Assembly (NCBI GenBank): GCA_017441125.1 | Contig: JAFSAH010000023.1 | Location: forward strand, 1 to 39,830 | From: Clostridia bacterium | GTDB lineage: Bacteria > Bacillota > Clostridia > Oscillospirales > UBA644 | Direction of reading: 5' to 3' | DNA length: 39,830 nt | In this document: piece after piece, positions 1 through 39,830 of the stretch | How positions within the stretch are numbered: position 1 is the stretch's first letter | Layout of the letters: the number at the start of each line of letters is the position of its first letter | Made by a program: the position numbers and the translations under genes | The notes under the pieces: model-generated | Database searches by the model: none | Seen by the model: the letters and a program-made list of their open reading frames with translations, nothing else | Told to the model about the DNA's origin: nothing

Positions 1-657
1 GCAAAAAAGCTTATGGAGCTTTTGAATGTTACCGCTTTGGATATAAATATCAGTAATGCGGTTACTGCTCATCTTGCTGATATCGGCGCTGATATCGGTA
101 CTCATGACGTGGTTTATGAAAATGCGCAGGCAAGAGAAAGAGCGCAGGTCGCTTTTGATATCGCAAACAAATATAATGCAATCGTTTTGGGTACGGGAGA
201 TATGTCCGAGGCTGCGCTCGGCTTCTGTACTTTCGGCGGCGATACTCTTGGTCACTATAATGTAAACGCAACTGTTCCAAAGACCGTTATGCAGCAGCTT
301 GTTCGTCAGCTTTCCGCTGAAAATGAGGGTGAGCTTGGCAAAGTCCTCTTGGATATCGTTGAAACGCCCATCAGTCCCGAGCTCAAGGAAGGACAGGTTA
401 CGGAAGATATTGTCGGACCTTATGTGCTCCATGACTTTATTATGTATTACTTCGCAAAACTTCATTTGTCAAAGGAAGAAATACGTCACTATATGCTTGC
501 AACTTTTGAAGAATACGTCGATGACGAAATTGATAAATGGCTCGATGTGTTCTTTAACCGCTTCAAGGGCAGCCGCTTCAAGAGAGCCGCCGCTTGCGAG
601 GGCGCAAATCTTATCGGTTTCACTTTGCCCTATATCCCCGCAGATGCTGAAATGTAA
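1..657 (+). CDS. nadE: NAD+ synthetase, 3' part (partial at window edge)
   Basis: C-terminal part of an ammonia/glutamine-dependent NAD+ synthetase, which amidates nicotinic acid adenine dinucleotide (NaAD) using ATP in the last step of NAD biosynthesis in the cytoplasm. The frame is open from base 1 (A-K-K-L before the first Met at 13), so the gene begins upstream and 218 residues are visible. Family signatures: GTGDMSEAALGFCTFGGD (the synthetase-domain GTxNxSE-type loop), HYNVNATVPKT, and near the end FKGSRFKRAAACEG, matching the FKR stretch that closes the active site in this family. The end is slightly unusual (…PYIPADAEM) compared with the SLSPRGD-type ending of many homologues. No convincing terminator follows. 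The next gene starts 123 bases downstream with a different base composition. Assignment is sure; the glutaminase half lies outside the window and is assumed. Confidence 0.93.
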   Translation, partial: AKKLMELLNVTALDINISNAVTAHLADIGADIGTHDVVYENAQARERAQVAFDIANKYNAIVLGTGDMSEAALGFCTFGGDTLGHYNVNATVPKTVMQQLVRQLSAENEGELGKVLLDIVETPISPELKEGQVTEDIVGPYVLHDFIMYYFAKLHLSKEEIRHYMLATFEEYVDDEIDKWLDVFFNRFKGSRFKRAAACEGANLIGFTLPYIPADAEM

Positions 658-780
658 AAGGCTCTTCTATAGGAACTGAATACGTCAGATTCACTTCGTC
701 GGGATTATAACGATAAAAATTGGTAAACTAAACTATATTTAAAATGCAGGTTATTCCGGCTTTTTAAGTAGGAGGAAAAA

Positions 781-2634
781 ATGCTTGAGGCAATTAAACA
801 TCCTAAAGATATAAAAAAATTTAATAAAGATGAAACAGCCGCGTTGGCAGAGGAAATACGCAATACTATTCTCTCCACCGTGTCTCAAACAGGGGGACAT
901 TTGGCGTCCAATCTTGGAATAGTGGAATTGACGATTGCATTACATCAAGTATTTGATTCTCCTAATGATAAAATTATTTTTGATGTTGGGCATCAATGTT
1001 ACCCTCATAAGTTGTTAACCGGTAGATATGAGCAGTTTAATACGCTCAGACAAATGAACGGGATTTCCGGTTTTACTAATCGTTTTGAGAGTAATCACGA
1101 TGTCGCAAGTGAAGGCCATTGCGGTGCATCAATATCTGTAGCGTTGGGGATAGCAGAAGCAAATAAAATTTTAAATAATTCGAATTATACAATAGCCGTC
1201 GTCGGAGACGGAGCCTTAACGAACGGTATGATTTATGAGGCCCTTAACAATGCTACCAATCGCGAAGTTAATCTTATTGTAGTGATAAATGATAATGAAA
1301 TGTCAATATCAAAAAACGTTGGTGGGTTACATAGATATTTGTCTAATATAAGACTTAGCAGGAAATATTTTCAATTTAAAAGATCTTTCGAGAACTTTCT
1401 GTTGAAAATTCCCGGAATTGGGGAATATTTAGCCAAGAAGTGCAAAGGTCTCAAAGATTTCTTTAAAAAAATATTTTTGAAAAACAATATTTTTGAGGAT
1501 TTGGGATTTGTCTATCTCGGACCTGTCGACGGTCATGATATCGAACGAACCAAGCTTGTTTTGGAGGAAGCTAAAAGCAAGAATACTTGTTGCATAGTTC
1601 ATGCTCTGACGAAAAAAGGAAAAGGATACGATAAAGCGGAAGATACTCCGGAAAAATACCACTCTGTCGGAAAATTCAGCCTGTCAGACGGCGTTATGCT
1701 ATCCGATAAAAAAACGTATTCTGACTACGTAGGCGAGTTGATTTGTGAAAACGCCAAAAATGACCGTAGAATATGTGCAATTACAGCTGCCATGTGCGAC
1801 GGAACAGGTCTTACGCCTTTTTCACAAGCGTTTCCCTCTCGATTCTTTGATGTGGGAATTGCTGAAGAACACGCCATTACCTTTGCAAGCGGATTGTCTT
1901 TGAACGGAATGATTCCGGTTGTGTTTTTGTACTCGACCTTTGCTCAACGTTCTTACGACCAATTTTTACACGATATCGCAATACAAAAAACACCTCTTGT
2001 ATTAATGCTGGACAGAGCAGGTATTGTGCCTAACGACGGTATAACTCATCAGGGAATTTTTGACTATTCTTTAATATCCAATATTCCAAATGTTAAAATT
2101 TATGCTCCGGAGAATTTTGCTGAATTAAAGAGCACCTTTGAATTTGTTATTGACGAGAATGACTTTTCCGTAATAAGATATCCCAAGGGATACGAGAATG
2201 ATTATCTGAAAACGTATGATATGAATTATACGTCAGACAGAAATATACAGTTCTCTAATGCGTGTGATGCGGCGGAAATCGTTATTTTAACGTATGGAAG
2301 AACAACGAAGGTAGTATCTCAAATTGTAAATAATCATAAAAACGTATCCTTCGGAATAATCAAGCTGATAAGGATATTCCCCTTAAGTGAAGCAGAAATT
2401 TGTCCTTTAATAAAAGCGGCAAAGGTGATCGTCGTCATAGATGAAGGGATAAAAGAAGGCGGAGTCGGGGAAAAAATAACAGCATTGTTACATAACAAAA
2501 CAGATGCAAAAATTCTTTCTTACAGCATAAACGGTTTTATTGAGCATGGCGATGTTGATGAGCTGATCGATAAATATGCTTTTTCGGAAAAACAAATTTG
2601 GGAAGACTTAAGAAAGCTTTCATGCAATTATTAA
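781..2634 (+). CDS. dxs: 1-deoxy-D-xylulose-5-phosphate synthase (divergent)
   Basis: Thiamine-diphosphate enzyme condensing pyruvate and glyceraldehyde-3-phosphate to DXP, the first step of the MEP isoprenoid route and a precursor supply for thiamine and pyridoxal. The 617 residues are the family's usual length. Visible motifs: VGHQCYPHKLLTGR (canonical VGHQAYPHK), the ThDP motif GDGALTNG…IVVINDNEMSIS, GPVDGHD, the catalytic-Glu motif DVGIAEEHAITFASG, and DRAGIVPNDGITHQGIFD. Several spots differ from the textbook enzyme: SEGHCGASIS replaces GTGHSSTSIS and GDGALTNGM replaces GDGALTGGM. The stretch near 1380-1500 is very lysine/phenylalanine-rich. Start ATG follows AGGAGG at ideal spacing. It stands alone, bounded by a bidirectional terminator, and is clearly AT-richer than nadE, which hints at transfer or a paralogue. 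ispE of the same pathway lies at 33.5 kb. Confidence 0.92.
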   Translation: MLEAIKHPKDIKKFNKDETAALAEEIRNTILSTVSQTGGHLASNLGIVELTIALHQVFDSPNDKIIFDVGHQCYPHKLLTGRYEQFNTLRQMNGISGFTNRFESNHDVASEGHCGASISVALGIAEANKILNNSNYTIAVVGDGALTNGMIYEALNNATNREVNLIVVINDNEMSISKNVGGLHRYLSNIRLSRKYFQFKRSFENFLLKIPGIGEYLAKKCKGLKDFFKKIFLKNNIFEDLGFVYLGPVDGHDIERTKLVLEEAKSKNTCCIVHALTKKGKGYDKAEDTPEKYHSVGKFSLSDGVMLSDKKTYSDYVGELICENAKNDRRICAITAAMCDGTGLTPFSQAFPSRFFDVGIAEEHAITFASGLSLNGMIPVVFLYSTFAQRSYDQFLHDIAIQKTPLVLMLDRAGIVPNDGITHQGIFDYSLISNIPNVKIYAPENFAELKSTFEFVIDENDFSVIRYPKGYENDYLKTYDMNYTSDRNIQFSNACDAAEIVILTYGRTTKVVSQIVNNHKNVSFGIIKLIRIFPLSEAEICPLIKAAKVIVVIDEGIKEGGVGEKITALLHNKTDAKILSYSINGFIEHGDVDELIDKYAFSEKQIWEDLRKLSCNY

Positions 2635-2654
2635 AATATTTTTAATATAAAATA

Positions 2655-2695
2655 AAAAATATCAGTGTTGGAGATGCCTCTACACTGATATTTTT
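2655..2695. terminator. bidirectional intrinsic terminator between dxs and HAD gene
   Basis: Perfect 14-bp stem AAAAATATCAGTGT / ACACTGATATTTTT with an inner GAG/CTC pairing around ATGC. The A/T ends give a U-tract on either strand. It sits between convergent genes and should stop transcription from both. Confidence 0.9.
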
Positions 2696-2738
2696 ATAAA
2701 ATTCTCGCGTTAAGTTTCTAATCGGGAAAACACGTATT

Positions 2739-3449
2739 CTACGTATTTATATAATTTATAAGCGCATCAAAGTCCCCGTGAGGATAGGAGGAGATGTCGT
2801 CGTTATTTTTGTTTATAAGGCAGTCCGTAATAAAGAAAACTCTCATTCCCGCCTTTAATGCTGCTCCGTCCTCCAAAACGTCGTTCCCTACCATCAGACA
2901 TTCTTCGGGGGTTACGTTTAATTTGTTCATTATCTCAACGAAATATTCGGGGTTCGGTTTGCTGAAGGATGAGTTTTCGTATGTCGTTATGAGCTCGAAG
3001 TCCTCAGGCTCAAGTCCTGCCCAACGGCATCTGTTTCTTGTTGCAACGGCAGGGAATACAGGGTTCGTTGCAAGAACGGTGCGGTATCCTTTGTTCTTTA
3101 AAAGATCGACGACCTCTTTTGCTTTTGGTGTAAAGCCCAAAAGCTCTTTTGCTTTAAGAAATTCCTTTGCGTAAAACTCATCGAAGAGCGGAGTGTCTTT
3201 AAGATTGTCTTCTCCGTAAATCTGAGCGAAATTTTTCCAAAAAACTGCTTCGTTTGTTTCTTTTCCGTTATTTCCGATCATGGAGTAGGTGCATTTCCAG
3301 ACGTTTTCTATAAGAGTCTTCGGCTCATAGCCGTGTTCGGACATCTTTTTTGCAAGTAATTTGAAATATGTTTCGATAAATAAGTCTTGATCCATTGGCA
3401 GAAGCGTTGCGTCAAGATCAAACATGACTACTTTGATTTTGTTATCCAT
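2739..3449 (-). CDS. HAD-superfamily phosphatase
   Basis: Haloacid-dehalogenase-like hydrolase of 236 residues, a cytoplasmic Mg-dependent phosphatase of unknown substrate. Motif I is FDLDATLLP (nucleophile and acid/base Asp, with Ala in place of the common Gly of DxDGT). Motif II is the Thr in VLATNP, motif III the Lys in SKPNPEYF, and motif IV GNDVLEDGAA with the metal-binding aspartates. A helical cap domain lies between motifs I and II (about residues 18-100), as in subfamily I (C1 cap). The start ATG follows AAAGGAAT. It is convergent with dxs and divergent from the GNAT gene. Nothing nearby fixes the substrate. Confidence 0.88.
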   Translation of the reverse strand: MDNKIKVVMFDLDATLLPMDQDLFIETYFKLLAKKMSEHGYEPKTLIENVWKCTYSMIGNNGKETNEAVFWKNFAQIYGEDNLKDTPLFDEFYAKEFLKAKELLGFTPKAKEVVDLLKNKGYRTVLATNPVFPAVATRNRCRWAGLEPEDFELITTYENSSFSKPNPEYFVEIMNKLNVTPEECLMVGNDVLEDGAALKAGMRVFFITDCLINKNNDDISSYPHGDFDALINYINT

Positions 3450-3480
3450 TTTTATTCCTTTTATAATTAAAATTTAATAG

Positions 3481-3509
3481 TTGACATTTAAAGCTAAATA
3501 TGTTAAAAT
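3481..3509 (+). promoter_or_regulatory. sigma-A promoter of the GNAT gene
   Basis: TTGACA (3481-3486), 17-base spacer, TAAAAT (3504-3509) with an extended -10 TG at 3501-3502. Transcription should start near 3516, about 43 bases before the ATG at 3559. This rules out the TTG at 3481 as a start codon, because that TTG is the -35 box. Confidence 0.85.
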
Positions 3510-3558
3510 CATAATACAGTATTTATGCGGCCGAAAAGGCTGCGGAACGGAGCATTTA

Positions 3559-4050
3559 ATGATAGTCAGACCTGCCATACTCAACGACATGAGTATTATT
3601 CTTGATATTTATGCCACAGCGAGAAATTTCATGCGCAATACGGGGAATGCCGACCAATGGAAGAATATTTACCCGCCAAAGGACCTTCTTGAGAAGGATA
3701 TTGAAAACGGAAACCTGTACGTTGTCTGCGAGGATTCGGAAATTCACTCTGTTTTCGCCTTTATTCCGGGCGTTGACCCCACTTATAATGAAATTGACGG
3801 CGCGTGGCTCAACGATAAGCCTTATGCGGCTATTCACAGAGTAGCAAGCGCGGGAAAGAAAAAGGGAATGCTCCATGAGTGTGTAAACTATGCATTACAG
3901 CATTCCGATAATATAAAAATTGACACTCATCATGATAATAAAGTCATGCAGCACCAGCTTGAAAAGGAAGGCTTTGTCCGTTGCGGAATAATAAAGCTTG
4001 AAAACGGAGAACCGAGAATTGCATATCAGAAATTGAAAATCTCTCAATGA
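3559..4050 (+). CDS. GNAT-family N-acetyltransferase
   Basis: Predicted acetyl-CoA-dependent N-acetyltransferase of 163 residues; substrate unknown. The N-terminus VRPAILNDMSIILDIY is the usual GNAT beta1-alpha1 opening. The NADQWKN segment is common in a Firmicutes GNAT subgroup, followed by LYVVCEDSEIHSVFAFI (beta2-beta4), IHRVASAGKKKGM (acetyl-CoA P-loop region, in place of Q/RxxGxG/A) and IDTHHDNKVMQHQLEKEGFVRCGI (beta5-alpha4). I chose ATG 3559, preceded by GGAGC at about 7 bases, over the upstream TTG that lies inside the promoter. It is transcribed alone, and the terminator hairpin overlaps its stop codon. Confidence 0.87.
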   Translation: MIVRPAILNDMSIILDIYATARNFMRNTGNADQWKNIYPPKDLLEKDIENGNLYVVCEDSEIHSVFAFIPGVDPTYNEIDGAWLNDKPYAAIHRVASAGKKKGMLHECVNYALQHSDNIKIDTHHDNKVMQHQLEKEGFVRCGIIKLENGEPRIAYQKLKISQ

Positions 4051-4067
4051 GGGGTTTTCGATTTTTT
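4035..4067 (+). terminator. intrinsic terminator of the GNAT gene
   Basis: Eleven-pair stem GAAAATCTCTC / GAGGGGTTTTC (two G-U pairs) with an AAT loop, then GA and six T. The stop codon TGA lies in the loop and 3' arm. Confidence 0.85.
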
Positions 4068-4096
4068 CTGCCCAAATATAATATTATAACCGTTTT

Positions 4097-4468
4097 TTAA
4101 TCGGTGTCCTTCATTGGGCAAACTATGGTCATAAGGGCTTCTATCGTGTTGTGAAGCATTTTTACCTGCTCTGTTTCCGCGGCCTTGTAGTAAACTTCTT
4201 TTCCGTCGCGGCGACTTACGATGAGCCCCGATGTCTTGAGTATTTTAAGATGATGTGATACTGCGGGGCTGGACATATTCATCATCGAAGAAATATTCAA
4301 AACGCAATCTTCGCAATGGCAGAGTATCCAAAGAATCTTTAATCTGTTTTTATCTCTCAGTAAATCAAAAACATCGGCAACGGTTTCGAAATTTTTATCC
4401 TGCGGCAATTTATCAAAGACCTCTGCCGTTTTATTCCCATGATCATGGGGAAGTTTTATGTGAGACAA
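4097..4468 (-). CDS. ArsR/SmtB-family metal-sensing repressor (CadC-like)
   Basis: Winged-helix repressor of 123 residues, expected to release DNA when it binds a thiophilic metal. The recognition helix is SSPAVSHHLKILKTSGLI and the wing SRRDGKEVYYKA. Just before it, CHCEDCVLNIS aligns with the ELCVCD metal-box of CadC/ArsR, giving Cys ligands in helix alpha3. The N-terminus is His/Asp-rich (HIKLPHDHG), and one more Cys lies near the C-terminus (VCPMKD). The SmtB/CzrA alpha5 His/Asp set is not evident, so Cd/Pb/As-type sensing is more likely than pure Zn sensing; this is inference. The start is TTG at 4468, seven bases after GAGGG; no in-frame ATG fits. It is divergent from the HMA/P1B-ATPase pair, its likely target. 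Confidence 0.88.
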   Translation of the reverse strand: MSHIKLPHDHGNKTAEVFDKLPQDKNFETVADVFDLLRDKNRLKILWILCHCEDCVLNISSMMNMSSPAVSHHLKILKTSGLIVSRRDGKEVYYKAAETEQVKMLHNTIEALMTIVCPMKDTD

Positions 4469-4510
4469 AATGAAACCCTCTTTCGTATCGGAATAGTATA
4501 TATTCTATAT

Positions 4511-4519
4511 ATTATAGCA
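4511..4519 (-). promoter_or_regulatory. extended -10 promoter of the arsR-type gene
   Basis: Reading the minus strand, TGCTATAAT gives a consensus extended -10; the -35 region is weak (TTTATT). The predicted start near 4504 falls in an AT-rich stretch holding the imperfect palindrome GAATAGTATATATTC (4491-4505), a possible autoregulatory site. Confidence 0.6.
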
Positions 4520-4589
4520 TAAAACTTAAATTAAATAAAGAACTCAATTATAAATTTTTGTGAAATTCGAAAAACAGCGTTCTCCCTTA

Positions 4590-4618
4590 TTGACAACCAA
4601 AGAATTTTGTGGTATAAT
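4590..4618 (+). promoter_or_regulatory. consensus sigma-A promoter of the metal-efflux operon
   Basis: Exact TTGACA (4590-4595), 17-base spacer, exact TATAAT (4613-4618). A perfect promoter of this kind needs strong repression, provided by the palindrome directly downstream. Confidence 0.92.
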
Positions 4619-4620
4619 AC

Positions 4621-4640
4621 GATTAAACAACTGTTTAATC
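4621..4640 (+). promoter_or_regulatory. ArsR-type operator overlapping the transcription start
   Basis: GATTAAACAACTGTTTAATC: nine-base arms GATTAAACA / TGTTTAATC around a two-base centre, the arrangement typical of ArsR/SmtB operators. It lies 3-22 bases after the -10 box, so bound repressor would block initiation. Confidence 0.85.
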
Positions 4641-4664
4641 GTTTAATTGAAAGGGGCTGTTTTT

Positions 4665-4883
4665 ATGGCTAAATCTTATAAAATCGAGGTGGACTGCGCA
4701 AATTGCGCAAATAAAATGGAGATCGCCGCAAACAAAATCGATGGGATAAAAAGCGCCGCCGTAAATTTCATGGCGTTGAAAATGAACGTTGAGTTTGAAG
4801 ACGGTGTCGATTCCAAAGCCGTTATGGCTGAGGTTTTAAAGGCTTGCAGAAGGATAGAGCCTGATTGTGAAATCTATTTTTAA
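4665..4883 (+). CDS. free-standing heavy-metal-associated (HMA) domain protein
   Basis: Single ferredoxin-like HMA domain of 72 residues with the metal-binding loop DCANCANKME (CxxC). The rest follows the HMA fold: KYKIEV-type beta1, the helix after the CxxC, IKSAAVNFMALKMNVEFE (beta2-beta3), and a second helix with VLKACRRIEP. It probably carries a soft divalent metal and hands it to the ATPase encoded next, which lacks an N-terminal HMA domain of its own. The start ATG 4665 follows AAAGGGG at eight bases; an upstream TTG at 4647 would lie in front of that ribosome binding site. The next cistron starts 13 bases after the stop. Confidence 0.88.
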   Translation: MAKSYKIEVDCANCANKMEIAANKIDGIKSAAVNFMALKMNVEFEDGVDSKAVMAEVLKACRRIEPDCEIYF

Positions 4884-4896
4884 TGAGGAAAATATA

Positions 4897-6774
4897 ATGA
4901 CTCGGAAACAGAAAAAGTGGCTGTTCAGGATAATTTTAGCCATTATTTTGCTTATGGTTGTAAATTTAATCCCTGCTGACGGGATAGTAAAAGGCTTCAT
5001 TTACCTTGTTCCTTATTTGGTTATCGGGCACGATATATTAAAAAAGGCTTTTGGAGGAGTTATACACGGTCAGATTTTTGACGAGAACTTTCTCATGGCG
5101 ATAGCCACCGTAGGCGCCTTTATTATTGCGGCTACTCGTACGGGAGATTACAATGAGGCTGTTGCGGTTATGCTTTTCTATCAGATAGGGGAATTTTTCC
5201 AAAGTTATGCTATAGGAAAGAGCAGAAGGAACATAACGCAGCTTATGGATATCCGTCCCGATTACGCAAATATTGAAGTTGAGGGAGAGGTCGTACAGAC
5301 GGATCCCGAGGAGGTTCAGGCAGGTACTGTCATAACTGTTTTCCCCGGTGAAAAAATCCCCATAGACGGAATTGTCTTGGAAGGGGAATCAAGTCTTGAC
5401 ACCGTCGCACTTACGGGCGAAAGTGTTCCGACAAATGTTTCCGCAGGAGACAACATCATAAGCGGATGTATAAATATGACGGGGTTTTTGAAAATTAAAA
5501 CCACCAAGGAATTCGGGGAATCCACAGTTTCAAAAATTCTTGATATGGTGGAAAATGCAAGTTCACGCAAATCTAAGTCCGAGGCTTTCATAAGTAAATT
5601 TGCGCGAGTATATACTCCCATAGTTTGTGTTTCCGCATTGTTGTTGGGTGCTGTTCCGCCTTTAGTAAGGCTTTTATTTTTGGGACTTTCTCCGGATTTC
5701 AGTGATTGGATATACAGGGCATTAACTTTCCTTGTAATCAGCTGTCCTTGTGCGCTGGTAATCAGTATTCCGCTCAGCTTTTTTGCGGGGATCGGCGGTG
5801 CAAGCAATTCGGGAATCCTTATAAAAGGTTCAAATTATTTTGAAGGTCTTGAGAAAGCGAATACAATAGTTTTCGATAAAACGGGAACTTTGACTAAAGG
5901 AGTTTTTGAAGTAACGGAGCTTTTCGCGGAAAACGGTGATAATAACGAGCTTCTTGAAATTGCCGCATTGGCAGAAAGTTCTTCAAAACACCCTATAGCC
6001 TTGAGTATTTGCAAAAAATACGGCAAAAAAACAGATATTTCCAAAGTTAAAAATATACACGAGGTCAGTGGTAACGGAATCACCTGCGAAATAGACGGGG
6101 TTTCGGTTGCGGTAGGAAATTCCAAGCTTATGAGTTCCATTGGCGTAATATCTCAAGAACCTTCGGCTATAGGAACTGTCGTTCATGTTGCTTGCGGCGG
6201 AAAATATTTAGGATATATCTTAATTTCCGATACGGTCAAGAAAACCTCGGCTCAAGCAGTTAATACTTTGAAAAAAATAGGTGTTACAAAAACCGTTATG
6301 CTTACGGGGGATAGGGCTTCCGTGGCTGAAAGTGTTTCGGAAAACATGGGAATAGATGAAATTTACAGCGAACTTTTGCCCGACGAAAAAGTTGAAATCG
6401 TGGAAAACTTATTAAAAGACAGAAAAGGGTCGTTGATATTTGTCGGGGACGGTATAAACGATGCTCCCGTGCTTTCCCGCGCCGATGTGGGAATCGCCAT
6501 GGGTGCGATGGGTTCAGATGCCGCCATTGAATCCGCAGATGTGGTCCTTATGGACGATGAGCCTCTTAAAGTCGCAAAAGCCATAAAGATTTCGCGAAAG
6601 GTAATTAGAATCGTATATCAGAATATCGTATTTGCCATTGGTATAAAAGTTCTGTGCCTGGTTTTGGGTGCGTTAGGTTATGCAGATATGTGGCTTGCTA
6701 TTTTTGCAGACGTCGGTATCATGATTCTTGCCGTTCTTAATGCGGTCAGGTGCTTGTTCGTTAAGAAAATATAG
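4897..6774 (+). CDS. P1B-type heavy-metal-exporting ATPase (Zn/Cd/Pb class)
   Basis: Membrane ATPase of 625 residues that exports soft divalent metal at the cost of ATP. Landmarks: TGES in the actuator domain (about residue 172), the transmembrane metal motif CPCAL (residue 283 on), phosphorylation site DKTGT (Asp327), SSKHPIA (the P1B HP motif), GDGINDAP (about 517-523), and a last helix containing ADVGIMILAVLNAVR, whose Asp fits the P1B-2 (ZntA/CadA) pattern. There is no HMA domain at the N-terminus; that domain is the preceding 72-aa protein. ATG 4897 follows TGAGGAA at six bases. An in-frame GTG at 4867 overlaps the previous gene and is less likely. Efflux substrate is inferred from CPC and the C-terminal motif. 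Confidence 0.93.
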   Translation: MTRKQKKWLFRIILAIILLMVVNLIPADGIVKGFIYLVPYLVIGHDILKKAFGGVIHGQIFDENFLMAIATVGAFIIAATRTGDYNEAVAVMLFYQIGEFFQSYAIGKSRRNITQLMDIRPDYANIEVEGEVVQTDPEEVQAGTVITVFPGEKIPIDGIVLEGESSLDTVALTGESVPTNVSAGDNIISGCINMTGFLKIKTTKEFGESTVSKILDMVENASSRKSKSEAFISKFARVYTPIVCVSALLLGAVPPLVRLLFLGLSPDFSDWIYRALTFLVISCPCALVISIPLSFFAGIGGASNSGILIKGSNYFEGLEKANTIVFDKTGTLTKGVFEVTELFAENGDNNELLEIAALAESSSKHPIALSICKKYGKKTDISKVKNIHEVSGNGITCEIDGVSVAVGNSKLMSSIGVISQEPSAIGTVVHVACGGKYLGYILISDTVKKTSAQAVNTLKKIGVTKTVMLTGDRASVAESVSENMGIDEIYSELLPDEKVEIVENLLKDRKGSLIFVGDGINDAPVLSRADVGIAMGAMGSDAAIESADVVLMDDEPLKVAKAIKISRKVIRIVYQNIVFAIGIKVLCLVLGALGYADMWLAIFADVGIMILAVLNAVRCLFVKKI

Positions 6775-6780
6775 TTTTAT

Positions 6781-6820
6781 AAGTGAGGAGAGCTGAAAGC
6801 TTTTCTCACTTTTACTTTTA
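6781..6820 (+). terminator. intrinsic terminator after the P1B ATPase
   Basis: Stem AAGTGAGGAGAGCT / AGCTTTTCTCACTT (14 pairs, two G-U) with a GAA loop, followed by TTTACTTTTA. Confidence 0.85.
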
Positions 6821-6871
6821 AATGATAGAAATTTAAAATCGTTTTGTCACAATTCTGCCGTAAACAAGGTG

Positions 6872-6905
6872 TATAATATAACCACAAAGGTCAAAGATAG
6901 TCAAA
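6872..6905 (+). promoter_or_regulatory. ctsR operon promoter with CtsR operator
   Basis: TATAAT at 6872-6877 (the -35 is weak; TTGTCA at 6844-6849 would give a 22-base spacer). Immediately downstream is the CtsR heptad repeat GGTCAAA-GAT-AGTCAAA at 6889-6905, matching the known CtsR box (A/GGTCAAA NAN A/GGTCAAA). The operon should be autorepressed and induced by heat and protein damage. Confidence 0.92.
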
Positions 6906-6957
6906 GTCAAAAAAAGAGTATCAAGCTTTGACGAGTTTAAGAAAGGGAGCATGAAAA

Positions 6958-7404
6958 ATGAGAGCCAGTGATATAATCAGCGCATTTATAATGGAAATGC
7001 TTGAGGACGCCAACGGGGAGGTTGAACTGAAACGAAATGAGCTTGCACAGCAGTTCAATGTTGTACCCAGCCAGATCAATTATGTTATTTCTTCACGATT
7101 CACTCCCGAACAGGGATTCAGAATCGAGAGCAGACGAGGCGGAGGTGGGTATATTCGAATATGCAGAATAAATTCGGACAGAAGTACGCAACTTATGCAT
7201 ATAATTAACAGTATCGGTTCGTCACTCAGTGCTTTTGATGCCCAGGTATTTTTGAAAAATATGTTTGATTACGGATATATTGATGAAAAAGTTTTTAATT
7301 TGGTAAGTGCGGCGGTCTCCGATAATACACTTTCGGAAATTCAACAGCCACAAAGAGACAGAATAAGAGCCAAATTGGCAAAAGCTTTACTTATGAGAGC
7401 TTAA
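6958..7404 (+). CDS. ctsR: CtsR, class III stress-gene repressor
   Basis: Dimeric heat-sensing repressor of clp genes, 148 residues. The N-terminal winged-helix shows RNELAQQFNVVPSQINYVIS followed by the glycine-rich wing RRGGGGYIRI, which in known CtsR proteins is the thermosensor and carries the arginine phosphorylated by McsB. The C-terminal part forms the dimer/McsB-binding region. It is the first gene of the four-gene operon, with mcsA 23 bases downstream, and has its own operator just upstream, so autoregulation is expected. Start ATG follows AAGGGAG. Confidence 0.96.
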   Translation: MRASDIISAFIMEMLEDANGEVELKRNELAQQFNVVPSQINYVISSRFTPEQGFRIESRRGGGGYIRICRINSDRSTQLMHIINSIGSSLSAFDAQVFLKNMFDYGYIDEKVFNLVSAAVSDNTLSEIQQPQRDRIRAKLAKALLMRA

Positions 7405-7427
7405 AAATCGGAAAGGATGATTTGACT

Positions 7428-7949
7428 ATGTTATGTGAAAATTGCAAGAAAAACAACGCTACAACTTATTTTAAACAGAATATAAACGGCAATATTCAAG
7501 AGGTTTACCTCTGCTCTGAATGTGCGGCAAAGCTTGATATGGGTGGAATGTCTTCATCTTTGTTTGATTTCTTCATGCCGAGTCAGTTCCGTATCAGAGC
7601 TGAACGTGAACAGAAAAAGTGCGGTTGCGGAACCACTTTTTATAATATTTCTCAAACGGGAAAAGTCGGCTGTCCCGATTGCTATGAGACGTTTAAAAAT
7701 GAACTTGCTGCCGTTCTTAAAAAGATAAACGGTGCAAAACATCATACGGGCAGATGTCCTGAACGTTTTAAAATCGGAAAAATAGAAGAAAAGAAAAAGG
7801 TTAGCGCTGAAACTAAAGAGGAAAATATAGAAATGGACCTCAGAAAACAGCTTGAAGAGGCAATTAAATGCGAGAATTTTGAAGAAGCTGCAAAACTCAG
7901 AGACCGAATTAAAGCTTTGAAGGAGGAAAAAGGAAATGAACAGCAGTAA
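7428..7949 (+). CDS. mcsA: McsA, zinc-binding activator of McsB
   Basis: Adaptor of 173 residues that activates the arginine kinase McsB and modulates CtsR. The N-terminal half holds paired Cys motifs (CENCKKN, CSEC, CGCG, CPDC) for zinc. The C-terminus has a UVR domain (ALR-type helix pair ending KCENFEEAAKLRDRIKAL). ATG 7428 sits ten bases after AAGGATGA; the TTG at 7422 is too close to that site. It overlaps mcsB by 14 bases, suggesting translational coupling. Confidence 0.94.
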   Translation: MLCENCKKNNATTYFKQNINGNIQEVYLCSECAAKLDMGGMSSSLFDFFMPSQFRIRAEREQKKCGCGTTFYNISQTGKVGCPDCYETFKNELAAVLKKINGAKHHTGRCPERFKIGKIEEKKKVSAETKEENIEMDLRKQLEEAIKCENFEEAAKLRDRIKALKEEKGNEQQ

Positions 7950-8898
7950 TATTCTTTCAACACGTATACGCTTTGCACGAAATCTTGAGTCAACGCCCTT
8001 TCCCGCAAAACTTTCCCCCGAAAAGAAAAAAGAACTTTTGCTGAAAGTCAAAGATACTGCGAAAAGTCTTTTCCCGAATCTCGATTATATCGACGCAATG
8101 CAGTTGACCACCTCACAGGCAGGCACGCTAATGGAAGAAAGACTTATTAGTCCTGAATTTGCAAACAAAAGAGAAGGTGCAGGTCTGCTTCTTTCAAAAG
8201 ATAAAAGTATTGCCATAATGCTCAATGAAGAGGATCATTTGCGAATACAAACCTTTGAAAAAGGGTATGCTCTTGATAAAGCTTTTAAAAGAGCCGTTGA
8301 GACCGAAACTGCACTTGACAACGAATTGAAATTTGCTTACAGTAAAGAACTCGGTTATTTGACTCACTGCCCAACGAATCTCGGTACGGGAATGAGGGCC
8401 TCCGTTCTCGTTCACTTGCCCGCATTGACGGACAGCGGTATTATCAATAAGACTTTGTCTCTTATCAGTCAGTATGGATTTGCCGTAAGGGGAATTTACG
8501 GAGAGGGTACACGCTCCGAAGGCGGTTTGTATCAGATTTCAAATCAGATTTCCATAGGACTTACGGAAGAGGAAATCTTGGAGCGTCTCGGCGAAATTCT
8601 TGAAAAAATCGAGGAAAACGAAACCAATCTCAGGGATAAATATAAGGAAAATATTGAGGTTCAGGACAGGATATTCAGAGCGTACGGTATTTTGAGTAAC
8701 GCCAGAACCATCACTTCAAAAGAGGCTGTAGAGCTTATTTCGAAGGTCCGTTATGGGGTTGAGTCAGGACTGCTCAAACTTGACCTTGAAAATCTCGATA
8801 ATTTGCTTGTAAGTATTCAACCCTACAGTTTAGGTGAAAAGGAACCCCATCAAAGGGATATAAAACGGGCTCAAATAATAAGAAACAGCCTTGTATAA
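7936..8898 (+). CDS. mcsB: McsB, protein arginine kinase
   Basis: Kinase of the phosphagen-kinase fold that phosphorylates arginines on CtsR and on proteins to be degraded by ClpCP. The 320 residues include STRIRFARNL (nucleotide-binding SxRxRxxRN), CPTNLGTGMRASV with the conserved active-site Cys, and EGTRSEGGLYQISNQISIG. Near the C-terminus, RDIKRA matches the RDxxRA phospho-arginine pocket known from McsB. It is slightly shorter than Bacillus McsB (about 360). It overlaps mcsA; clpC follows after 44 bases. Confidence 0.95.
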   Translation: MNSSNILSTRIRFARNLESTPFPAKLSPEKKKELLLKVKDTAKSLFPNLDYIDAMQLTTSQAGTLMEERLISPEFANKREGAGLLLSKDKSIAIMLNEEDHLRIQTFEKGYALDKAFKRAVETETALDNELKFAYSKELGYLTHCPTNLGTGMRASVLVHLPALTDSGIINKTLSLISQYGFAVRGIYGEGTRSEGGLYQISNQISIGLTEEEILERLGEILEKIEENETNLRDKYKENIEVQDRIFRAYGILSNARTITSKEAVELISKVRYGVESGLLKLDLENLDNLLVSIQPYSLGEKEPHQRDIKRAQIIRNSLV

Positions 8899-8942
8899 GT
8901 TATTTACAATATTTATTTTAAGAAAGAAGGTAAATTTATACG

Positions 8943-11369
8943 ATGAATCATTTTTCAGATAAAGCTACAACCGCATTGAATCTTTCTGTAGAGGCGGCAC
9001 GCCAGTTAGGGCACGCATATGTGGGCACGGAGCATCTTCTTTTGGGACTTTTAAAAACAGAGGACAGTGTTGCATCTTCTGTTCTTGAGGAAAATAATAT
9101 TACCGCAGAGCAGGTTATAAATAAAATCGTGGAAAACGTAGGCTCCGGAACCCCGACAAACGTTTCCGGAAACGACCTTACACCTCGTATGAAACGAATT
9201 TTGGAACAAAGTGCCCGTGAAGCGGTTCAGACAGGAAGAAAAGTCATTGGAACGGAACATCTTCTTATTGCATTGCTCCGAGAGCGTGATTGTGAGGCTT
9301 TGAGAATCATCAATGAAATCTCCAATCCCAAAGAAATATACCATTCAGTTTTGAAATCTATGAATATTCAGCCCTCAAACGGCGACAAGAAAAACTCTGT
9401 CAGCAGTGGAAGTAAAAAAGGCTCCACTCCCACGCTTGACTCTTTCGGCAGAGATTTGACGGAAATGGCTTCCGAGGGTAAAATTGACCCCGTTATCGGC
9501 AGAAGCGATGAAATTGACCGTGTTATTCAGATTCTCAGCCGCAGAACGAAAAACAACCCCTGTCTTATCGGTGAGCCGGGCGTTGGTAAAACTGCCATTG
9601 CGGAAGGTCTTGCGCAGCATATCGTGGAAGGTCTTGTGCCCGAAACTCTTAAGGGAAAAAGAGTTGTGACTCTGGACATTGCTTCAATGATTGCAGGCTC
9701 AAAATACAGAGGTGACTTTGAAGAGCGTATCAAAAACGCCATTGACGAGGTTACAAAAAGCGGCAACGTGATTCTGTTCATTGACGAGCTTCACGTTCTT
9801 ATCGGTGCAGGCTCAGCCGAAGGCGCAGTTGATGCGGCGAATATTTTAAAGCCCTCACTTGCAAGAGGCGAAATTCAGGTCATCGGCGCCACAACATTGG
9901 ACGAATACAAAAAGCATATTGAAAAAGATGCGGCTTTGGAACGTCGTTTCCAACCCATTATCGTCAACGAACCCTCTGCGGAAGATGCTGTTAAGATTCT
10001 CAAAGGAATCCGAGATAAATATGAGGCTCACCACAAGGTTAAAATTACAGATGAGGCAGTCGAGGCGGCTGTTAAGTTGAGCAAACGATACATTCAGGAC
10101 AGATTCCTTCCCGATAAAGCCATTGACCTTATGGATGAGGCGGCATCGAAATTGAGAATCAAGAACCTCACGACTCCGCCCGACCTTAAGGCTATGGAGG
10201 AGGAAATTTCCGCTATCTCCGCTAAAAAAGAGGATGCGGTAAAGGCACAGAACTTTGAAGACGCCGCAAAATTCCGTGATGAGGAAAAACAAAAGATCGC
10301 GGAACTTGAGGACATGAAGAAAAAATGGGCTGAAAGCAAGTCTGCGGAAAAGCTCGTTGTTACGGAAAAGGAGATCGAAGAGATCGTTTCCATGCAGACG
10401 GGTATCCCCGTAAACAAAATCGCATCCGGCGAAAGCGAAAGACTTCTCCATATGGAAGAAATTTTGCATAAACGCGTTGTAGGTCAGGATGAGGCCGTCA
10501 CAGCCGTAGCGAAGGCTATCAGAAGAGGCAGAGTCGGTCTTAAAGATCCCAAACGTCCCGTAGGTTCGTTCCTTTTCCTCGGCCCTACAGGTGTCGGTAA
10601 AACGGAACTTTCAAAGGCTCTTGCAGAGGTTATGTTCGGTGATGAGAACTCGATTATCCGAGTAGATATGTCCGAATACATGGAAAAGCACACCGTTTCA
10701 AGACTTATCGGCTCCCCTCCGGGATACGTGGGCTTTGAAGACGGCGGTCAGCTTACGGAAAAGGTTCGCAGAAAGCCCTATTCCGTAATTCTTTTCGATG
10801 AAATTGAAAAGGCGCACCCCGATGTTTTCAACGTAATGCTTCAGATTCTTGATGACGGTATGGTAACGGATGCGAAGGGCAGAAAGATCGACTTCAAAAA
10901 CACCGTAATCGTTATGACGAGTAATATCGGCGCGAAAAATATTACCGAGCAGAAGAGATTCGGCTTTGCGCCCGAAGAAGACTCCTTCAGCAAAACTCAG
11001 GATAATATCAGAAATGACGTTATGGCAGAGTTGAAGCGCAACTTCCGTCCCGAATTCCTTAACAGAATTGACGATATTATCGTTTTCAAACAGCTCAACA
11101 AGGAGGATATCAAGCAGATTGCAGTTAAGATGACAGATTCCGTAATTCGCAGGCTTTCCGATATGGGAATCAGCCTTACGGTTGACGATTCCGCCATTGA
11201 GCTTCTTTCGGAAAAGGGCTTTGACGTTATCTACGGCGCGAGACCCTTGAGAAGAGCCATTCAGTCCATGCTAGAAGACAAGGTGGCTGAAAAAATGCTT
11301 GAAGGCGTTTTGACAAACGGCAGTACCGCAGTTGCTTCCGCAGAAGACGGAAAAATTGTGTTTAAGTAA
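8943..11369 (+). CDS. clpC: ClpC, AAA+ unfoldase of the ClpCP protease
   Basis: Hexameric Hsp100 unfoldase (808 residues) that feeds phospho-arginine-tagged and adaptor-bound proteins to ClpP. Order of domains: double Clp_N repeat (1-145), a Ser/Lys-rich linker, AAA-1 with Walker A GEPGVGKTA (about residue 205), a coiled-coil/UVR middle segment containing AQNFEDAAKFRDEE (about 425), AAA-2 with GPTGVGKTE (about 545), and the D2-small domain. The RFGF segment in AAA-2 sits where the ClpP-binding [LIV]GF loop is found. Full length. The ribosome binding site is AGAAAGAAGG about 12 bases from the ATG. Hairpin R1 follows 19 bases after the stop. Confidence 0.96.
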   Translation: MNHFSDKATTALNLSVEAARQLGHAYVGTEHLLLGLLKTEDSVASSVLEENNITAEQVINKIVENVGSGTPTNVSGNDLTPRMKRILEQSAREAVQTGRKVIGTEHLLIALLRERDCEALRIINEISNPKEIYHSVLKSMNIQPSNGDKKNSVSSGSKKGSTPTLDSFGRDLTEMASEGKIDPVIGRSDEIDRVIQILSRRTKNNPCLIGEPGVGKTAIAEGLAQHIVEGLVPETLKGKRVVTLDIASMIAGSKYRGDFEERIKNAIDEVTKSGNVILFIDELHVLIGAGSAEGAVDAANILKPSLARGEIQVIGATTLDEYKKHIEKDAALERRFQPIIVNEPSAEDAVKILKGIRDKYEAHHKVKITDEAVEAAVKLSKRYIQDRFLPDKAIDLMDEAASKLRIKNLTTPPDLKAMEEEISAISAKKEDAVKAQNFEDAAKFRDEEKQKIAELEDMKKKWAESKSAEKLVVTEKEIEEIVSMQTGIPVNKIASGESERLLHMEEILHKRVVGQDEAVTAVAKAIRRGRVGLKDPKRPVGSFLFLGPTGVGKTELSKALAEVMFGDENSIIRVDMSEYMEKHTVSRLIGSPPGYVGFEDGGQLTEKVRRKPYSVILFDEIEKAHPDVFNVMLQILDDGMVTDAKGRKIDFKNTVIVMTSNIGAKNITEQKRFGFAPEEDSFSKTQDNIRNDVMAELKRNFRPEFLNRIDDIIVFKQLNKEDIKQIAVKMTDSVIRRLSDMGISLTVDDSAIELLSEKGFDVIYGARPLRRAIQSMLEDKVAEKMLEGVLTNGSTAVASAEDGKIVFK

Positions 11370-11388
11370 TAGTTTTAGGGATATTTAT

Positions 11389-11450
11389 GGGGAGGGGTTC
11401 CTTTTCGCGGAAAAAGGAACCCCTCCCCAAACCCTACCCCGGAAAACCGA
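11389..11450 (+). repeat. hairpin repeat R1 (subfamily A), 3' of clpC
   Basis: Perfect 17-bp inverted repeat: arm 11389-11405 (GGGGAGGGGTTCCTTTT) and arm 11412-11428, loop CGCGGA. It is followed by a C-rich tail ending in AAAACCGA (11443-11450). There is no U-tract after the stem, so it is not a standard terminator. It shares loop and tail end with R4 and R5, while the arm sequence differs. Confidence 0.85.
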
Positions 11451-11497
11451 ATTTACAAAATTTGTAAAAAAAACAAAAAAAGTTTTACATAAGGTTA

Positions 11498-11527
11498 TTG
11501 ACAGGGAAAAGCAGTTCATGCTATAAT
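11498..11527 (+). promoter_or_regulatory. strong sigma-A promoter upstream of the lipoprotein leader
   Basis: TTGACA (11498-11503), 18-base spacer, TATAAT (11522-11527) with TGC in front (extended -10). Start would be near 11534, giving a leader of about 160 bases before the next gene. Confidence 0.82.
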
Positions 11528-11615
11528 ATATATAAGAGGAGAACAATTCTGTTAAAACTTTTTTCAATTATCCGGAGAGGAGAGGATTAGACCAATGTTC
11601 TGTTTAATGTAAGAT

Positions 11616-11643
11616 TTGAAATTTAAAAGAGTAACAATATGAT
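11616..11643 (+). promoter_or_regulatory. possible second promoter of the lipoprotein gene
   Basis: TTGAAA (11616-11621), 16-base spacer, TATGAT (11638-11643). Start would be near 11650, 43 bases before the ATG. AT-rich surroundings make chance matches likely. Confidence 0.45.
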
Positions 11644-11692
11644 AATTATAAGAATTTATATAGTTTATAACGATATATGGGAGGGGTAATAT

Positions 11693-12685
11693 ATGAAAAA
11701 AACACTTATATTTATAATTATTTGTATTTTAACGGTATCACTCTGTAGCTGTAGTAATGACAAATATTCCTTTACAGATACAGAAGCTGCCCAATACCTC
11801 TCTGAAATAGACGGACTTGTTCCTATAGGGGATTCCGAATATGAAATCTCTTGCGGTGAATATACTCTTTATGCCGGAACTTCCCTTTTTTTTATTGAAA
11901 ACGCAAGAGCTAATAACCATATCAGATATACCGGTATGTCTATGTATAACTTGCTTTGTGTAGAGGCGCCTGAAGAGTATTATGATGAATATTATTCGTA
12001 TACTCTCGAAATGGAACCTATGGTTCCTTCGAATAGTAAATATTTACATGGGGGAAACAGAAGCTCTAATCTTGCTTATCTTTTAGAAGAATACGGTATT
12101 AAATCAACTCCGGAATGGCATGAATGGATAGACTATGAGGTTGCATCCAGTATTGATGCTTCCCCTCATGGGAAAGCGAATGCTTATTGGTATAATCCTG
12201 TTACGGAAACCTATGAAAAGGGTGTCTATATCAAAGATAACGACGTTTCTACGGAGATATATGTCGTTTACCATGATGTTTCGCTGCTTGCTATGCGAAC
12301 GGGTGGTTATGTAGTTCCTTATTTGATGTCTGAAAAATTATTTAATGAAATACAAACGGAAGTTCCCGATTCAAAAAGCTACGAATATTTCGCAAAGGGC
12401 TCGATAGAAAAAGTTGCTACGTGGTTTATGGGGGAATATTTGGAAGAAGTTCCCGATTTCTTTGCAGGCATTAAGGAGGAGGTTTATTATCCTTTAAAGG
12501 CTTTTCCTTATACCGAAGTAAATAAGTATTTGGAAAAACACGGATACGATGCGGTTGAATTATACCTTTCCGATATGGAGGCTTTAGGTGTCAATTTTGA
12601 TAAAATAACCGCGCAAATAATCAAAGTGACCGTTCCTCATGACGGCACCCTTGAAGATATTACGTGGGAGCTTATCAGTGAGTAA
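11693..12685 (+). CDS. lipoprotein of unknown function
   Basis: Protein of 330 residues that I do not recognise. The N-terminus KKTLIFIIICILTVSLCSC is a lipoprotein signal with LCSC as the lipobox, so the mature protein is probably anchored on the outer face of the membrane. The mature part is rich in Tyr, Glu and Ser, with Trp-containing segments such as STPEWHEWIDYEV, and has no membrane segment, repeat or catalytic motif that I can name. The start ATG follows GGGAGGGG at six bases. It is transcribed alone from one or two promoters and ends before hairpin R2, convergent with comF. Confidence 0.8.
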   Translation: MKKTLIFIIICILTVSLCSCSNDKYSFTDTEAAQYLSEIDGLVPIGDSEYEISCGEYTLYAGTSLFFIENARANNHIRYTGMSMYNLLCVEAPEEYYDEYYSYTLEMEPMVPSNSKYLHGGNRSSNLAYLLEEYGIKSTPEWHEWIDYEVASSIDASPHGKANAYWYNPVTETYEKGVYIKDNDVSTEIYVVYHDVSLLAMRTGGYVVPYLMSEKLFNEIQTEVPDSKSYEYFAKGSIEKVATWFMGEYLEEVPDFFAGIKEEVYYPLKAFPYTEVNKYLEKHGYDAVELYLSDMEALGVNFDKITAQIIKVTVPHDGTLEDITWELISE

Positions 12686-12730
12686 GCTGTAAATCGTTAA
12701 AAATAAAGATTTCCTTTCTTGAAAGGGTTC

Positions 12731-12766
12731 GGGGAAACCTCTTTTCACATGAAAAGAGGCTTCCCC
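12731..12766 (-). repeat. hairpin repeat R2 (subfamily B), 3' of comF
   Basis: Arms 12731-12746 and 12751-12766 pair over 15 bp with one A/C mismatch, loop ACAT on the plus strand. Read on the minus strand (sense to comF) the cap is TTTTCATGTGAAAA and the tail GAACCCTTTCAAGAAAGG, closely like R3. It lies between convergent genes. Confidence 0.8.
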
Positions 12767-12773
12767 TATATAT

Positions 12774-13514
12774 TTACCTTTTAAATTTATAATGTACAGT
12801 CGGCTTTTTGGTGAAGACTATGTCTGCATCAAGAAGCTTTATTTTTATGGGCTTGAGCGAGGACAGCGCTCTTGCGGCGGTTACCGCATATATCTTTTCT
12901 GCGCCTGCTTTTTCAAGAACTTTTGCGCACTCATTCAAGGTTGAACCCGTTGTTAAAATATCGTCGATTATTACTACGGTTTTTCCTTTCAGATCAAGCC
13001 CTTTTTCCGCGTAAAATGCGGCTTTGATGTTTTCTTTTCGTTCCAGACGCGTTTTGCATTTCAGTTGGGATTTTATACCCTGCTTTTTCTTCAATGCGTT
13101 CGGCAGGAATTTCAGCTTGCATTTTCGCGCCACAATCTTTGCCAAAAACATTGATTGGTTGTAAAGCCTGTCGGTTGTATATTTTCCGTTGGGCACGTTT
13201 ATAATGTAATCCGCAGCCATTATTTCCTTGTCTTTTTTCATAAGGCTTGCAATTTCGTTTGCAACGTACCGCCCTGCCTGGGCATTGTTGTTGTATTTAA
13301 AGCGTACCAACGCCTTCCGCAAAGCCCCGTCATATACGAAAACGCTCCGAGCCTTTATTACGTGGGCGAGAACCAACTCGTCTTTTTTCAGTCGGGTCAC
13401 GTTTTTTATACAGTCGGAACAAAAATCCTCATGGGAAAACAGCGGAAGCGTTTCGCCGCAGGCAATGCACTGTCTGCAAAATAACATATCCGCAAGAGAG
13501 ATAATTTTACTCAT
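12774..13514 (-). CDS. comF: ComF family phosphoribosyltransferase-like protein
   Basis: ComFC-like protein of 246 residues, linked to DNA uptake/recombination in naturally transformable bacteria. The N-terminal zinc-finger-like part has four Cys (CRQCIACG…FCSDC). The C-terminal type I PRTase domain has the PRPP loop VVIIDDILTTGSTL. It overlaps the 3' end of recD2 by eight bases, so the two are translated from one message; a ComF next to a DNA helicase fits a role in DNA processing. Whether this organism is competent cannot be told from here. Confidence 0.9.
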   Translation of the reverse strand: MSKIISLADMLFCRQCIACGETLPLFSHEDFCSDCIKNVTRLKKDELVLAHVIKARSVFVYDGALRKALVRFKYNNNAQAGRYVANEIASLMKKDKEIMAADYIINVPNGKYTTDRLYNQSMFLAKIVARKCKLKFLPNALKKKQGIKSQLKCKTRLERKENIKAAFYAEKGLDLKGKTVVIIDDILTTGSTLNECAKVLEKAGAEKIYAVTAARALSSLKPIKIKLLDADIVFTKKPTVHYKFKR

Positions 13515-15708
13515 TTTCCACCGCCTGGAGCATCATGTGTTTCAGGCCGCAGTAACGCTTGTCTCCCGAAACGTTGTCTACCATTTGTTTAAGTCTGTAG
13601 GGCGAGCCTAAAACTATCAGTAACTGCTTCGCTCTTGTTACCGCAGTGTAAAGCAGATTCCGCGTAAACAGAACGTCTGCGCCCTCAAGCAAGGGAAGAA
13701 TGACCGCTTTGAATTCACTGCCCTGACTTTTATGTACCGTAATTGCGTATGCAGGCTCAATTTCGTCAAGGTTTTCCATTGTATAGACGACGGTTTTGTC
13801 ATCGTAGCGAACGGTTACGTAGCCGTCCTCTCTGTCAATTCTTTCGATTATACCGATATCTCCGTTGAAAACTCCGTTATCGAAATCTCCGTTGTCTTTT
13901 TCAACCTCAATGTCGTAGTCGTTTTTGATCTGCATAACTTTATCTCCCGTGCGGAAGGTCAAGTCACGGAAAGTCAATTCGTCCTTGTTGAAGCTTTTGG
14001 GGTTTGCCGCTTCTTTGAGATGTCCGTTCAGCGCCATCGTGCCCGTTTCGGTTTTCTTCGTCGGGCATATTATCTGAATATCTTCAAGAGGGTCAAAGTC
14101 GTAGGCACCGGGAAGTCTGTCTGTATACAATGACACCAGTTTTTCCGTCAGCTCGCGGGGATTATCTGCGCGCATGAAGAAAAAGTCGTTTTTCGTTTCC
14201 GTACAAATGGGGAACTCTCCGTGTATTATTTTGTGGGCGTTTGTGACGATAAGGCTTTCTCCCGATTGGCGGAATATCTCGTTAAGCTCAACTACCGTTA
14301 CGAGTTTGCTGTTGATGATATCCTTGAACATCGTACCCGGACCTACGGGCGGAAGCTGATTTGCGTCACCGACCATAATAAGCCTTGAGGATAAGGGTAT
14401 GGCTTTCAGAAGACTGTCGAAAAGCGGCAGGTCAACCATTGAAGCCTCGTCAATTATAATTACTTCCTGTCGGAGAGGGTTGTCTCTGTTTTTTTGAAAA
14501 GACGGCTCTGCGCTTCCCGGACCCATTCCGTATTCGAGAAGTCTGTGTATGGTTTTCGCTTCTTTGCCTGTCAGCTCCGTCATGCGTTTTGCGGCTCTTC
14601 CCGTGGGTGCTGCCAATGCGAAGGTTATTCCTTTTGCTTCAAGGTTTGCGATGATTCCGTTCAGGGTCGTCGTTTTACCCGTACCCGGACCGCCCGTAAG
14701 AACCATTATCTGGTGGCAAAGACTTTCGTAAATCGCCTCTTTTTGGCGCTCGGCAAAGGCTATTCCCTTGAGGGCTTGTATTTTTTTGATGTCTTCTTCG
14801 GCATTTCCGTCGTAGGGTCTTGAAAATTTCGAAGCCAGAACTATTCTTTCGGAAACGTCTTTTTCGCAGTTATATACCCAGGAGAGATATATTCCGTTTG
14901 TATTTCCGATCTTCTCCTTGTAAATTATCTTGCCCTCCTTAATAAGCTTATCCAGAATTTCGTTTATGATCGCTTCGTCCGTACCGAGCAATAACTGTGA
15001 GACCTCAACCAATTTTTCTCGTGGCTGAAAGGTGTGTCCGTTTGCGTTCAGGTTGTGGGTGAGTATGTAAATAATTCCCGCTTCGATTCGGTAAGGGCTT
15101 TCCGTGCTGTATTCCATTCTTTTTGCAATGGCGTCCGCGCGATTAAAGCCGATGCCTTGAATATCACAAAGGCTGTAGGGATTTCTCTTTACCTCCTCAT
15201 ATGCACCTAAGCCCCATTTTTTATAAATTTTAAAAGCCATCGTGGGGGTCATGCCGAACTGCTGGAAGTAAAGAAGAATGGTTTTTATACCCAAATTTTC
15301 CTGCATTGATTGGGATATGGTCTGCGCTTTTTTCGGGGAGATCCCTTTAATTTCCGTAAGCCTTTCGGGATGATTTTCTATAACGTCCAGGCTTTCGGGA
15401 CCGAATTTTTTTATTATGTTCTTTGCGGTGGATTCTCTGACGCCTTTGATTATCCCCGATGACAGATATCTGAGCATCGCCGTTTCCGTTACTGGCAAGC
15501 TTGAAGTGAAAGATTCCACCTTGAATTGCTTCCCGAAGGTGTTGTGGGTGGTGTATTCTCCCTCAACCTCAATCTCTTCGCCTTCAGCTATTTTTGGCAT
15601 GATTCCCACAACGGTCTCTATTCCTTCTCTCGTTTCGAGCTCAAGGACGGTGTAACCGTTTTCGGGGTTTTTATATACTATTCTGTCAATAATTCCGTTG
15701 AGTATCAC
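13507..15708 (-). CDS. recD2: RecD2, ATP-dependent SF1B DNA helicase
   Basis: Helicase of 733 residues that unwinds DNA 5' to 3', working without RecBC in Firmicutes. The N-terminal part contains an OB-like segment and helix-hairpin-helix repeats (about 95-210, for example IKGISPKKAQTI and IQGIGFNRADAIAK). The motor shows Walker A TGGPGTGKTTTL (about 340), APTGRAAKRM (motif Ia), IIDEASMVDL (Walker B), GDANQLPPVGPG (motif III), and the C-terminal AITVHKSQGSEF and YTAVTRAKQLL motifs. Length is standard for RecD2. The metallophosphoesterase gene ends 13 bases upstream and comF overlaps downstream. Confidence 0.95.
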   Translation of the reverse strand: MILNGIIDRIVYKNPENGYTVLELETREGIETVVGIMPKIAEGEEIEVEGEYTTHNTFGKQFKVESFTSSLPVTETAMLRYLSSGIIKGVRESTAKNIIKKFGPESLDVIENHPERLTEIKGISPKKAQTISQSMQENLGIKTILLYFQQFGMTPTMAFKIYKKWGLGAYEEVKRNPYSLCDIQGIGFNRADAIAKRMEYSTESPYRIEAGIIYILTHNLNANGHTFQPREKLVEVSQLLLGTDEAIINEILDKLIKEGKIIYKEKIGNTNGIYLSWVYNCEKDVSERIVLASKFSRPYDGNAEEDIKKIQALKGIAFAERQKEAIYESLCHQIMVLTGGPGTGKTTTLNGIIANLEAKGITFALAAPTGRAAKRMTELTGKEAKTIHRLLEYGMGPGSAEPSFQKNRDNPLRQEVIIIDEASMVDLPLFDSLLKAIPLSSRLIMVGDANQLPPVGPGTMFKDIINSKLVTVVELNEIFRQSGESLIVTNAHKIIHGEFPICTETKNDFFFMRADNPRELTEKLVSLYTDRLPGAYDFDPLEDIQIICPTKKTETGTMALNGHLKEAANPKSFNKDELTFRDLTFRTGDKVMQIKNDYDIEVEKDNGDFDNGVFNGDIGIIERIDREDGYVTVRYDDKTVVYTMENLDEIEPAYAITVHKSQGSEFKAVILPLLEGADVLFTRNLLYTAVTRAKQLLIVLGSPYRLKQMVDNVSGDKRYCGLKHMMLQAVENE

Positions 15709-15721
15709 AGGTTTTCCTCTT

Positions 15722-16501
15722 TCAATCTTCGTGTTTAAGTGTGATTATTACTACTTCGGGGCATATAAATCTGAATGGAAAAACAGAATTTCCGAGACCT
15801 GAAGTAACTACGAGCTTTTTGTTTTTGCCGTATACGCCGTAAGTGTATTTTGGGAAAAAGTAGTGGCGGGAAAATCTTTCTTTGGCGCTTGCGCCCATAC
15901 CCGGCGCGAAAACTCCCTGCCCGTTAGGCAGGCGAATCACTCCGCCGTGAATATGTCCCGAAAGCATCAGCTCGGGTTTTTCGGGAACGGTGTCAAAGTT
16001 ACTTGGGTCGTGCATTAAAAAGATGTTAAAAGCACCTTTTTCGTAATTGGGCTGAACCTCGTTTCTGTCGTCCCAGCTTGCGCCTGAAATATTTATATAG
16101 TTTTCGCTGTTTTCCGCAAAAATTCTTGCGCCGTCGCCTCGAAGATTCAGAACGCCCAGCTCTTTCATTGCGTTTTTGTATTCCTTGTATCCCTTAAATC
16201 CTTTCGTCAGGGATTCACAGTCGTGGTTTCCTTCGGCGAAAAATACGGGGGCTGTTTCCGTAAGCTTTTCCAAAAAACCGATATAACGTGTGTTATCGAT
16301 TTTTGCGTGGTGCATATCTCCCGCAAGCATAATGACATCAGGAGAGTTTTCCTTGATCATTTTCACTACAAGCTCGTTATTCTCAAAAGGGAATTCCTGA
16401 TCGTGCAGGTCTGAAACAAGGGCGATCTTAAAACCGTCAAACTTCTTCGGCAAGCATTTGTATTTTAAAGTATAATTGACCTGTTTAAGTCTGAATTGCA
16501 T
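15722..16501 (-). CDS. calcineurin-like metallophosphoesterase (YkuE/YaeI-like)
   Basis: Binuclear-metal phosphoesterase of 259 residues; substrate unknown. Motifs in order: SDLHDQEF (D-x-H), AGDMHH (GDxxH-like), GNHDCES (GNHD), LMHDPSNF, and GHIHGGVIRLPNG (GHxHGG). Many YkuE-type relatives start with a signal or membrane helix; this one starts with a soluble-looking LKYKCLPKKFDGFKIALVSD, so a cytoplasmic location is more likely. It is first in the minus-strand operon with recD2 and comF. Confidence 0.9.
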   Translation of the reverse strand: MQFRLKQVNYTLKYKCLPKKFDGFKIALVSDLHDQEFPFENNELVVKMIKENSPDVIMLAGDMHHAKIDNTRYIGFLEKLTETAPVFFAEGNHDCESLTKGFKGYKEYKNAMKELGVLNLRGDGARIFAENSENYINISGASWDDRNEVQPNYEKGAFNIFLMHDPSNFDTVPEKPELMLSGHIHGGVIRLPNGQGVFAPGMGASAKERFSRHYFFPKYTYGVYGKNKKLVVTSGLGNSVFPFRFICPEVVIITLKHED

Positions 16502-16538
16502 ATGTCTTTGATCCTTTGTATTTTTTATTTCAACTTAT

Positions 16539-16569
16539 ATTATAAATCACTTTATATAAGTATTTGCAA
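16539..16569 (-). promoter_or_regulatory. possible promoter of the metallophosphoesterase-recD2-comF operon
   Basis: On the minus strand: TTGCAA (16564-16569), 19-base spacer, TATAAT (16539-16544). The spacer is long, so confidence is modest. Confidence 0.45.
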
Positions 16570-16658
16570 AGAGAAAACAAAGTTTTATTGAACAAGAATG
16601 CAATAGCGCTGTTTTAGACTTGCATTTAGAAATTTTTGTGTCAACTATATGTTTTGAC

Positions 16659-16687
16659 TTTACTTTTAAGTGATTCTGGTGTATAAT
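16659..16687 (+). promoter_or_regulatory. promoter of the M50-scpAB-ytfIJ operon
   Basis: TTTACT (16659-16664), 17-base spacer, TATAAT (16682-16687). Start near 16694, about 40 bases before the first gene. Confidence 0.7.
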
Positions 16688-16734
16688 GTTATATATGGAA
16701 TTATATCCAAAAACAAGTGCTTAAGAGGAATTTT

Positions 16735-17430
16735 ATGTTTTTTGAATTGATCGGCAGCTCCTATGAATTTAATGAAATATTTTATATCGTTGGGCATTTT
16801 GCCGTCGCTTCTTTTTTGGCAATCTGGCTCCACGCCGTTGGTCACAGAATAATGCAGGCCATTTGTATGGGTAAAGAATTCGATAAGTCAGTTAAAGAAA
16901 GTGTAAATCCTCTTAAGGCGTTTTCTATCAAGAATATTTTTGCGGTTGCGGTTTTGTTTGTTTTTTCCTTTGCAAAGCTTGACGAGGTCAAAGCACCTTG
17001 TCTTTCCCGTTTTAAGAATATGCTGATAGCCCTTTCAGGCGTTTTGGCGAATTTCTTTTGGGCAGTTGCGGCTATGGTCGGTTATGAAGTTTTGGTTATT
17101 ATGGAGTGGAATAAAACCATGCCGGAATACGGTACGTTTATGCAGTCCTTCCTCATAGCTTTTGTTTCAGTAAATCTTGCAATTGCAATTTTTAATATAC
17201 TGCCTCTGCCTTCATTGGACGGCGGTGTGTTTATTGCCCAATTTATGTCTGAAAAAACAGGTCAGACTTTCCTTGCATGGAGAAGATACTCTGTTTTTAT
17301 AATCACAGTTGTGATTGTCTTTTTTTCCCGTTCCGGAATTGCGGAATTTTGTATTGGCGGTATTTCTGATTTCTTAGGTGATTTGATTTTGGATATTGCC
17401 CGGAATAATTTTAACGTAGTTTTATCTTAA
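16735..17430 (+). CDS. M50-like membrane protein with inactivated zinc-protease motif
   Basis: Polytopic membrane protein of 231 residues resembling site-2 proteases. The metalloprotease motif HExxH reads HAVGH (residues 33-37): the two His are kept but the catalytic Glu is Ala (codon GCC at 16834). The second signature, NILPLPSLDGG, still has the third zinc ligand Asp. It therefore looks like a pseudoprotease that may still bind metal. I chose ATG 16735, which follows AAGAGGA, over the GTG at 16717 that lies before the ribosome binding site. The following gene, ten bases downstream, encodes an intact paralogue with HEFAH at the same residue numbers. Confidence 0.8.
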   Translation: MFFELIGSSYEFNEIFYIVGHFAVASFLAIWLHAVGHRIMQAICMGKEFDKSVKESVNPLKAFSIKNIFAVAVLFVFSFAKLDEVKAPCLSRFKNMLIALSGVLANFFWAVAAMVGYEVLVIMEWNKTMPEYGTFMQSFLIAFVSVNLAIAIFNILPLPSLDGGVFIAQFMSEKTGQTFLAWRRYSVFIITVVIVFFSRSGIAEFCIGGISDFLGDLILDIARNNFNVVLS

Positions 17431-17440
17431 GGAGAAAAAA

Positions 17441-18124
17441 ATGCTTTTAAGAAGTATACTTAACGGCGGAGAACCCATTGAGATTCTTACCTATATAGTT
17501 TTTTCACTGGTTGCTGTGCTTATAACGGTTACGGTTCACGAATTCGCTCATGCTTTTACTGCATACAAATGCGGAGACTCTACTGCAAAAAACATGGGAA
17601 TGATGACTTTAAATCCCATTAAGCACGCAAATACGATCAATATTGTTATACTTTTGCTTTTCGGCTTCGGTTGGGTAAGTCCTTTATGCATGAATGTCCG
17701 TAATTTTAAAAAGCCGAAGGTCGGAATCGCACTGACTGCGGCATCAGGCGCAGTAATGAACTTTTTGGTCGGATTCTTATTCATGGTCTTTTCGGCAGGA
17801 TTGGAATTTGTGCTGCTGCTTAAAGGAGAAAACCACGTCGTTTTAAACATCTACGAATTATTCCAAACCATAGCCATTTACAATATCAGCTATGCGGTAT
17901 TTAACCTTATTCCTTTCCCACCTCTTGACGGCGCTATAGTCGTTTCATGCTTGCTCAAACCGAGAAATCAGATAAAATATCTCTCACTTGAAAAATATTT
18001 TATGTTTTTTCTGATCGGACTTATTGTAGTTTCTTACACATTCGATATTCTTTCAATTATTACTTCCCTTATATATTTCGGATTCAGAACTATTATTTTT
18101 AATTTGATAGGACTTTTTCTTTAA
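17441..18124 (+). CDS. site-2-protease-like M50 membrane peptidase
   Basis: Membrane-embedded zinc peptidase of 227 residues. HEFAH (33-37) and NLIPFPPLDG are the complete active-site motifs, the second in the usual NPxPxxLDG position. There are about five hydrophobic segments and a short cytoplasmic piece NVRNFKKPKVG between them. Family members cleave transmembrane substrates (anti-sigma factors, pro-sigma-K); the compact YwhC-type subgroup without PDZ domain fits best. The substrate is unknown. It is the second of two paralogues, and its stop overlaps the scpA start (TAATG), so it is translated with the chromosome-condensation genes. Confidence 0.88.
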   Translation: MLLRSILNGGEPIEILTYIVFSLVAVLITVTVHEFAHAFTAYKCGDSTAKNMGMMTLNPIKHANTINIVILLLFGFGWVSPLCMNVRNFKKPKVGIALTAASGAVMNFLVGFLFMVFSAGLEFVLLLKGENHVVLNIYELFQTIAIYNISYAVFNLIPFPPLDGAIVVSCLLKPRNQIKYLSLEKYFMFFLIGLIVVSYTFDILSIITSLIYFGFRTIIFNLIGLFL

Positions 18125-18867
18125 TGGATGAATTAAGCTTTAAACTTGAAATTTTCGAGGGACCGTTGGATCTTTTGCTGTCTCTTATTGAAAAACACAA
18201 AATAAATATTTGCGATATTGAAATCTCTTTGCTCCTTGAACAGTATATGGCGTATATTGACAAAGCAAGAGAGTACAATATCGAACTTGCGGCAGATTTC
18301 CTTGAAATGGCATCAACATTGCTGTATATTAAGTCCTGCTCATTGCTTCCCAAGGAAGAAATTCCCGAAGAGGACCCCAAGGCAGAGCTTGAACAAAGAC
18401 TTCAGGAATATGCCCGCTGCAAGAAGGCAGCAGAAATGCTTTCCGAAAACAGTATGTACGGCAAGGTTTATTTCAGAGAGGAACTTCATGAGGAGCTTCC
18501 CAAGCCTCAGGCGAATTATTCCTACTCTCCGTTGGCTCTGATGAACGCTTACAACAGCGCGCTTCGTCGAATAGAGGGGCAAAAGCCGCTTTCCTCAAAG
18601 CATTTCAACGGAATTATCGGTACTGAATTTATTTCCGTTGCAAGCCGTGTAATACACTTGCTCAAGCTGCTTCTTAAAAATGTGAGAGTTTCTTTCACAT
18701 CAATCTTTAAAAATTCCCAAAGCCGTTCTCAGACGGTTGCAACCTTTCTCGCAGTTCTGGAGCTTATCAGAAGCGGAAGAGTTGATATTCCCGATAACAA
18801 CAATGACCCCGAAAACTTTGATATAGTTTTGGTGGACAACCGACCGAACAGGAGAAAAACATCGTGA
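18124..18867 (+). CDS. scpA: ScpA, kleisin of the SMC condensin complex
   Basis: Segregation and condensation protein A, 247 residues: the kleisin that bridges SMC heads and binds ScpB. The N-terminus FKLEIFEGPLDLLLSLIEKHKI is diagnostic (FxGPLDLLLxLI), followed by the helical YMAYIDKAREYNIELAADFLEMASTLLYIKS and an acidic linker. The C-terminal winged helix ends TFLAVLELIRSGRVDI. It overlaps the M50 peptidase gene by one base and scpB by four, giving tight translational coupling. Confidence 0.96.
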   Translation: MDELSFKLEIFEGPLDLLLSLIEKHKINICDIEISLLLEQYMAYIDKAREYNIELAADFLEMASTLLYIKSCSLLPKEEIPEEDPKAELEQRLQEYARCKKAAEMLSENSMYGKVYFREELHEELPKPQANYSYSPLALMNAYNSALRRIEGQKPLSSKHFNGIIGTEFISVASRVIHLLKLLLKNVRVSFTSIFKNSQSRSQTVATFLAVLELIRSGRVDIPDNNNDPENFDIVLVDNRPNRRKTS

Positions 18868-19466
18868 GCGTAGAGGATCTTAAATTAAAAGGAACTGTCG
18901 AGGCGATTCTTTTTGCGTCACCTCAGCCTGTTGAACTTGATAAGCTTTGTGCGGTTCTTGAACGCAGACCTGATGAAATAAAAGAAGTTCTTGATGAAGT
19001 AAAAGCAGATCTTAATGATATGTATATAGGCGTTCAGCTTATGGTTCACGGAAATACGTACCGTCTTTGCACCAAAGAAGAGTATGCGGGGTCTGTGGCT
19101 GAATACGTGGCAAAGGGCAGAACACCGGGCCTTTCAAATGCGGCAATGGAAGCCCTTGCAATAGTTGCGTACAATCAGCCTACAACAAAAACTTACGTTT
19201 CGCAGGTACGAGGAGTTGCATCCTCCGAGGTTATTGAATCTTTGGTGGATAAAGACCTGCTTGAACCTCAGGGCAGGCTTGATCTTCCCGGAAGACCCAT
19301 GTCTTATGGCACGACGGACAAGTTCCTGACGGTGTTCGGGCTTGAATCCCTCGATGCTTTACCCTCAAGAGAGCTTTTCATGGAGGGTCTGGCAGGAATA
19401 CAAAATGAAGACCAGCCGCTTGAAGATTTTGACCAGCAGGTAATGCTTGAGGAAGAAGAGTCATGA
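18864..19466 (+). CDS. scpB: ScpB, winged-helix partner of ScpA
   Basis: ScpB, 200 residues, binds the ScpA linker as a dimer. Visible: VEAILFASPQPVELDKL (first winged helix), ALAIVAYNQPTTKTYVSQVRGV (the diagnostic AIVAYxQP..R.EI-type second helix), LGRPM-like PGRPMSYGTTDKFL and an acidic tail. GTG start inside GTGA, overlapping scpA by four bases. Confidence 0.96.
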   Translation: MSVEDLKLKGTVEAILFASPQPVELDKLCAVLERRPDEIKEVLDEVKADLNDMYIGVQLMVHGNTYRLCTKEEYAGSVAEYVAKGRTPGLSNAAMEALAIVAYNQPTTKTYVSQVRGVASSEVIESLVDKDLLEPQGRLDLPGRPMSYGTTDKFLTVFGLESLDALPSRELFMEGLAGIQNEDQPLEDFDQQVMLEEEES

Positions 19467-20161
19467 ATATCTTTTTGACCGTTCTTTCGATTCTGGGAAT
19501 AGTCATTGCCTCAATTTTAGGTCTGGTTTTGCTTTTAATTCTCATTCTTTTGCCGATGAGAGTCAGGGCAGTGGTTAAATATGACGAGATTGAAGGATTC
19601 AGGCTTTGGGCAGGACTTGGACCCATACTGTTGAAACTGTTCCCCAAAAGCAAAAAACAAAAGAAAAAAAGTAATAAAAAAGCTGAAAAGGCTACCGAGA
19701 AAACCGCAGAGGAATTTGCAGAAGAGCCTGTAAAAACCGTAGCCGAAGAGGCTGCCGGCGACAGTGAAAAGGATTCAAAGCCCAAAAAGAAAGGCTTTGG
19801 AGACTATATAAAGGCTCTTAAGTTCCTTGATTACATTGATATTTTGGAAAAAGCAACGAAGCATTTTCTTTCAAAGATATACGTTCAAAGGCTTCATTTG
19901 AATGTCGACGTGGCTTCGGCAGACGCGTCAAAAACGGCGCAAATGTACGGAAAGCTTACAGGTGTGATTTTCCCGCTTTTAGGATATCTTGATTCAAAGA
20001 AAAAGATAAAGGACGGCGAGGTCCATATTCACCCTGATTTCACATCGGAAAAAATGAAATTTGTGCTCGACACGGAAGTTTGTTTCCGTCTTTTCAGAGC
20101 AATACACGCAGGAATCATAATACTTATATATATTTATAAAAACGGCAGGAGGAAAAAATAA
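19463..20161 (+). CDS. YtfI-like DUF2953 protein
   Basis: Protein of 232 residues with an N-terminal membrane helix (VLSILGIVIASILGLVLLLI), then RVRAVVKYDE typical of DUF2953, a long charged Lys/Glu low-complexity linker (about 65-110) and a C-terminal domain ending in a second hydrophobic stretch, IIILIYIY. In Bacillus the DUF2953 gene ytfI sits just before ytfJ, as here. The role is unknown but linked to sporulation by context. It overlaps scpB by four bases and touches the next start by one. Confidence 0.82.
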   Translation: MNIFLTVLSILGIVIASILGLVLLLILILLPMRVRAVVKYDEIEGFRLWAGLGPILLKLFPKSKKQKKKSNKKAEKATEKTAEEFAEEPVKTVAEEAAGDSEKDSKPKKKGFGDYIKALKFLDYIDILEKATKHFLSKIYVQRLHLNVDVASADASKTAQMYGKLTGVIFPLLGYLDSKKKIKDGEVHIHPDFTSEKMKFVLDTEVCFRLFRAIHAGIIILIYIYKNGRRKK

Positions 20162-20568
20162 TGTCTGAAAATAAACATCCCATTCAAGGTGTAATGGAAA
20201 CTTCAATGCAGAACCTGAGAGATATGGTTGATGCAAATACCATAATCGGTGAACCTATCCGTACAGCAGACGGAACCACGCTTATTCCCGTTTCAAAAAT
20301 CAGCTTCGGATTCGCTTCCGGCGGTTCCGATTTCTCCACAAAGAAAGAAAATGCTGAACAGCCCTATTGCTTTGGCGGAGGCAGCGGTGCAGGGGTCAAT
20401 ATTACTCCCATCTCATTCCTCGTTGTTTCTGCCGAGGGAAACGTTTCCATGCTTCCCGTAACACAGACAACGGTTGCTTCTTCCGCTGTTGATAAATTTG
20501 TTGACAGTTTGCCTGATGTTATCGAAAAATTGAAAGCAATGTTCAAAAAAGAAGACTCCGAAGCGTAA
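20161..20568 (+). CDS. YtfJ/GerW family sporulation protein
   Basis: Small protein of 135 residues of the YtfJ (GerW) family, needed for normal spore germination in Bacillus. Diagnostic features: DANTIIGEPIRTADGTTLIPVSKISFGFASGGSDF, in which the GEP…T.IPVS core is conserved, the glycine-rich GGGSGAGVNITPISFLVV, and a polar C-terminus. It is the last gene of the M50-scpAB-ytfI operon. This is one of the best pieces of evidence that the organism forms spores, although GerW-like proteins also occur in a few non-sporulating relatives. Confidence 0.92.
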   Translation: MSENKHPIQGVMETSMQNLRDMVDANTIIGEPIRTADGTTLIPVSKISFGFASGGSDFSTKKENAEQPYCFGGGSGAGVNITPISFLVVSAEGNVSMLPVTQTTVASSAVDKFVDSLPDVIEKLKAMFKKEDSEA

Positions 20569-20587
20569 AATTAAATAGTTTGATTTA

Positions 20588-20624
20588 CAGGGGATCTTTT
20601 CTCTTCATACGATAGGGTCCCCTG
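20588..20624 (+). terminator. hairpin after the ytfJ-like gene, weak terminator
   Basis: Stem CAGGGGATC / GGTCCCCTG (nine pairs, one G-U) with a 19-base loop; only a short T-containing stretch follows. It may act with the next hairpin. Confidence 0.5.
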
Positions 20625-20634
20625 CTCCTTATTT

Positions 20635-20663
20635 AACACATAAACCTCTCTTGTCATAATATA
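20635..20663 (+). promoter_or_regulatory. candidate sigma-K-type promoter of the M14 peptidase gene
   Basis: AACA at 20635-20638, 16-base gap, then CATAATATA (20655-20663), which fits the sigma-K pattern mACm-16/17-CATAnnnTA. It overlaps the hairpin below, so the match is short and may be coincidence; the gene's relation to spore-associated peptidases makes it worth listing. Confidence 0.35.
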
Positions 20664-20695
20664 AAAGTGTAATATTATGAATGAGAGGTTTTTTT
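20642..20695 (+). promoter_or_regulatory. two-part hairpin enclosing the RBS, with U-tract
   Basis: Outer stem AAACCTCTC (20642-20650) / GAGAGGTTT (20683-20691) and inner stem CATAATAT / ATATTATG (20655-20662 / 20672-20679), both perfect, then T up to 20695 and the start ATG at 20696. The GAGAGG ribosome binding site is in the 3' arm. It could be a terminator for read-through from ytfJ, or a switch that hides the ribosome binding site. Confidence 0.7.
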
Positions 20696-21973
20696 ATGCC
20701 ATTATTAAAAATCGGTTCAAGAGGAATTTACGTTCAGCTCTTGCAAAGCACTTTAAACAAATTAGGCTATGGCGCGGGAACGGTTGACGGGATTTTCGGA
20801 ACACGCACTGAAAACGCCGTAAAGCGTTTCCAGAGGTCTGTGGGTATTACCGTAGACGGGGTCGTGGGAAAAAACACGTGGAATGCGCTCATGCCCTATA
20901 TTGACGGCTATATAAATTATACCGTCAAAAGCGGCGATACCTTTTGGAAGCTTGCGCAAACCTTCGGAACTTCCGTAAATGCCATAATCGCCGCAAATCC
21001 CAATGTTGACCCTAATAATTTGCAGGTCGGCTCGGAAATTATAATCCCTATAGGAAATGCGGTTGTTCCTACGGACATCAGTTATTCATACGATATCATG
21101 ATGTCAAACATTAACAGCCTTAAGCGGAGATATCCGTTTTTGAAAGTCTCAACTATCGGCAAAAGTGTCAGCGGAAAGGATATACCCGTTGTTGTAATCG
21201 GTAGCGGTTCAAAAAAGGTCTGCTACAACGCGTCCCACCATGCAAATGAATGGATTACGTCTGTTTTGCTTATGAAATTTATTGAGAATTTCTGCCGAAG
21301 CTATATCGACGACGGAATTCTTGCGGGACAGAGCACGAGAAAGCTTTTTGAAAACTCTTCTATACACATTGTGCCGATGGTTAACCCCGACGGTGTTGAC
21401 CTTGTGACGGGAGCATTATCTCCCGATTCCCAGGAATACAGAAATGCGGAAAATCTTTCTCGAGGTTCGGGTCTTCCTTTTCCTTCGGGCTGGAAAGCAA
21501 ACATTCGAGGCGTTGACTTGAATTTGAATTACCCTGCCGAATGGGATGAGGCGAGACGAATAAAATTCGAGCAAGGCTTTACGAAGCCCGGCCCGAGAGA
21601 TTACGTTGGACCGTCTCCCTTTTCCGAGCCTGAAAGCCGCGCTATGGGCGAATATACCCGAAATAACGATTTTGCCTTGACGCTGGCATATCATACTCAA
21701 GGTGAGATCATTTTCTGGAAATTCCTCAATTATAACGTGCCCGGTGCATATGATATAGCCTTGAGGTTCTCCGAAGTCAGTGGTTATTCCCCAGAGATCA
21801 CTCCCATAAATTCAGGCTATGCCGGTTATAAAGATTGGTTTATTCAGGATTTCGGTAAGCCCGGCTATACGATTGAGGCGGGCAGAGGTTCAAATCCGTT
21901 ACCCATATCTCAATTTCCGGAGATATACAAAGACAATATCGGTATTTTAATGTTGGGCGCCGTTTTGGCGTGA
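20696..21973 (+). CDS. PG-binding/LysM M14C peptidase (endopeptidase I-like)
   Basis: Cell-wall peptidase of 425 residues of the gamma-D-glutamyl-meso-diaminopimelate peptidase I type. Order: peptidoglycan-binding domain 1 (1-70; LLQSTLNKLGYGAGTVDGIFG), LysM (about 78-121; YTVKSGDTFWKLAQTFGT), then M14 zinc carboxypeptidase. Zinc ligands are HANE in ASHHANEWITS and the His of AYHTQGE; the catalytic Glu is in YTIEAGRG. The canonical DLNRNFP is DLNLNYP, lacking the Arg, as is usual in the M14C subgroup that does not need a free C-terminal carboxylate in the ordinary way. No signal peptide, like the spore enzyme ENP1 of Lysinibacillus sphaericus. ATG 20696 was chosen because GAGAGG precedes it; ATG 20681 lies before that site. 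Confidence 0.9.
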   Translation: MPLLKIGSRGIYVQLLQSTLNKLGYGAGTVDGIFGTRTENAVKRFQRSVGITVDGVVGKNTWNALMPYIDGYINYTVKSGDTFWKLAQTFGTSVNAIIAANPNVDPNNLQVGSEIIIPIGNAVVPTDISYSYDIMMSNINSLKRRYPFLKVSTIGKSVSGKDIPVVVIGSGSKKVCYNASHHANEWITSVLLMKFIENFCRSYIDDGILAGQSTRKLFENSSIHIVPMVNPDGVDLVTGALSPDSQEYRNAENLSRGSGLPFPSGWKANIRGVDLNLNYPAEWDEARRIKFEQGFTKPGPRDYVGPSPFSEPESRAMGEYTRNNDFALTLAYHTQGEIIFWKFLNYNVPGAYDIALRFSEVSGYSPEITPINSGYAGYKDWFIQDFGKPGYTIEAGRGSNPLPISQFPEIYKDNIGILMLGAVLA

Positions 21974-22024
21974 ATTAGTTGGCTTGCTGCTTTTTACTCT
22001 GACTTGCTCTTCTTTTGAAAGGGA

Positions 22025-22062
22025 TGTGTGGGAAGCTTTTCGTATGAAAAGCTTCCCACACA
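22025..22062 (-). repeat. hairpin repeat R3 (subfamily B), 3' of the symporter gene
   Basis: Perfect 17-bp arms (TGTGTGGGAAGCTTTTC on the plus strand, 22025-22041, with 22046-22062), loop GTAT. On the minus strand the cap is TTTTCATACGAAAA and the tail CATCCCTTTCAAAAGAAG, like R2. It lies 12 bases after the symporter stop codon and lacks a U-tract. Confidence 0.82.
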
Positions 22063-22073
22063 ATATACTTATT

Positions 22074-23558
22074 TTATTTACCTTGCATTTTTATTATTTC
22101 CGTCATTCGTCCGAATTCATTGAGGATTCGCGGTGACGGTTTTTGTCTGTCGAGGTACGAAACTGCGTACAGTGCAGCAGTTGAAACAATAAAGCCCGGA
22201 ATTATTTCATAGAGCAGGAATATTCCGCCCAAAGGAGCGAGGACGAATTTCCAGATCAATATAGTCAACAGTCCGAAGATCATAGAAGATACAGCGCCTT
22301 TTACGGTGAGTCTTCTGCAATAGAGCGAGAACAGAACAGTTGGTCCGAAGCACGCGCCCATTGTTGCCCAAATGAAAGACGGATCCATTATCGGCAACGG
22401 CTCTTCGCCCAACGCAAGAATGAATGCTGCAATCCCAATGACTATAACAGTCGTTTTGTTAGCCAGAAGAGTTTTCTTGCTGTCTTTTTCATGGGATAAA
22501 GCGGCGTTTAAAATATCCGAAGAAAACGTTATGGCTGCGGCAAGTATCGCGCCGTCTGTTATTGCCATGAGCGTTATCATGAAGGATACGATCAAGAGTG
22601 AATTTAAAACTGCGTTAAAGATCGTTATTCCTTGGCCACTTTCAACTCCGTTAAAAAACTTGTTGAGGAAATCCGTCACGGATTCGGGCTTTACGATATA
22701 AACCAATAACAGCACTGCCGCGCAACAGACCAAGCACCAGATCACTGCTGAAAAACTGAATCTTTTTGCAGGCTTTCGGTCTTTTATAATCAGGTAGCGC
22801 TTGATTGCTGTCGGAAAGCCCAAAAATCCAAGTGATATACCTATGCAGGAAAATACGTTTGATACGGAAACAGTCTGCTCCTGTATTGCCTGGGGAATCA
22901 TTCTCACGGAAGAGCTGTCAGTATTTCCGACTATCAACTCGAAAAGAATGAATCCGAACATCGCCAGGGCTGTTCCCAAAACGATTAAACTGCGAACCTT
23001 ATCTGAGGATATCGAAGCGGGGATACCGCCTAAATAAAGGTATATCATGCTTGCGCCGCAAATCAGAATCGCTGAAGAAATTTTATTCCAACCGAAAATC
23101 TGAGCCGCCACGTTTGCCGTTACTGATAACGTGAATGCGGAAAGCAAAACCATAAATACCGTAATGATCGAGGCGGAAATAGTCCTTAACACTCCGTTGG
23201 AGGACTTGAAACGCGCGGAAATATAGGAAGAAACAGTGTGATTATCTCCTGTAATTTCAGAATAAACACGCATTCTTTTTGCAATCAGCAGGTAAGAGGC
23301 TGTGGAGCCCACAATAATCGCCAATGCTAAAATAATTCCTTTAATCAAACCGCCGTCGGAGATTGCAAGCCTGGGCAGAATTAAAAAAGCAGGAATTGAA
23401 GCCGCTGTCATTTGGGTTGAAATAACCGCTGTGTTATTTGAGATCTTCTTATCTGTACTTATGTAATTTTTTGAGTTGTTGATTTTTTTATAATTGTAAA
23501 AGGACAGTAGGAGCATCAAAATGTAGATACCCACGAATAACCATGAAGTCCAGAGCAT
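22074..23558 (-). CDS. sodium:solute symporter (SSS/PutP-like)
   Basis: Secondary transporter of 494 residues with about 13 hydrophobic segments, sodium-coupled, in the cytoplasmic membrane. Family features: the unwound first core helix with TQMTAASIPAFL, the loop HTVSSYISARFKSSNGVLR (equivalent to the GG..T..E.IS..F motif), AITDGAILAAAITFSSDIL, and WATMGACFGPTVLFSLYCRRLTVKGA, which is close to the PutP/PanF signature. Proline or pantothenate are possible substrates but not decided by the sequence. ATG 23558 is used because GGAGG lies five bases before it; the ATG at 23570 overlaps that site. Confidence 0.87.
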   Translation of the reverse strand: MLWTSWLFVGIYILMLLLSFYNYKKINNSKNYISTDKKISNNTAVISTQMTAASIPAFLILPRLAISDGGLIKGIILALAIIVGSTASYLLIAKRMRVYSEITGDNHTVSSYISARFKSSNGVLRTISASIITVFMVLLSAFTLSVTANVAAQIFGWNKISSAILICGASMIYLYLGGIPASISSDKVRSLIVLGTALAMFGFILFELIVGNTDSSSVRMIPQAIQEQTVSVSNVFSCIGISLGFLGFPTAIKRYLIIKDRKPAKRFSFSAVIWCLVCCAAVLLLVYIVKPESVTDFLNKFFNGVESGQGITIFNAVLNSLLIVSFMITLMAITDGAILAAAITFSSDILNAALSHEKDSKKTLLANKTTVIVIGIAAFILALGEEPLPIMDPSFIWATMGACFGPTVLFSLYCRRLTVKGAVSSMIFGLLTILIWKFVLAPLGGIFLLYEIIPGFIVSTAALYAVSYLDRQKPSPRILNEFGRMTEIIKMQGK

Positions 23559-23590
23559 ATATGCCTCCATAAAAATAATTTCCTATATAT

Positions 23591-23619
23591 AGCATACACC
23601 TTTTTCGATAAAAAGTCAA
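23591..23619 (-). promoter_or_regulatory. promoter of the symporter gene
   Basis: Minus strand: TTGACT (23614-23619), 17-base spacer, TATGCT (23591-23596). Start near 23584, a short leader. Confidence 0.6.
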
Positions 23620-23727
23620 GATGTGGAAGCAAAAAATCAAATATTATTAAGTTTTTGGCTTTTTTCTCCATGAATCTCAGCTTATAAAAAAATATTTTAC
23701 AAAAAGACAAATATTTTCTTTAATCTA

Positions 23728-23756
23728 TTGCAAATATCTGCATTATATGCTACAAT
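23728..23756 (+). promoter_or_regulatory. promoter of the THF riboswitch-folT unit
   Basis: TTGCAA (23728-23733), 17-base spacer, TACAAT (23751-23756) with TGC before it. Start near 23763, just before the riboswitch. The symporter and folT promoters thus lie back to back in the 459-base gap between the two genes. Confidence 0.75.
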
Positions 23757-23775
23757 ATTATCGTAACGAAAAGTT

Positions 23776-23886
23776 ACAACAGAGTAGACATTACGCGCTG
23801 CGGGTTTCCGCTTAGTGCCGTGGGATGGGAAGTCGCCCTCGGACGAATAACTTCGGTTTGCGATGTAATGTTGCGTCCGCTGTTCG
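23776..23886 (+). ncRNA. tetrahydrofolate (THF) riboswitch aptamer
   Basis: The sequence follows the folT-type THF riboswitch: AGAGTAGA at the 5' side, GCG, TGGGATG in the middle, GACGAA, then GCGATGTAATGTTGC and GTCCGCTGT at the 3' side. P1 forms from AACAG (23778-23782) and CTGTT (23880-23884), P2 from ACATTAC and GTAATGT. The conserved blocks match the published Eubacterium siraeum folT aptamer in order and spacing. It should sense reduced folates and lower expression of the transporter encoded downstream, through the terminator at 23953. Confidence 0.92.
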
Positions 23887-23952
23887 TTTAATTTATTCGG
23901 ATGACGGTTTGGGATTTTCTTGAACCGTTAGTCAAATTTATTTCGTACGGCT

Positions 23953-23981
23953 GCTCTGATTTTATTTCAGAGCGTTTTTTT
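23953..23981 (+). terminator. riboswitch-controlled intrinsic terminator
   Basis: GCTCTGA / TCAGAGC with loop TTTTATT, then G and seven T. It lies between aptamer and folT, as expected for an OFF switch. The hairpin ACGGTT…AACCGT between aptamer and terminator may be part of the linker or of an alternative fold. Confidence 0.88.
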
Positions 23982-24017
23982 ATGAACGCTTGGATTTAAG
24001 AAGGAGAAAACAGTACA

Positions 24018-25106
24018 ATGAAACAAAAGAAAAACATCAGAGGTCACGTTAAGACTGTTGCCGTTTGCGCGATCCTTGCGGTAATAGGCTTTGTCCTCGA
24101 CAGATTTGTGGGTATCAGCATTCCTCTTTTCGGGGTAACAAGCTTGATGATCAACGTCAGCTATATTCCGATTTTTTTGGCGGGCATCCTTTACGGTCCT
24201 GTTTGGGGCGCTCTCGTTGGCGGAGTGCAGGATATTCTTTGCATGATACTTGTTCCTTTGGGGGCTCCCATTTGGGGCATTACAGCCACGACAATGCTTG
24301 CAGGCGCAATGGCGGGCGTCTTCGGCAGATTTATCCTTAAGATAAAGGCGGAAAATCGCGGAGAATTACTCGTTCCCGTAGCAAAAGATTCGCCCAAAAA
24401 CAAATTTTATTATATATTTGCCTCTTTTGCCGTGCTTCTTTACGGACTTGAAATCTTTACTTCCGCAACGAGCATTACGGTCGGAGAAACTGTCCATGAC
24501 TTGTCCATGTGGGATATTTTAACAAGGTCTTCCGCATATAAAAATGCCTTTTTGGAGATAACATCTCTTTATAATCCTGAAAATCTTCCGGAGGTATTTT
24601 ATGCATGGAGCGGACTTGCCGATACTTTCGGTATGATATCCGCGCTGTTTGTTCTTGCGTTGCCCTTGCTTATTCTTGCGGTATTTTTCAGTCATAAGCG
24701 TAAAAACGTTTTGGCTATAATCTCAATTTTGGCTTCATTTGTCTTTTCGGGCGTAGCGGTCGTATCTTTGATGCTTCAGATCCCCAAGAGCCTGAAGGAC
24801 CTTCCCGTAGAAATCCGGTTTGGTTTAGCGCCTTTTATTGCCTTGACAATTTGCGCTTTGGCTATTATTTTCGTGCTTATTGAGACGGATCCCCTTAAGT
24901 TCAAAATATCCGCTTTCTGTGCGATCACTGCAATTACAACCTCTGTTCTGAACTCATTCTGGTTGAGTCTTGCAATGTCAAGTGTGGGCTTCGTGGCATA
25001 TCTTCTTCCCCGACTTGCTACGGCAGTACTTTTGACCACACCTCTTTATTCTTTCTTGCTTTACTATTTGCTCGTAAAGGCAAAATGGCTCAAAAAAATG
25101 GTTTAA
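24018..25106 (+). CDS. FolT-like ECF transporter S component with large internal insertion
   Basis: Membrane protein of 362 residues. Residues 1-108 are a good folate-ECF S component: AVCAILAVIGFVLDRF, VSYIPIFLAGILYGPVWGALVGGVQDILC and IWGITATTMLAGAMAGVFGRFIL. The closing part (about 308-360) is also typical: NSFWLSLAMSSVGFVAYLLPRLATAVL. Normal FolT is about 170-180 residues; here about 200 residues with four extra hydrophobic segments (from FYYIFASFAVLLYGLEIF through FGLAPFIALTICALAII) lie between these halves. The THF riboswitch upstream supports folate uptake. It would work with the shared EcfAA'T module, not in this window. RBS AAGGAG. The reading frame is open throughout, so it is not a frameshift artefact. 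Confidence 0.85.
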   Translation: MKQKKNIRGHVKTVAVCAILAVIGFVLDRFVGISIPLFGVTSLMINVSYIPIFLAGILYGPVWGALVGGVQDILCMILVPLGAPIWGITATTMLAGAMAGVFGRFILKIKAENRGELLVPVAKDSPKNKFYYIFASFAVLLYGLEIFTSATSITVGETVHDLSMWDILTRSSAYKNAFLEITSLYNPENLPEVFYAWSGLADTFGMISALFVLALPLLILAVFFSHKRKNVLAIISILASFVFSGVAVVSLMLQIPKSLKDLPVEIRFGLAPFIALTICALAIIFVLIETDPLKFKISAFCAITAITTSVLNSFWLSLAMSSVGFVAYLLPRLATAVLLTTPLYSFLLYYLLVKAKWLKKMV

Positions 25107-25135
25107 AGATAAATTACGGTTTAAAAAATCATAAA

Positions 25136-25176
25136 AAAAAGTACTATCGAGAAATAAAATCTCGGTAGTACTTTTT
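25136..25176. terminator. bidirectional terminator between folT and the GHL10 lipoprotein gene
   Basis: AAAAAGTACTATCGAGA (25136-25152) pairs with 25160-25176 over 17 positions (one G-U), loop AATAAAA, with T/A tracts on both sides. It serves both convergent genes. Confidence 0.9.
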
Positions 25177-25186
25177 AATTTTTTAT

Positions 25187-28100
25187 TTAGCTTTGGAGTC
25201 TGTAGTACTCTACGATTCCGTCAACGATTGCTTGTGCTGCCTTTTCTTTGTTTTCATCGTAAGTAAACCATTCGTATTCTTCGATGTTGCTTATGAATGC
25301 GGTCTCAAAGAGTATTGACGGGAAATCCACAAAGCGGGAAACCTTATAGTATCCGCCTTTGTGACCTCTGTTATAGAAGCCCGTCTCGTTGCAGAATGTA
25401 TCCAAAACGGTTTTTGCTAAAAGCTTACTGCTGCTGTAGGAGTAATAAGCCTCCGAGCCCTTTGCCGTTGCAGGGTTTGTATCGTCGGGAACGTAATTAT
25501 AGTGAATCGAAATATTCATATCAGGCTCCCAAGCCCTGTACATCTCAATAATGGGGTCAAGGTCAAATATCTGCTCTCTGTTGTGCGTCATATATGTGGT
25601 GGCGCCCAAGGCCTGAAGCTTTTCGTTTACTAACAGCGCAATTTCGTAGTTCCAATCCGCTTCCGTCCACTTGGTGGTTCCCCAAGGACCGACAGCTCCG
25701 CCGTTAAGGCTGTGTCCCGGATCAATGGAGATTTTGATTCCCGCCAAGGGCTGACTGCCCTCTTTCAAGGAAATGGGGTTTTTAAAGCTGATTACGAGAA
25801 GTCCGTTTTTAAATTCAGGCTTGTATCCGAAAATATGCATCGATTTTTTATGTGTCAGAGTTACGGTTATTGTAGAACCGTTCTTTTGATAGGAAGCACT
25901 TGAGAACAGCGGGTTTTCCTCAATGGTAAGTGTTTCGGGGAACATTCCCACATTATACAAAACGATCTCCGTTCTGTCGTCAAACATCCGTATTCTATGG
26001 ATCGTCTGGGCGCTCATGAGGAAAGAGATCTCGGTATATTTTCCGTCAGAAGACTGTGATGTCATCATTACGGGAACTATGACTTCCGTAAGCGTTCCCT
26101 CAATTTTTTCAACGTTGCTGTTGGCAATAAAGTTTCCGCTTTTGAGCTTTGTATTTCCGCCCCATTTTGCAACGACTCCGTCAATGGAGCCTGCTGTGGC
26201 AGAGTAATATTCATCGGGGTCGTCGTCCAATGAGCCCATGAGGTCGCAAAGATTTTTGGTTACCTGTACCACGTAGCTGTCAGGGTCGTTTATTGCCTCA
26301 ACGACGTTGTCAAGCTGCACGATAACCGTGTTCTGACCTGCTTTTTCGGCGTAGAAGGTAACTCCTCCTATGGTGGCGTTGCCTTCCACCTCAGGCATTA
26401 CAAAGGTTCCTGAATAGTAGGCTTTTTTGAATGTGCCGTCAGTCGAATCAGCCGTTGAAGAGTAAAGCTGTACGGTATAATCGCCGATTTTCGCATAGAC
26501 CTTTGCGCCTGCCGTAGCGGTGCATGAAACGGTAAGCTTCGAGCCGGAAACATTAGCGTAGTCGTTAAGAGGTGAAAACGAATCTTTTACAAATCCGAAC
26601 TCCGACATCGTTGTCGATGAAGAGGATTTTTCCGCGCGTGTTACCGTAAAGGTTTTAACACTGTTGTTTTGAGTTATAGTATATACGTTTTCGCCCACCT
26701 TCAGCCCTTTTATATAATAGCTGAAATATCCCTTGGAGGTTCTGTCTGTGACCTCCACACCGTTTACGTAAATCGGATAATTAGGATCGGCAACACCGAG
26801 TATAAAGTGGTTTTCCGTATCATTGCTTACTGTATAGGATGAAAATGCAATTACAAGCTCTGTGGAGTCTCCCACGACGGGCTCGGAAGGCCCTGTCGGC
26901 TCGTAGGTTGAGGTTGAACCGTCTCCGTATTTTTCCGTAACGGTGGTCTTTACTCCCGCCGTATTATTTTTAAGATTCTTATATGAGAAGAAAACAGCCC
27001 CGTCTACGTATTGCATTTTATCAAGATATTCAAGCTGGGATTTGATTTCTGCAGGGTCCTTATATGCGGTCGCGGCTTCTCCTCTGTATGCGGCAATTCC
27101 TATATAAAGGTCCACGTCAACGTTTGCCACAAGCTCGTTCCACCAATCTACTATTGGCTTAAACGGAGCAGTTGAGTGGTTTATTTCCCAATATACTTGC
27201 GGACAAATATAATCTATCCATTCGTTCAGAACCCACTTGCGGGTGTCTGCGTATACCTGATAATAGGATTCCATAGAGCTCTTTATATCTGTTCCGTTCG
27301 GATTATTGGATTTCAGCGCCCATACGCCGCAGGGGCTTATGCCAAACTTCAAGTCAGACCTTACGGCTCTGATCGTGGAGGTTACCTGAAGAATCAATAA
27401 GTCAGTATTGCTTCTGCGCCAATCTGCAAGGCTTTGTCCGTCCTGCTTGTATTTATTATAGGTTTCGCTGTCGTTAAAATTCAGTCTGTCTTCGTCGGGA
27501 TAGAAATAGTCGTCGAAATGAATACCGTCAATGTTGTAATTGTTTACTATTTCCATAATACCGTCAACTATTAACTGTCTTACCTCCGGAATTCCCGGAT
27601 TAAAGTACATAGCTCCGTCTGTATGCTTTACTACCCATTCGGGATGAAGTCTTGCAGGATGATCCTCCGCAAGCTTATCCAAATTTGTTCCGTAAGTTCC
27701 CGGCTGTGAAATTCGGTACGGGTTTATCCACGCATGAAGCTCAATATTTTCCGCATGGGCTGCTTCAATGAAATATTCCAAGCAGTCAAGAGGCAGTTCG
27801 TCTCCCTGCTTCAGTACCACATGGGCAGATGAGGGGAATATATCCGATTCGTACAAGGCGTCTGCTTCGGGACGGACCTGGAAGAAGATAGCGTTTATTC
27901 CCATTGCTTTGCAATCAGCAACTATGGCGTCGATTTCTGCTTTCAATTCGTCCGCAGAAAGTCCGGGCTTTGAGGGGAAATCGATATTTCCTACAGTTGC
28001 TACCCAAGCGCCCACCAAATCGCCTTCATGTGTTACCGTTTCACCTGAAATTGCGTAAGATTCCAGGTCAACGTTGACGTAGAATATTTGTACGGCAGTG

Positions 28101-29455
28101 CCTTCTTTGGATTTTACTGTAATGAACGCAATTCCGTCTCCGACAGCCTTAACGACCCCGTTTTTGTCCACAGTTGCGATTTTCGGGTCGTCTGTTTCAA
28201 AGGTACATTCCTTATTTACCGCGTCTGACGGGTATATAATGGGCTGGATTGCAAATGTCTCGCCCTTTTTGGTTAAAGTGCAGGAATATTTTTCAAAGGT
28301 TATGCTTTCGGGCTTTGGCGGCTCTATGGCTACGGCAACCTTAACTACGGCCCTGTAGCCGTTGTCTTTTGTCGTTGCTACGATCACGCCTTCGCCGTTT
28401 TCAACAACCTTTATTGTTCCGTCTTCGGAAACCTCCACGACAGAAGGAGTTAAGCTTTCAAAAATTACGCCCTTTTCCGTTGCATTTGCAGGGGAAACTG
28501 TGGCGGTAAGCTTGTATTCCTCGTCTTTCTTTGTGAATTTCAGTTCGGAAACATCCAAAGAAATACCCGTGCAGGGTATGGGAAAATCTACAGTAACCGT
28601 ACATACGGCATTTTTCAAGCCGTTATCCGTAACTGCTTTTATGACAGTCGTTCCGTTTTTCAAGGCAGTTACCACGCCTGTGACCTCATCAACTGTTGCA
28701 ACGGACGGGTCGGAGCTTGACCATGTGAGACCTCGCTCCGTTGTGTCTATGGGTTCCCATACAGGAGTAAGAACAAGAACGTCGGAGTCCTTCTTAAAAG
28801 TGAAAGAAGAGATATCAAAGTTTACGTCTTCCATCGGTACGACCGTATTTACCGCCACGTTACAGCTTGCGGAGAAGCCTCCGTCCTCTGTCGTTACGGT
28901 TATTGTCGTCTGACCGTCTCCTGCCAAAGTCACGTTTCCGTTTTCGTCAACGATTGCGACTGCAGGATTGCTTGTGCTCCAAACTACGTTTTTGTTTGTA
29001 GCATTCAGGGGCAGAATTGTATAAAACAGTTGCGCGGTATCTTCAAGATCTTCAAAACTTAATTGATTTGTATTCATGACTATGCCGCCAACGGGGTATA
29101 TAAGACCTACCTGTATCTCACATCCCGCAACAACGGAACCGTCCGCAGACCTTGCCGTTATGAGAGCTTGTCCGTCATTTACGGGACGCACTGTTCCCAT
29201 TGCATCAACTGTTGCAACGGCGGGGTCACTTGAACTCCAAAATACAGTCTTGTCCGTTGCGTTTAAGGGGTACACGACCGCATTGAGTTGTAGATAGTCA
29301 TGTTCGTCAGTGAAGAAATATTCGGTTATGTTGAGGGTTACAGAGCTGACTTCAACGCTCTTTACTTCCGTTTCGGAAGGAGCGCATGATACCAAAGAAA
29401 ATAACATTGTAATCATAAGCAGAGCCAAAAGCGCTCTGTGAAATTTTCCTGTCAT
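25187..29455 (-). CDS. 1422-aa lipoprotein: five Big2 repeats, GHL10 domain, amidase_3
   Basis: Large surface lipoprotein. Signal LLMITMLFSLVSC gives lipobox LVSC. Then five bacterial Ig-like (Big_2) repeats of about 80 residues (about 36-460), each with a WSSSDPAVATVD-like core and a D/NG turn. A GHL10 (DUF187, YngK-like) TIM barrel follows at about 478-820 (MGINAIFFQVRPEADALY, HAWINPYR, GIHFDDYFYP). Next comes a beta-rich linker of about 400 residues, and finally an N-acetylmuramoyl-L-alanine amidase_3 domain (about 1238-1421). The amidase zinc/catalytic set is complete: His1248 in DPGH, Glu1265, His1318 in SIHY, Glu1384 in LFETAF. It probably cleaves peptidoglycan or a related wall polymer at the outer membrane face. 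The Big repeats may hold it in the wall. It is preceded by the CofE-like gene (29 bases). Confidence 0.9.
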   Translation of the reverse strand: MTGKFHRALLALLMITMLFSLVSCAPSETEVKSVEVSSVTLNITEYFFTDEHDYLQLNAVVYPLNATDKTVFWSSSDPAVATVDAMGTVRPVNDGQALITARSADGSVVAGCEIQVGLIYPVGGIVMNTNQLSFEDLEDTAQLFYTILPLNATNKNVVWSTSNPAVAIVDENGNVTLAGDGQTTITVTTEDGGFSASCNVAVNTVVPMEDVNFDISSFTFKKDSDVLVLTPVWEPIDTTERGLTWSSSDPSVATVDEVTGVVTALKNGTTVIKAVTDNGLKNAVCTVTVDFPIPCTGISLDVSELKFTKKDEEYKLTATVSPANATEKGVIFESLTPSVVEVSEDGTIKVVENGEGVIVATTKDNGYRAVVKVAVAIEPPKPESITFEKYSCTLTKKGETFAIQPIIYPSDAVNKECTFETDDPKIATVDKNGVVKAVGDGIAFITVKSKEGTAVQIFYVNVDLESYAISGETVTHEGDLVGAWVATVGNIDFPSKPGLSADELKAEIDAIVADCKAMGINAIFFQVRPEADALYESDIFPSSAHVVLKQGDELPLDCLEYFIEAAHAENIELHAWINPYRISQPGTYGTNLDKLAEDHPARLHPEWVVKHTDGAMYFNPGIPEVRQLIVDGIMEIVNNYNIDGIHFDDYFYPDEDRLNFNDSETYNKYKQDGQSLADWRRSNTDLLILQVTSTIRAVRSDLKFGISPCGVWALKSNNPNGTDIKSSMESYYQVYADTRKWVLNEWIDYICPQVYWEINHSTAPFKPIVDWWNELVANVDVDLYIGIAAYRGEAATAYKDPAEIKSQLEYLDKMQYVDGAVFFSYKNLKNNTAGVKTTVTEKYGDGSTSTYEPTGPSEPVVGDSTELVIAFSSYTVSNDTENHFILGVADPNYPIYVNGVEVTDRTSKGYFSYYIKGLKVGENVYTITQNNSVKTFTVTRAEKSSSSTTMSEFGFVKDSFSPLNDYANVSGSKLTVSCTATAGAKVYAKIGDYTVQLYSSTADSTDGTFKKAYYSGTFVMPEVEGNATIGGVTFYAEKAGQNTVIVQLDNVVEAINDPDSYVVQVTKNLCDLMGSLDDDPDEYYSATAGSIDGVVAKWGGNTKLKSGNFIANSNVEKIEGTLTEVIVPVMMTSQSSDGKYTEISFLMSAQTIHRIRMFDDRTEIVLYNVGMFPETLTIEENPLFSSASYQKNGSTITVTLTHKKSMHIFGYKPEFKNGLLVISFKNPISLKEGSQPLAGIKISIDPGHSLNGGAVGPWGTTKWTEADWNYEIALLVNEKLQALGATTYMTHNREQIFDLDPIIEMYRAWEPDMNISIHYNYVPDDTNPATAKGSEAYYSYSSSKLLAKTVLDTFCNETGFYNRGHKGGYYKVSRFVDFPSILFETAFISNIEEYEWFTYDENKEKAAQAIVDGIVEYYRLQS

Positions 29456-29484
29456 AGCAGAACCTTTCTTTGTTTTATTGGGGA

Positions 29485-30204
29485 TTATTCTTCAGTTTTT
29501 TCCTGTTTTCTTATAAGTATAAGAGGTGTGCACTGGTCGTCTTGACCTGCGGGGTTGTCCCTGATTATTTCAGCAAGGGTCTCATTGGGGAGAGTTACTG
29601 CGTCGCATTTGCCTAAAATTGTTACGGAGATATCGCAAGCGTCAACGATCATGCAGGGGATTCCCAATTTCTCGTAAATTTCGTTGCAAACACCCTTGGG
29701 ATTTTCAGGGTTAAGGATACCGTAGTCAACGTATTCTTTGTAGGAGATGTCGTAGTCGATAAGACCATCAATACCTTCAACTTCGTGTCCGCAAACCTTA
29801 TAGAATACGCCTTTGATTCCGAAGAGTTTTGTTACCGCAGAGCAAGCCGTTGCGAAGAGTACTCTGGGCAAACCGCAGAGCATAATTATTAACTGCATCT
29901 TATGGGGTGTGCCTGCACCGGGGCCTGCGGGTGTAACGTGTACAAATTTACAAAGCAATTTTGCCCAAAAACCGGGGTGAATATCTTTTCTGTAAACGAT
30001 TCGTTTCTGGCAAAGCGCGATTATCTTTTCGCTGATTGAAAGGATATCACCCTCTTGTACATGGGGCTTTGCATATTCATTTACGACTTCAACATAGTCG
30101 TCGCCTATATTTACAAATCTTGTTTTTATGGCATAACGGTTATAGGTAACTCCGTCAACCGTTCTTTCAAGCTTTTTACTTTCATTTGGTCTCAATTCGT
30201 CCAT
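29485..30204 (-). CDS. CofE-like (F420-0:gamma-glutamyl ligase fold) protein
   Basis: Protein of 239 residues related to coenzyme F420-0:L-glutamate ligase. Clues: the N-terminal block with EGDILSISEKIIALCQ (like GDILVISEKIVS of CofE), HVTPAGPGAGTPHKMQLII, and the C-terminal VCNEIYEKLGIPCMIVDACDISVTILGK, where CofE has its second metal/GTP region. Clostridia of this kind are not known to make F420, so the real substrate is probably another carboxylate or amino acid; no cofC/cofD-type genes are in the window. RBS AAAGGACG. It follows hinT after 90 bases with a hairpin in between. The family call is firm; the function is open. Confidence 0.75.
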   Translation of the reverse strand: MDELRPNESKKLERTVDGVTYNRYAIKTRFVNIGDDYVEVVNEYAKPHVQEGDILSISEKIIALCQKRIVYRKDIHPGFWAKLLCKFVHVTPAGPGAGTPHKMQLIIMLCGLPRVLFATACSAVTKLFGIKGVFYKVCGHEVEGIDGLIDYDISYKEYVDYGILNPENPKGVCNEIYEKLGIPCMIVDACDISVTILGKCDAVTLPNETLAEIIRDNPAGQDDQCTPLILIRKQEKTEE

Positions 30205-30244
30205 TTTATTTCATCGTCCTTTACTGAAATTGTAAAAATGAGAC

Positions 30245-30287
30245 ATCGGAAGCCTTACGCTGTGAATACACAGAGATTGCTTCCGAT
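30245..30287 (-). terminator. hairpin between hinT and the CofE-like gene
   Basis: ATCGGAAGC (30245-30253) / GCTTCCGAT (30279-30287), nine perfect pairs, with an inner stem CTGTG / CACAG (loop AATA). On the minus strand a T5 tract follows eight bases later, so termination is plausible but may be partial. Confidence 0.55.
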
Positions 30288-30294
30288 ATTGTAT

Positions 30295-30645
30295 TTATTC
30301 ACGAACACCCATGTCTTCGGGAAGCTGAGCGCCGCCGAGGAGGTGGAAATGTATGTGTTTTACAGACTGCGCACCGTGTTTGCCGCAGTTGTTTATTATT
30401 CTGTAACCGTCAGACAGTCCAAGTTCTTTTGCGACCTTTGAAATTGCCTCGAAAATATCTCCGAGGATTTCTTTGTTGCTGTCGTTTATATCGTCCGCAC
30501 AAGTTAATATGTGCTGTTTTGGGATAAATATTACATGAACGGGCGCTTGAGGATTAATATCTTTAAAAGCGAGAATTTTTTCGTCTTCGTAAACTTTGGA
30601 GCAGGGAATCTCTCCTGCAACTATCTTACAAAAAATACAGTCCAT
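30295..30645 (-). CDS. HIT-family nucleotide hydrolase (HinT-like)
   Basis: Histidine-triad protein of 116 residues, a purine nucleoside phosphoramidase/aminoacyl-adenylate hydrolase. It begins DCIFCKIVAGEIP (zinc-site Cys pair and the typical opening), has INPQAPVHVIFIPKQHI in the middle, and the triad HIHFHLLGG (HxHxH). The frame stays open upstream into hairpin R4, but ATG 30645 with GAAAGGATAC before it is the clear start. It stands between alaS and the CofE-like gene. HinT's activity on aminoacyl-AMP makes the alaS neighbourhood suggestive, but co-transcription across R4/R5 is unproven. Confidence 0.93.
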   Translation of the reverse strand: MDCIFCKIVAGEIPCSKVYEDEKILAFKDINPQAPVHVIFIPKQHILTCADDINDSNKEILGDIFEAISKVAKELGLSDGYRIINNCGKHGAQSVKHIHFHLLGGAQLPEDMGVRE

Positions 30646-30683
30646 GGTAGTATCCTTTCTATCATTTAGAAATATTTTTTTAC

Positions 30684-30743
30684 GGGGAAACCTTATTTTC
30701 GCGGAAAAATAAGGTTTCCCCGAACCCCTTCCAACAAAACCGA
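30684..30743 (+). repeat. hairpin repeat R4 (subfamily A)
   Basis: Perfect 16-bp arms GGGGAAACCTTATTTT (30684-30699) and 30706-30721, loop CGCGGA, then a C-rich tail ending AAAACCGA (30736-30743), exactly as in R1. It points against the surrounding minus-strand genes and faces R5. Confidence 0.85.
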
Positions 30744-30786
30744 AGGGGGAGGAAAAATGTAAAAAAACAAATAGCATCGTCCTGCA

Positions 30787-30841
30787 TCGGTTTTCTTGGG
30801 GGTGCGGGGGTATTCTTTTTCCGCGAAAAGAATACCCCCGC
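30787..30841 (-). repeat. hairpin repeat R5 (subfamily A), 3' of alaS
   Basis: Perfect 16-bp arms GCGGGGGTATTCTTTT (30804-30819) and 30826-30841. Read on the minus strand the loop is CGCGGA, and the tail contains ACCCCC then AAAACCGA (30787-30794 on the complement). It lies 17 bases after the alaS stop, in sense direction, without U-tract. Confidence 0.85.
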
Positions 30842-30858
30842 GTAAAAATATTATTATT

Positions 30859-33474
30859 TTATTTAAGCATTTCTTCTACAGCTGCGATTGCTTCAGCGAT
30901 CTTAGAAGCGTCCTTGCCGCCTGCTGTAGCGCTGTCGGGACGACCGCCGCCGCCACCGCCGCAGATCATAGCTGCTTTCTTAACGATTGCGCCTGCGTTA
31001 GCTCCGTTCTTAACAGCGTCTTTGCCGCAAGCTGCCGCAATACCGACCTTTCCTGTTTCAGCGTCAACCGCAAAGAGAAGTGCGATACCATTGGAGTTCT
31101 TATCCTTAACTCTGTCACACATTTCACGGAGAACATCAGCTTTTGCATTGAGTGTTCCGCAAACGAATGTGTATTTACCCAAATCTTTGCCTGAATTTAT
31201 GAGAGACTCAAGCTGTGAAAGCGCCGCATTCGCCTGAATATCGGAAATCTGCTTCTGAAGAGCCTTAACTTCGTTTGTAACGATTTCAGCCTTGGAATCA
31301 ATATCGTTTATGCCGCACTTGAGGTTCTGCGCTGTTTTGGCGATAAGTTCGTTCTTTTCTTCAATATATTTGAGTACGTTTTCGCCTGTGAGAGCTTCAA
31401 TACGACGAACACCTGCCGCAACGCCCTGTTCTGCGATGATTTTGAACGCACCGATCATACCTGTGTTTTCAACGTGTGTACCGCCGCAAAGCTCTGTGGA
31501 AAGCTTGCCCATTTTAACAACTCTTACTGTATCACCGTATTTTTCGCCGAAGAGAGCCAATGCGCCTTCTTTTTTAGCGTCTTCAATAGCCATTTCTTTA
31601 ACGGAAACGGGAGTAGCTGTGAGAATACTTCTGTTTACTTCTTTTTCAACTTCTGCAATCTGCGCAGGAGTCATAGCTTCAAAGTGAGAGAAGTCAAATC
31701 TCATTCTGTGGCTGTCAACGTAAGAACCTGCCTGTGCGATATGGCTGCCGAGAACTTTTCTGAGTGCCGCCTGGAGAAGATGTGCTGAACTGTGGTTTCT
31801 CTTTGTTGCAAGACGTGCACATTCGCAAACTTCTGCTTTAACATTTGCACCGACTTCAATAACGCCGCTTTCAACTACGCAGTGGTGGATATAAATTCCG
31901 TTTATTTTCTTTGTATCGTTAACCTTAAGAACTGTTTCGTCCTTTGTGATCTTACCAACGTCGCCAACCTGACCGCCGCTTTCGCCGTAGAAGGGAGTTG
32001 TGTTGAGAACTACTTGAACTGATGCGCCCTGCGCTGCGGATTCTACTCTTTCGCCGTCAGCAATAACAGCAAGAACCTCTGCTTCTGCGGAAAGTGTCTC
32101 GTAACCTACAAATTCTGTTGTGGGAAGACCTTCAAGCTCTTCGTTGCCCTTCCATGCGGATGTGTCGGAAGAGCTTCTTGCATTTCTTGCTCTCTGACGC
32201 TGTTCAACCATAAGCTCCTGGAACTTTTCTTCGTCAACGGTCATGCCCTTTTCTTCAAGGATTTCTTTTGTGAGGTCAAGGGGGAATCCGAATGTATCGT
32301 AAAGTCTGAAAGCGTCATCGCCGCTTACCACTTTACCGTCTGCCTTTTCAATAACTTCGGAAAGGATAGCAAGGCCGCTGTCAAGAGTCTGGTTGAATCT
32401 GTTTTCTTCGAGTTCGATAACTCTCTTGATATAATCAGCTTTTTCAACAAGGTCAGGATATGCTGCACCGCTTTCTCTGATAACAACGTCAACAAGTTCG
32501 CTGAGGAAGTGTTCGGATTTAATACCGAGGAGCTTTCCGTGACGAGCAGCTCTTCTGAGAAGTCTTCTGAGAACGTAGCCTCTGCCTTCGTTAGAGGGAA
32601 GAACGCCGTCGCAAACCATGAACGTTGTACTTCTGATGTGGTCGGTTACAACACGGAGAGAAACGTCAGTCTCGTGGGAATCTCCGTATTTCTTTGAGGA
32701 CATTTCGGAAAGACGTGCGGTTACGTTTTTAATAGTGTCAACGTCAAAGAGAGAGTCAACGCCCTGCATAATGCAAGCTAGTCTTTCAAGACCCATACCT
32801 GTGTCAATATTCTTCTTTTCAAGCTGTGTATAGTTGCCGTTGCCGTCGTTATCAAACTGTGTGAAAACGAGGTTCCAGAATTCAACGAATCTGTCGCAGT
32901 CACAACCAACTTTACAATCGGGTTTTCCGCAACCCTTTTCGGGACCTCTGTCAAAGTAAATTTCAGAACAGGGACCGCAAGGACCTGAACCGTGTTCCCA
33001 GAAGTTATCTTCTTTTCCCATGCGTGTCATGTGAGAGGGATCTACGCCGATTTCTTTTGTCCAGATATCGTAAGCTTCATCGTCGTCAAGATAAACAGTA
33101 ACGTAAAGTCTGTCAACGGGGAGTTCCATAACTTTAGTTACAAATTCCCAAGCCCAGTTTATAGCTTCTCTCTTGAAATAGTCACCGAATGAGAAATTTC
33201 CGAGCATTTCAAAGAAAGTGCCGTGACGTGATGTTTTACCGACTCTTTCGATATCGGGTGTTCTGATACATTTCTGGCAAGTCGTAACTCTGTTGCGGGG
33301 AGGCTTCTGCTGACCTGTAAAATAAGGTTTCAACGGAGTCATTCCCGCATTTATAAGGAGAATGCTTTTGTCGTTTTGAGGTACGAGAGGAAAGCTGTCC
33401 ATTTTAAGATGACCTTTCGACTCGAAGAAGTTGAGATATTTTTCTCTTATCTCATTAAGTCCCATGTATTTCAT
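30859..33474 (-). CDS. alaS: alanyl-tRNA synthetase
   Basis: Class II synthetase of 871 residues charging tRNA-Ala, with cis-editing of Ser/Gly mischarges. Catalytic core: FFESKGH, GMTPLKPYFTG, CQKCIRTPDIERVG, FFEMLGNFSFGDYFK. Editing domain zinc ligands: HSSAH (about 560s) and CGGTH (about 660s). The C-Ala domain ends with the glycine-rich GGGGGGRPDSATAGG. Full length. Start ATG 33474 is ten bases after GGAGG; a second ATG at 33465 is farther. There is no T-box leader; it is the last member of the metK-to-alaS series, 19 bases after ispE. Confidence 0.97.
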   Translation of the reverse strand: MKYMGLNEIREKYLNFFESKGHLKMDSFPLVPQNDKSILLINAGMTPLKPYFTGQQKPPRNRVTTCQKCIRTPDIERVGKTSRHGTFFEMLGNFSFGDYFKREAINWAWEFVTKVMELPVDRLYVTVYLDDDEAYDIWTKEIGVDPSHMTRMGKEDNFWEHGSGPCGPCSEIYFDRGPEKGCGKPDCKVGCDCDRFVEFWNLVFTQFDNDGNGNYTQLEKKNIDTGMGLERLACIMQGVDSLFDVDTIKNVTARLSEMSSKKYGDSHETDVSLRVVTDHIRSTTFMVCDGVLPSNEGRGYVLRRLLRRAARHGKLLGIKSEHFLSELVDVVIRESGAAYPDLVEKADYIKRVIELEENRFNQTLDSGLAILSEVIEKADGKVVSGDDAFRLYDTFGFPLDLTKEILEEKGMTVDEEKFQELMVEQRQRARNARSSSDTSAWKGNEELEGLPTTEFVGYETLSAEAEVLAVIADGERVESAAQGASVQVVLNTTPFYGESGGQVGDVGKITKDETVLKVNDTKKINGIYIHHCVVESGVIEVGANVKAEVCECARLATKRNHSSAHLLQAALRKVLGSHIAQAGSYVDSHRMRFDFSHFEAMTPAQIAEVEKEVNRSILTATPVSVKEMAIEDAKKEGALALFGEKYGDTVRVVKMGKLSTELCGGTHVENTGMIGAFKIIAEQGVAAGVRRIEALTGENVLKYIEEKNELIAKTAQNLKCGINDIDSKAEIVTNEVKALQKQISDIQANAALSQLESLINSGKDLGKYTFVCGTLNAKADVLREMCDRVKDKNSNGIALLFAVDAETGKVGIAAACGKDAVKNGANAGAIVKKAAMICGGGGGGRPDSATAGGKDASKIAEAIAAVEEMLK

Positions 33475-33493
33475 TTCTCTGATTCCTCCTGAA

Positions 33494-34360
33494 TCATATA
33501 AACCGACACATTGTGCCGAAAATTATTTTTTTATTATGTTTTGCGGCTTCAAGAGCCTCAGCCGCCTTATTTACGTTTGTGAAAATCCCGAATACCGCAG
33601 AGCCGCTGCCTGTCATCATCGAGGAAACAGCACCTTTTTCAAGAAGCAATTTCTCTACTTCTTCTATTTCGGGGCAAAGAGTTTTTGCCGCAGGCTCAAG
33701 CATATTCGTTATTAATTTGAATGAATTGATATCTCCTTTTGATATCTCTGCCAAAAACTTTTCGGTAGAAGCTTCAGGGAGACTCTCCTTTGGAAGATTA
33801 TCAAAAATTTTGTATATATTTACCGTTGGAAGCTCTGCTTCCGGTTTTAAAATAACCAAAGAGGTTTCCGGATAGGGGAGTTTCAGTTCTGTCAGCTTTT
33901 CACCGATTCCTTCGGCTAACTGTGTTCCGCCTTTTATGAAAAAAGGAACGTCTGCACCTAATTTTACGCCGATTTTTTCCAATTCTTCATTGGACGCGTT
34001 TACTTCAAGCAATTTATTCAAGGCTTTCAGTGTTTCCGCGCAATCCGAGCTTCCGCCTCCGAGGCCTGCTCCCGAAGGGATATTCTTTTTCAGCTCAATG
34101 GAAATTTTTTTATTTTTTATCCCGTATTTTTCCGTAAAGGACGCGGCGGCTTTCCAACAGAGATTTCTCTCGTCACAAGGTACATTGGACGCATCGCAGG
34201 TAAGCTCTATTTCGTTTTTATCACTTTCGGAAATTTGGATTTCCAATTCATCATGAAGTGATACCGTTTGAAAGACAGAACAGAGCTCATGGTAACCGTC
34301 TTCGCGGATTTTCGGAATATCGAGAGTTATATTTATTTTTGCGTAAGCTTTTATTTTCAT
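33494..34360 (-). CDS. ispE: 4-diphosphocytidyl-2-C-methyl-D-erythritol kinase
   Basis: GHMP kinase of 288 residues, fourth enzyme of the MEP isoprenoid pathway: ATP-dependent phosphorylation of CDP-ME. The N-terminus KAYAKINITLDI is diagnostic. The ATP loop is IPSGAGLGGGSSDCAETL, and the GHMP C-terminal motif is SSMMTGSGSAVFGIF. It overlaps the aminotransferase gene by four bases (ATGA). With dxs in the window it shows that the organism makes isoprenoids through MEP. Confidence 0.96.
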   Translation of the reverse strand: MKIKAYAKINITLDIPKIREDGYHELCSVFQTVSLHDELEIQISESDKNEIELTCDASNVPCDERNLCWKAAASFTEKYGIKNKKISIELKKNIPSGAGLGGGSSDCAETLKALNKLLEVNASNEELEKIGVKLGADVPFFIKGGTQLAEGIGEKLTELKLPYPETSLVILKPEAELPTVNIYKIFDNLPKESLPEASTEKFLAEISKGDINSFKLITNMLEPAAKTLCPEIEEVEKLLLEKGAVSSMMTGSGSAVFGIFTNVNKAAEALEAAKHNKKIIFGTMCRFI

Positions 34361-35526
34361 GTATTGTGGTTTATATATTTATCAAGTCTGTCCATGGCTT
34401 TTTTCAGATGTTCCATTGAGTATGCGTAGGAAATTCTGACAAAGCCCTCACCGTTTTCTCCGAATGCATTACCCGGAACGACTGCAACCTTTTGTTTGTT
34501 TAAAAAGTCCGTGCAGAACTCCTCGGATGTTGGTGCAAATTTTGAAACGTTCGGGAAAACATAGAAAGCACCTAATGGCTCAAAGCAGGGAATTCCCATA
34601 CTGCTGAATGAATCCAAAAGATATCTTCTTCTCATATTATAATGCATTTTCATTTCTTCGATATCTTCATCGCCGTTTCGGAGCGCTTCAATTGCGCCGT
34701 ATTGGCTTGTAGTCGGAGCGGACATTATTCCGTATTGATGTATTTTCAACGTGCTGCCGAGAATCTCTTTCGGACCGCAAACAAAACCCATTCTCCAACC
34801 CGTCATTGCGTAAGTTTTGGAAAAACCGTTGACAATAATGGTTCTGTCGTACATACCGGGTGTACACGCAAAAGAATTCGGTTTATCTGTGTTATAACAA
34901 AGTTCCGCATAGATTTCATCTGCAAGAACAATTATATTTGTACCAGAAAGCACTTTCGCTATTTCCTCATAATCTTTTGCTGTCATCAATGCTCCGGTAG
35001 GATTATTGGGATAGGGAAGAATGAGAAGCTTCGTTTTTGGAGTAATTGCGTTTTTCAAAACCTCGGGGTTTATTTTGAAGTTATCTTTTTCATAGGTCGG
35101 AAGATTTACGGGTTTTCCTCCTGCAAGAATTGTAAGGGGAGAGTAGCACACAAATGAGGGCTCGGGAATAATAACTTCATCTTCGGGACCGATAACGGTA
35201 CGAATCACCGCATCAAGACCTTCGCTTCCGCCCACGGTAATTACCACTTGAGATTTCGGGTCATATTTGAGACCGAATCGTCTTTCCATATATATGGAAA
35301 CTTCTTCTCTTAACTCCATAAGACCTGCATTGGAGGTGTATCTTGTCATACCTTTTTGCAGAGACTCTATTGCCGCCTGTCTTATGTGCCAAGGGGTTTT
35401 AAAATCAGGTTCGCCCACACCCAAAGAGATACAACCTTCAATAGAATCTGCAAGGTCAAAAAATTTTCTGATACCTGAAGGTTTCATACTTTTGACTTTG
35501 TCGAGAAGTATATTATCGAAATTCAT
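34357..35526 (-). CDS. class I/II pyridoxal-phosphate aminotransferase
   Basis: Fold-type I aminotransferase of 389 residues, aspartate-aminotransferase-like (PatA/AraT group). Visible: ISLGVGEPDFKTPWHIR, LPYPNNPTGALM (substrate Asn), VLADEIYAELCY (PLP Asp and Tyr), NGFSKTYAMTGWRMGF with the Schiff-base Lys, and GEGFVRISYAYS with the carboxylate-binding Arg. The amino acid used cannot be fixed from sequence; Asp, aromatic acids or methionine salvage are possible. Six bases separate it from the Lrp-type regulator upstream, a frequent pairing that suggests the regulator senses a related amino acid. Confidence 0.92.
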   Translation of the reverse strand: MNFDNILLDKVKSMKPSGIRKFFDLADSIEGCISLGVGEPDFKTPWHIRQAAIESLQKGMTRYTSNAGLMELREEVSIYMERRFGLKYDPKSQVVITVGGSEGLDAVIRTVIGPEDEVIIPEPSFVCYSPLTILAGGKPVNLPTYEKDNFKINPEVLKNAITPKTKLLILPYPNNPTGALMTAKDYEEIAKVLSGTNIIVLADEIYAELCYNTDKPNSFACTPGMYDRTIIVNGFSKTYAMTGWRMGFVCGPKEILGSTLKIHQYGIMSAPTTSQYGAIEALRNGDEDIEEMKMHYNMRRRYLLDSFSSMGIPCFEPLGAFYVFPNVSKFAPTSEEFCTDFLNKQKVAVVPGNAFGENGEGFVRISYAYSMEHLKKAMDRLDKYINHNT

Positions 35527-35532
35527 ATCTTT

Positions 35533-36021
35533 TTATAGCTCCACCATTTGTCTGTCATCTTTTTCCTGAGCCTCAAAAATAAGTTCTTTATCTTTGTATT
35601 TATTGAGAACAAAATGAGTTGCAGTTCCCGTAACACCGTCTATTACGGAAAGCTTTTCAAAAACGAACATTGCAACTTCTTTCATGCTTTTGCCTTCAAG
35701 AATTACTGCGAGGTCAAAACCGCCTGACATAAGGTAGCAGGAAACAACTTCGGGAAATGCGCAAATTTGACGTGCAACCTGAGTGAAGCCTTCACCTTTA
35801 ATGGGCTGAACTTTAATTTCAATGATTGCTGAAACGTATTCTCTGGGAGTTTTATCCCAATTTATAAGTGCTTTATATCCGAGAATAACTCCTTCATTTT
35901 CGTAATCTTCGATTATTTTATCAACTTCTTCTACCGTCATACCCACAGCATCTGCGATGTTTTTATGCGTAAAATGAGCATTTTCTTCGAGAAGTCTCAG
36001 TATTTTTTCATTTTTATCCAT
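35533..36021 (-). CDS. Lrp/AsnC-family transcriptional regulator
   Basis: Feast/famine regulator of 162 residues. N-terminal HTH: EKILRLLEENAHFTHKNIADAVGMTVEEVDKIIEDYENEGVI, the standard Lrp pattern. C-terminal RAM ligand-binding domain: YVSAIIEIKVQP, EVVSCYLMSGGFDLAVILEGKSM. Binding of an amino acid probably changes its oligomer. It lies inside the operon directly before the aminotransferase, so it may control this message; no operator could be identified. Confidence 0.93.
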   Translation of the reverse strand: MDKNEKILRLLEENAHFTHKNIADAVGMTVEEVDKIIEDYENEGVILGYKALINWDKTPREYVSAIIEIKVQPIKGEGFTQVARQICAFPEVVSCYLMSGGFDLAVILEGKSMKEVAMFVFEKLSVIDGVTGTATHFVLNKYKDKELIFEAQEKDDRQMVEL

Positions 36022-36040
36022 TTATATGGCACCTCTTAAC

Positions 36041-36856
36041 TCAGATTTTTTCAAATGTGGGCTTCATTTTTCTGAATTTTGAAACGTACTTAAAACCTGC
36101 CTCTTTCAATATTTCCGTTGCGTCGTCGATATTTTTACCCACAGCGTCGGGAGTATGTCCGTCGCTTCCTGTGGTCATTATTTCGCCGCCCAACTCACGG
36201 AACATTTTTGTATAACGAAGATGGAAATTCCAGTCCTCTTTTGATTTATTATAGCTTTTTTCGCTTATATTTATTTCGATACCTTTTCCGTTTTGAGCAA
36301 CAAGCTTCAGTATTTGAGCCATTTCGGCATCATATTTTTTGTAATCCAAGTCAAAACCCTGAGCTTTGATATATCTTAAGGGGTAATATATATGACCGAG
36401 CACGCAGAAAAGATTTTGTTCCGCTATTTCATAGATTTCCATAAGGTAATCCCTGAAAGTTTTATCAATATCTCTTTCGGGATAATTGAGAAGGCTGAAA
36501 TCGTATTCTTTTCTCATATTGTGCAGAGAGCAAATTATAAAATCCCATTCATGGCTTTCAAGAATCATTTTTGCGCGTTCAGGTTCCTGATTTGCCTGAC
36601 CCAACTCCAGACCTATACCGAAATCAAGACCGCTTGTGTCTCTGAAATTCTTTATATAATTCCAATACCCTTCATGGTCAAATAAAGGTCTTATGGGCAT
36701 TTCCGGAGGGGTTGCGGATTCAAGATTACATTCGCAATGCTCTGTGAAAATTATATCGTTTATTCCTTTTTCCTTGGCTGCGTTGAATTGATCCAAATAC
36801 TCTGTGGTTGAGTCAAAGGAAAATTTTGCATGAACATGGTAGTCTACTTTATACAT
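36041..36856 (-). CDS. PHP-family histidinol-phosphatase-like hydrolase (HisJ/HisK)
   Basis: PHP-domain phosphoesterase of 271 residues. Metal ligands: DYHVHAKFSFDS (HxH), IIFTEHCECN, Glu of GIGLELGQ, CSLHNMR, LGHIYYPLRY, and SDGHTP at the end (TTGSDGHTPDAVG). These follow the histidinol phosphate phosphatase pattern. No other his genes are nearby, so another phosphate ester cannot be excluded. It overlaps metK by one base (TAATG), showing translational coupling. Confidence 0.87.
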   Translation of the reverse strand: MYKVDYHVHAKFSFDSTTEYLDQFNAAKEKGINDIIFTEHCECNLESATPPEMPIRPLFDHEGYWNYIKNFRDTSGLDFGIGLELGQANQEPERAKMILESHEWDFIICSLHNMRKEYDFSLLNYPERDIDKTFRDYLMEIYEIAEQNLFCVLGHIYYPLRYIKAQGFDLDYKKYDAEMAQILKLVAQNGKGIEINISEKSYNKSKEDWNFHLRYTKMFRELGGEIMTTGSDGHTPDAVGKNIDDATEILKEAGFKYVSKFRKMKPTFEKI

Positions 36857-37995
36857 TAATTTAACACAGCTTTCTTAAGTTCTTCAACTTTATCGCATTT
36901 TTCCCAAGCAACACCCAGGTCTTCTCTTCCCATGTGACCGTAAGCTGCAAGTTTTTCGTAGATGGGCTTTCTGAGGTCAAGAGCTTTGATTATTTCTCTG
37001 GGACGAAGGTCAAATACTTTTTTAACAGCGTCCATAAGCTTTTCTTCGTCTACGTTTCCTGTTCCGAAAAGGTCAATATATACGGATACGGGTTCTGCCA
37101 CACCGATAGCATAAGCCAACTGAACTTCACATTTTTTAGCAAATCCTGCTTTTACAATATTCTTTGCTATATATCTTGCCATATAAGCGGCACTTCTGTC
37201 AACCTTTGTGGGGTCTTTACCGGAGAATGCACCGCCGCCGTGACGTGAGTATCCGCCGTATGTATCAACAATTATCTTTCTTCCTGTAAGACCGCTGTCT
37301 CCCTGAGGTCCGCCGATAATAAACTGACCTGTGGGGTTAACGAGAATCTTTGTGTTTTCGTCCATAAGATTCTGAGGAATTACACGTTTGATAACTTCGT
37401 TTATGATTCCTTCTTTGATAGCCGCCTGACTTACAATGGGACTGTGCTGTGTAGAAATTACGATTTCTTCAATTCTGACGGGCTTGTCCTCGTCATATTC
37501 TACAGTTACCTGGGTTTTACCGTCAGGGCGGAGGAAACCGAGAATATTTTCTTTACGAACGAGAGTAAGTCTTTTTGCCAATTCCTGCGCATAGTATATT
37601 GGCATGGGCATAAGAGTATCGGTTTCGTCGCAAGCGTAGCCGAACATCATACCCTGGTCACCTGCGCCGTCTCTGTCAACGCCCATAGCGATATCGGATG
37701 ACTGCTCGTCTATTGCTGTGAGTACGGAGCAGGTTGCGCTGTCAAAGCCGTATTTTGCTCTGTCGTAACCGATTCTCTTGATAACGTCTCTTGCTATTTT
37801 AGGAATTTCCACATAGCAGTTTGTAGTTATTTCACCCATGATGAGGACCATACCTGTGGTAACGCAAGTCTCACAGGCAACTCTCGCCATGGGGTCTTCT
37901 TTTATGATAGCGTCAAGAACGGCGTCAGATATCTGGTCGCAAATTTTGTCGGGATGTCCTTCTGTAACTGATTCCGATGTGAAATACTTTTTCAT
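36856..37995 (-). CDS. metK: S-adenosylmethionine synthetase
   Basis: Makes SAM from methionine and ATP; 379 residues, near the usual 380-400. Motifs: [20 protein letters not shown] (ATP/methionine site), [12 protein letters not shown] (the diagnostic signature), [40 protein letters not shown] (second signature). ATG 37995 lies nine bases after AGGGG; the ATG at 38013 lies before that site. It is the first gene of the minus-strand run reaching alaS. The leader contains no SAM riboswitch that I can see, unlike many Firmicutes metK genes. Confidence 0.97.
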
Positions 37996-38050
37996 TTTGA
38001 AATTCCCCTTCATGTGGATTTTTTGTATTTATAAATAGTTTAATAATTCA

Positions 38051-38066
38051 ATAAGTATATACTTAT
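38051..38066. promoter_or_regulatory. perfect 16-bp palindrome in the metK leader
   Basis: ATAAGTATATACTTAT is its own reverse complement. It covers about +7 to +22 of the predicted metK transcript, a usual place for a repressor operator. An AT-rich palindrome can arise by chance. Confidence 0.5.
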
Positions 38067-38079
38067 AGCTTTACACTTT

Positions 38080-38108
38080 ATTGTATCATATTTTTCTCGA
38101 ATTGTAAA
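38080..38108 (-). promoter_or_regulatory. metK promoter
   Basis: Minus strand: TTTACA (38103-38108), 17-base spacer, TACAAT (38080-38085). Start near 38073; leader about 78 bases. Confidence 0.8.
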
Positions 38109-38241
38109 CACTTTGGCTGTTCTTTTTAATCTTTCGTTAAACATTTTCGGAAAAAAGCCGTGAAAAAGCCATTGTTTTCTGAAAATACGGGGGTTGTGAA
38201 AAAACAAAATGTGACAAAAAGATTATATTTGAATTTTGTGG

Positions 38242-38270
38242 TTGAAAATAGCTGAAATTTATGATAAAAT
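38242..38270 (+). promoter_or_regulatory. promoter of the TIM-barrel isomerase gene
   Basis: TTGAAA (38242-38247), 17-base spacer, TAAAAT (38265-38270). Start near 38277, about 88 bases before the ATG. Confidence 0.7.
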
Positions 38271-38364
38271 CAAGATGAAAGAAATGGCTTTGATTCAAAG
38301 GAATACGGATCGTCAAGGCTGCAAAAATTTAAAAATATTACATTGAAATAAGGAGAAAACTAAA

Positions 38365-39216
38365 ATGAGTAATTTCAGTATCGGTATTATGGCTGACTCT
38401 CTTAAATTGAGTTTTGCCGACAGTATGAAAAAGGCCCGTGAATTGGGTGCAGACGGTGTTCAGATCTATGCTACTCACGGCGAAATGGCACCCGAAAACC
38501 TCACACCTGCGCTTATTGCGGAAAAACGCAGAATAATCGAAGATAACGGTCTTGTTGTCAGTGCGCTCTGCGGAGACCTGGAGGGTCACGGATTCCAGAT
38601 TAAAGAAGATAATATCTGGAAGGTTGAAAAATCCAAGAGAATAGTTGACCTTGCTCTTGAGCTTGGCTCAAAGATAGTAACGACTCATATCGGCGTTATT
38701 CCCGACGAAAAGAACGACACGTATAAAATCATGCAGGAAGCCTGCAACGAGCTTGCTGAATATGCTGACAGCGTAGGCGCTTCATTTGCGGTTGAAACAG
38801 GTCCCGAAAAGGCTGTAATGCTCAAGGAATTCCTCGACAGTCTCTCCGCGCGCGGCGTAAAAGTAAACCTTGACCCCGCAAACCTCGTAATGGTAACGGG
38901 CGATGACCCCATTCAGGCAGTTTACACATTGAAAGATTATATCGTTCATACTCACGCAAAAGACGGTATCAAGCTCAAGGAAAGCGACAGACATGAAATT
39001 TACGGATTCTTTGCGCAGGGCGGTATCGGCGACTTGAGAATTTGGGAATACTTCACGGAAGTACCTCTCGGCGAGGGTAAGGTAAACTTCCCCAAATACA
39101 TCGCAGCGCTTAAGGATATCGGCTACAACGGCTTCCTTACGATCGAAAGAGAAGTTGGCGCAGACCCCGCAAAGGATATCGGCATGGCTGTAAACTTCCT
39201 TAAGGGACTTATTTGA
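38365..39216 (+). CDS. sugar phosphate isomerase/epimerase (AP-endonuclease-2 TIM barrel)
   Basis: Xylose-isomerase-like TIM barrel of 283 residues. Visible strand-end motifs: [52 protein letters not shown] (metal Glu), [12 protein letters not shown] (metal Asp), [12 protein letters not shown] (metal His pair), and [11 protein letters not shown]. These are the usual metal and substrate ligands of this superfamily, which includes inositol, xylose and tagatose epimerases; the substrate is unknown. ATG follows AAGGAG. It has its own promoter. The lipoprotein gene starts 49 bases later and may be co-transcribed, since no terminator is visible. Confidence 0.9.
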
Positions 39217-39265
39217 TTTTTATATAGCGAGGATAATCTGCTTTTTACGAAGGAGGTTCCCGGAA

Positions 39266-39830
39266 ATGATTAAATTTTTCTTAATACTGTTGTTTGTATT
39301 ATTTTCAACCTGTTCCTGTACACAGAACGACGTTCCAAATGTTGAAAACGCTCCTGTGTTTGGCGAAACTCTCGGGTGGAAAGGTTCATTGGCTGTTCGC
39401 GACGGAAAGGTCCTTTTGCTAAAAGAGGATACGCAATATTATTACTCCTCAGCGGAAATTGAAAACGCCGCCAAAATTGAAAATGCGGTTTGTATTCATT
39501 CAAATCGCTTCGTTCAATGCACGGACGGTACTTTTATAGACTTGTTGGGGTCTGCAGAACGAAATGAGATATATCCCACGGTCGATGTTATAAATGAACT
39601 GAATGAAACCTGCGGTATTTGGAAAATAGTGGATTCGGGAGACTCCCTTTCCGAAGGAAATTGGACTGTTTATATATATGCAAATGACGGTACTCTTTAC
39701 AGTATAAACGAGATTCCGCCGGAAATGACGATTTCGGAAATTGATAAAACGGATAGAATTAAAATCTCCTCTTACGAAAAGGAGTTCGAAACAGAACAGA
39801 AAATCAAAGAGGAAACGGATTTTATTCGTA
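39266..39830 (+). CDS. putative lipoprotein, truncated by the window end
   Basis: Open frame of 188 codons without stop up to base 39830. ATG follows AGGAGG (39251-39256) at nine bases. The N-terminus IKFFLILLFVLFSTCSC is a lipoprotein-like signal, though the lipobox (FSTC or TCSC) is imperfect. The mature part has repeated short beta-like segments (LAVRDGKVLLLKED, NRFVQCTDGTFIDLLG, WTVYIYANDGTLYSI) that resemble blades of a propeller or WG-type repeats, then a charged Glu/Lys stretch. I do not recognise the family. It lies downstream of the isomerase gene. Confidence 0.75.
   Translation, partial: MIKFFLILLFVLFSTCSCTQNDVPNVENAPVFGETLGWKGSLAVRDGKVLLLKEDTQYYYSSAEIENAAKIENAVCIHSNRFVQCTDGTFIDLLGSAERNEIYPTVDVINELNETCGIWKIVDSGDSLSEGNWTVYIYANDGTLYSINEIPPEMTISEIDKTDRIKISSYEKEFETEQKIKEETDFIR

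Follow-up and report, generated by a model that had tools for sequence, protein, structure and literature searches.

The window analysed here is a stretch of 39,830 nucleotides from a Clostridia bacterium, in which a folT-like gene lies on the forward strand at positions 24018-25106, starting with ATG and encoding 362 amino acids with 10 predicted membrane helices. A ribosome-binding site (AAGGAG, 24001-24006, +) was recognised in the sequence 11 bases 5' of the ATG. Further upstream, at 23778-23884 (+), lies a tetrahydrofolate (THF) riboswitch aptamer (RF01831, 60.4 bits against a gathering threshold of 36), where the initial annotation had also placed such an element ahead of the gene; it is the sole match in the whole window at gathering thresholds. 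A consensus scan returned a promoter-like site at 23728-23756 (+; TTGCAA and TACAAT separated by 17 nt, with TG before the second hexamer; 9/12), promoter-like sites in the region being not clearly above shuffles (5 observed, 2.8 expected). Between aptamer and gene, a terminator-like hairpin (23952-23982, +) with an 8-pair stem and a loop of 7, followed by TTTTTTT, is a candidate expression platform, possibly working by transcription attenuation; this role is suggested by position only, because terminator-like sites in the region do not outnumber those in shuffles (2 observed, 2.5 in shuffles). Another terminator-like hairpin, with a 17-pair stem, lies 3' of the gene (25136-25176, +). The flanking genes are on the opposite strand on both sides and belong to other families: one encodes a sodium:solute symporter, and the other (25187-29455, −) a protein of 1422 residues with five Big_2 repeats, a GHL10 domain and a C-terminal Amidase_3 domain. 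Elsewhere in the window (20681-21973, +), a gene for a zinc carboxypeptidase M14 with peptidoglycan-binding and LysM domains adjoins Spore_YtfJ and DUF2953 genes.

The NCBIfam model for folate family S components (TIGR04518) gave a single match to the protein, over residues 10-354, and barely above the cut-off (60.5 bits against 60, values available for the window protein alone among the genus members); the same model matches 9/9 genus members, with a best E-value of 1.4e-19. In Pfam, the S-component match of the window protein covers the N-terminal part only, and 5TMR-LYT (PF07694) matches residues 6-108 only (26.2 bits, cut-off 24.6); a signalling domain, as attached to 5TMR-LYT, was absent from the Pfam and NCBIfam matches of this protein. 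A sequence search of the PDB retrieved E. faecalis FolT, with the N half at an E-value of 2.6e-6 and a further, weak stretch corresponding to the C half. The AlphaFold2 model of the whole protein (pLDDT 72, pTM 0.60, from 9 sequences) contains the six-helix S-component fold, with pLDDT below 50 in the L1 loop (30-40) and in a linker (117-126). When this model was compared with known structures, the top 16 rows were S components, all aligned across the intervening insert; folate-bound FolT (5d0y_A) was superposed over 153 of 155 residues within the range 8-355 (Z 18.3, 2.1 Å). Because TIGR04518 spans both halves and S-component structures align across the insert, the C-terminal match to FolT holds, and the two halves are predicted to form one S-component fold. 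This bears out the similarity to FolT that had been noted at both ends of the protein; failure of the C-terminal match in profile comparison, which had been named as the finding that would speak against it, did not occur.

In an alignment with uninserted FolT proteins from two sister genera in its family, the insert covers residues 119-299 (181 residues; 24372-24914, +), in the loop between helices 4 and 5, which is on the cytoplasmic side by topology. The FolT core is split into helices 1-4 with the start of the linker (residues 1-118; 24018-24371, +), assigned from TIGR04518, Pfam ECF matches and the structural alignment, and helices 5-6 (residues 300-362; 24915-25103, +), assigned from TIGR04518, the structural alignment and the uninserted relatives. 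The initial annotation was right about the insertion itself, and its boundaries (109-305) were slightly wide. It had also counted four further hydrophobic segments, which are recovered as helices 129-146, 187-226, 230-259 and 271-290 of the model. About 22 residues (107-128), flexible in the model, link helix 4 to the insert, and on the other side the insert passes into helix 5 by an almost direct helix-to-helix join at residue 291.

Structure prediction of the whole protein and of the insert alone, both of which had been suggested at the outset, gave an S-component core and a separate four-helix domain, in models that rest on 9 sequences only. Predicted alone, the insert was modelled more confidently than in the whole-protein context (pLDDT 81.4, pTM 0.75), most of its core ten-residue blocks having a pLDDT near or above 90. 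Its elements follow the order TM-beta-beta-helix-TM-TM-beta-TM, with strands at E45-51 and E54-59 between helices 1 and 2 and at E160-164 between helices 3 and 4. In a Foldseek search with this model, the best match was TARP gamma-7 (9s41; E 3.6e-3, probability 1.00, TM 0.57/0.61), followed by DUOXA1, TARP gamma-2 and gamma-5, and claudin-15, with LetAB chain A and GARLH4 at lower ranks, and no E-value was at or below 0.001. VIA aligned 154 residues of the insert with TARP gamma-7 at 3.4 Å and Z 12.5, short of the value of about 13 below which the tool itself advises caution with helical bundles; 48 of its best 50 rows were TARP or AMPA-receptor entries, the other two being a designed claudin fold (11.1) and a designed four-helix protein (11.2). 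The whole-protein model gave the same kind of claudin/TARP match at about residues 124-291. Despite the caution-level Z, the predicted strands in both outer loops and the right order of elements tip the balance in favour of a claudin/TARP-like assignment.

The N-terminus, the C-terminus and the TMb-TMc loop of the insert are net positive in 8/8 members, and its large outer loop, which holds the invariant W165, L168, Y174 and F178, is net negative in 8/8, other loops being mixed. The first outer loop of claudins carries a W-LW-C-C motif. Among the genus members the insert has one invariant W and L and no invariant cysteine, and no Pfam claudin family was among the matches listed for nine insert sequences at E-values up to 10, a search in which the HMMER filters drop many weak matches. 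For these two reasons, the missing claudin match and the missing invariant cysteine, we call the predicted fold claudin/TARP-like and the insert not a claudin. A PDB profile search for the origin of the insert returned a single match, to an unrelated enzyme (E 1.6).

The inserted gene was found in 9/10 genomes of the genus, in one of them (G005) as two pieces on two contigs; the genome without a match (G003) is 61% complete. As nine genomes carry it, and the other members are 38-69% identical to the window protein, the insertion is not a product of chance or of assembly error. The RF01831 riboswitch precedes 9/9 inserted genes (the window and L002-L009). A scan of genome contigs with the window protein found one relative, L031. 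In the eight full proteins the insert is 180-182 residues long; 12 of its positions are invariant. Between the two subclades its identity is 15-23%, against 64-73% for the N core; for the window protein compared with the other subclade, the values are 18-23% for the insert, 64-73% for the N core and 46-53% for the C core. The dN/dS of the insert is 0.09-0.24 in the five computable pairs, against 0.03-0.08 for the N core, several dS values exceeding 1 and the pair of the window protein and its nearest relative being saturated for the insert. These ratios and the stable length argue that the insert is constrained: to judge from the sequences, it is evolving faster than the core, under a purifying selection looser than that on the core.

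Searched with a profile of the insert, 394 genomes of the order yielded the genus and two weak matches only (E 5e-4 and 0.0068); to judge by eye rather than by profile, these two are of other kinds, one resembling a CdsA-type enzyme and the other an ABC permease. Among 398 genomes of the phylum, a draw that contains one genome of the genus, the profile matched its own genome only. THF riboswitches occur in 284/394 order genomes, and TIGR04518 matches at E-values of 1e-5 or lower in 380/394, 306 of them over the cut-off. From the riboswitch places listed for the 394 genomes, 141 regions (L098-L238) were drawn, those of this genus being among the places left out, and a seed model found a FolT-like gene downstream of the riboswitch in 139 of them (misses: L118 and L193). 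In L193 (G375) the riboswitch is followed, instead of folT, by a gene without membrane helices that appears folE-like by eye (GTP cyclohydrolase I). We read by eye the 25 entries in which helix 4 is followed by the longest stretch, genus members and L015 included, which covers insertions of more than about 45 residues; in 4/139 the helix 4-5 loop contained additional membrane segments, all from family f19 (L145, the same as L015, and L195, L214 and L219). The same insertion, whose presence in other FolT proteins the initial annotation had proposed to look for, was met in the genus only among the genomes searched, f19 having a shorter and different one in the same loop.

The f19 proteins resemble those of the genus in the loop that is interrupted, in the THF riboswitch ahead of the gene and, in the one scanned (L015), in a TIGR04518 match over both halves; they differ in that their inserts consist of two helices and a larger outside part of varied size. 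The outside domain of L015/L145 looked BspA-like by eye, an assignment that we dropped, Pfam giving no LRR match. No profile similarity between f19 and genus inserts was detected (hhalign probability 2.5%, from few sequences). FolT proteins of two sister genera, L010 (G012) and L012 (G013), also stand behind THF riboswitches and are the nearest core relatives of the genus proteins, but have a loop of about 11 residues where the genus has the domain. In a careful tree of 79 cores, the genus groups with these two uninserted proteins (98/89), and f19 branches elsewhere (96/81). A common origin of the two kinds of insert is disfavoured by this tree and by the lack of profile similarity, so that two independent insertions at one site appear likely; they are not proven, because an AU test on a quick tree of 153 rows did not reject a single inserted clade (p 0.816) and favoured the constrained tree by 20 log units.

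Other architectures were seen among the riboswitch-linked genes. In L235 (152-1795; G332) FolT is fused to a Mur-ligase/FolC-like enzyme (Pfam Mur_ligase_M and Mur_ligase_C), and a fusion of the same kind was recognised by eye in L165 (G124), which suggests uptake coupled to polyglutamate trapping. Eight further FolT-like proteins (L124, L141, L144, L160, L170, L146, L147 and L205) have C-terminal extensions that, by eye, seem to add hydrophobic segments.

Neither folP nor folK was found in 20 genomes of family f1, to which the genus belongs (10 with a completeness of 90% or more; controls: 13/14 for folP and 11/14 for folK), and family f1 therefore probably depends on folate uptake, with the appearance of folate auxotrophs. 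These absences and the riboswitch point indirectly to folate as the substrate. They also agree, together with the riboswitch in 9/9 cases and the dN/dS of the insert, with the earlier view that the gene is functional, as it probably is. Among the listed matches, for which strict filters may lose weak ones, each of nine genus genomes has one THF riboswitch, ahead of the inserted gene. Nine residues contact folate in E. faecalis FolT (PMC4525288). Four of these (R26, D64, T81 and R142 in E. faecalis numbering) are kept in 8/8 genus members, and five differ (K36, F80, N117, T121 and K145), with Ile at the position of F80 and Ser or Met at that of K36; the lysines that hold the folate glutamate in the E. 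faecalis protein are absent. Across 141 other FolT proteins in the alignment, R26 is R in 20, F80 is I in 29, T121 is N in 72, its commonest state, and K145 is K in 67; position 36 is K or R in 108 and lost in the genus. In E. faecalis FolT, the F80A change abolishes binding and K36A greatly weakens it (PMC4525288). Since the genus has Ile and Ser/Met at these binding-critical positions, it is quite possible that the ligand is not folic acid itself and is instead a reduced or otherwise different folate.

CbiQ/EcfT was found in 8/10 genus genomes, including 5/5 of those at least 90% complete, and was not found in the window's own assembly (57% complete) or in G003 (61%). In one locus examined (L087), EcfT adjoins ATPase genes, one recognised by Pfam and the other by eye. 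The S-component docking motif is AxxxA in helix 1 (PMC4820897). Its two alanine positions are A18 and V22 in the window protein, and over eight members the first is A in seven and S in one, the second A in five, V in two and G in one. Three roles had been put forward for the insert in the initial annotation. A second substrate function found no support, and the evidence agrees best with an added partner, the predicted fold being that of TARPs, DUOXA1 and claudins. The third, replacement of the contact with the T component, fits poorly with EcfT kept in the genus and with the inner loops of the insert, which are all short. In its strongest form, this would make the protein a solitary transporter that works without the ECF module. 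Some S components, such as BioY, do transport alone, and the altered motif of the window protein would fit such a mode of action, but the second alanine is kept in 5/8 members, the insert has no part resembling coupling helices, and EcfT, present in every genus genome that is at least 90% complete, is kept beside ATPase genes in one locus, from which we conclude that the T component has not been replaced in the genus. We regard a solitary transporter as very unlikely.

Less remote, although still unlikely in our view, is an extracellular module that captures or attaches to cell wall, a binding protein or a form of folate through the outer beta layer and helices, with the four membrane helices as an anchor. 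The invariant aromatic and leucine residues W165, L168, Y174 and F178 are in the outer loop, the lysines for the folate glutamate are gone, and f19, also behind a THF riboswitch, has placed a varied outside domain on two helices at the same loop; yet the outer part amounts to only about 40 residues with no known ligand, and the retention of the four-helix fold itself would be needless in a mere anchor. The low identity of the insert between subclades (15-23%, against 64-73% for the N core), and a loop that has tolerated another insertion elsewhere, could instead be explained by a structurally tolerated, nearly neutral insertion without a role of its own. This appears improbable given its dN/dS of 0.09-0.24 in five pairs, its 12 invariant positions, its length of 180-182 residues in eight full proteins and its retention in 9/10 genomes.

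The likeliest reading, which we consider probable, is that the protein imports folate in dependence on the ECF module and that its claudin-like domain is a built-in accessory; the folate substrate, the docking partner, the accessory role and the hinge are what we infer. The THF riboswitch would repress the gene for FolT, the folate-specific S component of an ECF transporter, whose helices 1-4 and 5-6 would pack as an ordinary S-component fold and capture folate from outside. The core would then topple against the shared EcfA-A'-T module and release folate inside, in keeping with S components that work by toppling onto EcfT (PMC4820897, PMC10368641). The self-folding claudin/TARP-like domain would sit in the cytoplasmic helix 4-5 loop, with a layer of three beta strands and its short helices on the extracellular side, and would stay upright in the membrane beside the core, held by the flexible linker on one side and by the hinge at residue 291 on the other. 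Acting as an auxiliary subunit within the same chain, it could tune the stability, orientation or docking and toppling of the S component, either steadying or gating the toppling movement or presenting its outer face. According to the titles of structure entries, animal proteins of the claudin/TARP fold are partners of other membrane proteins (TARPs of AMPA receptors, DUOXA1 of DUOX1, GARLH4 of GABA-A receptors), and we prefer the auxiliary reading for this reason, a shared fold being no proof of a shared role. More speculatively, and with considerable doubt on our part, toppling of the FolT core may take place around the TMd-TM5 hinge with the domain remaining upright, which would give the protein a fixed reference or brake of its own for this movement.

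In the toppling model, the whole S component moves through the bilayer and tips over on docking to the ECF module. A second membrane domain tied to the cytoplasmic side would constrain this movement, since it must either tip too or stay upright as a hinge partner, and the toppling model thereby becomes directly testable in one natural protein. If the predicted fold is right, one best known from animal auxiliary subunits would lie inside a bacterial transporter, and FolT with a claudin-like domain could reveal how a partner within the same chain tunes a vitamin transporter. The helix 4-5 loop, which seems to have taken extra membrane segments twice, may also be a natural site for engineering or tagging S components.

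The initial annotation had allowed that the insert might be a normal variant of a described longer S-component family, and none was found in Pfam, NCBIfam or the open literature searched. In Pfam and NCBIfam scans of 9 members the core matched S-component models, together with weak matches to unrelated membrane proteins, and nothing convincing was obtained for the insert. The open literature searched held nothing relevant on S components with insertions or on claudin-like bacterial proteins, and a review of S components (PMC11109136) mentions neither claudin, tetraspan nor insertion; FolT with a claudin/TARP-like domain was likewise not found in these sources. The window protein agrees with known FolT (TIGR04518; 4z7f, 5d0y, 7nnt) in its whole-length profile match, the six-helix fold of its model, the THF riboswitch, the presence of EcfT in the genus and the retained contacts R26, D64, T81 and R142. 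It departs from them in the four-helix domain of 181 residues between helices 4 and 5, in the changes at K36, F80, N117, T121 and K145, and in a profile score just over the cut-off. With the claudin/TARP proteins (TARP gamma-7, 9s41; DUOXA1, 6wxr; claudin-15, 4p79; the designed 8oyv) the insert shares the predicted TM-beta-beta-helix-TM-TM-beta-TM order, but it lacks a sequence match and invariant cysteines, is bacterial, and is nested inside a transporter. In the 5TMR domains fused to NRAMP transporters, described as exceptional (PMC11109136), an S-component-type fold likewise shares one chain with another membrane domain; those are end-to-end fusions with a metal transporter, whereas here the second domain lies inside the S-component fold. 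Should the domain act as such a fixed reference or brake, this would make the protein a single-chain counterpart, in a bacterium, of AMPA receptors with their TARPs and of DUOX1 with DUOXA1.
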